Source: an uncultured Roseateles sp.
GTDB lineage: Bacteria > Pseudomonadota > Gammaproteobacteria > Burkholderiales > Burkholderiaceae_C
Direction: 5' to 3'
Assembly: GCF_913777145.1 (NCBI RefSeq)
Contig: NZ_CAJYPS010000023.1
Location: forward strand, 286,912-350,911
Length of the DNA: 64,000 nucleotides
Shown here: positions 1-64,000 of the stretch, in pieces
How the letters are laid out: each line of letters starts with the position of its first letter
How positions within the stretch are numbered: position 1 is the stretch's first letter
The notes under the pieces: model-generated
The model's database searches: none
What the model was told of the DNA's origin: nothing
Seen by the model: the letters and a program-made list of their open reading frames with translations, nothing else
Translations under genes and position numbers: made by a program

Positions 1-569
1 AGACCGGCACACAGCGGGTCGAGGGCTCGCTGGCGGTGTTCGACATCCGTCGCCCGCTGTGGCGGGACATCGGCAGCTGCGACGTGGACCTCAGCTGCGA
101 GCATGTGCAGGACGGCTACGCCCGCCACCGCGGTGTGGAAGCCAGCGCCGACCTGAAGTGGAGTGGCGGCGGCCTGTTCGGCAGCGCCACCCGCCTGCAG
201 GCACGCCGTGAGGGTAGCGTGGACGCCAGCCTCAACGGCAAGACGCCGCCCAATGTGCCGCGCACCACGCTCAAGGCCCAGGCGCGGCAGGAGCTGCTGC
301 CCGGCTGGCAGCTGCAGCTGGGCCTTCTGTACGAGGGCAGCCGCTACGCCACGCCGGACAACAGCGTGGCCATCCCATCGTGGACCGTGGTCGACGCCGG
401 CCTGCGCGTGCTGCAGACCGTGGGCAACCAGACTTGGATCTGGCGCGCCGGCATTGACAACCTGACCAACCGCCGCGCCTGGCGCGAGGCCCCCTGGCAG
501 TTCGAGCACAGCTACCTCTACCCGCTCGCGCCGCGCACCGCACGCGCAAGTTTGGAGATTCGCTTGTAA
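1..569 (+). CDS. TonB-dependent receptor, C-terminal part (5' truncated by window)
   Basis: Open frame runs to the stop at 569; beta-barrel end '...NLTNRRAWREAPWQFEHSYLYPLAPRTARASLEIRL' is typical of TBDR C-termini. Confidence 0.75.
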   Translation, partial: TGTQRVEGSLAVFDIRRPLWRDIGSCDVDLSCEHVQDGYARHRGVEASADLKWSGGGLFGSATRLQARREGSVDASLNGKTPPNVPRTTLKAQARQELLPGWQLQLGLLYEGSRYATPDNSVAIPSWTVVDAGLRVLQTVGNQTWIWRAGIDNLTNRRAWREAPWQFEHSYLYPLAPRTARASLEIRL

Positions 570-605
570 GACCCAAATTTTTCGTTCTATAATCGTGGGC
601 TCAAT

Positions 606-681
606 TCCTCGATAGCTCAGTCGGTAGAGCGCCGGACTGTTAATCCGTAGGTCCCTGGTTCGAGCCCAGGTCGGGGAGCCA
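606..681 (+). tRNA. tRNA-Asn (GTT anticodon)
   Basis: 76-nt cloverleaf with TCCTCGA/TCGGGGA acceptor stem, anticodon loop CTGTTAA, GGTTCGAGC T-loop, encoded CCA. Confidence 0.95.
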
Positions 682-686
682 AATCA

Positions 687-712
687 GAGACGATCACTTC
701 GGTGGTCGTCTC
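687..712 (+). other. Inter-tRNA hairpin with cUUCGg tetraloop
   Basis: GAGACGATCAC-TTCG-GTGGTCGTCTC, 11-bp stem (one G-U) between the two tRNAs; no T-tract. Confidence 0.6.
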
Positions 713-762
713 AACCAAATCAGCTGACGGCAACCGCACCGCCAGCACACATACCGAACAAT

Positions 763-838
763 TCCTCGATAGCTCAGTCGGTAGAGCGCCGGACTGTTAA
801 TCCGTAGGTCCCTGGTTCGAGCCCAGGTCGGGGAGCCA
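763..838 (+). tRNA. tRNA-Asn (GTT anticodon), second identical copy
   Basis: Same 76-nt sequence as 606-681. Confidence 0.95.
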
Positions 839-843
839 AATCG

Positions 844-876
844 AAAGCCTCGTTGCGCAAGCAGCGAGGCTTTTTT
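844..876 (+). terminator. Rho-independent terminator after tRNA-Asn pair
   Basis: GCCTCGTTGC-GCAA-GCAGCGAGGC stem followed by TTTTTT. Confidence 0.9.
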
Positions 877-898
877 CTTCGCCCAACGAAAGTCCGCG

Positions 899-1255
899 AT
901 GAGCACCCTACCCGCCTGCCCCCAGTGCCAGTCTGCCTACACCTACGAAGACGGCGCGCAGCTCGTGTGCCCCGAGTGCGGACACGAGTGGTCGCACTCC
1001 GGCGCGTCCGAGGGGTCAGGTCTTGCTGCGAGCGACGAGCCCCGCGTGATCAAGGATGCGGTGGGCAACCCGCTGCAGGACGGCGACACGGTCACCGTCA
1101 TCAAGGACCTGAAGATCAAGGGCTCGTCCCTGGTCGTGAAGGTCGGCACCAAGGTCAAGAACATCCGCCTGACCGATGGCGATCACGACATCGCCTGCAA
1201 GATCGACGGGATTGGGGCGATGGGCCTGAAATCGGAATTCGTGAAGAAGGCCTGA
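899..1255 (+). CDS. yjdM: Zinc-ribbon protein of the YjdM/PhnA family
   Basis: N-terminal CPxC...CPEC zinc ribbon and conserved '[25 protein letters not shown]' motif. Confidence 0.9.
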
Positions 1256-1306
1256 TCGCCCCAGCCGACGACCCCTGCGTGCGGCGATCTCCGGGGTGTG
1301 CCGGCC

Positions 1307-2071
1307 TCAGCCGGCCGTCCGGCGGGAGCGCTGCCACCCCCCCACCACGATCAGCCCGCTCAACAGCAGCAGCGCCGACGTCGGCTCAGGCACTGCGGCC
1401 ACCGAGCTGATGGAGATGTTGTCGACCGCCACGTCATAAGCGACCGCACTACCGGACCGGATGGCCGGGATGCGGAACGCGATCTGGTCGATGCCGGACA
1501 GCAGCTGCGCGAACGTGAGGTCGCTGGCCAGCGTCGAATTGCCGCTCGCATCCACCGCGGTCCAGCCCGAGGGCAAGGCTGCCGACCCCGTCGCCGTCAG
1601 CGTGACCGACAGGGTCTGCCAACCGCTCCCCTCGGACAGCGACCCCAGCTTGAAGCTCACGAACGACGCGTCAAAGCCATCGGCCGGGTGATCGAAGTCG
1701 ATCAGGTCCAGGTAGAGGTCATTCGTCACCGAGGCGCCGGAAGCGCCGACCGCCATGCGAATGGGATTGATGTCCAGGCTCAGCGTGATGGACTGGGCCT
1801 GGGTGTAATCGCCCGTGAAGGCACCGCTCTCCGTGTAATAGCGCAGCCCCACCTTCAGGAAGTCGTTGTAGACGGTATGCAGCGAGGGCGCCGAGTTGCC
1901 CAGCGTCGTGTCCCAGGTTGTCGTGCCGGCAGCGGGCACGCCGACACGGCCGTACCAGTCATCCGTGCCGTTGCTGAAGTCCACCAGCGTGGACGTGCCC
2001 GGGGTGATGGCCAGGGCACTGCAGGACAGCAAGGCGCCGGCAAGACCGGCCAACGAGAAAGCAAACTTCAT
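1307..2071 (-). CDS. PEP-CTERM sorting domain-containing secreted protein
   Basis: Signal peptide and C-terminal 'VPEPTSALLLLSGLIVVGGWQRSRRTAG' (PEP motif, TM, basic tail). Confidence 0.85.
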   Translation of the reverse strand: MKFAFSLAGLAGALLSCSALAITPGTSTLVDFSNGTDDWYGRVGVPAAGTTTWDTTLGNSAPSLHTVYNDFLKVGLRYYTESGAFTGDYTQAQSITLSLDINPIRMAVGASGASVTNDLYLDLIDFDHPADGFDASFVSFKLGSLSEGSGWQTLSVTLTATGSAALPSGWTAVDASGNSTLASDLTFAQLLSGIDQIAFRIPAIRSGSAVAYDVAVDNISISSVAAVPEPTSALLLLSGLIVVGGWQRSRRTAG

Positions 2072-2236
2072 GAGCCATATCTCCGAGTGTTAGCGGGAGC
2101 CCTCGCCCAGCACCTGGCCGCGGCACGGTCGCTGGTCGGGGCATGGCGATGCTAGGAAGACGCACCGAGCGCCGACCCACGGATACCCAACCTGAGGATG
2201 AGAGCCCCACACTCGCGGGGCCGGGGCAACCCGAAC

Positions 2237-4276
2237 TCAGCGCGCGCTGACCGGGCGCACGGGGAGCGAGGGCGACGCCAGGCCCACGCGTTCGACCAGA
2301 GACAGGCCCAGCACGACCTCGGCACGCTGCAGCGCACGTTGAGCGTCGCCCGCGCGCCCCAGCGTCAGCAGGCAACGAATCAATGCCAGATGCAGGGCCT
2401 CCGAGGACAGATCCAGCTCCAGACCGGCCTCGTACAGGCTGAGTGCCTGCCCCCACTGCTGCAGGGTCTCCAGGTGCGCCCCGGCGTCGCGCACCAGGCG
2501 GCTCCAGCGCAGCGCATGGCGCTCGCGGGCCTGGCGAAGCCAGGGCTCAGGCACGGCGGCACCGAGCAGGGGCCCGCGGTAGAGCTGGGCGAGCTGCTGC
2601 AGCTGAGCCGGCAGCGCCGAGGTGTCGGCATGGGGGCGCAGGCTGGCCTGCAGCGCCATCGCCAACTGCCCGAAGGCGTCCACATCGCACCACACCAGCC
2701 GGGCGTTCAGCGAGAGTCGGCCATTGCTGAGCCGCAAGGCCTGGTCGACGCCCAGCCACTTGCGCAGGCGCGACAGCGTCATCTCGAACGCCGCCTTGGG
2801 CGCCGTCGCCTCCAGATCCGGCCAGAGCAGATCGACGAGATGGGCCACCTCGACGGCACGTTCCTCGTTGAAGGCTTCCAGGGCCACCAGGGCCTGCAGC
2901 AGCGCCAGCGGCTTGCGCTGCGCCTTGCCATCGGCTGCCAGCAGCTCGCCATGGCGCCAGACCGCGAAACCGCCCAAGGCCTGGATGCGCAGCGGCCAGG
3001 GCCAGCTGGCCGGCGCCTGCTCGGGGGCGGCGAGCTGGCACTTGTCGATCAGGCTGCGCACGAAATCGACCTCTATGCCCCGCTCCAGCGCCAGCACGCA
3101 CAGCCGCGCACAGAACTCGGGCAGGTGATCGAAGAAGTCATAGCTGCGACGCTGGCGCAGTCCCGCCCACAAGGCTGCGATGCGCTGCGCGGCATCCGGC
3201 CGCGCGTCCCTCACGGCCAGGTAGGCATCGATGCCCTGCAGCATGGCGTCGACCTCCTGCGCGTAACCCGCAGGCGTCGACCCCGACAGCGCCTGCAGCG
3301 TGGCGCGACCGGCCTCGTAGTCCTCGCCCAGCAACTGGGCGAAGGCCTCGTTGACCGCATAGGGCCAGCGCATGGCCGTGGGCATGCGCACCTCGTCGCA
3401 GAGATAGCGGGCACGCGCCGCATGGTGCAGCGCGGACGCCACCTCGCGGCGCATGAAGGCCAGGCGCGTCCTCTCCAGTTCGAGCAGCAACAGCTCGCCC
3501 AGCTGGTTCGCATCCACCAGGCTCTCGGCACGCGCGATGGCCGCACGCGCCGCGGGAACGTCCCCATGAGGCAGTGCGTTCTGGGCCTCCACCAGCACGG
3601 CCAGGAACTCCACCTCGCGCAGCTGGTGCTGTCGCGCAATCGCGAACATCTGCTCCAGGGCCTTGGCCGCCAGGTGGGGCTGGCGGCCGTAATGCGCGCA
3701 GATACGCCACATGTGCAACCAGCGCGCCCGGCGATAGGGCGTGGCCTCGGGCTCGGCCATGCGCGCGCCCACCACCGCCTGCACGCGCAGCGCGGGATCC
3801 CTGAGATTGCGCGGCTCGAAGTAATAGATCAGCGTACGCGCCGCCGCCAGCGTGAGGTTGATGTCCAGCCCCTGCTCGATCAGCGCCTGCAAGCGCAAGG
3901 CACAAGGCTCGATCCCGGGGTCCAGGGGCCGGCACAGCAGCAGCCCCAGCAGATAGGCATTCAGCACCAGCAGCTCTTGCGTCGGCTCGAGCTGGAGATC
4001 CGCGGCACAGCAGGCCTCGAGCGCCTCCAGACCCGACTCGAAACCCTCGAAGCGCCGGAAGTGCTGGCCCGTGATCATCAGGCCGGCCAGGGCTTGCGCC
4101 GCCAGGGCGGGTTGGCCGTCCTGTCGAGCCTGGGCCTGCAGCCCCGCAAACGTCGACCAGGCCTGCCAGTCCCCCCGATGGGCCAGCGCCAGCGCCTGAA
4201 TCAGGCGCTCGTCCTCGACCGTGGCGGGCGTCGAACTCTCCTGCGCCGCCGGCAATTGACCACCTCGTGAAGCCAC
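2237..4276 (-). CDS. SARP/BTAD-type transcriptional regulator-like protein with long N-terminal helical-repeat region
   Basis: C-terminal 'ALGGFAVWRHGELL...KPLALLQALVAL...LWPDLEATAPKAAFEMTLSRLRKWLG' winged-helix plus BTAD-like region. Confidence 0.7.
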   Translation of the reverse strand: MASRGGQLPAAQESSTPATVEDERLIQALALAHRGDWQAWSTFAGLQAQARQDGQPALAAQALAGLMITGQHFRRFEGFESGLEALEACCAADLQLEPTQELLVLNAYLLGLLLCRPLDPGIEPCALRLQALIEQGLDINLTLAAARTLIYYFEPRNLRDPALRVQAVVGARMAEPEATPYRRARWLHMWRICAHYGRQPHLAAKALEQMFAIARQHQLREVEFLAVLVEAQNALPHGDVPAARAAIARAESLVDANQLGELLLLELERTRLAFMRREVASALHHAARARYLCDEVRMPTAMRWPYAVNEAFAQLLGEDYEAGRATLQALSGSTPAGYAQEVDAMLQGIDAYLAVRDARPDAAQRIAALWAGLRQRRSYDFFDHLPEFCARLCVLALERGIEVDFVRSLIDKCQLAAPEQAPASWPWPLRIQALGGFAVWRHGELLAADGKAQRKPLALLQALVALEAFNEERAVEVAHLVDLLWPDLEATAPKAAFEMTLSRLRKWLGVDQALRLSNGRLSLNARLVWCDVDAFGQLAMALQASLRPHADTSALPAQLQQLAQLYRGPLLGAAVPEPWLRQARERHALRWSRLVRDAGAHLETLQQWGQALSLYEAGLELDLSSEALHLALIRCLLTLGRAGDAQRALQRAEVVLGLSLVERVGLASPSLPVRPVSAR

Positions 4277-4416
4277 GTGTCCAACTATTCCCCGAACTTC
4301 CGCAGGATCTTACGGGGACACAGAGACGAGAATTTCCCCCGCCATAAGAAGCCACAACGCGGCAGCACACCACAGGCCCCGGCGCATGGCGGCGGGTCTG
4401 CCAGCAGGGAGAGATC

Positions 4417-5334
4417 TTGAAGCGACTGCTCTGTACCGTCACCGTCCTGTCACTCAGCAGCACGCTGTGGGCACAAGCCCCGACAGGCCCCAAGACCGTC
4501 GCCCTGGTGGCCGCCGTGGGCGATCAGCTGGAGGTGGTGCGCCAGCGCCAGACCGCCGGCAGCAACCTCGAGCCCTTCACGCGCAAGCGCTTCCCGCTCA
4601 ACAGCCAGGCCCTGAACTATGCGGTGCTGCGCGGGCTGGATCGCGCCATCGCGGACGAAGAACCCCAGGCCCGGCGCGTGCTGCTGGCCTGGAACTCACC
4701 GCCCGAACTGCAGCGCCGTCTGGCCGAGGCGCCCAACCAGGATCGCGACGCGCTGGTGCTGGCCGCGTTGAAGGAACACTTGAAGAGCCTGCCCGCCCGC
4801 GCGCAGTGGGACCGCATCGAGGCCATCGTGCCCGGCTATTTCTACGAGGGCCTGTCGGGCCTGGGCCGCAAGCTCTCGGGCCTGGGCTTCTACGTGCAGC
4901 CGCTTTCCAACGGCGCGATCCCGGTGGAATGGGCGCTGAACGGCGACGCCGGCGCAGCGGCGGCCGCAGGCAACCTGGAGCCGGAGAAGGACGCCGACCG
5001 CCGCACCCTAGACCCCAACACCGGCCAGGTCGGGCACTCCTACACCTTCATTGCGACCTATATGTACTTCCAGCGCATCACGCTGGACGCGCGCACGCTG
5101 GAGGTGCTGGCCACCAAGCCGCAGTTCGACAACGTGAAGTACGCCGACCCGCAGTCCACGGCCGTGGATGTGGCCGACCAGATCCCGCTGAGCGTGATGA
5201 CGGCCAAGCTGCTGGAGATGGCCGAGCAGTCGGCCTATACCTCGGTGCGCGGCAAGTCCTATGTGTCCACCAGCGCGCCACGAGCCATAGTGCCCACGCC
5301 CGCGCCCACGCCCGCGGCCAGTGCGCCGCGCTGA
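4417..5334 (+). CDS. Hypothetical secreted protein
   Basis: Clean ORF with signal peptide MKRLLCTVTVLSLSSTLWAQA; no family recognised. Confidence 0.65.
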   Translation: MKRLLCTVTVLSLSSTLWAQAPTGPKTVALVAAVGDQLEVVRQRQTAGSNLEPFTRKRFPLNSQALNYAVLRGLDRAIADEEPQARRVLLAWNSPPELQRRLAEAPNQDRDALVLAALKEHLKSLPARAQWDRIEAIVPGYFYEGLSGLGRKLSGLGFYVQPLSNGAIPVEWALNGDAGAAAAAGNLEPEKDADRRTLDPNTGQVGHSYTFIATYMYFQRITLDARTLEVLATKPQFDNVKYADPQSTAVDVADQIPLSVMTAKLLEMAEQSAYTSVRGKSYVSTSAPRAIVPTPAPTPAASAPR

Positions 5335-5349
5335 GCGGCCACGCGCGCC

Positions 5350-6192
5350 TCAGGCGAAGTCGCGGGCCTCGTCGGGCGGTGTCCAGTTGATCACCTGCTC
5401 GTCGCGCAGGCGCTGCGTGTCCTCCAGGCCTATGGACTGGGCCACGCCGTGGGGAAAGCTGTCGAACAGCGCCGTGCCGTCCATGTCCAGCTCGTGCGCG
5501 CGCGCGGTCCAGCAGGACAGGTAGAGCAGGCTGGACAGGGTCTTGTCCCCCGCCCCCTCGCCGGGATCGCACTGATGATGGAGCGCCTCCACCAGCCGGT
5601 CCGGAAACATCCAGCGCGTCGCGAAGGCTGCGCCCACCTCGGGGTAGGCATAGCCCAGCTCGGCCAGCTGTGCCTCGTAGCGATGGTCATCGGTGACAAA
5701 GCTGGGCTGCAGGCAGGGTCGGTCGGGCATGGCCATCTTGAGGATCAGATCCCCCGTGCCATGCAGCAGGCCGGCGGTGAAGGCCAGGCCCGGGTCCTGC
5801 CGCAGTTCGTCGGCGAGCGACTGGGCGATCTTGGCGACGTCCAGGCTGTAGCGCCAGAACTCCACCATGTCCACGCCCGGCACGCCCTTGAACGCCCCGC
5901 CCACCGCGGCCGCCTGCACCAGCTGGCGGGTGGCCTGCAGGCCCAGCAGCGCGGTGGCGGCGTCCACCGTGCCTATGCGCGCGCTGCTGGCGCCGTAGCG
6001 CGCGGAATTTGCCAGGCGCAGCACCCGCACGGTCAGGCCCACCTCGCTGGACAGCAGCTGGTTGACCCGGCGCAGGTCGGGCTCCTCGTTCTGCAGTTCG
6101 GCCAGGGTCTGGCTGACCACCTCGGGCAGGGAGGGGATCAGCGCGTCGGTAGCGAGCAGGTCTTGCAGTTTCACGGGACACCTCGCGAGCAA
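5350..6192 (-). CDS. HDOD domain-containing protein
   Basis: 'LIPSLPEVVSQTLAELQNEEPDLRRVNQLLSSEVGLTVRVLRLANSARYG' is a classic HDOD N-terminus; a GTG start near 6174 is also possible. Confidence 0.85.
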   Translation of the reverse strand: MLARCPVKLQDLLATDALIPSLPEVVSQTLAELQNEEPDLRRVNQLLSSEVGLTVRVLRLANSARYGASSARIGTVDAATALLGLQATRQLVQAAAVGGAFKGVPGVDMVEFWRYSLDVAKIAQSLADELRQDPGLAFTAGLLHGTGDLILKMAMPDRPCLQPSFVTDDHRYEAQLAELGYAYPEVGAAFATRWMFPDRLVEALHHQCDPGEGAGDKTLSSLLYLSCWTARAHELDMDGTALFDSFPHGVAQSIGLEDTQRLRDEQVINWTPPDEARDFA

Positions 6193-6237
6193 TGACCCAA
6201 TGCTAATGGCCTTCTGCGCGCAACTTGCGCCGGGTGA

Positions 6238-6258
6238 GAGGGCGGCTCGGCCGCCCTC
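6238..6258 (-). terminator. Candidate hairpin terminator downstream of TerC gene (no U-tract)
   Basis: Perfect 9-bp inverted repeat GAGGGCGGC-TCG-GCCGCCCTC. Confidence 0.4.
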
Positions 6259-6276
6259 CCCTCGCCGCAGGACGCC

Positions 6277-7263
6277 TCAGGCGGGCATCTGGCCGCGGCG
6301 CGTCTTCCACAGCGACACCGCCACACCGCCCGCGATCAGGCCGAAGGTCACGCCCAGCGACACCACCGGCGGGATCTTGCCGATCACACCCACCAGGAAG
6401 ATCTTGCCGCCTATGAAGACCAGCACCAGCGCCAGCGCGTACTTGAGGTACTGGAAGCGGTGGATCATCGCGGCCAGCGCGAAGTACAGTGCCCGCAGGC
6501 CCAGCACCGCGAAGATGTTGCTGGTGTAGACGATGAAGGGGTCGGTGGTGATCGCGAAGATGGCAGGCACCGAGTCCACCGCGAACACCAGGTCGGAACA
6601 CTCCACCAGCACCAGCGCCAGCAGCAGCGGCGTCGCATGCCAGCGCAGCCGGCCGCTGCCGGCCTCGGGCTCGCGCACCCAGAACGCGTGGCCGCGCAGG
6701 CCGTCGGTCAGGCGCAGGTGCTTCTTCAGCCAGCGCAGCAGCGGGTTGGCGGCGATGTCCGGCTTCTGGTCCACCATGAACCACATCTTCACGCCGGTGA
6801 TCAGCAGGAAGGCGCCGAACAGGTAGAGCACCCAGCTGAAGCTGCTCACCAGCGTCGCGCCCAGGCCTATCATCAGCGCGCGCAGCACCAGCACGCCGAC
6901 GATGCCCCAGAACAGCACGCGGTGCTGATAGAGCCGCGGAATCGCGAAGTAGCTGAAGATCAGCGCGATCACGAACACGTTGTCCATGGACAGCGACTTC
7001 TCGATCAGGAAGCCGGTGTAGTAGTCCAGGCCGCTCTGCGGCCCCAGGCGCCACCACACCCAGGCACCGAACAGCAGCGCCACGCCGATGTAGCCGGCCG
7101 ACAGCAGCAGGCTCTCGCGCACGCCGATCTCATGGTCCTCGCGGTGCAGCACGCCCAGGTCCAGTGCGAGCAGCAACACCACCACCCCCAGGAAGCTGAG
7201 CCACAGCCAGGCCGGCGTGCCCATCACCTCCGCAGACAGACTCATCCACAGCGCATCCATCAC
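6277..7263 (-). CDS. TerC family integral membrane protein (Alx-like)
   Basis: 'LALDLGVLHREDHEIGVRESLLLSAGYIGVALLFGAWVWW' and 'ECSDLVFAVDSVPAIFAITTDPFIVYTSNIFAVLGLRALYF'. Confidence 0.92.
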   Translation of the reverse strand: MMDALWMSLSAEVMGTPAWLWLSFLGVVVLLLALDLGVLHREDHEIGVRESLLLSAGYIGVALLFGAWVWWRLGPQSGLDYYTGFLIEKSLSMDNVFVIALIFSYFAIPRLYQHRVLFWGIVGVLVLRALMIGLGATLVSSFSWVLYLFGAFLLITGVKMWFMVDQKPDIAANPLLRWLKKHLRLTDGLRGHAFWVREPEAGSGRLRWHATPLLLALVLVECSDLVFAVDSVPAIFAITTDPFIVYTSNIFAVLGLRALYFALAAMIHRFQYLKYALALVLVFIGGKIFLVGVIGKIPPVVSLGVTFGLIAGGVAVSLWKTRRGQMPA

Positions 7264-7291
7264 AGGTCTCCCGTTGTCATCAGCTCATGAA

Positions 7292-7687
7292 TCAGCGGCC
7301 CGCCAGCACCGCCGGGCTCTGGCGGCTCCAGCGGCGCCACAGCAGCAGCGCCAGGTGCAGGCCCAGGCCCAGCAGCAGGATCAGCAGCGCGCCCGCGGCC
7401 CACAGCGTCCAGGCCACGGCGGTCAGCGCGCCGCCGCCCACCGGGCCCAGGGCCTCCAGCCACTGGGCCAGCACCGGCGCCAGGTCTTGCAGCCAGCGCG
7501 TCAGCAGCTCGGGCGGTAGGGGCAGCCAGGGGCCCAGCCATTCGGGTACGCGCAGTTGCGGGGCCAGATCGCCCAGGCCGCCGGCCTGCGAGGCCGCCCA
7601 GCGCAACCCGTCATGCAGACCCCAGGCGGCCAGCGACCAGAGGCCCATCAGCACGGCCACCAGGCCCCAGCAGATCAGGTAGAACAC
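7292..7687 (-). CDS. Hypothetical membrane protein
   Basis: 131-aa ORF with hydrophobic N-terminus and C-terminal TM stretches. Confidence 0.5.
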   Translation of the reverse strand: MFYLICWGLVAVLMGLWSLAAWGLHDGLRWAASQAGGLGDLAPQLRVPEWLGPWLPLPPELLTRWLQDLAPVLAQWLEALGPVGGGALTAVAWTLWAAGALLILLLGLGLHLALLLWRRWSRQSPAVLAGR

Positions 7688-7836
7688 CGCGCACTCCTCG
7701 GCATGAAAGGCTGGCCAGTGTGGGCGGCCGCGCTATCGGGAACCACCAGCCCCAACCAGACCCAGGCTTCGGCTTTCTCGAAGCATCCGGACCCGCAGCG
7801 GACAATGCAGCGCCCTCAACCGACCCCTGGCCCCGC

Positions 7837-9144
7837 TTGAACACCCTGGAGCAACTGCGCAACGGCACGCTGCAAGGCGCGCAACGCCTGACCCTGAGCG
7901 CCGACCTGCGCGAATTCCCGCCCGAGATCTACACGCTGGCCGACACGCTGGAGATCCTGGACCTCGGCGGCAATGAACTCGCCGAACTGCCTGCCGACCT
8001 GCCACGCCTGCACCGGCTGCGCATCCTGTTTTGCTCCGGCAACCGCTTCACGCGGCTGCCCGAGGTGCTGGGCCGCTGCGAGCAGCTGGAGATGGTGGGC
8101 TTCAAGGGCAACCAGATCCGCGAACTGCCGGCCCAGGCGCTGCCGCCCCGGCTGCGCTGGCTGATCCTGACCGACAACCAGCTGGAGGCCCTGCCCGATG
8201 AGCTGGGCCGCTGCAGCCGGCTGGAGAAGCTGGCGCTGGCCGGCAACCGGCTGCGCGAGCTGCCCGCCAGCCTCGCGCAATGCCGGCAGCTGGCGCTGAT
8301 ACGCCTGGCGGCCAACCAGCTGCAGACGCTGCCCGACGCGCTGTTCGAGCTGCCCCGGCTGGCCTGGCTGGCCGTGGGCGGCAACCCCTTCAGCCTGGCC
8401 CACGAGCAGCGCGTGGGCGAGCACACGCCGCTGCCCACGGCGGACTGGGCCGCGCTGACGCTGGAGCGGCTGCTGGGCCAGGGCGCGTCCGGCCAGATCC
8501 ACGCGGTGCGGCGGGCCGACGGCCAGGCCGCCGCGCTCAAGCTGTTCAAGGGCGAGCTGACCAGCGACGGCCTGCCCGGCAGCGAGCTGGCAGCGTGGAT
8601 GCAGGCTGGCCAGCACCCGCAGCTGATCTCGGTCCAGGCGCGGCTCAGCGGCCACCCCCAAGGCAGCGAGGGCCTGCTGATGCCCCGGGTGCCCGACACC
8701 TGGCGCACGCTGGCCGCACCGCCCAGCTTCGACAGCTGCTCCCGTGACGTCTACCCGGCCGACCTGCGCCTGAGCGCGCCCGTGGCACGGGGCATCGCGC
8801 GCTGCATCGCGGCGGCGCTGGCCCACCTTCATGCGCAGGGCGTGGCTCATGGCGACCTCTACGGCCACAACATCCTGCACGACGGCCAGGGTCAGGCCCT
8901 GCTGGGCGACTTCGGCGCCGCCACGCTGCTGCAGGCGCTGCCCACGCCCCAGGCGGCGGCGCTGCAGCAGGTGGACCTGCGGGCCATGGGCTGGCTGCTG
9001 CAGGAGCTGATCGCCCACAGCGAACCCGACCCGCAGCACGGTGCCGCGCTGGCACACTGGCGCGATGCCTGCCTGGCCGAACGGCCCGGCGAGCGCCCCG
9101 GTGCGCAGCAGCTGGCCGACGCGCTGGCTGCGCCGAGCCGCTGA
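7837..9144 (+). CDS. Leucine-rich repeat protein with C-terminal protein-kinase-like domain
   Basis: LRRs 'TLEILDLGGNELAELPADLPRL...' followed by kinase motifs 'LLGQGASGQIHAV', 'AALKLFKGE', 'GVAHGDLYGHNILHDGQGQALLGDFGAA'. TTG start chosen because the repeat-cap sequence begins here; ORF is open from 7720. Confidence 0.8.
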   Translation: MNTLEQLRNGTLQGAQRLTLSADLREFPPEIYTLADTLEILDLGGNELAELPADLPRLHRLRILFCSGNRFTRLPEVLGRCEQLEMVGFKGNQIRELPAQALPPRLRWLILTDNQLEALPDELGRCSRLEKLALAGNRLRELPASLAQCRQLALIRLAANQLQTLPDALFELPRLAWLAVGGNPFSLAHEQRVGEHTPLPTADWAALTLERLLGQGASGQIHAVRRADGQAAALKLFKGELTSDGLPGSELAAWMQAGQHPQLISVQARLSGHPQGSEGLLMPRVPDTWRTLAAPPSFDSCSRDVYPADLRLSAPVARGIARCIAAALAHLHAQGVAHGDLYGHNILHDGQGQALLGDFGAATLLQALPTPQAAALQQVDLRAMGWLLQELIAHSEPDPQHGAALAHWRDACLAERPGERPGAQQLADALAAPSR

Positions 9145-9147
9145 GGT

Positions 9148-10068
9148 TCAGCGCGACGCCAGCCGCGCGGCCACCCAGGCCGCCACGCCCTCGGGCGAGC
9201 CGAACTCGTCCACAGAGCGCACGGGGATCTGCGGATGACGCCGTGCCCACAGGCGCGCCAGCGTCTGGCCCGGCCCCACCTCCAGCACCGCACGCACGCC
9301 ACGCTCGGCCAGCGCGTCCATGCAGCGCGGCCAGACGATGGGCTGCGCGATCTGGCGCACCAGCGCTTCGCGCGCCCCATCGGCCGTGAACACAGGCTCG
9401 GCCTCGGCATTCGAGATCAGGCCCAGGCGCGGCCGGCCCAGGGTCAGGTCCTGCAGCGCGGTCCGCCAGACCGGTTGGGCCGGCTGCATCCAGGCGGTGT
9501 GCGAGGCCACCGGTGCGGCAATCGGCGTGCAACGCAGGCCCTGGGCCTCGCCCTGCGCCTGGGCTGTGGCCAGCGATGCGCGGGGCCCACCCAGCAGCAG
9601 CTGGTCGGCCTCCAGCAGGATGGCGGGCGCCAGACCCCGGGTGGAGCCCCAGGCGATCAGTTCGTCCAGTGGCCGCCCCTGCACGGCCAGCAGGCCCAGC
9701 GGCTCGGCACAGGCCGCGGCCATCGCGGCCGCACGCCGGGCGGCCAGGTCGAGCACCTGCCCGGGCGGCAACACGCCCGCCACGCAGAACGCCGCCAGCT
9801 CCCCCACGCTGTAGCCCAGCAGCGCGGCCGGGGCCGGCAGCAGCGGCTGCAGCGCCGCCCAGGCCGCCAGCGACACGCCGCTCACCAACACCTGGCCTAC
9901 CTCAACACTGGCGGCCCAGTCGGCGTCGGCCAAGCGTGCGCGCCAGTCCGCCCCCAGGCGCTGGGCCAGCTCGGCCAGCCAGCGTTGGGCTGCGGGCGCG
10001 GCCTCCAGCCAGGGCAGCAGGCCTTCATGCTGCGTGCCCTGGCCCGGGAACAGCAGGCCCAGGCTCAT
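9148..10068 (-). CDS. mdcH: Malonate decarboxylase subunit epsilon (malonyl transferase)
   Basis: 'MSLGLLFPGQGTQHEGLLPWL', GYSVGELAAF active site; last gene of mdc cluster. Confidence 0.9.
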   Translation of the reverse strand: MSLGLLFPGQGTQHEGLLPWLEAAPAAQRWLAELAQRLGADWRARLADADWAASVEVGQVLVSGVSLAAWAALQPLLPAPAALLGYSVGELAAFCVAGVLPPGQVLDLAARRAAAMAAACAEPLGLLAVQGRPLDELIAWGSTRGLAPAILLEADQLLLGGPRASLATAQAQGEAQGLRCTPIAAPVASHTAWMQPAQPVWRTALQDLTLGRPRLGLISNAEAEPVFTADGAREALVRQIAQPIVWPRCMDALAERGVRAVLEVGPGQTLARLWARRHPQIPVRSVDEFGSPEGVAAWVAARLASR

Positions 10069-10922
10069 GCGCAGACCCGTTGCAGCCAGCAGGCGGCGGC
10101 CAGCAGATCGGCCGAGCCGCCGGGCGACCACCAGCGCGCGACCCAGGCGCGGTGCAGTGCCCGCGCCTGCATCAGCGCGTCCGGCCGGCCCGCACCACCG
10201 GCGGCCAGAAAGGCGGCCGCCTGGGCCTGCACCGTGCGCAGCGCCTGCAGGCCGCCGCGGTGCACGAGGTTGGTGTCGTCCAGCGCCGCCATCGCGGCGA
10301 ACAGCGCCTGCAGCCGCGCGCGCTCCCAGCCCCAGCCCATCGCCAGCGCCTGGCGCAGCGCCGGAAACACCGCGTCGAACAGCACCGGCATGCCGGCCGC
10401 CGCCTCCTCGTTGGCGCCTCGCAGGCCATGGCGCTGCACAGCGGCCACGCCATGCGAGGCCGGCAGCAGGCGCGCCCGCTGGCCCAGCGCCCGGCCCCAG
10501 CGGACCTGCAGCTCGGTGCGCAGCGCCTCGGGCGTCAAGACCTGGCCCCTTGCCTGCAAGGCCCCGCCGGCCGCGCACAGCAGGCCCAGCGCGAACACCG
10601 CGCCGCGATGCGTGTTGACACCGCCGGTGGCCGCCAGCATGCGGCGCTCGGCCGCCAGGCCCGCGGCCTGCAGTGCAGTGAACGGCGCCTGCTGCGCCCC
10701 CAGTGCGGCGATCTGCGGAAAGTAGTGGCGCAACGCCCGCAGGCTGCGCATGAAGGTCTGGGCGTCCATGTCCGCGTGGCTGCCGCTGTCCTCGAAGGAC
10801 ACCAGGCCGGGCTTGGGCGCCAGCGAGAGCTCGTCGAACAGCGCACGCACCGCGTCGCGGCCCAGGCCGCGGGCGTCTGCCGCCCATGGCGCTTCACGAA
10901 GCAGGCGTTCAGGCACGCACAC
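10065..10922 (-). CDS. mdcB: Triphosphoribosyl-dephospho-CoA synthase
   Basis: 'LSLAPKPGLVSFEDSGSHADMDAQTFMRSL' CitG/MdcB signature, mdc context. Confidence 0.9.
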   Translation of the reverse strand: MCVPERLLREAPWAADARGLGRDAVRALFDELSLAPKPGLVSFEDSGSHADMDAQTFMRSLRALRHYFPQIAALGAQQAPFTALQAAGLAAERRMLAATGGVNTHRGAVFALGLLCAAGGALQARGQVLTPEALRTELQVRWGRALGQRARLLPASHGVAAVQRHGLRGANEEAAAGMPVLFDAVFPALRQALAMGWGWERARLQALFAAMAALDDTNLVHRGGLQALRTVQAQAAAFLAAGGAGRPDALMQARALHRAWVARWWSPGGSADLLAAACWLQRVCA

Positions 10923-11610
10923 GCTCCGCAGGCAGTGGCAAGGCCTCCACTCCGGGCCACTCGCGCAGCAGCTCCACGCTGTGCAGCCGCTTCACCAGCA
11001 GGTCGCGCACCTGCCCCTCGCGCCAGGCCTGCCACTCCCGCCAGGCCACGGCCGCGCCATCGGGCCAGATCAGCTCGCCGTCCAGGCGCGGCAGGCCCGC
11101 GTCGGCCCGCTGCAGCAGGGCCACCAGCGCGTCGGCCTGAGCCACGTGCTGGACCGGCAGGTAGAGGTCCAGGTCGGAGCCGGGCCGACGGTGCGGCTGC
11201 CCGGTGAGCAACTCCCAGCCATGGCTGCCGTAGACCCGTGCTGGCACATCCAGCCCAGCCAGCCCGTCCAGCAGTTGGCGCCATGCCGGCCGCTGCGATG
11301 CGCTCAGCAGGGGCAAGACCTGGTCCGCCCGCGGGAACTCAGCAAAGAACAGCAGCTCGCTCCAGGCCGCCACCACCGGCCAGCGGCGTGGACCAGCACC
11401 GGGTGGCGTGGTCAGGCCCAGGTGCAGCTGACCCGGGTCGTTGGCCGCCGGCTGCGCGCAGGGCTGGCGGCTCACCACCAGCGGCCAGCCCGCCCCGGCC
11501 CAGCGCCGCAGCACCGCCTGCCGCTCGGCATCGCCCGCCGCTTCGGCGATCAGGCGCTGCCAGCCCGCCTCACGCAGAAAGACCAGCTGGTGGCGATGGA
11601 CGACGCTCAT
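10909..11610 (-). CDS. mdcG: Malonate decarboxylase holo-[ACP] synthase
   Basis: 'VYGSHGWELLTGQPHRRPGSDLDLYLP' nucleotidyltransferase motif; mdc context. Confidence 0.9.
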   Translation of the reverse strand: MSVVHRHQLVFLREAGWQRLIAEAAGDAERQAVLRRWAGAGWPLVVSRQPCAQPAANDPGQLHLGLTTPPGAGPRRWPVVAAWSELLFFAEFPRADQVLPLLSASQRPAWRQLLDGLAGLDVPARVYGSHGWELLTGQPHRRPGSDLDLYLPVQHVAQADALVALLQRADAGLPRLDGELIWPDGAAVAWREWQAWREGQVRDLLVKRLHSVELLREWPGVEALPLPAERVRA

Positions 11611-11615
11611 CGCAT

Positions 11616-12317
11616 TCAGGCCGCGGCCAGCACCTGCGCAATCACCGACGCGGCCAGCCGCCGCCCGCCGCGCTGCGCGCCCAGCTCGGCCCGGCGGTCC
11701 GAGGTGTCGGCAGGCGCCAGCGCGGCGCGCAGCTGGGCGGCCAGATCGCCGCCCCAGAGCGACTGGATGCCGCCCATGGCCACGTAGTTCTCGACGCCGG
11801 GCGCGAACACCGGGTTGCTGCGCGACAGCTCGGTCAGGCGCTCCTCGGGGATCTTGGTGACGCGGGCCATGGCCGGCAAGCGCATCACGCGGATCTGCGC
11901 CTCGGGCAGTGCATGGCAGGCATCGGCCATCAGGCCGGTAGCCAGGAAGCCACCGGACAGCGCCTGGTCGTAGACCAGCGCCACCACCCGGTGACCGCGC
12001 CGGCGCGCCAGCTCCACGCAGGCGGCCAGATGGGCCATCGCGCGGTTGATGCCCTGCAGCTCGTCATGGCGGCGCAGTTGCTGGCCCTGGGTGTCGACCA
12101 GCAGCAGCAGCGGGCAGCCCGGGTGCTGCGCGATCAGGTCCAGCACCGCGCGGGCCTGGCGCAGCGCCAGGTCCACGCCTATGGGCGCGTGGTCCACGGT
12201 GCCCAGCACCAACAGCGGCCGGCCGTCAAAGTTCACCAGGCCTTGCAGCAGCTCGCGCTCAGGCGCCAGCCCATGGCCGGGGCCGAACAGCTGCAGTGTC
12301 AGGTCTTGCCAGTTCAT
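11616..12317 (-). CDS. mdcE: Malonate decarboxylase gamma subunit
   Basis: 'MNWQDLTLQLFGPGHGL...' carboxyltransferase-like; start overlaps the mdcD stop. Confidence 0.9.
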   Translation of the reverse strand: MNWQDLTLQLFGPGHGLAPERELLQGLVNFDGRPLLVLGTVDHAPIGVDLALRQARAVLDLIAQHPGCPLLLLVDTQGQQLRRHDELQGINRAMAHLAACVELARRRGHRVVALVYDQALSGGFLATGLMADACHALPEAQIRVMRLPAMARVTKIPEERLTELSRSNPVFAPGVENYVAMGGIQSLWGGDLAAQLRAALAPADTSDRRAELGAQRGGRRLAASVIAQVLAAA

Positions 12318-13201
12318 GGGGTACTCCCGGCAGACGCCAGTTCGCGCAGCTCGGCCACGCTCAGTTCGGGCACGGCGGCCGGCACGGCAATGCCCAGGCG
12401 GGCCCACCAATCGAGGGCATCGCTGCCCGAAGGCAGCGCATCCCAGCGCGCGCGCAGCGCCGCGTGTTCCTGCTCCAGCGCGGCCAGATCCAGCGCGCGT
12501 GGCCGGTCCAGCAGCGCGATCGCGGCGGCGCGAAACGCCTCCACCTCATCCTCCACCAGCACATCGGCATCACCGATCAGATAGCGATGCTTGCCGCCGG
12601 TGGTGCGCCACACCAGCGCCCGGTCGCGCGAGTCGAACTCCTCCACGCCGTGCGAGGCTTCGATGACCTCGGGGCCGCTCATCGCCAGCCGCCCCATGTC
12701 GCTGATGACCACACGGTCCGCGCAGCGCGCCACCAGGCCCATGCCGCCGAAGCAGCCGTTGGCGCTGCCTATCAGCACGATGACCGGGAGGCCCGCCGCG
12801 CGCACGTCGAACGCCGCGCGCATCAGTTCGGACACGCCGATCAGCCCGGCATTGGCCTCGTGCAGTCGCACGCCGCCGGAGTCGGCCAGCAGCAGCACCG
12901 CGTCGGGCCGGTCGCGCAGCGCGCGGCGCAGCAGGCCCACCAGCTTGGCGCCATGCACCTCGCCAACGCCACCGCCCATGAAGGCGCCCTCCTGCGCGCC
13001 GACGAACACCGCTCGGCCGCCCAGCGTCGCGCGGCCGACCACCACGCCGTCGTCGAAGCTGCCGGGCACGCCCAGTTGCTGCAGATGCGGGCTCATCACG
13101 CGGGCCGCGGGCGGCAGCCATTCGTGGAAGCTGCCCGCGTCCAGCAGCGCGTTCAGCCGCTCGCGGGCGCTGCATTCCATGTAGCTCAGCGCGGCGCTCA
13201 T
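12314..13201 (-). CDS. mdcD: Malonate decarboxylase beta subunit
   Basis: 'MSAALSYMECSARERLNALLDAGSFHEWLPP' carboxyltransferase motif. Confidence 0.92.
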   Translation of the reverse strand: MSAALSYMECSARERLNALLDAGSFHEWLPPAARVMSPHLQQLGVPGSFDDGVVVGRATLGGRAVFVGAQEGAFMGGGVGEVHGAKLVGLLRRALRDRPDAVLLLADSGGVRLHEANAGLIGVSELMRAAFDVRAAGLPVIVLIGSANGCFGGMGLVARCADRVVISDMGRLAMSGPEVIEASHGVEEFDSRDRALVWRTTGGKHRYLIGDADVLVEDEVEAFRAAAIALLDRPRALDLAALEQEHAALRARWDALPSGSDALDWWARLGIAVPAAVPELSVAELRELASAGSTP

Positions 13202-13527
13202 GCGGGCCTCCGCTGGTCGCGCCACTCGGCCACCGCCTGCTCCAGGCGCAGGCTCACCACCGCCGGCGTGGCGCCCATGTCGTGCAGGCTCAGGCGCACG
13301 CCGGCCAGGCCGTGGCGGCGCTGGAAGTCGCCCAGCACCGCCTGCCAGATCGGGCCGAAGCCGCGCGCCGAGGTCTGCACCTGCACCGCACAGCGCCCGC
13401 CCTCGGCGGGCTCCAGCAGCACCTCCAGATTGCCCGAGCCCACCACGCCCACCAACACAGGCGCGAAGGCCCCGGCCGGCGTACCGCCGTCGAAGTCGTA
13501 GTTCAGTGTTTCCAGACCGACATCCAT
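13198..13527 (-). CDS. mdcC: Malonate decarboxylase acyl carrier protein (delta)
   Basis: 'METLNYDF...VGVVGSGNLEVLLEP' with the prosthetic-group Ser in VGSGNLEV. Confidence 0.92.
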   Translation of the reverse strand: MDVGLETLNYDFDGGTPAGAFAPVLVGVVGSGNLEVLLEPAEGGRCAVQVQTSARGFGPIWQAVLGDFQRRHGLAGVRLSLHDMGATPAVVSLRLEQAVAEWRDQRRPA

Positions 13528-13537
13528 CGCGGCCTCC

Positions 13538-15208
13538 TCACCAGTTGCGGAAGCGGCTGGGCGGCCGGTACAGGCCGCCGGAAGCACGCACCAGGTCGCG
13601 CATGGAGCGCGCGGCCAGCAGATTGCGGGTGGCGTCGCGGGCGTCTATGCCCAGATCAGCCGGCCGGCGGATCACGCCGCGGTCCCGCAGGTTCTCCACC
13701 AGGCGCTGGTCGCGCGCCAGGCCCACCGCGGTGTAGCCGGCCACGCCGCGTATCGCCTGCTCGCGCTCCTCGTCGGTGCGGCACAGCAGCAGGTTGGCCA
13801 GACCCTCTTCGGTCAGCACATGCGTCACGTCCTCGCCGTAGATCATGATGGGCGGCAGCTCCATGCCGGCCTGCTCGGCCAGCGTCCAGGCATCCAGCCG
13901 CTCCACAAAGGCCGGCTGCATGTGCTCGCGGAAGGTCTCCACCATCTGCACCACCAGCTTCTGGCCACGCGGCGCGCCACGCGCGCCGGTGAGGCCCGCG
14001 CGGGCCTGCTGTCCGGCCTTGAGCCAGGCCGGACTCACATGGCGGCGGCCGCGCGCGTCGGCGCCCATATTGGGCGCGCCGCCGAAGCCGGCGATGCGGC
14101 CCAGCGTCGCGGTGGAGCTGTTGCCGTCCAGGTCCATCTGCAGCGTGGAGCCTATGAAGAGGTCGCAGGCGTAATGGCCCGCGGCCTGGCAGAAGGCGCG
14201 GTTGCTGCGCAGCGAGCCGTCGGGCCCGGTGAAGAAGAGATCGGAGCGGGCGCGGATGTAGTCCTCCATGCCCAGCTCAGAGCCGAAGGAATGGATGGAC
14301 TGCACCCAGCCGGCCTCTATGGCCGGGATCAGCGCCGGGTGCGGGTTCAGCGCCCAGTGCTGGCAGATCTTGCCCTTGAGGCCCAGCGACTCGGCATAGG
14401 TGGGCAGCAGCAGCTCGATGGCCGCGGTGTCGAAGCCTATGCCGTGGTTGAGGCGCTGCACGCCGTACTCGGCGTAGATGCCCTTGATGGCCATCATGGC
14501 CATCAGCACCTGCACCTCGCTGATCTGCGCAGGGTCGCGGGTGAACAGCGGTTCGATGACATTGGGCTTGTCGGCCAGCACGACAAAGTCCACCCAGCCG
14601 GCCGGCACATCCACACGCGGCACGCGGTCCACGATCTCGTTGACCTGGGCGATGACGAGGCCGCCGCTGAAAGCCGTGGCCTCGACGATGGCCGGCGTGT
14701 CCTCGGTGTTGGGGCCGGTGAAGAGATTGCCCTCGGCATCGGCCGACTGCGCGGCGATCAGCGACACCTGCGGGGTCAGGTCCACGAAGTAGCGGCTGAA
14801 CAGCTCCAGATAGGTGTGGATGGCGCCGATCTGCAGCCGCCCCTTGGACACCAGGCCGGCCAGGCGCTGGGCCTGGGGGCCGGCGAAGGAGAAGTCCAGC
14901 CGGCTCGCGATGCCGCGCTCGAACACGTCCAGATGCTCGGGCAGCGCCAGCACCGACTGCACCAGGTGCAGGTCATGCACACGGGCCGGGTCCACCTGCG
15001 TGAGCGCGCGGGCCAGGCAGTCGGCCTGCTTCTGGTTGTCGCCCTCCAGGCAGACCCGGTCGCCGGGCTCCAGCAGCGCTTCCAGCAGATCCACCGCGCG
15101 CTCTGCGCCCAGCTGGCGCGGCAGGCCGGCCGCCGCGGCCCGCGCCAGCCGCGCGCTGCGGCGCCGGGCCCGCTGCTGCCAGCGGTCGGGAGAAGACGGC
15201 TCGCTCAT
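13538..15208 (-). CDS. mdcA: Malonate decarboxylase alpha subunit
   Basis: 556 aa; 'GDNQKQADCLARALTQVDPARVHDLHLVQSVLALPEHLDVFERGIASRLDFSFAGPQ'. Confidence 0.93.
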   Translation of the reverse strand: MSEPSSPDRWQQRARRRSARLARAAAAGLPRQLGAERAVDLLEALLEPGDRVCLEGDNQKQADCLARALTQVDPARVHDLHLVQSVLALPEHLDVFERGIASRLDFSFAGPQAQRLAGLVSKGRLQIGAIHTYLELFSRYFVDLTPQVSLIAAQSADAEGNLFTGPNTEDTPAIVEATAFSGGLVIAQVNEIVDRVPRVDVPAGWVDFVVLADKPNVIEPLFTRDPAQISEVQVLMAMMAIKGIYAEYGVQRLNHGIGFDTAAIELLLPTYAESLGLKGKICQHWALNPHPALIPAIEAGWVQSIHSFGSELGMEDYIRARSDLFFTGPDGSLRSNRAFCQAAGHYACDLFIGSTLQMDLDGNSSTATLGRIAGFGGAPNMGADARGRRHVSPAWLKAGQQARAGLTGARGAPRGQKLVVQMVETFREHMQPAFVERLDAWTLAEQAGMELPPIMIYGEDVTHVLTEEGLANLLLCRTDEEREQAIRGVAGYTAVGLARDQRLVENLRDRGVIRRPADLGIDARDATRNLLAARSMRDLVRASGGLYRPPSRFRNW

Positions 15209-15221
15209 GCCCGCGCCTCCC

Positions 15222-16586
15222 TCAGTGGCCCGTGCCGGGCAGCGCGCCCATGATGGCGTCGGGCAGGCCGGTCGCGATGCCGGGGAACACGCAGATCAGC
15301 AGCACCGCCAGGAACATCATGCCGACGAAGGGCATGACCCCCCAGATGATGTCGCGCAGCGGGATGTCGGGCGCGATGTTCTTGATGACGAAGATGTTCA
15401 GGCCCACCGGCGGGTGGATGAGGCCGGTCTCCATCACGATGGTCATCAGCACCCCGAACCAGATCAGGTCGAAGCCCGCGGCCTTCAGCGGCGGCAGGAT
15501 GATGGGCGCCAGCATCAGGATGATGCTGACCGGCGGCAGGAAGAAGCCCAGCACGATGACCAGCAGCAGCACCATGGCCAGCAGCAGCCACTTGGACAGC
15601 TGCATGCCCACGATCCAGTTGGCCGCCTCCTGGCTGATGTGCAGATAGCTCATCACGTAGGAGAACAGCAGCGACATGCCGATGATGAACATCAGCATGG
15701 TGGACTCCTTCAGCGTGGCGGTGAGTATGGGCGCCACGTCGCGCGGCCGCCAGACGCGGTAGACGATGGCGATCAGCACCAGCGCCAGCACCGCGCCCAG
15801 GCCGGCGGTCTCGGACGGCGTCGCGAAGCCGCCGTACAGCGCCACCATCACGCCGATCAGCAGCACCACGAAGGGCAGCACCCGCGGCAGCATCTCGACC
15901 TTCTCGCGCAGCGTGAACTGGTCGTGGTTGAGCAACGCCGACGGCACGCCACGCGCGGTGTAGGCCGCCTGGGCCCGGCGGTACTCGCGCCGGTAATTGA
16001 TGACCGCCCACAACGCGAACAGGCCCACCAGCAGCACGCCCGGGCCTATACCGGCCAGGAACAGCCGGCCCAGCGACTGCTCGGCCGCCACCGCGTACAG
16101 GATCATGGTGATGGACGGCGGCAGCAGGATGCCCAGCGTGCCGCCCGCGGCGATGATGCCGGCCGCAAAGCCCGGCGAGTAGCCGCGCTTGCGCATCTCC
16201 GGAATGCCCGAGGAGCCGATGGCCGAGCAGGTGGCCGGGCTGGAGCCCGCCATCGCCGCGAACAGCGCGCAGGCGAACACATTGGCGATGCCCAGGCCGC
16301 CGGGCAGCTTGTTCAGCCACACATGGATGGCGGCGTACAAGTCCTGCCCCGCACGGGATCGGCCGATGGCCGCGCCCTTGAGGATGAAGAGCGGAATCGA
16401 CAGCAGCGTGATGCTGGCCATCTCCTCGTAGACGTTCTGCGTAACCGTGTCCAGCGCAGACGCCGGCATGAAGCCATACATGAAGATCAGCGCGACGCTG
16501 CCCAGCGCGAACGCGATGGGCGCGCCCGAGAACATGATGATCAGCGTCACGACGCCGAACAGCAGACCCAATGCCAGCATGCTCAT
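15222..16586 (-). CDS. TRAP transporter large permease (DctM family)
   Basis: 'MSMLALGLLFGVVTLIIMFSGAPIAFALG', 'LPPVSIILMLAPIILPPL', 'TGLIHPPVGLNIFVIKNI'. Confidence 0.93.
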   Translation of the reverse strand: MSMLALGLLFGVVTLIIMFSGAPIAFALGSVALIFMYGFMPASALDTVTQNVYEEMASITLLSIPLFILKGAAIGRSRAGQDLYAAIHVWLNKLPGGLGIANVFACALFAAMAGSSPATCSAIGSSGIPEMRKRGYSPGFAAGIIAAGGTLGILLPPSITMILYAVAAEQSLGRLFLAGIGPGVLLVGLFALWAVINYRREYRRAQAAYTARGVPSALLNHDQFTLREKVEMLPRVLPFVVLLIGVMVALYGGFATPSETAGLGAVLALVLIAIVYRVWRPRDVAPILTATLKESTMLMFIIGMSLLFSYVMSYLHISQEAANWIVGMQLSKWLLLAMVLLLVIVLGFFLPPVSIILMLAPIILPPLKAAGFDLIWFGVLMTIVMETGLIHPPVGLNIFVIKNIAPDIPLRDIIWGVMPFVGMMFLAVLLICVFPGIATGLPDAIMGALPGTGH

Positions 16587-17167
16587 GCGGCCACCTCTTT
16601 CAACGAACGGGCCACGGCCGGGCGCAGCGCGTTCGCGCTTGCGGCCAGCTGCAGCAGCATCTGCACGGTCACCAGCGTCATGCCCAGCGACATCAGCCCA
16701 TAGGGAATCCACAACGGCGGCGCCCAGGACGACGAGGTCGTCTGGCCGTCCACCCAGGCCTCGTGGAACAGCGCCCACGACTTCCACGCAAAGAAGGCGC
16801 AGAACAGCGTGCACATCAGGTCCACCAGCAGCTGGCGCACTCGGTTGGCCCAGTCCGGCAGCAGGCCCACCACCGCCTCTATGCCCACATGGCCGCGCAG
16901 CGACTGCAGAAAGGCGCTGCACAAGAAGGTGGTGCCCACTAGGCAGAACACCGAGGCCTCGTCCTGCCAGTCGGTGGACGCCTTGAAGAAGTAGCGCGAG
17001 GCCACCGAGGACGTGAGGATCAGCGAGGCTGCCAGCAGCGCCAGCATGCCCAGGCCCACCATCACGCGGTTCACCACCCTCATCAGCCGCGCCAGCGGGC
17101 GCAGCACCGCCGGCAGCGCCGGGTCCAGACGCGCCTGGGCGCCCGGGGTCAGGTCATGCGCGCCCAT
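16583..17167 (-). CDS. TRAP transporter small permease (DctQ family)
   Basis: Four TM segments, overlap with DctM start, 'WQDEASVFCLVGTTFLCSAFLQSLRGHVGIEAV'. Confidence 0.85.
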   Translation of the reverse strand: MGAHDLTPGAQARLDPALPAVLRPLARLMRVVNRVMVGLGMLALLAASLILTSSVASRYFFKASTDWQDEASVFCLVGTTFLCSAFLQSLRGHVGIEAVVGLLPDWANRVRQLLVDLMCTLFCAFFAWKSWALFHEAWVDGQTTSSSWAPPLWIPYGLMSLGMTLVTVQMLLQLAASANALRPAVARSLKEVAA

Positions 17168-17168
17168 G

Positions 17169-18188
17169 TCAGAGCAGCTTCTGGGCGGCGGCCAGCAGGC
17201 CGGCGCAGCTCTCGTTCTTGGCGCCGAAGTCCTTCCAGGCGGTGTCGCGGGCGATCGCCTGCCACAGGCCCAGCACCTTGGCGTCGATGTCGAAGACCTT
17301 GGCGCCGGCCTTGGCGTAGATCTCGGCGGCCAGACGGTCGTCGGCCTGCGCGGCCTCGCGGGCAAAGCCCTCCAGCTCGGCGCCCACGGCCATGATGAGG
17401 TCCTGCTGCGCCTTGGGCAGCTTGCCGAAGATCTCCTTGGAGATCATCAGCGGCTCCAGCATGAACCAGTAGGTCTTGTTGCGGCCGGTGGTCAGGTACT
17501 TGGCGATCTCCTCCAGCTTGAAGGAGATGAAGCTGGTGGAGGAGGTCATCGCCGCCTCCATCGCGCCGGTCTGCATCGCGGCATAGATCTCGTTGGACGG
17601 CAGCGAGATCACCGAGGCGCCGGCCTGCTTGAACATCAGGTCCATCTCGCGACTGCCGCCGCGCACCTTCAGGCCCTTGGCGTCGTCCGGCGTCACCAGC
17701 GGCCGGGTGCGACAGGCCACACCGCCGGCCTGCCAGATCCAGCTGACGATGATCACGCCCTTGTCGTCCAGCACCTTGGCCAGGCGCTTGCCCACGTCGG
17801 CGTTCTTCCACTGCGCGCCCTGCTCGTAGCTGGGCACCAGCGCCGGCATCAGGCCGATATTGGTCTCGGGCACCTCGCCGCCCGCGTAAGACAGCGGCAC
17901 CAGGCTCATGTCCAGCGCGCCCTTGCGCATCGCGGAGAACTGCGCATTGGTCTTCATCAGCGAGGAGCCCGGATAGACCGAGGCCTTGAGCGCGCCGTTG
18001 CTGCGCTTCTCCACCTCGGCCGCGAAACGCCGGCACAGGCGGTCGCGGAAATCCCCTTCCGTCAGCGAGCCGCTGGGGAACTGGTGGGAAATCTTCAGGC
18101 CGCCGGCCTGGGCCAGCGCGCCGGAACCGAAACCGGCCAGACCCAGGCCGCCGGCGGCCTGCAGCAGATGACGTCGGGAAAGTGTCAT
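17169..18188 (-). CDS. TRAP transporter substrate-binding protein (DctP family)
   Basis: Signal peptide 'MTLSRRHLLQAAGGLGLAGFGSGALAQ', 'SLMKTNAQFSAMRKGALDMSLVPLSYAGGE', 'MEAAMTSSTSFISFKLEEIAKYLT'. Confidence 0.93.
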   Translation of the reverse strand: MTLSRRHLLQAAGGLGLAGFGSGALAQAGGLKISHQFPSGSLTEGDFRDRLCRRFAAEVEKRSNGALKASVYPGSSLMKTNAQFSAMRKGALDMSLVPLSYAGGEVPETNIGLMPALVPSYEQGAQWKNADVGKRLAKVLDDKGVIIVSWIWQAGGVACRTRPLVTPDDAKGLKVRGGSREMDLMFKQAGASVISLPSNEIYAAMQTGAMEAAMTSSTSFISFKLEEIAKYLTTGRNKTYWFMLEPLMISKEIFGKLPKAQQDLIMAVGAELEGFAREAAQADDRLAAEIYAKAGAKVFDIDAKVLGLWQAIARDTAWKDFGAKNESCAGLLAAAQKLL

Positions 18189-18265
18189 GGGTGTCTCCTC
18201 GATGACCGACGGCCCCGGCCGCACAACCCTTTGCGCGGTCCCAAGAACGTCTATGCATCCATCCT

Positions 18266-18275
18266 ATGACGTCAT
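18266..18275. promoter_or_regulatory. Perfect palindrome ATGACGTCAT between dctP and the GntR gene; candidate operator
   Basis: 10-bp perfect palindrome in the divergent intergenic region. Confidence 0.45.
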
Positions 18276-18372
18276 GTATAAATTTTCCATGTCTTTGCAT
18301 TACCAAAAAACCCGAATGCGCTGGAAACGCGGTGGGCTTGCCTTATGCTTGGCCTGAAACATTGCTGACACC

Positions 18373-19047
18373 ATGGCCACCGCATCGCAAAGACTGTCGG
18401 AACAACTGCGCGAGACCATCGAGGAAGAGGTCGCGACCGGCAAGCTCAAGCCCGGCACCCACCTGGATGAACTGGAACTGGCCGCGCGTTTCGGCGTGTC
18501 GCGCACCCCGATACGCGAAACGCTGAGCCTGCTGGCCGGCGAGGGCCTGGTGGAGATACGGCCGCGGCGCGGCGCCGTCGTGGCCCAGCTGTCGCCGGCC
18601 CGGCTGGTGGAGATGTTCGAGGTGATGGCCGAGCTGGAGGCCATGTCCGCACGCCTGGCCGCACGCCGCATCAAGGACGACGCGCTGGCCCAGCTGGAGC
18701 AACTGCACAGCCGCTGCGAGCAGGCCGCCCAGGCCGGCGATCCCGACGCCTACTTCTATGCCAACGAGGAGTTCCACAAGGCGGTCTACCGGGCGGCGCA
18801 GAACGAGTACCTGATCGAGCAGGCCTTCTCGCTGCAGCGCAAGCTGCGGCCCTACCGGCGCCTGCAGCTGCGCGTGCGCAACCGCCTGCCGCGCTCGCTG
18901 GCGGAGCACCAGGCTGTGCTGGACGCGATACGCGCCAACCAGCCCGAGCAGGCCGCCCAGGCGATGCGCGGCCATGTGATGGTGCAGGGCGACCGCTTCG
19001 CCGACCTGCTGGTGGAGCTGCGCAGCTTCGAGAACACGGCCGCCTGA
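18373..19047 (+). CDS. GntR family transcriptional regulator with FCD domain, likely controls malonate cluster
   Basis: 'GKLKPGTHLDELELAARFGVSRTPIRETLSLLAGEGLVEIRPRRGAVVAQ'; divergent from TRAP-mdc operon. Confidence 0.88.
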   Translation: MATASQRLSEQLRETIEEEVATGKLKPGTHLDELELAARFGVSRTPIRETLSLLAGEGLVEIRPRRGAVVAQLSPARLVEMFEVMAELEAMSARLAARRIKDDALAQLEQLHSRCEQAAQAGDPDAYFYANEEFHKAVYRAAQNEYLIEQAFSLQRKLRPYRRLQLRVRNRLPRSLAEHQAVLDAIRANQPEQAAQAMRGHVMVQGDRFADLLVELRSFENTAA

Positions 19048-19121
19048 GCGCGCCGTCGGCGGCCGCCGGGCCGCGCGTTACATTCCCGCCGCATTCCACA
19101 CCGCAGCGCGGGGAGACACGC

Positions 19122-19937
19122 ATGAGCCCAGAAGCACAAACGCCTGGCAAGGCCCAGGACACCGCCGCCCAGTTCACCGCCGCCCGCGCCGCCGGCCGCG
19201 CGTTGAGCGCCTATCCGGGCACGCCGCCCGCCACGCTGGAGCAGGCCTATGCGGTGCAGGCCGCGGCCATCGCCCGCTGGCCCCAGGCGCCGGCCGGCTG
19301 GAAGGTCGCGCGCATCGCGCCGGCCTTCGCGGCCCAGTTCCCTGAGGAGCGCCTGATCGGCCCGGCCTTCCCCGCCAACCTGCACCGTCCAGCGCCGGGC
19401 GAGAGCGCCAGCTGCCCGGTGTTTGCCGGTGGCTTTGCGGCGGTGGAGGCCGAGATCGTCATCGTCGTGGCCCAGGACGCGCCGCCGGCCAAGGCCGACT
19501 GGACCGCCGACGATGTGGCGCCGCTGGTGAAGTCCATGCACATCGGCGTGGAAGTGGCCAGCAGCCCGCTGGCCACGCTCAACGACCTGGGCCCGGCCGC
19601 GGTGATCTCTGACTTCGGCAACAACTGGGGCGTGGTGGTGGGCGCCGAGATTGCGAACTGGCAGGCGCTGGATCAGATCGCGGTGGAGACCTTCATAGAC
19701 GGCCAGTCCGTCGGCCAGGGTCAGGTCTCGCTGCGCGCCGGCCCGCTGGGCGCGCTGGCCTTCACGCTGAACAAGCGGGCCCGCCAGGGCGCACCGCTGA
19801 AGGCCGGTGACGTGATCTCCACCGGCATGATCACCGGCGTGCACGACATCCGCCCCGGCCAGCGCTCGCGCCATGTGTTCGCCGGCTGCGGCGAACTGGC
19901 GGTGCAGATCACCCAGGCTGGCGCCTACGGCCACTGA
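19122..19937 (+). CDS. 2-keto-4-pentenoate hydratase / fumarylacetoacetate hydrolase family protein
   Basis: 'YPGTPPATLEQAYAVQAAAI...GWKVA', 'VEAEIVIVV...MHIGVEVASSPL'. Confidence 0.8.
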   Translation: MSPEAQTPGKAQDTAAQFTAARAAGRALSAYPGTPPATLEQAYAVQAAAIARWPQAPAGWKVARIAPAFAAQFPEERLIGPAFPANLHRPAPGESASCPVFAGGFAAVEAEIVIVVAQDAPPAKADWTADDVAPLVKSMHIGVEVASSPLATLNDLGPAAVISDFGNNWGVVVGAEIANWQALDQIAVETFIDGQSVGQGQVSLRAGPLGALAFTLNKRARQGAPLKAGDVISTGMITGVHDIRPGQRSRHVFAGCGELAVQITQAGAYGH

Positions 19938-19997
19938 ACGAAGCACGCGCCCCGGGGTAAACCACCAGCCCGAGGGCGTGGTGCGCCGCTAAAGTAT

Positions 19998-20012
19998 TGA
20001 ACCGTTGTTTCA
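19998..20012. promoter_or_regulatory. KdgR-like operator TGAACC-GTT-GTTTCA
   Basis: One mismatch to a TGAAAC-N3-GTTTCA palindrome, 24 bp upstream of kdgK ATG; overlaps an 8-bp perfect inverted repeat GAACCGTT...AACGGTTC (19999-20025). Confidence 0.6.
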
Positions 20013-20035
20013 ACAAAAACGGTTCATTGTTCAAC

Positions 20036-20974
20036 ATGAGCGCAACGCGCCATATCGCGGCCCTGGGCGAGGCCATGCTGGAACTGCGCGGCCCCGCCTT
20101 CGGCACGCTGCAGCAGGGCTTTGGCGGCGACACGCTGAACACCGCCGTCTACCTGGCCCGCTGCACGCCGGGCTGCACGGTGCACTACGCCACCGCGCTC
20201 GGTGACGACGGGCTCAGCAGCGAGCTGCTGGCGCGCTGGCGCGACGAGGGCCTGGCCACCGACTGGGTGCAGCGCCTGGCCGACCGCCTGCCCGGGCTCT
20301 ACCAGATCGAGGTCGACGCCCACGGCGAGCGGCGCTTCCACTACTGGCGCGGCCAGAGCGCGGCGCGCGCCTTCTTCGACGCGCCACTCACCGCGCTGGA
20401 GGCCAGTGCCGGCCAGCTGGACGCGCTGCACCTGAGCGGCATCAGCCTGGCCATACTGCCCGAGGCCGGCCGCGAGCGCGCGCTGGCGCTGATGCGCAAA
20501 CTGCGCCGGCGCGGCGCCCTGGTGGCCTTCGACAACAACTACCGCCCGCGCCTGTGGGCCGGCGCCGACGAGGCCCGTCACTGGATGACGCGCGCCTTCG
20601 AGGCTGCGACGCTGGCCCTGGTCACCGCCGACGACCACCAGGCGCTGCATGCGCTGCCCGACGAGGCCGCCGCCGTGGCCGCCGCGCAGACCCTGCCCAC
20701 GCCCGAGATCGCGATCAAGCGCGGCCCGCGCGCCACCCGCGTGGGCGGTGCGGCGCTGGGCTGGCAGGACGTGGCCACGGAGCCGGTGGCGCGGGTGGTG
20801 GACACCACGGCCGCCGGCGATGCCTTCGGCGCCGGCTATCTCAGCGGCCGCCTGCAAGGCCTGACCCCGGCCGCCGCCGCGGCCCTGGGCAACCGGCTCG
20901 CGGCCCGCGTGATCCAGCATCCCGGCGCGCTGATCCCGCGCGACGCGATGCGCGACCTGCTGGCCCCCGCATGA
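20036..20974 (+). CDS. kdgK: 2-dehydro-3-deoxygluconokinase (PfkB family)
   Basis: 'IAALGEAMLELRG...FGGDTLNTAVYLAR', 'VVDTTAAGDAFGAGYLSG' PfkB signature. Confidence 0.9.
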   Translation: MSATRHIAALGEAMLELRGPAFGTLQQGFGGDTLNTAVYLARCTPGCTVHYATALGDDGLSSELLARWRDEGLATDWVQRLADRLPGLYQIEVDAHGERRFHYWRGQSAARAFFDAPLTALEASAGQLDALHLSGISLAILPEAGRERALALMRKLRRRGALVAFDNNYRPRLWAGADEARHWMTRAFEAATLALVTADDHQALHALPDEAAAVAAAQTLPTPEIAIKRGPRATRVGGAALGWQDVATEPVARVVDTTAAGDAFGAGYLSGRLQGLTPAAAAALGNRLAARVIQHPGALIPRDAMRDLLAPA

Positions 20975-22326
20975 AGCGCCTCCTGCTGGGCGCGCTGGCA
21001 CTGCTGACGGGCATGGCCGTGCAGGCCGCCGAGGACGCTCCCGCCGACGGTGCGCCCTTGCATCCGGCCAGCTACCGCCATGCGGGCTGGGCCGCCACAC
21101 GCGGCGGTCAGGGCGGGCCGCTGCTGCGCGTGACCACGCTGGCCGCCGACGGTCCCGGCAGCCTCAAGGCGGCGCTGGACACGCGGGGGCCGCGGCGCAT
21201 CGTGTTCGAGGTGGGCGGCATCATCGACCTGGGCGGGCGGCACTGGCAGTTGCGCGAGCCCTTCGTCACCATCGCCGGCCATACTGCGCCCGACCCGGGT
21301 ATCACGCTGGTGCGCGGCGAGCTGCAGATCGCCACGCACGACGTGATCCTGCAGCACCTCAGCTTTCGCCCCGGCGCCTACGGGCGCGCCAGGCGCAGCG
21401 GCAACGAGCATGACGGCCTCTCCACGGTGGGCGGCGCGGCCCGCGTGATCGTGGACCACTGCAGCTTCTCCTGGGCCACCGACGAGAACCTCTCCGCCAG
21501 CGGCCCGCGCTTCGATGGCGCCACGCCCGACGACTGGCGCGCCGCCACCTCGCACCAGCTCACCTACAGCCACAACCTGATCTACGAGGGCCTGGGCCAG
21601 GCCGTCCACCCCAAGGGCGAGCACAGCAAGGGCAGCCTCATTCACGACAACGTCGGCGACGTGCTGCTGCTGGGCAATGTCTACGCCTCCAACCGCGAGC
21701 GCAATGCGCTGTTCAAGGGCGGCGCGCGCGGCGCCATGGTCAACAACCTGATCTACAACCCGGGCGCCAAGGCCGTGCACTACAACCTGGTGGCGCACGA
21801 ATGGGGCGATCACCCCTGGCAGACCGGCCGCCTCACGCTGGTGGGCAATGTCTACCGCGCCGGGCCGGACACCGCGCCCGGCCTGCCGCTGTTCGTGCTG
21901 GGCGGCGCCGGCGACGTGGCGCTGCACCTGCAGGACAACCTCGCGCTGGACCGCCAGGGTCAGGCCTTGCCACTGACCGGCCGCTACACCGCCGCGCCGG
22001 CCCGCCTGCTGCCGCTGGACGCACCGGAGCTGCCGGACGGCCTGGCCTGGGTTGCCCCGGCCCAGCTGGAGGCGCTGCTGCCGCTGTGGGCCGGCGCCCG
22101 CCCCTGGGCGCGCGACCCGCTGGACCAGAAGCTGCTGTCCGACGTGGCCGAGGACCGCGGCCAGATGATCGACGACGAGACCCAGAACAACGCCGCCGGC
22201 CTGCCCCGCCGCGCCGCCACGCGGCGCGCCTTCGTGGCGGCCGACTGGCACGAGGACCTCAGCCCCCGCGCCGGCTGGGCCTCGCTGTTCCCCGGCGGCC
22301 GCTGGCCCTTGCCGGCGCCACGCTGA
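20971..22326 (+). CDS. Secreted pectate lyase-like (parallel beta-helix) protein
   Basis: Signal peptide; 'LPGSLKAALDTRGPRRIVFEVGGIIDLGG', 'VIVDHCSFSWATDENLS', 'NNLIYNPG'; ATGA overlap with kdgK. Confidence 0.8.
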   Translation: MKRLLLGALALLTGMAVQAAEDAPADGAPLHPASYRHAGWAATRGGQGGPLLRVTTLAADGPGSLKAALDTRGPRRIVFEVGGIIDLGGRHWQLREPFVTIAGHTAPDPGITLVRGELQIATHDVILQHLSFRPGAYGRARRSGNEHDGLSTVGGAARVIVDHCSFSWATDENLSASGPRFDGATPDDWRAATSHQLTYSHNLIYEGLGQAVHPKGEHSKGSLIHDNVGDVLLLGNVYASNRERNALFKGGARGAMVNNLIYNPGAKAVHYNLVAHEWGDHPWQTGRLTLVGNVYRAGPDTAPGLPLFVLGGAGDVALHLQDNLALDRQGQALPLTGRYTAAPARLLPLDAPELPDGLAWVAPAQLEALLPLWAGARPWARDPLDQKLLSDVAEDRGQMIDDETQNNAAGLPRRAATRRAFVAADWHEDLSPRAGWASLFPGGRWPLPAPR

Positions 22327-22327
22327 C

Positions 22328-23434
22328 ATGCCCACCCGGCGCGGCTGGCTGGGCGGCGCGCTGGGGGCGCTGGCGCTGCCGGCCGGCGCCGCCCCGCCCG
22401 CGCCGCTGGATCGCGTGCTGCAGCGGCTGTTGCCCGCACCGCGCCTGGCCTGGCGCCCCGACCCCGGCTGGCACGCCCAGGCGCTGAGCCGCGCCCGCGC
22501 ATGGGTGCTGGGCAGCACGCCGGCGCTGGAGGCGCTGCCCGAGGTCGCGTGGGGCGCCCGGGAGTCATGCGACGGCTACAGCGCCCAGGCGCTCAGCCTC
22601 ACCAGCACGCTGGGCGACCCCCAGCCCGGCCTGCTGCTGCGCCCCTACACGCCCGGCCCGCACCCGGCCGTGCTGCTGCTGCACGACCACGGCGCGCGCT
22701 TCGACATCGGCCACGAGAAGCTGATCCGCCCGCGGGCCGACGCGCCCGCTGGCGTGCAGGCCTCGGCCCAGGCCTGGGTGCAGCGCTTCTACGGCGGCCA
22801 GTTCGTCGGCGACGCGCTGGCCCGCGCCGGCTTTGTGGTGCTGGCGCTGGACGCGCTGGGCTGGGGCGGGCGCAGCCGCCCAGGCTTTGCGCGCGACGAC
22901 CAGCAGGCGCTGGCCAATCACCTGATGCAGCAGGGCAGGCACTGGGCTGGCGTGATCGCGGCGGACGATCAGCAGGCCCACCGCTGGCTGGCCACGCAGC
23001 CCGGCGTGCGGCCCGACCGCGTCGCGGTGCTGGGTTTTTCCATGGGGGCGCAGCGTGCCTGGCAGCTGGCCGCGCTGCGACCCGAGGTCTGGGCCTGCGT
23101 GGCCGCGCACTGGATGTGCACCCGCGAAGGCCTGCTGCGCCCGGGCCAGCACACGCTGCAGGGCCAGTCGGCGTTCAGCATGCTGCATCCCGGCATGGCC
23201 GCCGAGCTGGATCACCCCGACCTGGCCGCGCTGATCGCGCCCCGCCCGCTGCTGCTGCTGGGCTCGCCCGAGGACAGTCTGTTCCCCTGGGACGCGGTGC
23301 AGGCCGCGTGGCAACAGCTGAGTCGCGCCTGGCCCTCGGGCGCGCCGCTGCGGCTGCAGTCGGTGGGCGGCGGCCACCGCTTCGACGGGCCCCAGCAGCA
23401 GCTGGCGCTGGCCTGGTTGCAGGGCCTGGGCTGA
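22328..23434 (+). CDS. Secreted alpha/beta hydrolase (acetyl-esterase/dienelactone-hydrolase type)
   Basis: N-terminal signal, 'GPHPAVLLLHDHGARFDIG', 'VAVLGFSMGAQRAWQLAAL' nucleophile elbow. Confidence 0.75.
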   Translation: MPTRRGWLGGALGALALPAGAAPPAPLDRVLQRLLPAPRLAWRPDPGWHAQALSRARAWVLGSTPALEALPEVAWGARESCDGYSAQALSLTSTLGDPQPGLLLRPYTPGPHPAVLLLHDHGARFDIGHEKLIRPRADAPAGVQASAQAWVQRFYGGQFVGDALARAGFVVLALDALGWGGRSRPGFARDDQQALANHLMQQGRHWAGVIAADDQQAHRWLATQPGVRPDRVAVLGFSMGAQRAWQLAALRPEVWACVAAHWMCTREGLLRPGQHTLQGQSAFSMLHPGMAAELDHPDLAALIAPRPLLLLGSPEDSLFPWDAVQAAWQQLSRAWPSGAPLRLQSVGGGHRFDGPQQQLALAWLQGLG

Positions 23435-23493
23435 TCCGGCCCCGCCGCGGCGAATTGCTTGGCATAGTCAGCCCCGCAACCGCTGCCCACCCC

Positions 23494-24123
23494 ATGACCC
23501 ACACCGCCACGCCCTCCCCGCGCGCCCTGCTGGCCGCACTGATCCTGCTGACGCTGCTGCTGGCCTGGTCCGGCTGGCAGCCCTATGACCGCGCGACCTG
23601 GCTGATGGAGGTGGCGCCCATCTTCGTCGTCGTGCCGCTGCTGCTGGCCACGCGCCAGCGCTTCCCGCTGAGCACGCTGCTCTATGTGGGCATCTTTGTG
23701 CACGCGGTGGTGCTGATGGTGGGCGGCGCCTACACCTATGCGCGCGTGCCGCTGGGCTTCGACATGCAGCAATGGCTGGGCCTGCAGCGCAACCCCTACG
23801 ACAAGATCGGCCATTTCATGCAGGGCTTCGTGCCCGCACTCGCGGTGCGCGAGATCCTGCTGCGCGGCGGCCATGTGCTCGCCGGACGCATGCTGGCCTT
23901 TCTGAGCCTCTGCGTGGTGCTGGCCATCAGCGCCTGCTACGAGCTGATCGAATGGGGCGCGGCCGTCGCGCTGGGCCAGGGGGCGGACGAGTTCCTGGGC
24001 ACCCAGGGCGACCCCTGGGACACGCAGTCCGACATGCTGTTCGCGCTGATAGGCGGCAGCTGCGCGCTGCTGACGCTGGCGCGCTGGCAGGACCGCCAGA
24101 TCGCGCGGCTGATGAGGCCCTAG
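23494..24123 (+). CDS. DUF2238 membrane protein (YjdF-like)
   Basis: 'GGAYTYARVPLGFDMQQWLGLQRNPYDKIGHFMQGFVPALAVREIL', 'YELIEWGAAV'. Confidence 0.85.
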   Translation: MTHTATPSPRALLAALILLTLLLAWSGWQPYDRATWLMEVAPIFVVVPLLLATRQRFPLSTLLYVGIFVHAVVLMVGGAYTYARVPLGFDMQQWLGLQRNPYDKIGHFMQGFVPALAVREILLRGGHVLAGRMLAFLSLCVVLAISACYELIEWGAAVALGQGADEFLGTQGDPWDTQSDMLFALIGGSCALLTLARWQDRQIARLMRP

Positions 24124-24659
24124 CCGCGCCGCACCAGCGTGTCGCGCGCGAACAGCTGGCGCTCGCCGTTCTTGGCCACCGACTCCAGCACGCAGGTCCA
24201 GGTCTTGCCCACCGGGTCCCAGCGGAAGGTGTTGAAGAAGGGCCCGCTGGCGTAGGCGAAGCGGAACTCCACCGCGTTGCCATGGCGCCGCCCGCGGCCC
24301 TCGCCCGCGAAGTGGCCACCGAAGTTGTCCATCCAGTGCGCCACGTACTCGCCGGCCGCGTGCGAGTAGCCGATGTAGACATCGGCCTCGTAGCGCGACG
24401 GCGTGGCCAGGTCGCGCATCTGCAGCCGCAGGAACTGGTGCTGCAGCACCCAGGTGGCGATGACGCTGTTCTGCGCCTCGCGCCCGCCGATCTGGCGGGT
24501 CAGCAGCCACTCGCCCTCCAGGTTCACAAAGAGATCGTCCTCGAAGCGGCCACCCCGGCCATCTCGCGCCTCGCCGTCGGCGAGTGCGGGCAGCACGGCC
24601 AGGGAGCACAGCGCCGAGGTCAGCAATTGGCGACGTTTCATCGCGACATCAGCCCTCAC
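24120..24659 (-). CDS. Hypothetical secreted protein
   Basis: Signal peptide, 'FVNLEGEWLLTRQIGGREAQNSVIATWVLQHQFLRLQM' lipocalin-like. Confidence 0.65.
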   Translation of the reverse strand: MRADVAMKRRQLLTSALCSLAVLPALADGEARDGRGGRFEDDLFVNLEGEWLLTRQIGGREAQNSVIATWVLQHQFLRLQMRDLATPSRYEADVYIGYSHAAGEYVAHWMDNFGGHFAGEGRGRRHGNAVEFRFAYASGPFFNTFRWDPVGKTWTCVLESVAKNGERQLFARDTLVRRG

Positions 24660-25293
24660 GCGCGGCCAGCGCCATGGGATTGGGCGTGGGCTCGGCGACC
24701 TTGGTGAGCCGGTTGCGGTCCGTGTGCGGGAAGGGCTCGCTGCGGTCCGGCGTCACCAGCAGCGTGGTCTGCTCGTAGGACCAGCTGCCGTCCTCGTTCA
24801 CCGTCACCGTGATGGTGTAGCGCTCGGTACGGAAGGCCTGCTCCAGGAAGGGGTTGGACACGATGCCATTCGTCAGCGAGCCGCGCACTGCCTCCAGCGT
24901 GAAGGTCTTGGCTTCCGCCGTGGCCCGGCCCGCGGCCATCGCGGTCTGGCCGCGCGGCAGCGACAGGGTCTGCAGCAGCGCACCGGTGGCGGGCTCCCAC
25001 AGCCAGTAGCCCACCTGGTCGTGGAAGGTCTCGGGGTCGTTCGGCTTCACGATGCGCGTGTGATAGCGCAGGCCGTAGAACAGCTGCGGCCCGTTGGTCT
25101 GGGCGTCTATGGGCTGCAGCGTGACTTCCTCGATGAAGGCCTGCTTCTCGGGGCCCTCGGCCTTGGGGCTGATGTCCAGCCCGCGCGCGCCACGCCACAC
25201 GCCGGCCAGGCCGGTCAGGGGGCCGAGGTTGGCCAGGGTGTCCGGGTCGGGCTCGGGCTCGGTGTAGATGTCCTGGGAGTAGTCGTGGCTCAT
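24649..25293 (-). CDS. Heme-binding beta-barrel (nitrobindin-like/FABP-type) domain protein
   Basis: 'LGPLTGLAGVWRGARGLDISPKAEGPEKQAFIEEVTLQPID'. Confidence 0.7.
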   Translation of the reverse strand: MSHDYSQDIYTEPEPDPDTLANLGPLTGLAGVWRGARGLDISPKAEGPEKQAFIEEVTLQPIDAQTNGPQLFYGLRYHTRIVKPNDPETFHDQVGYWLWEPATGALLQTLSLPRGQTAMAAGRATAEAKTFTLEAVRGSLTNGIVSNPFLEQAFRTERYTITVTVNEDGSWSYEQTTLLVTPDRSEPFPHTDRNRLTKVAEPTPNPMALAAREG

Positions 25294-25349
25294 GAGACGG
25301 GGGCAGGCCGAACAGCGGCCCGGCGATGCAATCGGGAAGGCCGAAATAT

Positions 25350-25369
25350 AGGGGGCCTGGTCGCCCCCT
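25350..25369 (-). terminator. Candidate terminator hairpin at end of polysaccharide deacetylase gene
   Basis: Perfect 7-bp repeat AGGGGGC-CTGGTC-GCCCCCT abutting the stop codon; no clear U-tract. Confidence 0.4.
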
Positions 25370-26325
25370 CAGCCTGCACACAGTTGCGCGTGCAGGCGCG
25401 CGGTCTCGCCGTCAGGGTCGGGCTGGCCGTAGACGGTCAGCTTCACGCCCAGCGCCCGGGCCCAGCGCGCCAGCCAGGACGGGCCGAAGCGCCCGCTGGC
25501 CCGGGCGGGGCTGCGGTAGGCCGGGTCTTGCAGCGCCTCGTCCAGCGGCACGAAGCGGTAGCCCAGGCTGGCCAGCGTGTCCAGGCTGCGGTCCAGCGTG
25601 TCGGCATTGAGCCGGCTGGCATGGATGAGCAGCACCTGCGGAATCTGCCGGCCGAACAGCTGCTGGGACATGGTTTCGAACACCGCGACCGAGCGACGCA
25701 GATGGGCATCGTAGTCCTCGGCAACGCGGGCCTGCAGACGCTCGCGCTCCGGCCCCTGCAGGCGCTCGTAGACACAGGCGAACACGCTGTCGTCATGCTC
25801 CACCGTGAAGGGCGCGACCGTGTACCCGTGGGCACTGAGAAAGGTCTCGAAGGCCTCGCGCTCGGCCTCATCCCGGCCGGTCTGCGTGTAGGGGTGGCGG
25901 TAGTAGCGCAGCGGCGCGCCCTGCCGCTGGGTGAGCCAGCGGGTGAAGACCTCGCCCTGGAGCACCGCATCCTGGTTCTGCGCCAACGTGCCCTTCCACA
26001 GGCCCACATGGCCGAAGTTGTGATTGCCCAGTTCCATGCCGGCGTCCAGCCAGGCCTGCAGCAGCGCCACGCCGGCGTCGATCTGGCCCGGTCGCAGCAG
26101 CTTGTCTTCGTTGACAAAGCCGACCGCCTTGGCGCCGTGACGGCGCAGCGTGGCCAGCAAGGCCTGGTTCAGCGCGGCAGCCTCGTCGAGGCTGATCGGC
26201 GTGGTCGAGGCATAGGGCAGATCGTCGATGGTGATCGCGATGCGCTTGGCGGCGGGCGGCTGGGCCGGGGCCACGTCGGCCAGCAACAGACCCAGGCTCA
26301 GGGTCAGCAGGGACAGCAGCTTCAT
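25369..26325 (-). CDS. Polysaccharide deacetylase family protein
   Basis: 'RIAITIDDLPYASTT', 'GMELGNHNFGHVGLWKGTLAQNQDAVLQGE', 'YYRHPYTQTG'. Confidence 0.88.
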   Translation of the reverse strand: MKLLSLLTLSLGLLLADVAPAQPPAAKRIAITIDDLPYASTTPISLDEAAALNQALLATLRRHGAKAVGFVNEDKLLRPGQIDAGVALLQAWLDAGMELGNHNFGHVGLWKGTLAQNQDAVLQGEVFTRWLTQRQGAPLRYYRHPYTQTGRDEAEREAFETFLSAHGYTVAPFTVEHDDSVFACVYERLQGPERERLQARVAEDYDAHLRRSVAVFETMSQQLFGRQIPQVLLIHASRLNADTLDRSLDTLASLGYRFVPLDEALQDPAYRSPARASGRFGPSWLARWARALGVKLTVYGQPDPDGETARLHAQLCAG

Positions 26326-26417
26326 GGGCGGGCGGGGGCTGGAGAACAGGCGCGCAGTGTCACCGCTGCGCCCCCCCGCCGCCTGCCTGCTCCGCGCTGC
26401 GCCGCTTGACCAACGCT

Positions 26418-27149
26418 TCAGGGCTCGGCCAGCGTGCGCGCGCCGGCCAGGTCGGGCCGCAACCGCAGCAGCTCGTCCGCCACCATCTGCGCGAACAGCG
26501 CCGCGCCGCGTGGGCCCAGGTGGGTGCGGTCAAAGCGCGGCGGCGCCTCGGCCAGCGTGTCGGCGGCGGGCTGGCCCATGGCGCACACCGCAGCGGCGCT
26601 CAGTGCGTTCAGATCCAGCACCGGCACGCCAAGCTCTGCGCCCAGCTTCAGCGTGGCCTCGGCCCAGGGGCGCAGGTCGTTGTCCAGTTCACCTTGCCGG
26701 AAGCTGCGACGGGTCAGCGGCGTGAGCAGCATCACCTCCGCGCCGGCCGCGCGTGCTTCGGCCACATAGCCCGCGAGGTTGGGGCCGAACTCGGTGGCGA
26801 GATCGGTGGAGCGCCCGGGCTTGCCGGGCTGGTCGTTGTGGCCGAACTGGATCAGCACCAGGCTGTGCTGCCGGGTATCGCCCGGGCCGCGCTCGTTCAG
26901 CAGCGCCAGCACCGTGGCCCACAGGCCCTCGGCGCGGTAGCTCTTGCTGGAGCGGCCGCCGCGCGCGAGGTTGAGGCAGGCGACCTGCTGGAAGCGCGCG
27001 CACAGCGCATTGCCGTAGCCGCTGCGCGGCGCCAGCGTGGAGTCGCCCACCAGGATGAGCCGCGGCCCGGCCGGTGGCAGGCCCTGGGCCCAGGCCACCG
27101 GCGCCGCGCCCAGCCCGGCCGCCAACCACAGCGCGGCCAGCCGCTTCAC
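26418..27149 (-). CDS. Rhamnogalacturonan acetylesterase-like SGNH hydrolase (CE12 type)
   Basis: 'LILVGDSTLAPRSGYG', 'NLARGGRSSKSY', 'IQFGHNDQPGKPGRSTDL', 'FDRTHLGPRGAALFAQMVADEL'; GTG start, overlaps upstream gene. Confidence 0.85.
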   Translation of the reverse strand: MKRLAALWLAAGLGAAPVAWAQGLPPAGPRLILVGDSTLAPRSGYGNALCARFQQVACLNLARGGRSSKSYRAEGLWATVLALLNERGPGDTRQHSLVLIQFGHNDQPGKPGRSTDLATEFGPNLAGYVAEARAAGAEVMLLTPLTRRSFRQGELDNDLRPWAEATLKLGAELGVPVLDLNALSAAAVCAMGQPAADTLAEAPPRFDRTHLGPRGAALFAQMVADELLRLRPDLAGARTLAEP

Positions 27150-29953
27150 GGCGCAGGCACCCAGCCGCCGGGCGCGCCGGTGGCGATGGTGGAGTTCTGG
27201 AACACCTCGGCCCGCGTGGTGAGGCCTGCGGGCGAACCCAGCTGGCGGGCCAGCACGAGGTCGGTGGGGACGCCACCCACCTTCACCGAGGCCAGGCCCA
27301 GGCGCGCGCTGACATCCAGCGGCGCGCCGTCCAGGTCCAGGCTGCCGTACTCGCGCCAGCCCACGGCCTCGGTGGCGCCGCCGTCCGCAGTGCCGGCCCA
27401 GGGCGGCGGGTTGCTGCTGCAGTTGCCCGTGCCGGTGCCGGTCTTGCTGGTGCCGGTGCCCACACACCAGCCCACCGGCAGGATGTGCGGCCCCATGCGG
27501 GTGTTCACGAAGGCGATGTGGTCGAGGTAGGCGGTGGACGTGGTGCCGCCGCTGCGCGCCAGGTAGGCCTGGGTCACGCCCGGCTCGGCGGTGAGCCGGC
27601 TGTTGAGGAACACAAAGCCCTTGTCCCCCGCGGTGGCGCGCGATTGCAGGATGTAGCCCGGCGATCCGCTGGCCGGGTCGGCCACCGAGCGGATCTCGCA
27701 GTCCTCGAACAGGCTGGCCATCACGCCGCCCCAGATGAAGTCCACATTGCCGGCCACCAGCGACTGGTAGATCCAGTTGTAGCCCTTGAGCTGCAAGGTG
27801 TCCTGCTGACTGAGGAAATTCATCTGCCGGGCCACCAGCCGGGCCGCGGCGGCCGTGGTGCTGGTGTTGAAGTAGATCGCCTCGGCCTGGTTGTCGAGCG
27901 CGGTGCTGCGCACATGGGGGTTTTGCAGCGTGAAGTTCTGCAGCGTCAGCAGGTCCGAGCTCTCCACCAGCAGCGAGGAGCGCCCGCCGCCCAACACGCG
28001 GTGGCCTGCCGTGCGGCCCGAGGTGCTGAGCGCGGTGCCGGCACTGGCGCTGCTGGCGCCACTGCCCGAGTTCAGCGACTCGAAGTTCACGTCGCCCACC
28101 ACCACGCCGTCGCGGCTCTCGCCGACGATGCTGAGGTTGGCCACCTTGCGCAGCACGTTCAGCTCCGGGTAGCGACCATTGCCCAACGTGATGAGCTTGG
28201 GCGTGGCCACGGTGTTGCAGCCGTAGCTGGCCGGGCTGGTGGTGGAGCAGTAGCTCATCACCCAGTTCAGCGCGCCCTGCAGCGTGCGGAAGTCGGCCTC
28301 GCTGCCGCTGTCGTCCACGCGCAGCACGGTGTAGCTCGCCGGCGCGGCGCGGGTGGTGAAGCGCCAGCCATCGGCCTTGGTGATGCCCGCAAAGGCCGCG
28401 CCCTTGATGCTGCCCGACAGCACGCCGGCATCCAGCGTCACGTAGTAGGTGGTGTTGAAGTCCAGCCGGTTGTTGTGCAGCTTCACCGACGCGGTGCTGC
28501 CGCTGACGCTGACCGGCCGGTACCAGACATAGCGCGCAAACGTCGCCCCTTCGGGCATCGCGCCCAGGCCCAGCGCGTCGATCTCGAGGTTGGTGCGCGG
28601 CAGCACGGTCTGGGTGTCGGTGGCCGAGGGCGCGGTGCTCAGGTCGATGCTGTCCACCAGCACATCGTCGCTGGCGCGGTAGACATTGATGCGGCCGCTG
28701 CTGCCTAGGGTGGGCGGCGCATCGAAGGACAGCGACAGCCGCGTGTCGACGTGCACCTGCGACTCGCCGACCGCAGGCCGCTTGGTGCCGGCCACGTCGT
28801 CCACATTGCCGTTGCCGGCAATCTGGGTGCTGAGCTTGCCGGCCCCGGCCTGGGCCAGCGCATTCGCCTTGACCAGCGCCACCGGCCGCGGCTTGAACGC
28901 ATAGGCCGGCGTGAAGGCCGTGCCCGGCAACACGCTGCAGGCGCCCAGCGGCGCGCCGTTGAGCGCGGAGCCGCTGTCCTGGAACACGCCGCTGCGGTCG
29001 CCGCCGGGATAGCTCACCACGCTGTCGCAGCCCGCGGCGCCGTCGATCGCGAACACATTGGCGTGCGAGATCACATTGCCCTGCTTGCCCAGGCCAATGC
29101 TGTAGGCGTGCGGGTAGGGGTTGGCCGTCTTGCTGCCAACGAAGTAGTTGTTGAACACATGGACCTGGCCGAAGCGCACGCGCGGCACGCGCTGGCTCAG
29201 ACCGTCGAACACGTTGTTGGCGATGGTCACGCGCAGCTTGCCGGCATCGCTGGTGAGGCTGTCCGAGCCGCCTATCAGCATGGTCTTGTCATGCTGCGTG
29301 ATGCGGTTGTAGGAGACCGTGATCAGGTCCGCGCCCTTGGTGATGTCGATCGCGCCGTCGTGGCACTGCTTGGTCTTGCCGTTCTCCACGGGCAGCGTGT
29401 CGTCGGTGACCGGCGCATCGGTGATGGTGTTGTGGTCTATCCAGACCTGGGTGGCGGTGACGATGCCGATGGCGTCGTACTGCGAGTTCCAGTTGCCGGC
29501 GGCGCCGTCGCTCGGGTCCCAGACCGGCCCCACGTCGCAGGGGGCGACGATGTGCAGGTTGCGCACGATGACCTGGTTGACGCTGCTGATGTCTATCCAG
29601 GCGTTCACGAAGCCCGCGCCCGGCCCCTCGCCGATCAGCGTGGTGTTGCTGGGCAGGCGCACGCGCGAGCGGGTCTTCTGGTCCGCCGTGTTCGCGAACG
29701 GCGTGCCCTCGCTCATGTCGATGGTGCCGGCCACCTTGATGATCTTGGGCGCCGTGCCGCCATTGGCCAGCGCGTTCAGCAGCTCGGCCCGGTTGCGCAC
29801 GGTGTAGATGTGGTCGGGCGTGGCGGCCGCACCGCCCACGGTGCCGGCGCCCCAGCCGTCCGCCGGCGCGACCTGCAGCGCCGCATCGGCCGCGACTGCG
29901 TTCAGGCTGACGGCCAGCAGCGCGGCCAGGCTCAGGGTCTGCAGCGTCTTCAT
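27146..29953 (-). CDS. Fusion: N-terminal pectate lyase (PL1) + Ig-like domain + C-terminal pectin methylesterase (CE8)
   Basis: PL1 motifs 'AIDITKGADLITVSYNRITQHDKTMLIGGSDS', 'RVPRVRFGQVHVFNNYF'; CE8 motifs 'DFRTLQGALNWV', 'LKGYNWIYQSLVAGNVDFIWGGVMASLFEDCEIRS', 'RMGPHI'. Confidence 0.9.
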   Translation of the reverse strand: MKTLQTLSLAALLAVSLNAVAADAALQVAPADGWGAGTVGGAAATPDHIYTVRNRAELLNALANGGTAPKIIKVAGTIDMSEGTPFANTADQKTRSRVRLPSNTTLIGEGPGAGFVNAWIDISSVNQVIVRNLHIVAPCDVGPVWDPSDGAAGNWNSQYDAIGIVTATQVWIDHNTITDAPVTDDTLPVENGKTKQCHDGAIDITKGADLITVSYNRITQHDKTMLIGGSDSLTSDAGKLRVTIANNVFDGLSQRVPRVRFGQVHVFNNYFVGSKTANPYPHAYSIGLGKQGNVISHANVFAIDGAAGCDSVVSYPGGDRSGVFQDSGSALNGAPLGACSVLPGTAFTPAYAFKPRPVALVKANALAQAGAGKLSTQIAGNGNVDDVAGTKRPAVGESQVHVDTRLSLSFDAPPTLGSSGRINVYRASDDVLVDSIDLSTAPSATDTQTVLPRTNLEIDALGLGAMPEGATFARYVWYRPVSVSGSTASVKLHNNRLDFNTTYYVTLDAGVLSGSIKGAAFAGITKADGWRFTTRAAPASYTVLRVDDSGSEADFRTLQGALNWVMSYCSTTSPASYGCNTVATPKLITLGNGRYPELNVLRKVANLSIVGESRDGVVVGDVNFESLNSGSGASSASAGTALSTSGRTAGHRVLGGGRSSLLVESSDLLTLQNFTLQNPHVRSTALDNQAEAIYFNTSTTAAAARLVARQMNFLSQQDTLQLKGYNWIYQSLVAGNVDFIWGGVMASLFEDCEIRSVADPASGSPGYILQSRATAGDKGFVFLNSRLTAEPGVTQAYLARSGGTTSTAYLDHIAFVNTRMGPHILPVGWCVGTGTSKTGTGTGNCSSNPPPWAGTADGGATEAVGWREYGSLDLDGAPLDVSARLGLASVKVGGVPTDLVLARQLGSPAGLTTRAEVFQNSTIATGAPGGWVPAP

Positions 29954-30507
29954 GCGGACCTCCGTGCCCGGCGCAGGCCGGCCAGCAGCGCAAGACCTGC
30001 CCCCATCAGCGCCAGCGACACGGGCTCGGGCACGGGGCTGACGCTGATCTGCGCGACGAAGCTGCCGTACCCGCTGCCGAAACCCCGGTCGGAGAAGCTG
30101 AGGCTGACGGTGCGCGGCCCCAGCACCTGCAGCGTCACGCCGCTGGCGCCGTCCAGCAGCGTGAAGGCTGTGATCTCGCCCGCCAGGCCGCTGAACTCGA
30201 AGCTCAGCGTGTAGCTGCCCGGCACCAGCGGCGTGCCTGTGTTGTTCATCACCTCCAGTCGCCCGTCGGTGCCGAAGTCCAGGCCCAGCGCGTAGTCGCC
30301 GGTCAGAAACTCCAGCTCGGCCGCGGCCAGCGCCACGATGTTGCTGCCGGCCTCGTCGGCAAAGCCGTGGTCCAGGCCCAGCAGCACGCTGCTGGCGCCG
30401 CTGACCTGGCCGGTGATCAGGGTGCCGGCGGGCAGGCCGTCGGCCAGGGCCGACGGGCCGAGCAGCCATGCGGCGGCCGCGACCGCCAGGGTCTTGCGCA
30501 TCTTCAT
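29950..30507 (-). CDS. PEP-CTERM sorting domain-containing protein
   Basis: 'ISVSPVPEPVSLALMGAGLALLAGLRRARRSA' C-terminus; signal peptide; overlaps PL1-CE8 start. Confidence 0.85.
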   Translation of the reverse strand: MKMRKTLAVAAAAWLLGPSALADGLPAGTLITGQVSGASSVLLGLDHGFADEAGSNIVALAAAELEFLTGDYALGLDFGTDGRLEVMNNTGTPLVPGSYTLSFEFSGLAGEITAFTLLDGASGVTLQVLGPRTVSLSFSDRGFGSGYGSFVAQISVSPVPEPVSLALMGAGLALLAGLRRARRSA

Positions 30508-30568
30508 CGTCTTGTCTCCGTGTCTGGGGCGGCCGCCGGTCGGGCGGCGGCGGAACTGCGCTGGGGGC

Positions 30569-30587
30569 AGACCCGGGGGCCGGGTCT
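30569..30587 (-). terminator. Candidate hairpin downstream of TonB receptor gene
   Basis: AGACCC-GGGGGCC-GGGTCT inverted repeat in the gap between receptor and PEP-CTERM genes; no U-tract. Confidence 0.3.
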
Positions 30588-30677
30588 TGCTGGGGCGGGC
30601 AGTCAGGGCCCGACAGGGACGGCGGGGCGCCAACGTCAGGTCGGCACCCCCGGGGCGGGCCGGAGCCCGCGGTCGGG

Positions 30678-33635
30678 TCAGAACTTGTAGCGGGCGCCGA
30701 TCAGGTACTCGCGACCGGTCACGTGGTAGACCACCGAGCTGTTGCGTGCGCGGCTGATGAACTGGTCGTTCACCGCGTTGGTCAGGTTCACGCCCTCGAG
30801 GGTGAGGTCCAGCTGCGGCGTGATCTTGTAGCTGACCGACAGGTCCACATTGGTGCTGCCGTTCTTGCCTTCCACATCGTTGTTGTTCTGGCCCGGCACG
30901 CGGGTCAGGAAGGAGGAGCGGCGCGACACCGACACGCGGGCACTGAATGTGCCGTCGTCGTAGTACAGCGTGCCGTTGGCGGACTTGGGTGACATGTTCA
31001 GCAGGTCGTCCACGATGACGCTGGAGCTGGTGGGCGACACCAGGTAGGTGATCTTGGACGAGACCTTGGTGAAGTTCAGCAGCACGCCGAAGTTCTTGCC
31101 CCAGGCCGGCAGGAAGTTGAAGGGCTGCTGGAAATTGATCTCGTAGCCCTTGAGCTTGCCGCCCGGGGTGTTGATGGGCGTGGTCAGCTGGAACACCTCT
31201 TCGCCGGTGAAGTTGGACGGCAGCAGCGACAGCGGCAGGCCGGTGTCCTTGTAGGCCACGTTGGTGCGCAGGCTTTGGATGTAGGTGTCGATGTTCTTCT
31301 GGAACAGGCCCACGCCTATGAAGCCGTTGCGGTCGTGGTACCACTCGGCGCTGAGGTCGAAGGTCTTGGCGCGGAAGGGCTTGAGCGTCGGGTTGCCCGA
31401 GGTGATGGACAGCGTGCCGGTGGTGGAGATGGAGCCGCCCGGGTTGAGGTTGCCCAGCTGAGGCCGCGCCATCGCCTTGGACGCCGCGAAGCGCAGCATC
31501 ACGTCCGGCGTCAGGCTGGCCGCGAGATTGAGCGCGGGCAGCGTGTCGCTGTACTTGTTGGTGGTGGTCACCTCGGTACCGCCGCCGGTGGACTGGTAGC
31601 CGGTCGCGACCTGCTCGGTGCGCACATAACGCACGCCCACGTTGCCCTCGACCTTGATGCCGAAGGGGCGCTGCGAGAACTCCAGCATCAGGTAACCGCC
31701 CGAGTCGGTTTCCTGCACTGCGCGGTTGTTGCCGCGCGCATTGCCGTTGGTGGTGGAGGACAGCGTGAAGTCGCCGGGGCCGCCCGCGGGGCCGCTCTTG
31801 ATGCAGTTGCAGTAGATGTCGTAGGCCGCCACGATGGCCTGCAGGTCCGGAATGACCCAGCTGGTGGGCACGCCGGCCGGCAGGGACAGGCCCTTGCCGA
31901 AGCCGCTCAGCGTGGTGGTCAGGCCGTTGATGCCGCCGGCAGGCGCAAAGATGGTGTCGTTCTGGTTGACGCGGCGGAACTCGTAGGTGTCGAACTTGTA
32001 CTTCTTGTGCTGCACGCCGCCCTTGAGCGTGAACTGGTTGGGCACGGCCTCCCAGGCCAGATCCAGCTGGGCCACGTCGTTGCGGTTGTTCGCGCCCTGC
32101 GGCCGGATGCGGATCTCGCTGGTGGTGGTGTTGCTGACCGTGGCGGCCTGGGTGCCCGAGCTCGCCACCGGCACGCCGACGATGGACAGACCGCCGCTGC
32201 CGGCCTGGGTCACGTCGAAGGGATAGCCGATCACCGGCAGGCGGTTGTTGCCACGGAAGTCCAGCGAATAGCCGTTGACGTTGAGCGCATCCAGCGTGGT
32301 GGTGGTCTGCACCGGGTTGCGGAACTTGGAGTCAGCCCGGCCCAGGCGCAGCTGGGCGCGCAGGTGGTCGCTGAACTCATGCTCCACGGTCAGCGTGGGC
32401 TGGGTGAAGGTGGTGCTCAGCTCGTCGTAGCGCGACTCGGAGCGCACGTCCACGCCGTTGTACTTGCCGTACAGCAGCGCGCCGTTGCTGTCGTACTGGG
32501 CCTCGACCACGCTGGTCTGCGGCTTGCCGCCCTGGCTGGCGGTGCGGCTGAAGGAGATGGCCTCCAGGAAGTCTTCCTGGCGCGTGGCCTTGAGCTTGGA
32601 ATACAGCATGTCCACGCTGACCAGCGTGGTGTCGGCCGGGCGCCATTGCCAGGCGGCGGTGATGCCCAGCCGGTCCTGGTCATGGGTGAGGCGGCCGTAG
32701 CGCGGCAGGCGCGGGTGGAAGTTGTCGGCGCTGCTGGCCGCGGTGTAGGTGGCGGTATTGGCGGCGTTCACCGGCAGCCGGGCCGGCGGCAGGGAGCCGG
32801 GCACCGAGGAGCTGCCGCCGGTGCCGCAGTTGCCGGTGCCGGGGGCGCACCAGCCGCCGGAGGACGCACCGTTGTCCCAGCGCACCGTGGAGAAGCCTTC
32901 TTCAAACAGGCGGCGCTTGGACACCGCGCCCGACAGCAGCAGGCCCATGCTGCCGTTCGCAAAGGTGTTGGACACCAGGAAGGCGGCGCGCGGGTCGGTG
33001 TCGCCTATCAGGTCGTTGTAGCGCCCCTTCAGCGACGCGGTCGCGACAAAGCCCTTGAGGTCGAAAGGCCGCGAGGCCTCCAGGTCCACGGTGGCGCCGA
33101 GCGACCCCTCGTCCACGTCGGCCTGGTTGCTCTTGCGCACGGTCAGGCTGCGGAACAGCTCGGACGCGAACACGTTGAAGTCGAAGCCGCGGCTGCGGTT
33201 GGCGCCGCCCGAGCTGTCGGTGCCGCCGGTGGTGGCCAGCGCCTCGATGCCGTTGATGCGCACGCGGGTGAAGTCGGCGCCCAGGCCGCGTACCGTGATG
33301 CTGCGGCCCTCGCCGGCGTCACGGTCGATCACCACGCCGGGCACGCGCTGCAGCGACTCGGCCAGGTTGGTGTCGGGGAACTTGGCGATGTCTTCCGCCT
33401 TGATGACGTCGACGATGCCCTTGTCCTGCCGCTTGGCGTTCAGTGCGCTTTCCAGCGACGCACGAATGCCGGTGACGGTCACGGTCTCGAGCTGGTTGGT
33501 GTTCTTGGCTTCGGCGGCCTGTTGGGCCTGGGCCCACAGCGGCAGCGCGATCAGGCCGGCGGCCAGCGCCACTGGGCGCAGTCGCGGGGCACGGGAAGCG
33601 GGCAACGCACGGATGTGCGCACGGATGGCGGGCAT
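30678..33635 (-). CDS. TonB-dependent receptor (oligosaccharide type), pectin locus
   Basis: 'NQLETVTVTGIRASLESALNAKRQDKGIVDVIKAEDIAKFPDTNLAESLQRVPGVVIDRDAGEGRSITVRGLG' plug, barrel ending '...REYLIGARYKF'. Confidence 0.93.
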   Translation of the reverse strand: MPAIRAHIRALPASRAPRLRPVALAAGLIALPLWAQAQQAAEAKNTNQLETVTVTGIRASLESALNAKRQDKGIVDVIKAEDIAKFPDTNLAESLQRVPGVVIDRDAGEGRSITVRGLGADFTRVRINGIEALATTGGTDSSGGANRSRGFDFNVFASELFRSLTVRKSNQADVDEGSLGATVDLEASRPFDLKGFVATASLKGRYNDLIGDTDPRAAFLVSNTFANGSMGLLLSGAVSKRRLFEEGFSTVRWDNGASSGGWCAPGTGNCGTGGSSSVPGSLPPARLPVNAANTATYTAASSADNFHPRLPRYGRLTHDQDRLGITAAWQWRPADTTLVSVDMLYSKLKATRQEDFLEAISFSRTASQGGKPQTSVVEAQYDSNGALLYGKYNGVDVRSESRYDELSTTFTQPTLTVEHEFSDHLRAQLRLGRADSKFRNPVQTTTTLDALNVNGYSLDFRGNNRLPVIGYPFDVTQAGSGGLSIVGVPVASSGTQAATVSNTTTSEIRIRPQGANNRNDVAQLDLAWEAVPNQFTLKGGVQHKKYKFDTYEFRRVNQNDTIFAPAGGINGLTTTLSGFGKGLSLPAGVPTSWVIPDLQAIVAAYDIYCNCIKSGPAGGPGDFTLSSTTNGNARGNNRAVQETDSGGYLMLEFSQRPFGIKVEGNVGVRYVRTEQVATGYQSTGGGTEVTTTNKYSDTLPALNLAASLTPDVMLRFAASKAMARPQLGNLNPGGSISTTGTLSITSGNPTLKPFRAKTFDLSAEWYHDRNGFIGVGLFQKNIDTYIQSLRTNVAYKDTGLPLSLLPSNFTGEEVFQLTTPINTPGGKLKGYEINFQQPFNFLPAWGKNFGVLLNFTKVSSKITYLVSPTSSSVIVDDLLNMSPKSANGTLYYDDGTFSARVSVSRRSSFLTRVPGQNNNDVEGKNGSTNVDLSVSYKITPQLDLTLEGVNLTNAVNDQFISRARNSSVVYHVTGREYLIGARYKF

Positions 33636-34018
33636 GGTTGTCTCCTGGCGCTCTGACCACCTCGGCACCTGGGGCGTCCGGGCAGTTCTCGGGTTCGATG
33701 CCGCGATGGCCTATCCATCGGCGGCCGGTGGGCCTGGGCGCTCGCAGGGCACCCGTCAATCTCGGGCCGGAGGCCGCAGCAGGCGGCCTTCCGGGGCGGG
33801 CGACGGCAACACCACTTCGTCGCTTCGATCTCCAAACTCCCGCCCTGACACCGATGAGGCCTATGGAGCGGGGAGCCCTGCCGCCACCCGCATCAGGTCC
33901 AAGCACCTGCCGCGTCGGCCCCGGATGTGATCCGATAGGCCGGGCTTGCAGGATGTTGGGCGCTCATGACGGGTGTCGAGCTGGCTTGGAGCGCATGATA
34001 GGCCCACGAATCAATTTT

Positions 34019-34033
34019 CGGAACGGCGGTTCA
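34019..34033. promoter_or_regulatory. Weak KdgR-like site CGGAAC-GGC-GGTTCA in TonB receptor/kduI divergent region
   Basis: On the minus strand TGAACCGCCGTTCCG, similar to the kdgK site TGAACCGTTGTTTCA. Confidence 0.35.
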
Positions 34034-34096
34034 CTAATTGAAAACCATGATTCCGACGCCTTGTCGGCCGCCTTAAGCTCCGGCAGCCGCGTGAAG

Positions 34097-34111
34097 TGGA
34101 ACCGCGTTTCA
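34097..34111. promoter_or_regulatory. KdgR-like operator TGGAAC-CGC-GTTTCA
   Basis: One mismatch to a TGAAAC-N3-GTTTCA palindrome, 33 bp upstream of kduI ATG. Confidence 0.6.
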
Positions 34112-34143
34112 ACTTTCCCACAACACGACGTCCAGGAGACACC

Positions 34144-34980
34144 ATGGAAATCCGCCAACCCATACACAGCGACCACGCCCGCACGCTAGACACCACGGGC
34201 CTGCGCCAGCAGTTCCTCGTCGAGACGATGTTCAAGCCGGACGAGGCCACCCTCACCTACAGCCAGATCGACCGCATCATCGTCGGCGGCATCCAGCCCG
34301 TGACCCAGGCGGTGCGCTTTTCGCCCGAGCTGGGCCGGCACACCGGCACCGACTTCTTCCTGCAGCGCCGTGAGCTGGGCCTGATCAACATCGGCGGCGC
34401 CGCCCGCGTGACGGTGGACGGCCAGGTCTACGACATCGCGCCGCGCGAGGCGCTCTATGTGGGCCAGGGCGCGAAGGAGATCGTGTTCGAGAGCGTGGAC
34501 CCGCAGCAGCCGGCCAAGCTCTACTTCAACAGCGCCCCGGCCCACACCAGCTATCCCACGCGCAAGATCACCCAGGCCCAGGCCAGCCCCGAGACGCTGG
34601 GCAGCGCCGAAACCAGCAACCGCCGCACCATCTACAAATACCTGGTGCCCGACGTGCTGCCCACCTGCCAGCTGCTGATGGGCCTGACCCAGCTGGAGCC
34701 CGGCTCGCTGTGGAACACCATGCCCTGCCACACGCATGCAAGGCGCATGGAGGTCTACTTCTACTTCGACATGAGCGAGCAGGCGGTGGTCTTCCACATG
34801 CTGGGCGAGCCCACCGAGACCCGTCATCTGGTGGTGCGCAACGAGCAGGCCGTGATCAGCCCCAGCTGGAGCATCCATTCCGGCGTGGGCACCCAGGCCT
34901 ACACCTTCATCTGGGGCATGGTGGGCGAGAACCAGGTCTTCAAGGACATGGACCACGTGCCCATGACCACGCTGCGCTGA
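34144..34980 (+). CDS. kduI: 5-dehydro-4-deoxy-D-glucuronate isomerase
   Basis: '[49 protein letters not shown]', '[16 protein letters not shown]'. Confidence 0.96.
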
Positions 34981-34992
34981 AGGACGGCCGCC

Positions 34993-35754
34993 ATGATCCT
35001 GGACAACTTCCATCTGGCCGGCAAGACGGCCATCGTGACGGGCTGCAACACCGGCCTGGGCCAGGGCATGGCGACCGCCCTGGCCCAGGCGGGGGCGGAT
35101 ATCGTCGGCATCAATGTGTCGGACCCGACCGAGACCCGCAGCGCGGTCGAGGCCCACGGCCGCCGCTTCCTGGACCTGCGCGCCAACCTGGCCGACGTGG
35201 GCTGCATTCCCGACCTGGTGGCCCAGGCCCGGGCGCTGAACGGCGGCGTGCACATCCTGGTCAACAACGCCGGCATCATCCGCCGCGAGGACGCGATCAA
35301 GTTCTCCGAGGCCGACTGGGACGATGTCATCGACCTCAACCTCAAGTCGGTGTTCTTTCTGTCCCAGGCCGTGGCCAAGCTCTACATGGCCCAGGGCAGC
35401 GGCGGCAAGATCATCAACATCGCGTCCATGCTGAGCTTCCAGGGCGGCATACGCGTGCCCTCCTACACCGCCAGCAAGAGCGGCGTGATGGGCATCACGC
35501 GCCTGATGGCCAACGAATGGGCCCAGCACCGCATCAATGTGAACGCGATCGCGCCGGGCTATATGGCCACCAACAACACCGCCCAGCTGCGCGCCGACGA
35601 GCACCGCAATGCGGCCATCCTGGAGCGCATCCCGGCCGGCCGCTGGGGCACGCCGCAGGACCTGGCCGGCCCGGTGGTGTTCCTGTCGTCCGCCGCCTCC
35701 GACTATGTGAACGGCTACACCATCGCGGTCGACGGGGGCTGGCTGGCAAGGTAA
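34993..35754 (+). CDS. kduD: 2-dehydro-3-deoxy-D-gluconate 5-dehydrogenase (SDR)
   Basis: SDR with 'FHLAGKTAIVTGCNTGLGQGMATALAQAGADIVGIN', directly after kduI. Confidence 0.94.
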   Translation: MILDNFHLAGKTAIVTGCNTGLGQGMATALAQAGADIVGINVSDPTETRSAVEAHGRRFLDLRANLADVGCIPDLVAQARALNGGVHILVNNAGIIRREDAIKFSEADWDDVIDLNLKSVFFLSQAVAKLYMAQGSGGKIINIASMLSFQGGIRVPSYTASKSGVMGITRLMANEWAQHRINVNAIAPGYMATNNTAQLRADEHRNAAILERIPAGRWGTPQDLAGPVVFLSSAASDYVNGYTIAVDGGWLAR

Positions 35755-35756
35755 GG

Positions 35757-35872
35757 CTCACCCCCTACGCGCTGACGCGCGCCCCTTTCGAGGGGGCGAA
35801 GCCAGCGGCCCGGCCCGGCCGGTTCCGCGGCTTCACTGGATGATCCGCCGGCTGACGCGGCGGACTCATAAA
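35757..35872. repeat. Intergenic palindromic (REP/MITE-like) block
   Basis: Contains CGCCCC-TTTCGAG-GGGGCG and CCGCCG-GCTGACG-CGGCGG inverted repeats in a non-coding gap inside an operon. Confidence 0.45.
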
Positions 35873-35898
35873 AATCACCGACGGAGACACGGTGAGCT

Positions 35899-36783
35899 AT
35901 GTACGAGAACAAAAGACTAGGCTTTCTCTTTGTGCTGCCCTTCGTGCTGGGCGTGCTGCTGTTCAAGCTCTTCCCCTTCGTGATGAGCTTTGCGCTGAGC
36001 TTCACGCAGTACGACCTGATCGATCCGCCCGAGTGGGTGGGGCTGCGCAACTACCAGGAGATGCTGAGCAGCGACCCGCTGTTCACCAAGTCCCTGGGCG
36101 TCACGCTGACCTTCGCGCTGCTGGCCGTGCCGCTGCGCGTGGGCTTCGCGCTGGTCGTGGCCCAGGTGCTGAACTTCCGCCTCAAGGGCATCAACGCGTT
36201 TCGCGCGGCCTTCTACATCCCGTCCATCCTGGGCGGCTCCATCGCGGTCGCGGTGCTGTGGCGCTTCCTGTTCGCGAAGAACGGCCTGGTCAACATCCTG
36301 CTGGGCAAGCTGGGGCTGGATCCCATCCCCTGGCTGGCCGACGAGCACTACTCGATGTGGACCATCGTGCTGCTGTTCACCTGGCAGTTCGGCTCGGCCT
36401 GCGTGATCTTCCTGGCCGCGCTGCAAAACGTGCCCAAGTCGCTCTATGAGGCCGCCGAGATAGACGGCGCCAGCACGAATCAGCAGTTCTGGAAGATCAC
36501 CGTGCCGCTGATCACGCCGGTCATCTTCTTCAACCTCATCATGCAGATGGTGCATGCCTTCCAGGAGTTCAACGGCCCCTACCTGATCACCGAGGGCGGC
36601 CCGCTGCACTCCACCTATGTGCTGGCGCTCTACATCTACGACCAGAGCTTCCGCTTCTTCAACCTGGGCTATGGCGCCGCGCTCAGCTGGGTGCTGTTCG
36701 CGCTGGTGGCAGGTCTTGCGGCGATCTCCTTCTGGAGCAGCAAGTACTGGGTGTTCTACGCCGGCGAGAAAGACAAGAAATGA
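35899..36783 (+). CDS. Carbohydrate ABC transporter permease (TogM-like)
   Basis: MalF-type permease; EAA loop 'YEAAEIDGASTNQQFWKITVPLITPVIFFNL'. Confidence 0.9.
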   Translation: MYENKRLGFLFVLPFVLGVLLFKLFPFVMSFALSFTQYDLIDPPEWVGLRNYQEMLSSDPLFTKSLGVTLTFALLAVPLRVGFALVVAQVLNFRLKGINAFRAAFYIPSILGGSIAVAVLWRFLFAKNGLVNILLGKLGLDPIPWLADEHYSMWTIVLLFTWQFGSACVIFLAALQNVPKSLYEAAEIDGASTNQQFWKITVPLITPVIFFNLIMQMVHAFQEFNGPYLITEGGPLHSTYVLALYIYDQSFRFFNLGYGAALSWVLFALVAGLAAISFWSSKYWVFYAGEKDKK

Positions 36784-37652
36784 GCGCGCCCGTTGAGATG
36801 CAAGAACGCGCCGTCGGCGACGACGGCAAGACGCCCTGGCTGCGCTACCTGATGCTGGGCGCCACGGCGCTGGTGATGCTCTACCCGCTGCTGTGGCTGG
36901 TGGGCGCGTCCTTCAAGAGCAACAGCGAGATCTTCGCCTCAGCCGGCTTCTGGCCCAGCCGCTTCTCGTTCGAGGCCTACGAGAAAGGCTGGAAGACCAG
37001 CACCGAATACACCTTCGCCACCTACTTCCTGAACAGCTTCCTGATCACCATCCCGCGCATCATCGTGACGGTGATCTCCTGCGTGCTGGTGGCCTACGCG
37101 TTCGCGCGCTTCGAGTTCTGGGGCAAGAAGACGCTGTTCAGCATCATGGTGGGCACCATGATGCTGCCGCTGATCGTGCTGCGGCTGCCGCAGTACCTGG
37201 TGTTCCGCGAGCTGGGCTGGCTGGACAGCTATCTGCCGCTGATCGTGCCCTCGGCCTTCGCGACCGACACCTTCTTCGTGTTCATGCTGGTGCAGTTCCT
37301 GCGCGGCATCCCGCGCGACATGGAGGAGGCCGCACTGATCGACGGCTGCAATGCGCTGCAGCTGCTCTGGCACATCATCGTGCCGCTGCTCAAGCCGGCC
37401 ATCATCAGCGTGGTGGTGTTCCAGTTCATCTGGACCATGAACGACTTCATGGGCCCACTGATCTACCTGTCCTCGGTGGAGAACTACCCCGTCAGCCTCG
37501 CACTCAAGATGAGCATAGGCGCGACCGAGGAGGTCGAGTGGTCCAACGTCATCGCGATCTCGGTGGTCGCGCTGATCCCGTCCGTCGCGGTGTTCTTCGC
37601 GGCGCAAAAGCACTTCATCGAAGGCGCCACGTCCAGTGGCGTCAAGGGCTGA
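36780..37652 (+). CDS. Carbohydrate ABC transporter permease (TogN-like)
   Basis: MalG-type; EAA loop 'MEEAALIDGCNALQLLWHIIVPLLKPAIISV'. Confidence 0.9.
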   Translation: MSAPVEMQERAVGDDGKTPWLRYLMLGATALVMLYPLLWLVGASFKSNSEIFASAGFWPSRFSFEAYEKGWKTSTEYTFATYFLNSFLITIPRIIVTVISCVLVAYAFARFEFWGKKTLFSIMVGTMMLPLIVLRLPQYLVFRELGWLDSYLPLIVPSAFATDTFFVFMLVQFLRGIPRDMEEAALIDGCNALQLLWHIIVPLLKPAIISVVVFQFIWTMNDFMGPLIYLSSVENYPVSLALKMSIGATEEVEWSNVIAISVVALIPSVAVFFAAQKHFIEGATSSGVKG

Positions 37653-37655
37653 GTC

Positions 37656-38762
37656 ATGTCTGCGGTTTCCCTGCGCAAGGTCGAGAAGACCTATCCCAAC
37701 GGTTTCAAGGCCGTGCACGGCGTCGACCTCGACGTGCGTGACGGCGAGTTCATGGTCTTCGTCGGCCCCTCGGGCTGCGCCAAGTCCACGCTGCTGCGCA
37801 TGGTCGCCGGCCTGGAGTCCATCAGCGGCGGCGAGCTGCACATCGGCGGCCGCCAGGTCAACGACCTGCCCCCGAAGGCGCGCGGCATCGCGATGGTGTT
37901 CCAGAACTACGCGCTCTACCCGCACATGACGGTCTACGACAACCTGGCCTTCGGCCTCAAGCTGGCCAAGACCGGCAAGGCCGAGCTGGACCAGCGCGTG
38001 CGCCACGCGGCACAGCTGCTGGAGATGGAGCACCTGCTGGAGCGCTACCCCAAGCAGCTCAGCGGTGGCCAGGCCCAGCGCGTGGCCGTCGGCCGGGCCA
38101 TCGTGAAGAAGCCCGAGGTTTTCCTGTTCGACGAGCCACTGTCCAACCTCGACGCCAAGCTGCGCGCCGCGATGCGCGTGCGCCTGACCGAGCTCCACCG
38201 CTCGCTGCGCGACGCCGGCCAGCCGGCCACCACCATCTACGTGACCCACGACCAGACCGAGGCCATGACCATGGGCGAGCGCATCTGCGTGCTCAAGGCC
38301 GGCGTCATCCAGCAGGTGGACACACCCACCGCGCTGTACGACCGCCCGGCTAATGCCTTTGTCGCCAGCTTCATAGGCTCGCCGGAGATGAACATCGTGA
38401 AGGCCCAGCGCCAGGGTGACGCGGTGATGCTGGGCGGCGTGCAGCTGGCGCTGCCTGCCGGCCGCTTCCAGCCCGGCGCTGACGGCCCGGTGCAGCTCGG
38501 CCTGCGGCCCGAGCACATCACGCTGGCGCCCAAGCCGGGCAGCGTCGCGGTGCAGGCCACGCTGAAGTTCTGCGAGAACATGGGGGCCGAGGTGTTCACC
38601 TATGTGGATGTCGGCGGCGTGGCCTTCAGCGCGCGCCTGCCGGCCGAGGACGGCTGCGCGCTGACCCGCCTGCCGCGCGGCACGGCGCTGACGCTGCACT
38701 TCCAGATGGCCCAAGCCCACCTCTTCGTGGCCGACGACCACGGCGCGAGTCTGCTGGCATGA
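37656..38762 (+). CDS. ABC transporter ATP-binding protein (UgpC/TogA-like)
   Basis: Walker A 'GPSGCAKSTLL', 'LSGGQAQRVAVGRAIVKKPEVFLFDEPLSNLDAKLR'. Confidence 0.93.
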   Translation: MSAVSLRKVEKTYPNGFKAVHGVDLDVRDGEFMVFVGPSGCAKSTLLRMVAGLESISGGELHIGGRQVNDLPPKARGIAMVFQNYALYPHMTVYDNLAFGLKLAKTGKAELDQRVRHAAQLLEMEHLLERYPKQLSGGQAQRVAVGRAIVKKPEVFLFDEPLSNLDAKLRAAMRVRLTELHRSLRDAGQPATTIYVTHDQTEAMTMGERICVLKAGVIQQVDTPTALYDRPANAFVASFIGSPEMNIVKAQRQGDAVMLGGVQLALPAGRFQPGADGPVQLGLRPEHITLAPKPGSVAVQATLKFCENMGAEVFTYVDVGGVAFSARLPAEDGCALTRLPRGTALTLHFQMAQAHLFVADDHGASLLA

Positions 38763-40102
38763 ACAAGCCCGCCTCGCCCACCCCGCCCTCGCTCGACGAG
38801 GCGCCCGCCGCCGCGGGCGGTCTGAGCCGCCGCGGCTTCATCGCCGGCGCCGGCGCGCTGGCTGCGCCCTGGGTCCATGCCGAGTCCCGGCCGCTGCGCT
38901 TCGCCTGGTGGGGCGGCGCGGCCCGCCACCAGGCGACGCTGGCCGCGATACGCGTGTTCGAACAACGCCAGGGCATCAAGGTCAAGGCCGAGTACATGGG
39001 CTTCGGCGGCTACCTGGAGCGGCTCACCACGCAGATCGCCGGCCGCTCAGAGCCCGACCTGATGCAGATCAACTGGGCCTGGCTGGCCATGTTCAGCAAG
39101 CGCGGCAATGGCTTCGTGGACCTGAACACCCAGGCCCGGGAACTGGCACTGGACCAGTTCAGCGAGGACGACCTCGCCTACGGTCGCGCGGCCGGCAAGC
39201 TCAATGCACTGCCCGCCTCGTTCACCGCACGGGTCTTCCTGTGGAACGAGAGCGCCTTCCAGCGCGCCGGCCTGCCGCTGCCGCAGACCTGGGACGAACT
39301 GTTCGCCGCCGGGGCCGCGTTCCGCTCGCGCCTGGGCGACGGCGCCTTTCCGCTGGACGGCGAGCTCTACGACATGATCCTGCTGTCGCAGAGCTTCATC
39401 CAGCAAAAGCACGGCACGCCCTTCGTGGACCCGGACACGCGCCGCATCGCGATGAGCGTGTCCACCGCCCACGACTGGGTGCGCACCTACCGCCGCCTGG
39501 TGGACACCCATGTGGCCACGCCGCTGCCGCTGCGCGCCTCGCTGGGCGGCGCCGAAAAGCCCACCGAGCAGCAGCCCGACTGGGTGGCCGGCCGCTGGGC
39601 GGGCAACTACACCTGGGACTCGGTGATCGGCCTGCGCGCATCCACGCTGCCCAAGAGCGAGAAGCTGGCGCTGGGTGACTTCCCGCTGCTGCCGGGCAGC
39701 ACGGACAGCGGCCTGTTCGGCCGCCCCTCGGTGATGTTCGCGCTGGGCCGCAACGGCCGCCAGCCCGAGCTGGCCGCGCGGCTGCTGAACTTCCTGCTGA
39801 CCGACCCCGAGGCCGCCCGCATCCTCGGGCGCACCCGCGGCCTGCCCAGCGCCCGCGGCTCGCTGGCCGTGCTGCAGAGCACCGGCACGCTGCCACCGCT
39901 GGAGCTGGCCGCGCACGACCAGATCCAGGCCCAGCGCGAGGCCGGCCGCCTGCGGCGCCCGGCGCCGCTGTTCGAGCACGCCCGCTTCCAGAAATTCATG
40001 CGCGAGGTCTTCGAGACCGTCGCCTACGGCAAGACCACCGACGCGGAAGCCGCGCGTCGCCTGGTCGACGAAGGCAACGCGCTGCTGCAACGCATCCAGT
40101 AA
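38759..40102 (+). CDS. ABC transporter substrate-binding protein (TogB-like)
   Basis: Tat-like signal 'LSRRGFIAGAGALAAPWVHA', 'LRFAWWGGAARHQATLAAIRVFEQRQGIKVKAEYMGFGGYLERLTTQIAG'. Confidence 0.92.
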   Translation: MNKPASPTPPSLDEAPAAAGGLSRRGFIAGAGALAAPWVHAESRPLRFAWWGGAARHQATLAAIRVFEQRQGIKVKAEYMGFGGYLERLTTQIAGRSEPDLMQINWAWLAMFSKRGNGFVDLNTQARELALDQFSEDDLAYGRAAGKLNALPASFTARVFLWNESAFQRAGLPLPQTWDELFAAGAAFRSRLGDGAFPLDGELYDMILLSQSFIQQKHGTPFVDPDTRRIAMSVSTAHDWVRTYRRLVDTHVATPLPLRASLGGAEKPTEQQPDWVAGRWAGNYTWDSVIGLRASTLPKSEKLALGDFPLLPGSTDSGLFGRPSVMFALGRNGRQPELAARLLNFLLTDPEAARILGRTRGLPSARGSLAVLQSTGTLPPLELAAHDQIQAQREAGRLRRPAPLFEHARFQKFMREVFETVAYGKTTDAEAARRLVDEGNALLQRIQ

Positions 40103-40110
40103 GGCAAGCC

Positions 40111-41268
40111 ATGAAGGCCACCGAACGACAGTTCCAGTTCGTCACCCACGAGGACCGCGACACCGGCGCCCGCGTGACCCGGCTCACGCCGCTGAGCCAC
40201 ACCTGCCACCGCAACTACTTCTATCAGAAGTGCTTCACGAACGACGGCAGCAAGCTGCTGTTCGCCGGCGAGTTTGGGCCCCAGCCCAGCCCGAACTGGA
40301 ACTACCACCTGCTGGACCTGCAGACCCAGACCGCGGTGCAACTCACCGAGGGCGCCCGCGAGAACAGCTTCGGCGGCTTCCTGAGCCCCGACGACCGCTT
40401 GCTGTACTTCGTGCGCGGCGACCGCCAGCTCATACGACTGGAACTCGCCACGCTGAAGGAAGAGGTGGCCTACGTCGTGCCCGAGGGCTGGGTGGGCTAT
40501 GGCACCTGGGTCAGCAACAGCAGTTGCACCAAGATGGTCGGCATCGAGATCGCCGCCGAGGACTGGTTCCCGCTGAACACCTGGCAGCGCTTCAACGAGA
40601 TGTTCCACAAGAAGCCGCTGTGCCGGCTGTTCAGCGTGGACCTGGCCACGGGTGCGCGCACGGTCATCCTGGAGCAGCGCGGCTGGCTGGGCCACCCGCA
40701 GTACCGGCCCTTCGACGACCACACGGTGGCCTACTGCCACGAGGGCCCGCACGATCTGATCGACGCGCGCATGTGGTTCATCAACGAAGACGGCACGAAC
40801 CGCCGCTGCGGCAAGGCGCATGACAAGGGCGAGAGCTGCACCCACGAGTTCTGGGTGCCGGACGGCAGCGCGATGATCTACGTCAGCTACCGCCACGATT
40901 CGCCGGAGCGCTGGATCTGCCGCCTGGACCCGGTCACGCTGCAGAACCGCGTGCTGATGAGCATGCCGCCCTGCTCCCACCTGATGAGCAACCACGACGG
41001 CTCGCTGATCGTCGGTGACGGCTGCGGCAAGGCCAGCGGCGATGCGTCCGCCAGCAACGAGATGCTGACCGGCGACCCCTATCTGCATCTGTTCGACCTC
41101 AGAGACGGCACGCACCGGCCCATTGCCCGCCACGACAGCAGCTGGGGCGTCTACAAGGACAGCCGCCAGGTCACCCACCCCCACCCCAGCTTCACGCCCG
41201 ACGAGAAGCAGGTGCTCTACAGCTGCGACGCCGAAGGCGAACCGGCGCTCTACCTGGCCACGCTTTGA
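40111..41268 (+). CDS. ogl: Oligogalacturonate lyase (PL22)
   Basis: 'TRLTPLSHTCHRNYFYQKCFTNDGSKLLFAGEF', 'YCHEGPHDLIDARMWFINEDG', 'GESCTHEFWVPDG'. Confidence 0.95.
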   Translation: MKATERQFQFVTHEDRDTGARVTRLTPLSHTCHRNYFYQKCFTNDGSKLLFAGEFGPQPSPNWNYHLLDLQTQTAVQLTEGARENSFGGFLSPDDRLLYFVRGDRQLIRLELATLKEEVAYVVPEGWVGYGTWVSNSSCTKMVGIEIAAEDWFPLNTWQRFNEMFHKKPLCRLFSVDLATGARTVILEQRGWLGHPQYRPFDDHTVAYCHEGPHDLIDARMWFINEDGTNRRCGKAHDKGESCTHEFWVPDGSAMIYVSYRHDSPERWICRLDPVTLQNRVLMSMPPCSHLMSNHDGSLIVGDGCGKASGDASASNEMLTGDPYLHLFDLRDGTHRPIARHDSSWGVYKDSRQVTHPHPSFTPDEKQVLYSCDAEGEPALYLATL

Positions 41269-42410
41269 GCCCACGCCTGGCCGGCCCGCTGATGGCCCTG
41301 CTGCTGACGGCCGCGCCCGCCTGGGGCACGACCCGGCCCCAGCTCGCCGACGCCCAGGCCGCCCACCACACCGAGGCCACCTACCTGGGCGACTGGCAGC
41401 CGTTGTCGGCGCAAGACCTGGCCCGGCTGGCGCAACAGGCACCGGACTTTGTCGTGCGGCCGGGCGAGTCCGTGCAGGCCGCGGTGGACCGCGTGCCCGC
41501 CGCCGGCAGCGGCCCGGCCGGCAAGCGCTGGCTGATACGCCTGGCTCCCGGCCTCTACCGCGGGCCTCTGTGCCTGCAAGACAAGGCGCCGCTGGCGCTG
41601 CTGGGTGAGCCAGGCCGGCCCGAGGCCGTGCGCCTGGTGGACGGCCGCTACAACGCGCAGCCCCTGCCGCCCGGCCGGCCCGCCCACCCCTGCCTGCCAG
41701 CCAGCGTCGGCGCCGCCACCCACGGCACGGCCGGCAGCAGCAGCGTGATCGTGGACACGCAAGACATGGTGCTGGCCCACCTCAGCATCGTCAACGACGC
41801 GCTGGACGGCGTGCGCGCCGGCCAGGGCTATCCGGCCGGCGCGGGCGAGACCGGCGGCGCCCAGGCGGTGGCACTGACGCTGGCCGGCGACCGCCTGCTG
41901 CTGCACGAGGTGCAGCTGTGGGGCCACCAGGACACGCTGTACGCACGCCGCGGCCACACGCCCGGCCCGGCCCGGCAGCTGCTGCGCGACAGCCTGGTCG
42001 CCGGCGATGTGGACTATGTGTTTGGCGACGCGACGCTGGTCATCCGCCACAGCACGCTGCTGGCTCGCGCGGGCCGACGCGCCCCCGGCGAAGGCAGCAT
42101 CACGCTGGCGCCCAGCACCGCGGCGGGCCAGGGTCAGGGCTTGCTCGTGACCCACAGCCGCTGGCTGGCCGAGCCCGGCGTGCCGCCCGCCAGCGTCGCG
42201 CTGGGGCGGGCCTGGGACGCCGGCGTCAAGCCCGGCAGCTGGCAGGCCGGCACCAGCCCCAACGGCCTGGCCGTGGTGCGCGACTGCGAGCTGGGCGCCC
42301 ACCTCAAGGCCTGGGGCGCCAGCACGGCGCGCCGCCCCTTCGCCGCCGACGGCGAGGCGGCCAACCGCCTGTTCGAGTACCGCAACACCGGCCCTGGAGC
42401 CCTGCGATGA
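41265..42410 (+). CDS. Pectinesterase (CE8)
   Basis: 'LWGHQDTLYARRG', 'SLVAGDVDYVFGDATLVI', 'LGRAWDAG'. Confidence 0.9.
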   Translation: MSPRLAGPLMALLLTAAPAWGTTRPQLADAQAAHHTEATYLGDWQPLSAQDLARLAQQAPDFVVRPGESVQAAVDRVPAAGSGPAGKRWLIRLAPGLYRGPLCLQDKAPLALLGEPGRPEAVRLVDGRYNAQPLPPGRPAHPCLPASVGAATHGTAGSSSVIVDTQDMVLAHLSIVNDALDGVRAGQGYPAGAGETGGAQAVALTLAGDRLLLHEVQLWGHQDTLYARRGHTPGPARQLLRDSLVAGDVDYVFGDATLVIRHSTLLARAGRRAPGEGSITLAPSTAAGQGQGLLVTHSRWLAEPGVPPASVALGRAWDAGVKPGSWQAGTSPNGLAVVRDCELGAHLKAWGASTARRPFAADGEAANRLFEYRNTGPGALR

Positions 42411-43708
42411 CCCTGTCCCGCCGCCGCTGGCTGCAACACGGCGCCCTGCTGGGCGCACCCGGCTGGCTGGCCGGCTGTGCCGCGCCCAACGCCCTCACAA
42501 CTCAGGCAGACGGCCCGCTGGGCTGGGCCGCGGTGGGCGCCACCACCGGCGGCCTGGGCGCGCGGCCCGAGCACATCCTGGACATCCACGACCGCGCCGG
42601 CCTGGACGCCGCGCTGGCGCTGGGCGATGTGCCCAAGATCCTGCGGGTGCACCGCCGCATCGACCTGTGCACCGACGCCCAGGGCCGCCGCGTGGAGGCC
42701 CAGGCCTTCCGCGACCCGGCCTACGACGAGGCCGCGTTCGACCGCGCCTACGACCCCGCCACCTGGGGCCGGGCCGACCCCAGCGGCCCGCTGGAGGAGG
42801 CGCGCCGGCGCTCGCAGCGCCGCCAGGCCGAGCGCGTGGTGGTGCGCCTGCCGTCCAACACCACGCTGCTAGGGGTGACGCCGGACGCCGGCTTCGAGCG
42901 CGGCATGCTGCTGCTGGAGCGCGTGTCCAACCTGGTGATCCGCGACCTCAGCTTCTCGGACGCCTACGACCATTTCCCCGAATGGCAGCCGCGCGACAAC
43001 GGCCACGGCGAATGGAACTCGGAGTACGACACGCTGTCGCTGCGCTTTGCGCAGCGGGTGTGGGTGGACCATTGCCATTTCGATGACGGCCGCCGGCCCG
43101 ATGCGCAGGAGCCCATGCGCCTGGGCCAGCGCGTGCAGCATCACGACGGCCTGCTGGACATCACGCGCCAGAGCGACCTGGTGACCGTGTCCTGGAGCCG
43201 CTTCACGCAGCACGACAAGACCATGCTGATAGGCGCGGGCGACGGCCAGGTGGCCGACACCGGCCATCTGCGTGTGACGCTGCACCACAACCATTTCCAC
43301 GGCTGCCACGAGCGCACGCCGCGGGTGCGCTTCGGCCGCGTGCACGTGGTGGCCAATCTGTTCAGCGCGAACCGCGCCGAGGACTTCGGCTACTCGCTGG
43401 GCCTGGGTCAGGGATCGCGGCTGATCAGCGAACACAACCGCTGGGAACTGCCCGAGGGTCTGGGCGCCGACCGCCTGGTGCGCATGCTCAAGGGTCAGGT
43501 CTTCAGCGATCGCGGCAGCCGCCTCAACGGCCGGCCGGTGGACCTGCGCGCCGCCTGGCAGGCCCGGCACCCGGAGCAGCCGCTGTCCGCCGACGTGGGC
43601 TGGCGGCCCGATGAACACTACGACACCGCCGCGCTGCAGCCGCGTGACCCCGACGCACTGGCCGGCCAGATACGCCAGGGCGCCGGGCCACGCCCGCGCC
43701 GCGCTTGA
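42407..43708 (+). CDS. Pectate lyase (PL1), putative lipoprotein
   Basis: Lipobox-like 'LAGCAA'; 'NTTLLGVTPDAGFERGMLLLERVSNLVIRDLSF', 'RFTQHDKTMLIGAGDG', 'TPRVRFGRVHVVANLF'. Confidence 0.92.
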   Translation: MTLSRRRWLQHGALLGAPGWLAGCAAPNALTTQADGPLGWAAVGATTGGLGARPEHILDIHDRAGLDAALALGDVPKILRVHRRIDLCTDAQGRRVEAQAFRDPAYDEAAFDRAYDPATWGRADPSGPLEEARRRSQRRQAERVVVRLPSNTTLLGVTPDAGFERGMLLLERVSNLVIRDLSFSDAYDHFPEWQPRDNGHGEWNSEYDTLSLRFAQRVWVDHCHFDDGRRPDAQEPMRLGQRVQHHDGLLDITRQSDLVTVSWSRFTQHDKTMLIGAGDGQVADTGHLRVTLHHNHFHGCHERTPRVRFGRVHVVANLFSANRAEDFGYSLGLGQGSRLISEHNRWELPEGLGADRLVRMLKGQVFSDRGSRLNGRPVDLRAAWQARHPEQPLSADVGWRPDEHYDTAALQPRDPDALAGQIRQGAGPRPRRA

Positions 43709-43756
43709 GCCACAATCTCCGCACAGTCGAAACGCCCGACCGAAAGAATCGAAACA

Positions 43757-44557
43757 ATGGACGAAGACATAGGCGACTCCAAGCAGCCCGAATCGGTCGC
43801 CGCGGTGCTGAAGGTGTTCGCCATCCTGAACGCGCTGGGCGAACGCAATGACATCGGTATCACCGATCTCTCGGTGCGCCTCGCCATGCCCAAGGCCACG
43901 GTCTACCGCTTCCTGCAGACCATGAAGGGCCTGGGCTATGTGCGCCAGGAGGCGGACAGCGAGCGCTACAGCCTGGCGATGCGCATGTTCGAGCTGGGCG
44001 CGCGCGCCCTGCCCTCGCCCGAGCTGATCGACGTGGCCAAGCACCCCATGCAGATGCTGGCCGACGCGACCGGCGAGACCGTGCACCTGGGCAGCCTGAT
44101 CGACAGCGAGATCATCTACATCCACAAGGTGGACTCGCGCCACATGCTGGGCATGTACTCACGCATAGGCCGGCGTGCGCCGCTGCACTGCACCGCCATC
44201 GGCAAGGTGCTGATGGCCTGGGAGCATCCCGAGCGCCGCGACCGCATCCTGGACGGGGCCCGCTTCGAACGCTTCCGCGACAAGACCATCACCGACCGCT
44301 CCGCCTTCCTGGCCGAGCTGGCCACGGTGAAGGCGCAGGGCTATGGCGAGGACCGCGAGGAGTTCGACGACCACATCCGCTGCCTGGGCGTGCCCATCTT
44401 CGACCGCCTGGGCCTGCCCATCGCGGGCATGAGCGTGTCCTTCCCCACCTTCCGCTTCGACGAGGCGCAGGCGCCGTCCGTGGTCAAGCTGCTGCAGGAT
44501 GCGGGGCGCAGCATCTCCGCGCAGCTGGGCTGCACGCAGTACCCGCCGGCCGGCTGA
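43757..44557 (+). CDS. IclR family transcriptional regulator (KdgR candidate)
   Basis: 'ESVAAVLKVFAILNALGERNDIGITDLSVRLAMPKATVYRFLQTMKGLGYV', 'GRRAPLHCTAIGKVLMA'. Confidence 0.9.
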   Translation: MDEDIGDSKQPESVAAVLKVFAILNALGERNDIGITDLSVRLAMPKATVYRFLQTMKGLGYVRQEADSERYSLAMRMFELGARALPSPELIDVAKHPMQMLADATGETVHLGSLIDSEIIYIHKVDSRHMLGMYSRIGRRAPLHCTAIGKVLMAWEHPERRDRILDGARFERFRDKTITDRSAFLAELATVKAQGYGEDREEFDDHIRCLGVPIFDRLGLPIAGMSVSFPTFRFDEAQAPSVVKLLQDAGRSISAQLGCTQYPPAG

Positions 44558-44643
44558 CACCGGCCCGGCTGTCACGCCTGGGACGAACCGGGCGCGCGGC
44601 TGGTGCTTCAATCGCGGCAGTCGCACAACCCGACAATGCCGCC

Positions 44644-45663
44644 ATGACACAAAGCAACCACCAGATCCTGCTCGCGTCCCGCCCCACCGGCGAGGTCACG
44701 CCCGACAACTTCCGCCTGGTCGAGACGCCGCTGGCGCCGCTGGCCGACGGCCAGGTGCGCGTGCGCAACCATTTCCTGAGCCTGGACCCCTACATGCGGG
44801 GCCGCATGAACGACAGCAAGAGCTACGCCGCGTCGCAGCCGCTGAACGAGGTCATGATAGGCGGCACCGTGGGCGAGGTGATCGAGTCCCGCAACGCGCA
44901 TTTCGCGGTCGGCGACCGGGTCGTCGGCATGGGCGGCTGGCAGGAGTTCTTCACGGTGGACGCCACGCAGCGCGGCGTGCTGCAGAAGGTGGACACGACG
45001 CACATCCCGCTGTCGGCCTACCTGGGCGCCGTGGGCATGCCCGGCGTGACCGCCTGGTACGGCCTGGTGAAGATCATCAACCCCAAGGCCGGCGAGACCA
45101 TCGTCGTCAGCGCCGCGAGCGGCGCGGTCGGCTCGGCCGTGGGCCAGCTGGCCAAGGCCCGCGGCGCGCGCGCGGTGGGCATTGCCGGCGGCGCCAACAA
45201 GTGCCGCTACGTGGTCGAGGAACTGGGCTTCGACGCCTGCATAGACTACAAGCAGCATGGCGACACCCGCTCGCTGTCGGCCGCGCTGAAGGCCGAATGC
45301 CCCAATGGCATAGACGGCTACTTCGAGAACGTGGGCGGCTACATCCTGGACGCGGTGCTGCTGCGCGCCAATGCCTTCAGCCGCGTCGCCATGTGCGGCA
45401 TGATTTCCGGCTACGACGGCCAGCCCATCCCCATGGCCGCGCCCCAGCTCATCCTGGTGAACCGCATGAAGGTCGAGGGCTTCATCGTGTCCGAGCACAT
45501 GGAGGTCTGGCCCGAGGCGCTGAAGGAGCTGGGCGGCCTGGTCGCCACCGGCAAGCTCAAGTACCGCGAGACCATGGCCCAGGGCCTGGCCGCCGCGCCC
45601 GAGGCCTTCATGGGCCTGCTCAAGGGCCGCAACTTCGGCAAGCAGCTGGTGAAGCTGGTCTGA
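44644..45663 (+). CDS. NADP-dependent oxidoreductase (MDR, CurA/leukotriene B4 dehydrogenase-like)
   Basis: 'FLSLDPYMRGRMNDSKSYA', 'VVSAASGAVGSAVGQLAK', 'GFDACIDYK'. Confidence 0.92.
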   Translation: MTQSNHQILLASRPTGEVTPDNFRLVETPLAPLADGQVRVRNHFLSLDPYMRGRMNDSKSYAASQPLNEVMIGGTVGEVIESRNAHFAVGDRVVGMGGWQEFFTVDATQRGVLQKVDTTHIPLSAYLGAVGMPGVTAWYGLVKIINPKAGETIVVSAASGAVGSAVGQLAKARGARAVGIAGGANKCRYVVEELGFDACIDYKQHGDTRSLSAALKAECPNGIDGYFENVGGYILDAVLLRANAFSRVAMCGMISGYDGQPIPMAAPQLILVNRMKVEGFIVSEHMEVWPEALKELGGLVATGKLKYRETMAQGLAAAPEAFMGLLKGRNFGKQLVKLV

Positions 45664-46124
45664 TGGCGAGCGTGACCCGCTGGACCTGCCAGCCCTTTGA
45701 CGACCTGAGCCCGCGCACGCTGTACGCGCTGCTGGCGCTGCGCACCGAGGTCTTCGTCATCGAACAGAACTGCGTGTTCCAGGACATGGACGGCCTGGAC
45801 CTGCACGCCCAGCACCTGCTGGGCTGGGCCGAGGACGGCCGCCTGGCCGCCTGCGCCCGCCTGCTGCCGGCCGGCGTGAAGGCGCCCGAGGTGGTGATAG
45901 GCCGCGTGATCACCGCACCCTGGGCGCGTGGCGCCGGCCAGGGCCATGCGCTGATGCGTGAGGCGCTGGCGCAGTGCGAGCGCCTGTGGCCGGGCCAGCC
46001 CATCACGCTGCACGCGCAAGCGCGGCTGGAGGCCTACTACCGCCAGCACGGCTTCACGCCGGTGGGCCAGCCCTATATCGAAGACGGCATTCCGCACATC
46101 GAGATGAGCAACCGGCCGCTATGA
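45663..46124 (+). CDS. elaA: GNAT family acetyltransferase ElaA
   Basis: 'FDDLSPRTLYALLALRTEVFVIEQNCVFQDMDGLD', 'YYRQHGFTPVGQPYIEDGIPHIEM'. Confidence 0.9.
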   Translation: MASVTRWTCQPFDDLSPRTLYALLALRTEVFVIEQNCVFQDMDGLDLHAQHLLGWAEDGRLAACARLLPAGVKAPEVVIGRVITAPWARGAGQGHALMREALAQCERLWPGQPITLHAQARLEAYYRQHGFTPVGQPYIEDGIPHIEMSNRPL

Positions 46125-46149
46125 GCCGGCTCAAAAACAGGAGACAAGC

Positions 46150-47034
46150 ATGAGCAGCCAAACCGCCGTCATCACCGGCGCCGGATCGGGCTTCGGCCTG
46201 GAAGTCGCCCGCCTGGCCGCCGCACGCGGCATGAACCTGGTGCTGGTGGACGTGCAGGCCGACGCGCTGGCCAAAGCCGCGGCCGAGTTCAGCGGCGTGG
46301 AGGTGATGCAGCGCGTCGTTGACGTCGCCAAGGCAGCCCCCATGGAGGCGCTGGCTGCCGACGTGAAGGCCCGCTTCGGCGCGCCTCACTTCGTGTTCAA
46401 CAACGCCGGCGTGGGCTCGGGCGGCCTGATCTGGGAAAACAGCCTGGCCGACTGGGAATGGGTGCTGGGCGTGAACCTGATGGGCGTGGTGCACGGCGTG
46501 CGCCTGTTCACGCCCATGATGCTGGAGGCCGCGCAGGCCGACCCGGCCTACGCGGGCCACATCGTCAACACCGCGTCCATGGCCGGCATGCTGAATCCGC
46601 CCAATATGGGCGTCTACAACGTGTCCAAGCATGCGGTGGTGTCGCTGAGCGAGACCCTCTATCAAGACCTGTCCCTGGTCACCGACCAGGTCCATGCCTC
46701 GGTGCTGTGCCCCTTCTTCGTGCCCACCGGCATCAGCCAGAGCCACCGCAACCGGCCCGGCGAATTCGCCGCCGCCAAGCCCACCAAGAGCCAGCTGATC
46801 TCCCAGGCCATGACCGACAAGGCGGTCAGCTCGGGCAAGCTCACCGCGGCCGACGTGGCGGCGCTGGTGTTCGACGCCATGGACCACAACAAGTTCTACA
46901 TCTTCAGCCACCCGCAGGCGCTCGCCGGCGTGCAGACCCGGCTGGAAGACGTGATGCTGCTGCGCAACCCCAGCGACCCCTTCGCCGACAAGCCCGAAAT
47001 CGGCGCCGGCCTGCGCGCCAAGCTGCGCGGCTGA
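46150..47034 (+). CDS. SDR family oxidoreductase
   Basis: 'AVITGAGSGFGLEVARLAAARGMNLVLVDV', 'NNAGVGSGG', 'YNVSKHAVVSLSE'. Confidence 0.9.
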   Translation: MSSQTAVITGAGSGFGLEVARLAAARGMNLVLVDVQADALAKAAAEFSGVEVMQRVVDVAKAAPMEALAADVKARFGAPHFVFNNAGVGSGGLIWENSLADWEWVLGVNLMGVVHGVRLFTPMMLEAAQADPAYAGHIVNTASMAGMLNPPNMGVYNVSKHAVVSLSETLYQDLSLVTDQVHASVLCPFFVPTGISQSHRNRPGEFAAAKPTKSQLISQAMTDKAVSSGKLTAADVAALVFDAMDHNKFYIFSHPQALAGVQTRLEDVMLLRNPSDPFADKPEIGAGLRAKLRG

Positions 47035-47037
47035 AGC

Positions 47038-47790
47038 TCAGTCCAGCTCGTAGCGCTTCAGCAGCTGGGCCGGCAGCCCGCGGGCCACCAGCGCCTCGCG
47101 TGCCTGGCGCAGCCGCTGCGCCAGCTCGGGGTCCAGGCCCGCGCGCGCCCACAGCTGGGTATGGCGCACACGCAGTGGCAGCGCCGCCGGGAAGCTGGCC
47201 GGATCCAGCCCGCAGGACTTCATGATGTGGCCATTGGCCTCGCGCACGATCAGAGCCGCATCGGCGCGGCCCGCCTTCAGCATGCCCATCAGCGAGCAGG
47301 GGCTGGTCACATAGCTCACGCGCCGCATCTGCTCGGCCGGCAACGCGCCCCAGCGCCCGGCGCCCGCGTAGGCGATCAGGCGCAGCTGGTCCAGCCGGGC
47401 CAGGTCCACCGGCGGCAGGCCCGGGCGCGGCTGCAGCATCAGGTGCAGCGGCACCACATCACCCAGCGACTGCACCGCCGGGCTCAGGCCGTCGTTGGGC
47501 AGCAGGATGGTGACGTCGCTCTCGCCCAGGCTCAGGTCGCGCGCCGCCCGCCCCAGCGGCCCCACCTGCAGGCGCAGCTCCATGCCGGCCTCGTCGGCCA
47601 GCGCATACAGGAAGTCGGCATAGATGCCACGCACCCGCCCCGCCTCGGCCGGCATCAGCAGCGGCGGCAGCGCGGCCAGCGTGCTGCGCAGCACCTGGGC
47701 GCCACGTGGCGGCGCCGAGCTGGCCCGGCTGCCGGCCAGCAGGCCCAGCCCCCACAGCAGCTGACGGCGACGGCGCAGGTGGGGATTCAT
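47038..47790 (-). CDS. Periplasmic substrate-binding protein-like (SBP_bac_3-type), paralog A
   Basis: Signal-like N-terminus, 'VRGIYADFLYALADEAGMELRLQVGPLGRAARDLSLGESDVTILLPN'. Confidence 0.65.
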   Translation of the reverse strand: MNPHLRRRRQLLWGLGLLAGSRASSAPPRGAQVLRSTLAALPPLLMPAEAGRVRGIYADFLYALADEAGMELRLQVGPLGRAARDLSLGESDVTILLPNDGLSPAVQSLGDVVPLHLMLQPRPGLPPVDLARLDQLRLIAYAGAGRWGALPAEQMRRVSYVTSPCSLMGMLKAGRADAALIVREANGHIMKSCGLDPASFPAALPLRVRHTQLWARAGLDPELAQRLRQAREALVARGLPAQLLKRYELD

Positions 47791-47846
47791 GGGCGCGGCA
47801 GCATAACGTCGTTGTCAGCACTCAAGGCCCGAAATCAGCACCGGTC

Positions 47847-48605
47847 TCAGAGGCTGCCATAGCGACGCAGCAACCGCTGCGGCAGGCCCTGGGCCACCAG
47901 CGCGCCCAACGCCTCGCCCAGGCGCCTCACCAGGGCCTCGTCCAGACCGGGCCTCAACCAGACGTCGGCCACGAGCGGCGTCAGCAGCAGCAGCGGCGGC
48001 AGGTCGGCCGCGCTCATGCCCCAGCGCAGCAGACCGTAGCGCAGGGTCTCGCGCACCGCGAGCGCCGCGTCCGCACGCTGGGCGCGCAGCATGCCGGTCA
48101 TGGCCTGCGGCGTGCCCACATAGGTCACGCGGTGCCGGCTGCCCGGCGGCAGCAGACCCCAGCGCGCCGAGCCGGCCAGCGCCACCAGGTGCAGCTCGGG
48201 CGGATCGCTGACGCTGCGCAGGCTCAGCCCCGCGCGTGGCTGCATCACCGGCTGCAGCGTGAAGGCGGGCCCCAGCGAACGCACGGCCGGCCCCAGGCCC
48301 GTGTTGGGCAACATCACCGAGATGTCGCTGGCGCCCAGGTTCAGATCGTGGGCCGCACGGCTCAGCGGCCCCACCTGAAGCTGCAGCTCCAGGCCCACGG
48401 CGCGCGCCAGCGGCTCCAGCAGATCCAGATAAAGCCCGCGCACCCGGCCGTCGGCCGCCGCCATCGCAAAGGGCGGCAATTCCGCCAGCGTGCAGCGCAG
48501 CACGCCCGGCGCCGCCCCGGCCCGGGCACCAGTGGCAGCCAGGCCCAGGGCTGCGAGCAACTGGCGGCGAGGCGCTGATACGGCTTCAGTCATTGCGGTC
48601 AGCAT
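47847..48605 (-). CDS. Periplasmic substrate-binding protein-like (SBP_bac_3-type), paralog B
   Basis: Clear similarity to the adjacent ORF: 'VRGLYLDLLEPLARAVGLELQLQVGPLSRAAHDLNLGASDISVMLPN'. Confidence 0.65.
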   Translation of the reverse strand: MLTAMTEAVSAPRRQLLAALGLAATGARAGAAPGVLRCTLAELPPFAMAAADGRVRGLYLDLLEPLARAVGLELQLQVGPLSRAAHDLNLGASDISVMLPNTGLGPAVRSLGPAFTLQPVMQPRAGLSLRSVSDPPELHLVALAGSARWGLLPPGSRHRVTYVGTPQAMTGMLRAQRADAALAVRETLRYGLLRWGMSAADLPPLLLLTPLVADVWLRPGLDEALVRRLGEALGALVAQGLPQRLLRRYGSL

Positions 48606-48671
48606 AGCGAAACGGCCTCCTGCCCAGACCGCTCAAACCGGGGCCGGCACGCAGCGTCCGTAGAATTCGGA

Positions 48672-49934
48672 ATGACTTCCACACCCGCCACCGCCCCCGC
48701 CGACATCGCCATCATCGGAGGCGGCCCGGCCGGCCTGATGGCCGCCGAGCTGCTGTCGGCCCGAGGCCTCGCGGTCACGCTGTTCGACGCCAAGCCCAGC
48801 GTGGGCCGCAAGTTCCTGCTGGCCGGCAAGGGCGGCCTCAACCTCACCCACTCCGAGCCCTTCGACGCCTTCGCAGGCCGTTTCGGCGCCCGCCGTGCCG
48901 CCATCGAGCCGCTGTTGCGCGCCTTCGACGCCGACGCGCTGCGCACCTGGGCCGCCGACCTGGGCGTGCAGACCTTTGTCGGCAGCTCCGGCCGCGTCTT
49001 CCCCACCGACCTGAAGGCCGCACCGCTGCTGCGCCACTGGCTGAGCCGCCTGCGCGCGGCCGGCGTGCAGTTCCGCATGCGCCACCGCTGGCTGGGCTGG
49101 ACCGAGGACGGCGGCGCGCTGCGCTTCGACACACCGGACGGCGAGCTGCACGTGCCCGCGCGGGCCACGCTGCTGGCACTGGGCGGCGCGTCCTGGCCCC
49201 AGCTGGGCTCGGACGGCGCCTGGGTGCCGCTGCTGGCGGCGCGCGGCGTGGACCTGGCGCCGCTGCAGCCGGCCAACTGCGGCTTCGACGTGGCCGCCAC
49301 CGCCGCCCATGCGGACGCGCCGGGCTGGAGCACGCGCTTTGCCGAGAGCTTCGCCGGCCAGCCGGTCAAGCCGGTGGCGCTGGCGGCGCCAGGTTTTGCG
49401 CGCCGCCAGGGCGAGTTCGTCATCACGGCCAGCGGCATCGAGGGTTCGCTGGTCTATGCGGCCAGCGCCGCGCTGCGCGAGCAGATCGCCCGCGAGGGCC
49501 GCGCGACGCTGACGCTGGACCTGCTGCCCCAGCACAGCGAGGATCAGGTACTGGCCGAGGTGCGCCACCCGAGGGGCAGCCGCTCGCTGTCCTCCCACCT
49601 GAAGAGCCGGCTGCACCTGTCGCCGCTGAAGCTGGGCCTGCTGAACGAGCTGCTGACGCGCGAACAGATGCTGGACCCGGCCCAACTCGCCGCGGCACTC
49701 AAGGCGCTGCCGCTGACGCTGGCCGCGCCCCGACCCATCGCCGAGGCCATCTCCACCGCCGGCGGCGTGCGCTTCGAGGCGCTGACGCCCGGCCTGATGC
49801 TGCAGGCCCTGCCCGGCGTGTTCTGCGCCGGCGAGATGCTGGACTGGGAGGCCCCCACCGGCGGCTACCTGCTGACCGCCAGCCTGGCCAGCGGCCGCGT
49901 GGCGGCGCAGGCGCTGGCCGATTGGCTGCACTAA
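48672..49934 (+). CDS. NAD(P)/FAD-dependent oxidoreductase, HI0933/TIGR03862-like flavoprotein
   Basis: 'IAIIGGGPAGLMAAELLSARGLAVTLFDAKPSVGRKFLLAGKGGLNLTHSE', 'CAGEMLDWEAPTGGYLLTASLASG'. Confidence 0.9.
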   Translation: MTSTPATAPADIAIIGGGPAGLMAAELLSARGLAVTLFDAKPSVGRKFLLAGKGGLNLTHSEPFDAFAGRFGARRAAIEPLLRAFDADALRTWAADLGVQTFVGSSGRVFPTDLKAAPLLRHWLSRLRAAGVQFRMRHRWLGWTEDGGALRFDTPDGELHVPARATLLALGGASWPQLGSDGAWVPLLAARGVDLAPLQPANCGFDVAATAAHADAPGWSTRFAESFAGQPVKPVALAAPGFARRQGEFVITASGIEGSLVYAASAALREQIAREGRATLTLDLLPQHSEDQVLAEVRHPRGSRSLSSHLKSRLHLSPLKLGLLNELLTREQMLDPAQLAAALKALPLTLAAPRPIAEAISTAGGVRFEALTPGLMLQALPGVFCAGEMLDWEAPTGGYLLTASLASGRVAAQALADWLH

Positions 49935-49946
49935 AGTCGCGCGTCC

Positions 49947-50723
49947 ATGAGCGAGACCAAGACCTTCAACGCCGTCAAACCCGGTCTGCGGCTGGCGGAA
50001 CAGGTCGCCGGCGCGCTGGAGGCCGAGATCCGCGCCGGCCGCCTGGCCGAGGGCAGCAAGCTGCCCACCGAGGCGGCGCTGGTGCAGCAGTTCCAGGTCA
50101 GCCGCACCGTGGTGCGCGAGGCCATCTCACGGCTGAAGTCCCTGGGCCTGGTGGACGCCCGCCAGGGCAGCGGCGTCTATGTGCGCAGCCCCGGCATCGC
50201 ACCGCTGGACTTCGAGGGCGTGCCCGCCGCCTCGCTGGAAGCGGTGCTGCAGATCGTGGACGTGCGGCGTGCGCTGGAGGCCGAGGTGGCCGAACTGGCC
50301 GCCCAGCACCGCAACGCGGCCGATGTGCGGGCGATACGCGCCGCGTTGCAGGCACTGGCCGACGCGGTGGCGGCCGGCCGCGACGGCTCCGACGAGGACG
50401 TGCGCTTCCACCGCGCGATCGCCCAGGCCTCCGGCAACCCCTTCCTGATCCGCACGCTGGACTACCTGGCCCGCTTCCTGCGCGGCGCCACCCGCGTGAC
50501 CCGCGCCAACGAGGCGCGGCGCGCCGACTTCAGCGAGGCGGTCAAGCAGGAGCACCAGCAGATCGTGGAGGCCATCGCCGCCGGCGATGCCGCGGCCGCC
50601 CGCGCCGCCGCGGCCCAGCACATGAAGAACGCCCAGCAGCGCCTGCGCCAGGCCGACCCGGGCTTCTGGGCCCAGGACGGCCAGCGCCTGGCCCGCCCGC
50701 TGGTCGCGCAGCGGCCCAAGTAA
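49947..50723 (+). CDS. FadR/GntR family transcriptional regulator (FCD), likely controls otn operon
   Basis: 'KLPTEAALVQQFQVSRTVVREAISRLKSLGLVDARQGSGVYVRSP'. Confidence 0.9.
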   Translation: MSETKTFNAVKPGLRLAEQVAGALEAEIRAGRLAEGSKLPTEAALVQQFQVSRTVVREAISRLKSLGLVDARQGSGVYVRSPGIAPLDFEGVPAASLEAVLQIVDVRRALEAEVAELAAQHRNAADVRAIRAALQALADAVAAGRDGSDEDVRFHRAIAQASGNPFLIRTLDYLARFLRGATRVTRANEARRADFSEAVKQEHQQIVEAIAAGDAAAARAAAAQHMKNAQQRLRQADPGFWAQDGQRLARPLVAQRPK

Positions 50724-50797
50724 GCCCCCGGCGGCGCACGCCGCCATCCCTGCAGACCGGGTGCTGCGGGTCGCCCCGGCTTGCCGAGGTCGGCAAA

Positions 50798-50820
50798 ATT
50801 TGTATGATGACCATACAAAT
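50798..50820. promoter_or_regulatory. Perfect palindromic operator ATTTGTATG-ATGAC-CATACAAAT
   Basis: 9-bp perfect arms, 5-bp spacer, between GntR gene and GntP permease gene. Confidence 0.8.
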
Positions 50821-50879
50821 ATTCGCACCATGACCCAGTCCCGGGTCCGTGGCGCCCAACGCAACCGGAGACAGCCCTG

Positions 50880-52244
50880 ATGTCCACTCCCGCCTTGCTC
50901 GGCATTGCCGCCGGGGGCATTGCCCTGCTTCTGATCCTGATCGTGCGCTGGCAAGTGCACGCCTTCGTCGCGATGATGCTGGTGAGCCTGCTGCTCGCGC
51001 TGGCCACCCAGATGCCCACCGGCGAGATCATCAGCACGCTGGTGGCCGGCATGGGCGGCACGCTGGGCTCGGTGGCCATCCTGGTGGCGCTGGGCTCCAT
51101 GCTGGGCCGCATGATCGAGGTGTCGGGCGGCGCGGCCAGCCTGGCCCAGCGCTTCACCCAGATCCTGGGCCCGGCCCGGGTGCCGGCGGCGCTGACCGCC
51201 GCGGCCCTCGTGCTGGCCATCCCGGTGTTCTTCGACGTGGGCTTCATCATCGTCGTGCCCATCGTCTACGGCTTCTGCAAGGCCGCGGGCGTGGACCCGG
51301 TGAAGTACGGCCTGCCGGTGGCCGGCATCATGCTGGCGGTGCATGTGGTGGTGCCACCCCACCCCGGCATCGTGGGCGGCGCCGCCATCGTCAGCGGCGA
51401 CGTGGGCTGGATCACGCTGCTGGGCCTGGCGATCTGCCTGCCGCTGGCCCCGCTGGCCCAGGTGACCGCCAAGTGGCTGAACCGCCGCCACTACCCCATG
51501 CTGCCGACCACCGCCGAGCAGTTCGCCAATTTCGGCAGTGGCGCCACCACCAGCGCCGGCACCAGCCGCACGCCCGGCGTGGGCACGGTGCTGACGCTGA
51601 TCCTGGTGCCGCTGATCCTCATCATGCTGGGCACCACCGGCGCCACGCTGCTGCCCAAGGGCGACGGCCTGCGCACGCTGCTGGGCTTCATAGGCGCGCC
51701 CATCTTCGCGCTGATGGTGGCGCTGGGCCTGAGCTTTGTGCTGGTGGCCCGCCGCATGGGCTGGACCATGGCCAAGACCAACGATGTGATGGAGTCGGCG
51801 CTGCCGCCGGCCGCCACCGTGATCCTGGTGACCGGCGCGGGCGGCGTGCTGGCCAAGGTGCTGACCGTCAGCGGCATAGGCGCCGCGCTGTCCCAGGTGC
51901 TGGTGGCCACCCACCTGCCGCTGCTGCTGATGGGCTTTGTGATCTCGCTGGTGCTGCGCGCGGCCCAGGGTTCGGCCACCGTGGCCATCCTGACCACCTG
52001 CGGCCTGCTGGCCGAGGCCATCGCCAGCGGCGGCTACAGCGCGCTGCAGGTCGCGCTGCTGACCGTGGCGATCGGCTTCGGCGGCCTGGGCCTGTCGCAT
52101 GTGAACGACTCCGGCTTCTGGATCGTCACCCGCTACCTGGGCCTGAGCGTGGGCGACGGCCTGCGCAGCTGGACCGTGCTGACCACGGTGCTGGGCGTTG
52201 CCGGCTTCCTGCTGACGGCGCTGCTGTGGGCGCTGCTCACCTGA
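50880..52244 (+). CDS. GntP family gluconate/sugar-acid:H+ symporter
   Basis: 'HAFVAMMLVSLLLALATQMPTGEIISTLVAGMGGTLGSVAILVALGSMLGRMIEVSGGA', 'HVNDSGFWIV'. Confidence 0.93.
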   Translation: MSTPALLGIAAGGIALLLILIVRWQVHAFVAMMLVSLLLALATQMPTGEIISTLVAGMGGTLGSVAILVALGSMLGRMIEVSGGAASLAQRFTQILGPARVPAALTAAALVLAIPVFFDVGFIIVVPIVYGFCKAAGVDPVKYGLPVAGIMLAVHVVVPPHPGIVGGAAIVSGDVGWITLLGLAICLPLAPLAQVTAKWLNRRHYPMLPTTAEQFANFGSGATTSAGTSRTPGVGTVLTLILVPLILIMLGTTGATLLPKGDGLRTLLGFIGAPIFALMVALGLSFVLVARRMGWTMAKTNDVMESALPPAATVILVTGAGGVLAKVLTVSGIGAALSQVLVATHLPLLLMGFVISLVLRAAQGSATVAILTTCGLLAEAIASGGYSALQVALLTVAIGFGGLGLSHVNDSGFWIVTRYLGLSVGDGLRSWTVLTTVLGVAGFLLTALLWALLT

Positions 52245-52287
52245 GCCACCACCCCACCTCTACTCTTTCATCGACAAGGAATTCCTC

Positions 52288-53184
52288 ATGACCTCGAAGT
52301 CCGTGGGCGTGATCGGCCTGGGCGCCATGGGCGCCGGCATTGCCAAGACCCTGCGCAGCAACGGCTATGCCGTCCATGTGTGCGATGCGCGCCCCGGCGC
52401 GGCCGAGGCCTTCGCGGCCGAGGGTGGCACAGCGCACGCGACGCCCGCTTCGGTGGCTGCCGCCACCTCGGTGCTGGTGTCGGTGGTGGTGAATGCCGCG
52501 CAGACCGAGAGCGTGCTGTTCGGCAAGGGCGGCGCGGCTGCCGCGATGGCGCCGGGCAGCAGCTTCATCATGTGTTCCACCGTGGACCCCAACTGGTCCA
52601 TGGCGCTGGAGGCCCGCCTCAACGCGCTGGGCATCCACTACATCGACGCGCCCATCTCGGGCGGCGCGGCCAAGGCCGCCTCGGGCCAGATGACCATGAT
52701 GACCTCGGCCAAGCCCGAGGCCTATGCCGCCGCCGACGCGGTGCTGAACGCGATGGCCGGCAAGGTCTACCGCCTGGGCGATGCGGCCGGCACGGGCAGC
52801 AAGGTCAAGATCATCAACCAGCTGCTGGCCGGCGTGCACATCGCCGCGGCCGCTGAAGCCATGGCGCTGGGCCTGCGCGAGGGCGTGGCCGCCGACGCGC
52901 TGTACGAGGTCATCACGAACAGCGCCGGCAACAGCTGGATGTTCGAGAACCGCATGGCCCACGTGATCGCGGGCGACTACACGCCGCTGTCCGCGGTGGA
53001 CATCTTCGTGAAGGACCTGGGCCTGGTGCTGGACACCGCGCGCGCCAGCAAGTTCCCGCTGCCGCTGGCCGCCACCGCGCACCAGATGTTCATGCAGGCC
53101 TCCACCGCCGGCTTCGCCAAGGAAGACGACAGCGCGGTGATCAAGATCTTCCCGGGCATCAAGCTGCCGGAAAAGAAGGCCTGA
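52288..53184 (+). CDS. ltnD: L-threonate dehydrogenase
   Basis: Beta-hydroxyacid dehydrogenase 'VGVIGLGAMGAGIAKTLRSNGYAVHVCD', 'DAPISGGAAKAASGQMTMM', 'KIINQLLAGVHIA'; otn context. Confidence 0.9.
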   Translation: MTSKSVGVIGLGAMGAGIAKTLRSNGYAVHVCDARPGAAEAFAAEGGTAHATPASVAAATSVLVSVVVNAAQTESVLFGKGGAAAAMAPGSSFIMCSTVDPNWSMALEARLNALGIHYIDAPISGGAAKAASGQMTMMTSAKPEAYAAADAVLNAMAGKVYRLGDAAGTGSKVKIINQLLAGVHIAAAAEAMALGLREGVAADALYEVITNSAGNSWMFENRMAHVIAGDYTPLSAVDIFVKDLGLVLDTARASKFPLPLAATAHQMFMQASTAGFAKEDDSAVIKIFPGIKLPEKKA

Positions 53185-53186
53185 GC

Positions 53187-54464
53187 ATGGGCGCGAACAA
53201 GATCCTGCTGGGCTGCATCGCCGACGACTTCACCGGCGCCACCGACCTGGCCAACAACCTGGTGCGCGCCGGCATGCGCGTGGTGCAGACCATACACACG
53301 CCGGACCAGCCGCTGGACACCGAGGCCGATGCGGTGGTGGTGGCGCTGAAGTCCCGCACCATCCCGGCTGCAGAAGCGGTCGAGCAGTCGCTCGCCGCGC
53401 TGCGCTGGCTGCAGGCCCAGGGCGCGCAGCAGATCTACTTCAAGGTCTGCTCCACCTTCGACAGCACGGCCCAGGGCAATATCGGCCCGGTCACCGAGGC
53501 GCTGATGCAGGCGCTGGGCGCACGCTTCGCGATCGCGACGCCAGCCTTCCCGGACAACAAGCGCACGGTCTTCAAGGGCTATCTGTTCGTGGGCGACGTG
53601 CTGCTGAACGAGAGCGGCATGCAGAACCACCCGCTGACGCCCATGACCGATGCCAACCTGGTGCGCGTGCTGCAGGCACAAAGCACGAAGAAGGTGGGCC
53701 TCATCGACCACGCCGCCGTGGCCCAGGGCGCGGCCGCGGTGCAGGCGCGCATGGCCGAGCTGCTGGCCCAGGGTGTGGGGCTGGCCATCGTCGACGCGGT
53801 GTCCAACGCGGACCTGCTGCGCATGGGCCCGGCCTTCAAGGACCTGCCGCTGCTGACCGCCGGCTCCGGCGTCGCGATCGCGCTGCCGGCCAACTTCGGC
53901 ATCCAGCCCAGCTCGCAGGCGGCCGAACTGCCCGCCGCCCGCGGCCGCCAGGCCATCGTGTCGGGCAGCTGCTCGGTCGCGACCAACCAGCAGGTGCAGG
54001 ACTTCATCGACCGCGGTGGCCCGGCGCTGGCGCTGGACCCGCTGCGCATCGCCAGCGGCGGTGATGTCGTCGCCGAGGTGCTGGCCTGGGCCGAACCGCT
54101 GCTGGACGCCGGCCCGGTACTGATTTATTCGACCGCCGAGCCTGATGCGGTACGCGCCATCCAGCAGCAGCTGGGCGTGGCCGAGGCCGGCGCGCTGGTC
54201 GAGCGCACGCTGGCCGCCATCGCACGCGGCCTGGTGCAGCGCGGCGTGCGCCAGCTGGTGGTGGCCGGCGGCGAGACTTCGGGCGCCTGCGTGCAGGCGC
54301 TGGCCATCGCGCAGATGCGCATAGGCGCGCAGATCGACCCGGGCGTGCCCTGGTGCTTTGCGGCGGCCGACGTCGCACCCGAGGGCCTGCACCTGACGCT
54401 CAAGTCCGGCAACTTCGGCACCGCGGACTTCTTCAGCAAGGCCTTTGCACAATTGACGCCATGA
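53187..54464 (+). CDS. otnK: 3-oxo-tetronate kinase (DUF1537 family)
   Basis: '[33 protein letters not shown]', C-terminal '[15 protein letters not shown]'. Confidence 0.92.
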
Positions 54465-55141
54465 GCGCCGCCCCTTATCTCGACGAAGCCCAGGCCCGCG
54501 CGGAGATCTGCCGCGTCGGCCGCTCGCTGTTCGAGCGCGGCTATGTGCACGCGACCGCCGGCAACATCAGCGTGCGCCTGGCCGACGGCTTTCTGATCAC
54601 GCCCACCGACGCCTGCCTGGGCACGCTGCAGCCCGAGCGCCTGGCCCGGCTGGATGCCGACGGCCAGCAGCTGGACGGCGACCGCGGCAGCAAGACCATC
54701 GCACTGCACCGCCGCATCTACGCCGCCAGCGAGGCCACCGCCACGCCCGCGCGCTGCGTGATCCACACGCACAGCACCCACCTGGTGGCCTGCTCGCTGA
54801 AGGCAGATCCCGCCGAGCCCGAGCTGCTGCCGCCGCTGACGCCCTACTTCGTGATGAAGGTGGGCCATGTGCCCCACATCCCCTACCACCGCCCCGGCGC
54901 GCCCGAGGCGGCCGAGGCCGTGGCCCAGGCCATCGCCCGCTATGCCCAGGCCGGCCGGCCGCTGCGCGCGGTGATGCTGGCCCGCCTGGGCCCCAATGTC
55001 TGGCACGACAGCCCGGCCCACGCGATGGCGGTGCTGGAAGAGCTGGAAGAGACCGCGCGCCTGCAGACGCTGGCGCCGGTCGCGCCGCTGAACGAAGAAC
55101 AGATCGAAGAACTGCGCCGCGTGTTCGGCGCTCACTGGTAG
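54461..55141 (+). CDS. otnC: 3-oxo-tetronate 4-phosphate decarboxylase (class II aldolase family)
   Basis: '[35 protein letters not shown]', '[11 protein letters not shown]'. Confidence 0.92.
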
Positions 55142-55146
55142 CCCCC

Positions 55147-55944
55147 ATGCCGCAATTCGCCGCCAACCTGTCCATGCTCTACAACGACGTGGACTTTCTC
55201 GACCGCTTCGCCGCCGCCGCTGCCGACGGCTTCACCGCGGTGGAATACCTGTTCCCCTATGCCTACGCGTCCGAGGAACTGGCCGCCAGGCTCAAGGCCC
55301 ACGGCCTGCGCCAGGTGCTGTTCAATGCACCGCCGGGCAATTGGGAAGCCGGCGAGCGCGGCATCGCCTGCCTGCCCGGTCGTGAGGCCGAGTTCCGCGA
55401 GGGCCTGGGCCAGGCGCTGGCCTATGCCAAGGCGCTGGACTGCCCGCGCGTGCACGTGATGGCGGGCCTGGTGCCGGCCGGCCATGACGCCGCCACGGTG
55501 CGGGCCACCTATGTGGCCAACCTGCGTCACGCGGCCGGAGAGGCGGCCAAGCTGGGCGTGGACCTCCTGATCGAGCCCATCAACGGCCGCGACATGCCGG
55601 GCTTCTTCCTGAGCCGCCAGGACCAGGCCCATGCGCTGGTCGCCGAGATAGACGCACCCAACGTCAAGGTGCAGATGGACCTCTACCACGCGCAGATCGT
55701 CGAGGGCGACCTGGCGATGAAGCTGCGCCACTACCTGCCCACCGGCCACGTGGGCCATCTGCAGATCGCCGGCGTGCCCGAGCGCCATGAGCCCGATGTG
55801 GGCGAGCTCAACTACAGCTACCTGTTCCGGCTGCTGGACGAGCTGGGCTACCAGGGCTGGATAGGCTGCGAGTACCGCCCCGCGCGCGGCGCCGCGCCGC
55901 ACGCCACCTCGGACGGCCTGGGTTGGCTCAAGCCCTGGCTCTGA
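55147..55944 (+). CDS. otnI: 2-oxo-tetronate isomerase (Hyi family)
   Basis: '[35 protein letters not shown]', '[15 protein letters not shown]', '[21 protein letters not shown]'. Confidence 0.92.
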
Positions 55945-56112
55945 GCCCAAGGCCAGGGCGCCGACGCTCAGCAGACCTGACCCCGCGCAAACCCGCTCGG
56001 CACTTGTACTGAGAGTGCGGCCTGCGCGCGACGACGGCCGATCAAGCCGGGCCGGGCGCCCCTAGACTGCGGCCCGCAGCCCCGCAAGATCTGACCCGGC
56101 CAACCAGACCTG

Positions 56113-56889
56113 ATGCACAGGCGCCTATTCCTGATGATGAGCAGCCTGTGGGCCGGACACGCCGGCGCGCAGACGCCGCGCCGCGTGACCCTGGGCGCCG
56201 AGAACGACTGGGCGCCCTACTCCTCCGACGTGCAGGGCCAGCCTCAGGGCCTGACCGTGGACCTGGTGCGGGCCGCCTACGCCGCCGTGGGCATAGAAGC
56301 CCGCTTCGAGCTGCTGCCCTATGCCCGCTGCATGGCCCAGACGCGAGTCGGCCTGCTGGTGGGCTGCTTCAACACCACCCGCAACGCGCTGATCGAGGCC
56401 GACCACCTCTGGCCCGCCCAGGCCATGTTCGAGGAGCGCTTCGCGATCTACGCCCGCGCCGACGACGCCGGCCCCACGGGCCTGGGCGTGCGCGAGCTGG
56501 AGGGCCAGCGCGTGGCCGTGACCCGCGGCTATGAGTACGGCGCCGAGTTCGACGCCAACCCGCGCATACAGCGCGTGACCACCAATCACGACGAGAGCAA
56601 CTTCCGCCTGCTGCTGCTGCAGCGGGCGCGCTACACGCTGTGCCCCGAGATCAATGCGCGACTGCTGTTCCAGCGCCAGCCGGAACTGGCCGGGCAATTC
56701 AAGCGGGTGGGCCACCTGCCCTACTTCGGGCTCTACACCGCGTTCTCGCGCAGCCACCCGGACGCGCCCGCGATGCTGGCCGCGTTCAACGAGGGCATGC
56801 GCCTGATCCAGGCCAGCGGCCAGGCTCGGCAGATCCAGGAGCAGTGGCGGCGACGCCCGGACGGCGGCGCCCGCCCGCCCCGGCCCTGA
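56113..56889 (+). CDS. Periplasmic substrate-binding protein (SBP_bac_3-type, orphan)
   Basis: Signal peptide, 'RVTLGAENDWAPYSSDVQGQPQGLTVDLVRAAYAAVGIEARFELLPYARCM'. Confidence 0.8.
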   Translation: MHRRLFLMMSSLWAGHAGAQTPRRVTLGAENDWAPYSSDVQGQPQGLTVDLVRAAYAAVGIEARFELLPYARCMAQTRVGLLVGCFNTTRNALIEADHLWPAQAMFEERFAIYARADDAGPTGLGVRELEGQRVAVTRGYEYGAEFDANPRIQRVTTNHDESNFRLLLLQRARYTLCPEINARLLFQRQPELAGQFKRVGHLPYFGLYTAFSRSHPDAPAMLAAFNEGMRLIQASGQARQIQEQWRRRPDGGARPPRP

Positions 56890-56939
56890 GCCGGCCGCCA
56901 AGCCCCCCTGTGGCACACTCGCGGCCCGTTTTTTGAGTC

Positions 56940-59291
56940 TTGCGAGCCCTTGTTTTGGATGCCTTGATCGTCAACCAGATCGCCGCCGAACTGCAGGTGC
57001 GGCCCGGCCAGGTGCAGGCCGCCGTGGAACTGCTGGATGGCGGAGCGACCGTTCCCTTCATCGCCCGCTACCGCAAGGAAGCGACCCAGGGGCTGGACGA
57101 CATCCAGCTGCGTGAGCTGGAGTCCCGCCTGGCCTATCTGCGCGAGCTGGCCGACCGCCGTGAAGCCGTGCTGAAGAGCATCGCCGAGCAGGGCAAGCTG
57201 ACGCCCGAGCTGCAGGCCGCCATCGAGGCCGCGCCCACCAAGCAGGAGCTGGAAGACCTCTACCTGCCCTACAAGGTCAAGCGCCGCACCAAGGGCCTGA
57301 TCGCCCGCGAGGCGGGTCTGGAGCCGCTGGCCGACCAGCTGTTCGCCGACCCAACGCTGGACCCGCAGGCCGAGGCCGCAAAGTTCCTCAACCCCGACGC
57401 CGGCTTCGCCGACGCGTTCGCGGTGCTGGACGGCGTGCGCGACCTGCTGGCCGAACGCTGGGCCGAGGATGCGGTGCTGGTGGGCAAGCTGCGTGAGTGG
57501 CTGTGGGACGTCGGTCTGTTCCAGAGCAAGCTGATGGACGGCAAGAACCCCGACACGCCGGACCACGCCAAGTTCCGCGACTACTTCGACTACGCGGAGC
57601 CCATCAAGACCGTGCCCTCGCACCGGGCGCTGGCCGTGTTCCGCGGCCGCACGCTGGAGCTGCTGGATGCCAAGCTGGCGCTCGATGAAGAGCCCGTGGC
57701 CGGCCAGCCCGGCCTGGCCGAAGGCCGCATCGCGGCCCATCTGGGCTGGCGGCACGGCAACCGCGCGGGCGATGCGCTGATCCGCAAGACCATCGCGTGG
57801 ACCTGGAAGGTCAAGCTCTCGCTGAGCCTGGAGCGCGATCTGTTCGCGCGCCTGCGCGAGGCCGCCGAGGCCACCGCGATCAAGGTGTTCGCCGAGAACC
57901 TGCGCGACCTGCTGCTGGCCGCGCCGGCCGGCAAGCGTGTGGTGATGGGGCTGGACCCCGGCATACGCACCGGCGTGAAGGTGGCCGTGGTCAGCGACAC
58001 CGGCAAGGTGCTGGACACCGCCACGGTCTACCCGCACGAACCGCGCCGCGACTGGGACGGCAGCCTGCACACGCTGGCCAAGCTGTGCGCCACGCATGGC
58101 GTGAACCTGATCGCCATCGGCAACGGCACGGCCTCGCGCGAGACAGACAAGCTGGCGGCCGAGCTGATCAAGAAGCTGCAGGCGCTGGACGCCGACGTGA
58201 AGATAGAGCGCGTGGTGGTGAGCGAGGCGGGCGCCTCGGTCTACTCGGCGTCGGAGTTCGCGTCCAAGGAGCTGCCGGACCTGGACGTGAGTCTGCGCGG
58301 TGCGGTGTCCATCGCCCGCCGTCTGCAGGACCCTCTCGCTGAACTCGTCAAGATCGACCCCAAGAGCATAGGCGTGGGCCAATACCAGCACGACGTCAAC
58401 CAGAGCGAGATGGCGCGTGCGCTGGACGCGGTGGTGGAAGACTGCGTGAACAAGGTGGGCGTGGATCTGAACACTGCGTCCAGCGCGCTGCTGGCGCGCG
58501 TGTCGGGCCTGTCCGCGTCGGTGGCCAACAGCATCGTGCGCTGGCGCGACGCTCATGGCGCCTTCCGCAGCCGCCAGCAGCTGCTGGACGTCAGCGGCCT
58601 GGGCCCCAAGACCTTCGAGCAGGCGGCCGGATTCCTGCGCATACGCGGCGGCGACAACCCGCTGGACTTCTCCGGCGTCCACCCCGAGACCTACCCGCTG
58701 GTGGAAAAGGCGCTGGACCTGCTGAAGCGCCCGGCCGCCGAGGTGATAGGCCGCAGCGAGGTGCTGCGCACGCTCAAGCCCGAGTTGCTGACCGACGAGC
58801 GCTTCGGCCTGATCACCGTGAAGGACGTGCTGGCCGAGCTGGAGAAGCCCGGCCGCGACCCGCGCCCGGACTTCAAGGTGGCCCGCTTCAACGACGGCGT
58901 CGAAGACGTGAAGGACCTGCAGCCCGGCATGGTGCTGGAGGGCACGGTCAGCAACGTGGCGCAGTTCGGCGCCTTCGTGGACCTGGGTGTGCACCAGGAC
59001 GGCCTTATCCACGTGAGCCAGCTGTCCAACAAGTTCGTCAGCGATGCACGCGAGGTGGTCAAGACCGGTGACATCGTGAAGGTCAAGGTGCTGGAGGTGG
59101 ACCTGGCCCGCCAGCGCATCTCGCTGACCATGAAGCTGGATGCCCAGGCGCCGCGCGCCGGCGGCCCCGGCCGCGGGGACAACAGCTTCAAGCCGGCCGG
59201 CCGCCAGGAACGCGGTGCCCGCCCGGCCCCAGCCGCCCCGGCTGGCGGTGCGATGGCCGCCGCCTTCGCCAAACTGCAGACCAAGCGCTGA
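56940..59291 (+). CDS. tex: RNA-binding transcriptional accessory protein Tex
   Basis: 'VPFIARYRKEATQGLDDIQLRELESRLAYLREL', 'MGLDPGIRTGVKVAVV', S1 domain 'GMVLEGTVSNVAQFGAFVDLGVHQDGLIHVSQLS'; TTG start (56955 also possible). Confidence 0.96.
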   Translation: MRALVLDALIVNQIAAELQVRPGQVQAAVELLDGGATVPFIARYRKEATQGLDDIQLRELESRLAYLRELADRREAVLKSIAEQGKLTPELQAAIEAAPTKQELEDLYLPYKVKRRTKGLIAREAGLEPLADQLFADPTLDPQAEAAKFLNPDAGFADAFAVLDGVRDLLAERWAEDAVLVGKLREWLWDVGLFQSKLMDGKNPDTPDHAKFRDYFDYAEPIKTVPSHRALAVFRGRTLELLDAKLALDEEPVAGQPGLAEGRIAAHLGWRHGNRAGDALIRKTIAWTWKVKLSLSLERDLFARLREAAEATAIKVFAENLRDLLLAAPAGKRVVMGLDPGIRTGVKVAVVSDTGKVLDTATVYPHEPRRDWDGSLHTLAKLCATHGVNLIAIGNGTASRETDKLAAELIKKLQALDADVKIERVVVSEAGASVYSASEFASKELPDLDVSLRGAVSIARRLQDPLAELVKIDPKSIGVGQYQHDVNQSEMARALDAVVEDCVNKVGVDLNTASSALLARVSGLSASVANSIVRWRDAHGAFRSRQQLLDVSGLGPKTFEQAAGFLRIRGGDNPLDFSGVHPETYPLVEKALDLLKRPAAEVIGRSEVLRTLKPELLTDERFGLITVKDVLAELEKPGRDPRPDFKVARFNDGVEDVKDLQPGMVLEGTVSNVAQFGAFVDLGVHQDGLIHVSQLSNKFVSDAREVVKTGDIVKVKVLEVDLARQRISLTMKLDAQAPRAGGPGRGDNSFKPAGRQERGARPAPAAPAGGAMAAAFAKLQTKR

Positions 59292-59297
59292 GCGCTT
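59283..59297 (+). terminator. Hairpin enclosing tex stop codon
   Basis: AAGCGC-TGA-GCGCTT perfect 6-bp stem. Confidence 0.35.
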
Positions 59298-59310
59298 GCT
59301 GCCCCACGTC

Positions 59311-59347
59311 GCGGCCCCGCCACTGACCTTAGTCATGGCGGGGCCGC
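59311..59347 (+). terminator. Long hairpin between tex and TonB receptor
   Basis: GCGGCCCCGCCA...TGGCGGGGCCGC, perfect 12-bp arms plus inner TGAC-CTTA-GTCA; no U-tract. Confidence 0.55.
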
Positions 59348-59487
59348 GCTGCGATCATGCGCGCCGCACCGCCAGGCCCGCCTTTTCGCGCTTGGCGCCC
59401 CGCTTCTCGCGTTTGGTCGCAAGTGATGCGGCCCGGTGCACGGCACTGACTATCGTGCGCGCCGTCCCGCCTTTTCCGGAGTTCGTC

Positions 59488-61659
59488 TTGAAAACCCCCG
59501 CCCTCGCCTCGCTGATGCTGCTCAGCCCTGCCCTGGTCCTGGCCCAGCAGGAAACCCCGCCCATGCCCGGCAGCAACAACCAGCAGCTGGAACGCGTGGA
59601 AATCCGCCGCACGCTGAGCGACACCGACCTGCGCCGCCGCGCGCCGGTGGCCAAGCAGGTGTTCGGCCGCGAGGAGCTGGACAAATACGGCGACACCAAT
59701 GTGGCCGACGTGCTCAAGCGCCTGCCGGGCGTGAACGTGTCGGGTGGCGCGCCGCGCATGCGTGGCCTGGGCTCGGGCTACACGCTGATCCTGATCAACG
59801 GTGACCCGGCGCCGCCGGGCTTCCAGCTGGACCAGCTGGACCCCAAGCAGGTGGAGCGCATCGAGGTCACCAAGGGCCCGACCGCCGACCAGAGCGCCCA
59901 GGCCGTGGCCGGCGCGATCAACATCATCCTGAAGGACGCGCCGCGCGTGTCCCAGCGCGACCTGCGCCTGGGCCTGGGCTACAACGTCGACCGCCCCACG
60001 CCCGCCGCCACGCTGACCTTCGGCGAGAAGATAGGCTCGGCAGCACTGTCGGTGCCGGTGTCGGTGTTCTCCTGGCGCAATCAGGGCGAGACCACCACCA
60101 CCCGCCATGTGGTGGGCGACGGTGGCGCCACCGGCGACTCGGTGCAAAAGGGCGAGCAGCTGAACTGGGGCCATGGCGTCAACACCACGCCGCGCCTGAA
60201 CTGGCGCATCAGCGAAGACGAGACGCTGACGCTGATGGGCTTCGGCCAGCAGGGCTGGTGGAACAACAGGCTGCGCTACGACACGCTGTCCAGCGCCGGC
60301 ATCGCCAGCTCCGGGCTGGACGATGACGCCAACAACAAGGGCACCTGGCAGATGCTGCGCGGCAACGTGCAGTGGAACAACCGCTTCAGCGAGACCCAGA
60401 AGGTGGAGCTCAAGGCCGGCGTGCAGCGCGCCAAGGGCAGCTTCAACAACCAGACGGTGGACACCAGCACGCCGGTGCTGAGCCTGGGCGACAACCTGGA
60501 CCGCAACTTCACCCAGGCCGGCAAGTACAGCCAGCTGCTGGGCGACGACCACAGCCTCACCGTCGGCTGGGACCTGGAATGGCGCCGCCGTGACGAGACC
60601 CGCACCACCACGGTCAACGGCCAGTCGCAGCTGCCGCAGTTCGACGGCGAGACCTTCGGCGCGCGCATCCAGCGCCAGGCCTTCTTCGTGCAGGACGAGT
60701 GGGAGATCTCACCGCAATGGTCCACCTACCTGGGCCTGCGCAACGAGCGCATCGTCACCACCAGCCGCGGCAACGCGCTGGACGCGCGCAACGTCAGCAG
60801 CGTGCTGACGCCGCTGTGGCACCTCAACTACAAGCTGGACCCCAAGGGCCGCGACCTGATCCGCGGCAGCATCACGCGCAGCTACAAGGCGCCGGACCTC
60901 AGCGCCATGCTGGGCCGCTACTCGCTGAACAGCAAATACCCGTCGGCCGCGCAGACCAACGAGGAGCTCTACCCCGACCGCGTCGGCAACCCGCTGCTCA
61001 AGCCCGAACTGGCCACCGGCCTGGACATCGCCTACGAGAAGTACTTCACCGGCGGCGGCATGTTCAGCGTGGCCTTCTTCCACCGCGACATCAAGGACCT
61101 GATCCGCAACGCCACCAGCCGCGAGGTGCCTACCGGCGGCACGGTGGCGCGCTATGTGTCGCGCCCGGTCAACCTGTCCAAGGCCCAGACCAGCGGCATC
61201 GAACTGGAACTCAAGGGTCGCGCGTCCGAGCTGCTGCCCGCGCTGTTCGACCCCAAGACCGCACTCAACCTGCGCGGCTCGGTGAGCTTCTATCACTCGC
61301 GCGTCGAGGCCCTGCCCGGCCCCGACAACCGCCTGGACGGCCAGCAGCCCTGGTCCGGCAACCTGGGCTTCGACTACCGCCTGGCCAGCCTGCCGCTGAC
61401 CACCGGCGCCAACCTCGGGTTCACGCCGGGCTATGCCACGCGCCAGACGCTGACCCAGGTCCAGGACCAGTCGCGCAACCGCTCGCTGGACCTGTTCGCG
61501 CAATGGGTGTTCAACCCCAAGCTGTCGCTGCGCGTGTCGGCCAACAACCTGGCGCCGCTGAACACGCAGTCGCTGACCACGGTGTCCAACGGCTCCACCA
61601 CCTTCACCGACCGCGAGGCCCGCACCTGGTACGGTGTGAACCTGGAGATGAAGCTCTGA
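59488..61659 (+). CDS. TonB-dependent receptor
   Basis: 'RRAPVAKQVFGREELDKYGDTNVADVLKRLPGVNVSGGAPRMRGLGSGYTLILINGDPAPPGFQLDQL' plug; barrel end '...TWYGVNLEMKL'; TTG start with signal peptide MKTPALASLMLLSPALVLAQ. Confidence 0.9.
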   Translation: MKTPALASLMLLSPALVLAQQETPPMPGSNNQQLERVEIRRTLSDTDLRRRAPVAKQVFGREELDKYGDTNVADVLKRLPGVNVSGGAPRMRGLGSGYTLILINGDPAPPGFQLDQLDPKQVERIEVTKGPTADQSAQAVAGAINIILKDAPRVSQRDLRLGLGYNVDRPTPAATLTFGEKIGSAALSVPVSVFSWRNQGETTTTRHVVGDGGATGDSVQKGEQLNWGHGVNTTPRLNWRISEDETLTLMGFGQQGWWNNRLRYDTLSSAGIASSGLDDDANNKGTWQMLRGNVQWNNRFSETQKVELKAGVQRAKGSFNNQTVDTSTPVLSLGDNLDRNFTQAGKYSQLLGDDHSLTVGWDLEWRRRDETRTTTVNGQSQLPQFDGETFGARIQRQAFFVQDEWEISPQWSTYLGLRNERIVTTSRGNALDARNVSSVLTPLWHLNYKLDPKGRDLIRGSITRSYKAPDLSAMLGRYSLNSKYPSAAQTNEELYPDRVGNPLLKPELATGLDIAYEKYFTGGGMFSVAFFHRDIKDLIRNATSREVPTGGTVARYVSRPVNLSKAQTSGIELELKGRASELLPALFDPKTALNLRGSVSFYHSRVEALPGPDNRLDGQQPWSGNLGFDYRLASLPLTTGANLGFTPGYATRQTLTQVQDQSRNRSLDLFAQWVFNPKLSLRVSANNLAPLNTQSLTTVSNGSTTFTDREARTWYGVNLEMKL

Positions 61660-61684
61660 GGCCCACGGGCCTCACCCCGCGCTG

Positions 61685-62770
61685 ATGCAAGCCCTGCAGA
61701 TACACGCCGGCCCCGCCGCCCGCGCCCGCCTCGCCGAACGCGGGCTGCGGCCCGAAGACGTGGGGCTGATCCCGGCCGCGGCCGGCGGCCCCAAGGGCCT
61801 GATCCTCAACGGCCTGGACCGCCTGCTGTTCGGCGACTGGCTGCCGCGCGCCGGCCATGCGGTGCACCTGGTCGGCGCCAGCATTGGCGCCTGGCGCATG
61901 GCCACCGCCGCGCTGGCCCGTGAGGGCGGCAGCGACGCCGCCTTCGCCGCGATGGCCGAAGCCTATGTGACCCAGCGCTACGACATCCTGCCCGGCGAGA
62001 AGCGCCCGCGGCCGGAGGCGGTGAGCCGGCGCTTCGGCGAGATCCTGGCCGAGCATTTCGCCGGCCACGAGAACACGGTGCTGAGCCACCCCTGGCTGCG
62101 CCTGCATGTGGTGACCTCGCGCGGCCGCGCGCCGCTGCTAGCCCGCGAAGGACGCTTCAGCACACCGCTGGGCTACCTGGGCGCGTTCGCGGCCAATGCG
62201 CTGTCGCGGCCGCTGCTGGGCCAGTTCCTGGAGCGCGTGGTGTTCTCCGACCCGCGCGCCCACCTGCCGCTGGCGCTGCGCGACTTCCGCAGCCGCGAGG
62301 TGCACCTGTCGGAGCGCAATCTGCGCGCCGCACTGCTGGCCAGCTGCTCCATCCCCTTCTGGCTGCAGGCCCAGCACGACCTGCCCGGCGCCCCGCGCGG
62401 CGCCTACTGGGACGGCGGCATCACCGACTACCACCTGCACCTGGACTACCGGCCGCTGCTGCAGCAGCAGGCGCCGCTGGTGCTCTATCCGCATTTCCAG
62501 CGCCAGGTCGTGCCCGGCTGGCTGGACAAGGCACTGCGCCATCGCCACCGCAGCACCCGCTTCCTGGACAACGTGGTGGTGCTCAGCCCCTGTGCCGAAT
62601 GGATTGCCACGCTGCCGGGGTCCAAGCTGCCGGACCGCAACGATTTCCTGAAGCTGGACGAGGCCGAGCGCCAGCGCCGCTGGCGCATCGCGGTGGCCGA
62701 GAGCGCCCGGCTGGCGGATGAATTCCAGGCCCTGACTGGCCAATCCAGCGTGGCGGCGCGGCCGCTTTGA
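61685..62770 (+). CDS. Patatin-like phospholipase family protein
   Basis: 'GLIPAAAGGPKGLILNGLDRLLFG' and 'VHLVGASIGAWRMA' GxSxG, 'YWDGGITDYH' Asp-Gly motif. Confidence 0.75.
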   Translation: MQALQIHAGPAARARLAERGLRPEDVGLIPAAAGGPKGLILNGLDRLLFGDWLPRAGHAVHLVGASIGAWRMATAALAREGGSDAAFAAMAEAYVTQRYDILPGEKRPRPEAVSRRFGEILAEHFAGHENTVLSHPWLRLHVVTSRGRAPLLAREGRFSTPLGYLGAFAANALSRPLLGQFLERVVFSDPRAHLPLALRDFRSREVHLSERNLRAALLASCSIPFWLQAQHDLPGAPRGAYWDGGITDYHLHLDYRPLLQQQAPLVLYPHFQRQVVPGWLDKALRHRHRSTRFLDNVVVLSPCAEWIATLPGSKLPDRNDFLKLDEAERQRRWRIAVAESARLADEFQALTGQSSVAARPL

Positions 62771-62829
62771 GCGGCGTTCTACAATCGCCCCTCCTACCCA
62801 CTCACAAGAGCGAGAAAGGCACCCTGGTT

Positions 62830-62868
62830 ATGACACCGCGAACTACGACCCCGTTCTGCAAGGAATAG
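62830..62868 (+). CDS. Threonine-rich leader peptide MTPRTTTPFCKE (putative thrS attenuator peptide)
   Basis: ATG ACA CCG CGA ACT ACG ACC CCG TTC TGC AAG GAA TAG; SD-like AAAGG 10 nt upstream; 4 Thr in 12 codons, three consecutive. Confidence 0.75.
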   Translation: MTPRTTTPFCKE

Positions 62869-62909
62869 TCGGCCGCGGCTCGTCTCGCCTGCCTTTTGGG
62901 CAACACATC

Positions 62910-62936
62910 AAGCGCGGCAAGTGGCCGCGCTTTTTT
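62910..62936 (+). terminator. Intrinsic terminator (attenuator) upstream of thrS
   Basis: AAGCGCGGC-AAGTG-GCCGCGCTT perfect 9-bp stem ending in a TTTTTT run. Confidence 0.92.
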
Positions 62937-62961
62937 GTTTCTGCCTCCGTTGGAGCACCCC

Positions 62962-64000
62962 ATGATCTCGATTCAACTCCCCGACGGCTCGCGCCGTGAA
63001 TTCCCGGCGCCGCTGACGGTCGGCGACGTGGCCGCCAGCATTGGCGCCGGCCTGGCCAAGGCCGCGCTGGGCGGCAAGGTCAACGGCCAGCTGGTCGACC
63101 TGAGCCACCCCATCACGCAGGACGTGCAACTCGCCATCGTCACCGACAAGGATGCCGACGGCCTGGAGCTGATCCGCCACTCCACCGCCCACCTGCTGGC
63201 CTATGCGGTGAAGGAGCTGTTCCCCGAGGCCCAGGTCACGATTGGCCCGGTGATCGACAACGGCTTCTATTACGACTTCTCGTACAAGCGCCCCTTCACG
63301 CCCGAGGACCTGGCCAAGATCGAGGCCAAGATGACCGAACTCGCCAAGAAGGACGAGAAGGTCGAGCGCCGCGTATTGCCGCGCGACGAGGCCGTGGCCT
63401 ATTTCAAGAGCCTGGGCGAGGACTACAAGGCCGAGATCATCGGCTCCATCCCGGCCGGTGAAGAGGTGTCGCTGTACCGCGAGGGCAAGTTCGAGGACCT
63501 GTGCCGCGGCCCCCACGTGCCGTCCACCGGCAAGCTCAAGCACTTCAAGCTGATGAAGGTGGCCGGCGCCTACTGGCGCGGCGACAGCAAGAACGAGATG
63601 CTGCAGCGCATCTACGGCACGGCCTGGGCCAGCAAGGACGACCTGCAGAAGTACCTGCTGATGCTGGAGGAGGCCGAGAAGCGCGACCACCGCAAGCTGG
63701 GCAAGGATCTGGACCTCTTCCACATCGACGAGCACGCGCCCGGCGTGGTGTTCTGGCACCCCAAGGGCTGGACGGTCTGGCAGGAGGTGGAGCAGTACAT
63801 GCGCCGCGTCTACCGCGAGAACGGCTACCTGGAGGTCAAGGGCCCGCAGATCCTGGACAAGGGCCTGTGGGAGAAGACCGGCCACTGGGACAAGTACCGC
63901 GAGAACATGTTCGTGACCGAGTCGGAGAAGCGCGACTACGCGCTCAAGCCGATGAACTGCCCCGGCCACATCCTGATCTTCAAGCAGGGCGTGAAGAGCT
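62962..64000 (+). CDS. thrS: Threonine--tRNA ligase (3' truncated by window)
   Basis: Translates as [47 protein letters not shown]...; TGS domain and later '[14 protein letters not shown]'; open to the window end. Confidence 0.97.

Follow-up and report, generated by a model that had tools for sequence, protein, structure and literature searches.

E. coli thrS is subject to translational autorepression, and thrS in the Firmicutes is controlled by a T-box. Leader-peptide attenuation of synthetase genes is also established, as for E. coli pheM-pheST, and Lopatovskaya, Seliverstov, and Lyubetsky reportedly surveyed the attenuation of aminoacyl-tRNA operons in 2010. In Streptomyces, trpS and leuS are controlled by leader-peptide attenuation (PMC1262725), and in Streptomyces lividans a leader with two Thr codons, thrL, was proposed before thrS from RNA-seq (PMC8079986). 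An earlier note on the DNA analyzed here proposed a peptide attenuator in front of thrS, a kind not known to its author for this gene in beta-proteobacteria. The S. lividans proposal is a precedent from another phylum; for thrS of beta-proteobacteria, the literature searched yielded no such leader, although the 2010 survey may contain one.

Near the end of the window (the whole 64,000-nucleotide stretch of DNA that we analyzed), the forward strand carries, in order, a -10 box, a Shine-Dalgarno sequence, a leader ORF, the segment GGCCGCGGCT, a terminator, and thrS, and every coordinate in the earlier note matches the sequence letter for letter. The -10 box, TACAAT (62780–62785), belongs to the predicted leader promoter; relatives have a T(A/C)NAAT-like box, such as TAGAAT, in the equivalent position, and a consensus scan of the window recognized no -35 box upstream of it. 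The Shine-Dalgarno sequence GAGAAAGG (62812–62819) precedes the 12-codon ORF MTPRTTTPFCKE (62830–62868), which runs from an ATG at 62830 to a TAG at 62866–62868. It contains the three consecutive Thr codons noted before, but its Thr total is four, with all four kinds of codon (ACA, ACT, ACG, and ACC) used. Just past the stop lies GGCCGCGGCT (62871–62880), followed by an intrinsic terminator with its U tract (62910–62936). The hairpin (62910–62932) is a perfect 9-bp stem with the loop AAGTG, as claimed, and is followed by T4; the T6 of the earlier claim is reached only by including the final two bases of the stem. The threonyl-tRNA synthetase gene, thrS (62962–64000, ATG at 62962), has TGS and tRNA_SAD domains and is cut by the end of the window and contig. 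Only 25 nt, with no promoter-like site, separate the U tract from thrS, and with no room there for a promoter, transcripts from an upstream promoter must cross the terminator to reach the gene. Elsewhere in the window, a patatin-like gene (Pfam PF01734, 61685–62770) ends 10 nt 5' of the leader's -10 box, and two tandem tRNA-Asn(GTT) genes lie at 606–838.

Of the 347 ATG ORFs of 8–30 codons in the window, counting both strands, only the leader ORF is Thr-rich. With Thr at its local frequency of 3.2%, at least four Thr in 11 codons would arise with a probability of 0.0003. To obtain a family sample that did not depend on the motif, we located thrS in relatives by its protein and read the upstream DNA. 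All 35 family genomes with complete upstream DNA had both the leader ORF and the terminator. Beyond an invariant start, MTPRT, the peptide is variable (MTPRTTTTTFTGN, MTPRTTTTFTGT, MTPRTTFPFTGS, MTPRTTSEMFTGR, and others) and has 3–8 Thr; the Thr run is lost in one family genome (L033, MTPRTFLLITQAL). Homologous leaders are Thr-rich overall, but the run after MTPRT varies and has been lost in some lineages. Past residue 5, Thr accounts for 26% of leader codons versus 3.2% in window genes; the search pattern biases its share at codon 6 but not those at codons 7 and 8 (56% and 27%).

Leaders are mostly 10–23 codons long, and their reading frame is kept: in 57 of 62 distinct leaders, a multiple of three nucleotides separates the ATG from a conserved TAGTCN at the stop, compared with frames spread 27:25:23 in a control interval, from TAGTCN to the terminator. 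Within the genus, whole ACC codons have been gained and lost in frame. By sequence comparison, frame retention and Thr richness show that translation of the leader probably matters, and the Thr codons and kept frame are those expected of the short ORF of a leader-peptide attenuator. In four leaders from Duganella, Rugamonas, Janthinobacterium, and related bacteria (L115, L129, L157, and L196), a point change from CGA to TGA has moved the stop two codons upstream. Despite the shift, these leaders retain the former stop segment, GACGCTAGTCG, suggesting that it has a role at the RNA level.

Conservation of the leader extends to more than 150 sequenced relatives. Allowing at most one mismatch, a 17-nt pattern matched in 46 of 399 genomes of the Burkholderiales, from eight families, compared with five matches for the reversed control. 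At least 119 genome records match a 21-nt stretch of the leader exactly, including Variovorax paradoxus, Delftia acidovorans, Comamonas testosteroni, Cupriavidus necator, Janthinobacterium lividum, Massilia, and Herbaspirillum. In all 117 records with enough sequence, thrS starts 123–323 nt downstream of the leader start, and the motif is therefore specific to thrS. We found no plasmid copies of the leader. Outside the Burkholderiales, a 16-nt pattern so narrow that it misses the window itself gave four matches in 143 genomes of the class, below its reversed-pattern control; given that narrowness, a diverged leader may still occur elsewhere.

A looser pattern revealed lineages in which Thr2 and Thr5 alone are kept, as in MTPRTFPSLI and MTPRTCFFLR. 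When 54 thrS upstream regions representing 50 other families of the order were scanned, a Thr-rich ATG ORF was present in 12, against 1.3% in shuffles; one of the 12 is a false match inside tRNA-Val, leaving 11 plausible cases. The codon pair CGA-AC(T/G) recurs in six diverged leaders: MQRTSTKTITYLG, MQLNRTTTTS, MTLRTCTKH, MFKRTTTTRISR, MSFRTRMTTDA, and MAVRTTTTHP. This pair, CGA followed by ACT or ACG (Arg-Thr), is common to otherwise unrelated leaders upstream of thrS (L041, positions 1–800; L047; L049; L216; L226; and L237), hinting at common descent or at a role for the slow CGA codon.

Many Burkholderiales families have a tRNA-Val(GAC) gene immediately 5' of thrS, with or without the leader (L038–L053 and L212–L238), and the tRNA-Val promoter may drive thrS in such families. 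Because many of them have tRNA-Val(GAC) and a terminator adjoining thrS with no Thr ORF, one could suppose that the hairpin is simply an ordinary terminator for the gene before it (tRNA-Val in other families), that the Thr ORF is there by chance, and that thrS is transcribed from its own promoter. We consider this very improbable, as the -10 box is situated past the upstream gene but ahead of the terminator, the 25 nt that follow the latter have no promoter-like site, and the leader ORF is conserved in both sequence and frame together with thrS. A chance ORF is itself ruled out by this conservation (35 of 35 family genomes and the link to thrS) and by the frame.

The switch envisaged in the earlier note depends on alternative RNA pairings. 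Its 1:2 pairing, between CCGCG (62836–62840) and CGCGG (62874–62878), is present but longer than described, with CGAC/GUCG adding pairs, such that region 1 (CCGCG plus CGAC, 62836–62849) pairs with region 2 (GUCGGCCGCGGCU, 62868–62880) in the minimum-energy fold of ribosome-free RNA. The terminator's 5' arm (62910–62918) constitutes region 3, and its CGCGGC can pair with GCCGCG of region 2 to form a predicted antiterminator. Region 2 includes TAGTCGGCCGCG, which is invariant in the clade, but its form differs between clades, being GUCGGCCGCGG in that of the window and GUUCGCG in the Comamonas/Acidovorax clade; the latter is the exact complement of CGCGAAC in the invariant core. Being invariant, region 1 can show no covariation with region 2. 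A terminator follows the leader in 171 of 172 homologous leaders, as in the window, placing it between the ORF and the structural gene. Its arms vary by species yet pair (AAGCGCGGC/GCCGCGCTT, AAGCGCGGA/TCCGCGCTT, AAACGCGGC/GCCGCGTTT, and AAAGCACGG/CCGTGCTTT), although this 3:4 covariation is partly circular, pairing itself having been the criterion for finding terminators. One relative (L013, 1336–1480) has two nested terminators before thrS, in which the usual GCGCGGC...GCCGCGC hairpin encloses GCGGCCCAAGGCCGC plus U8.

Duplex energies per sequence differed only modestly from those of shuffles, and we therefore used ribosome-mask and swapped-partner tests. For the former, we masked the ribosome and cut the RNA after region 3, an equilibrium calculation with an assumed footprint, applied to relatives that are not independent. 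In the window, the predicted capture of region 3 was 0.16 without a ribosome, 0.72 when one was stalled at Thr5, and 0.61 when one occupied the stop; the contrast between stall and stop is thus small, whereas that with no ribosome is large. Across 84 representatives, stalling at Thr5 raised capture by 0.156, versus 0.008 when the segment between the core and terminator was shuffled (p=4e-6), and the difference between stall and stop was 0.163 versus 0.054 (p=9e-4). Without a ribosome, capture was lower than the shuffled level (p=1e-6). Region 2 was also better suited to its own terminator arm than to the arms of other species (p=0.007). These in silico results support the mutually exclusive 2:3 and 3:4 pairings originally proposed, with an antiterminator that appears to depend on ribosome position. 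The check suggested at the outset, a survey of thrS upstream regions across the Burkholderiales, upholds the Thr-rich, frame-conserving ORF as well as the terminator and the exclusive pairings.

The leader's Shine-Dalgarno sequence is complementary to a pyrimidine stretch past region 2. In the window, GAAAGGCA can pair with UGCCUUUU (62890–62897); the equivalents are GAGAAGGG with CUUUUCUC in a Rhizobacter genome and GCGAGAAAGG with UCUUUUUCGU in Oxalobacteraceae. In free RNA, the Shine-Dalgarno sequence was predicted to be paired downstream to an extent of 0.56, versus 0.43 in shuffles (p=6e-5), and native partners beat swapped ones (p=0.0002). This pairing likely lowers leader translation in ribosome-free RNA and keeps termination the default. 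Along with the longer 1:2 helix and the RNA-level invariance of the MTPRT segment, it was absent from the earlier note.

That invariance is a puzzling feature of the locus, as the synonymous sites of MTPRT never change. The 19-nt core GGTTATGACACCGCGAACT (62826–62844), which includes the start codon, is identical in 35 of 35 family genomes, at synonymous positions and at the four bases before the ATG alike, whereas 36% of thrS third positions in these genomes are non-modal. Two rare Thr codons, ACA and ACT (5% and 6% of Thr codons), are retained unchanged throughout, as is the GGTT before the ATG. Base pairing of region 1 explains CCGCGAAC in the core, but not the remainder, and the constancy of GGTT and the synonymous sites is not explained by attenuation alone. 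Such constraint past coding needs, GGTT included, could mean that ThrRS or another protein binds the core, causing autorepression or antitermination as at the E. coli thrS operator, with the Thr ORF secondary. A hairpin resembling the tRNA-Thr anticodon arm, the mimic found in the E. coli-type operator, occurs in only 1 of 171 leaders, compared with 2 of 171 shuffled ones, and the frame and Thr richness point to translation, with pairing that responds to ribosome position; we therefore think a primarily protein-bound element highly unlikely.

The same invariance and rare codons would also suit a terminated leader RNA, or a peptide, whose main action is in trans on other genes, much as the Sinorhizobium trp leader is said to act. 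However, a search of the window's own genome that allowed up to three mismatches found neither another copy of the core nor its complement, and a function in trans would supplement attenuation rather than replace it. That such a function is the principal one strikes us as scarcely credible. There is a somewhat better, though still small, chance that the leader is an attenuator with two functions conserved across the order, in which the core, beyond stalling and pairing with region 2, acts in trans or is recognized by a factor as leader RNA or MTPRT peptide. In any case, the core offers a short, invariant, and easily mutated element for testing.

Our evidence for ribosome-mediated transcription attenuation is wholly computational, and its comparative part strongly supports this reading; from it we infer promoter activity, translation, stalling, termination, and a response to threonine. 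We consider it very likely that such an attenuator controls thrS. Transcription would start shortly past the -10 box at 62780, with the leader ORF translated behind RNA polymerase. When Thr-tRNA is plentiful, a ribosome reaching the stop at 62866–62868 would cover region 2, allowing the terminator at 62910–62936 to form and transcription to stop 25 nt before thrS. When charged tRNA-Thr is scarce, the ribosome would instead stall at Thr codon 2 or at codons 5–7, covering region 1, and region 2 would be free to pair with the 5' arm of the terminator, letting polymerase enter thrS. With no ribosome, 1:2 would form and termination would be the default, probably reinforced by pairing between the Shine-Dalgarno sequence and 62890–62897. 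The attenuator probably reaches the whole operon, which in Variovorax is thrS-infC-rpmI-rplT-pheS-pheT-ihfA. Placed first in an operon that encodes ThrRS, IF3, L35, L20, and PheRS, it may allow threonine supply to set the level of translation factors.

Among described systems, thrL of S. lividans likewise is a Thr leader proposed in front of thrS, but it belongs to another phylum, has a different peptide (MKRVRPFLETTPGFVPAR) with two Thr, is leaderless, and has no clear terminator and no sequence similarity (PMC8079986). The pheM-pheST system shares a leader peptide rich in the cognate amino acid and a terminator/antiterminator before a synthetase gene, and pheST even lies in the thrS operon; it differs in amino acid and gene, is located inside the operon rather than at its head, and is unrelated in sequence. 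The thrL leader of E. coli thrABC (Rfam Thr_leader) has a Thr-rich peptide and the same 1:2, 2:3, and 3:4 logic, but governs threonine biosynthesis and also senses Ile. Rfam covariance models (Thr_leader, T-box, other attenuators, and riboswitches) gave no match above the gathering score at the leader described here. The E. coli thrS operator and the Firmicutes T-box control the same gene through ThrRS or tRNA-Thr supply but have no leader peptide, and the present leader has neither a T-box match nor an anticodon-arm mimic. The switch is thus of a classical type, in a gene and a bacterial order for which we found no earlier description, and its RNA-level invariance is unusual. If the reading is true, it adds, across a large order with Cupriavidus, Variovorax, Delftia, Acidovorax, Janthinobacterium, and Massilia among its members, a third mode of bacterial thrS control to the autorepression of E. 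coli and the T-box of the Firmicutes.
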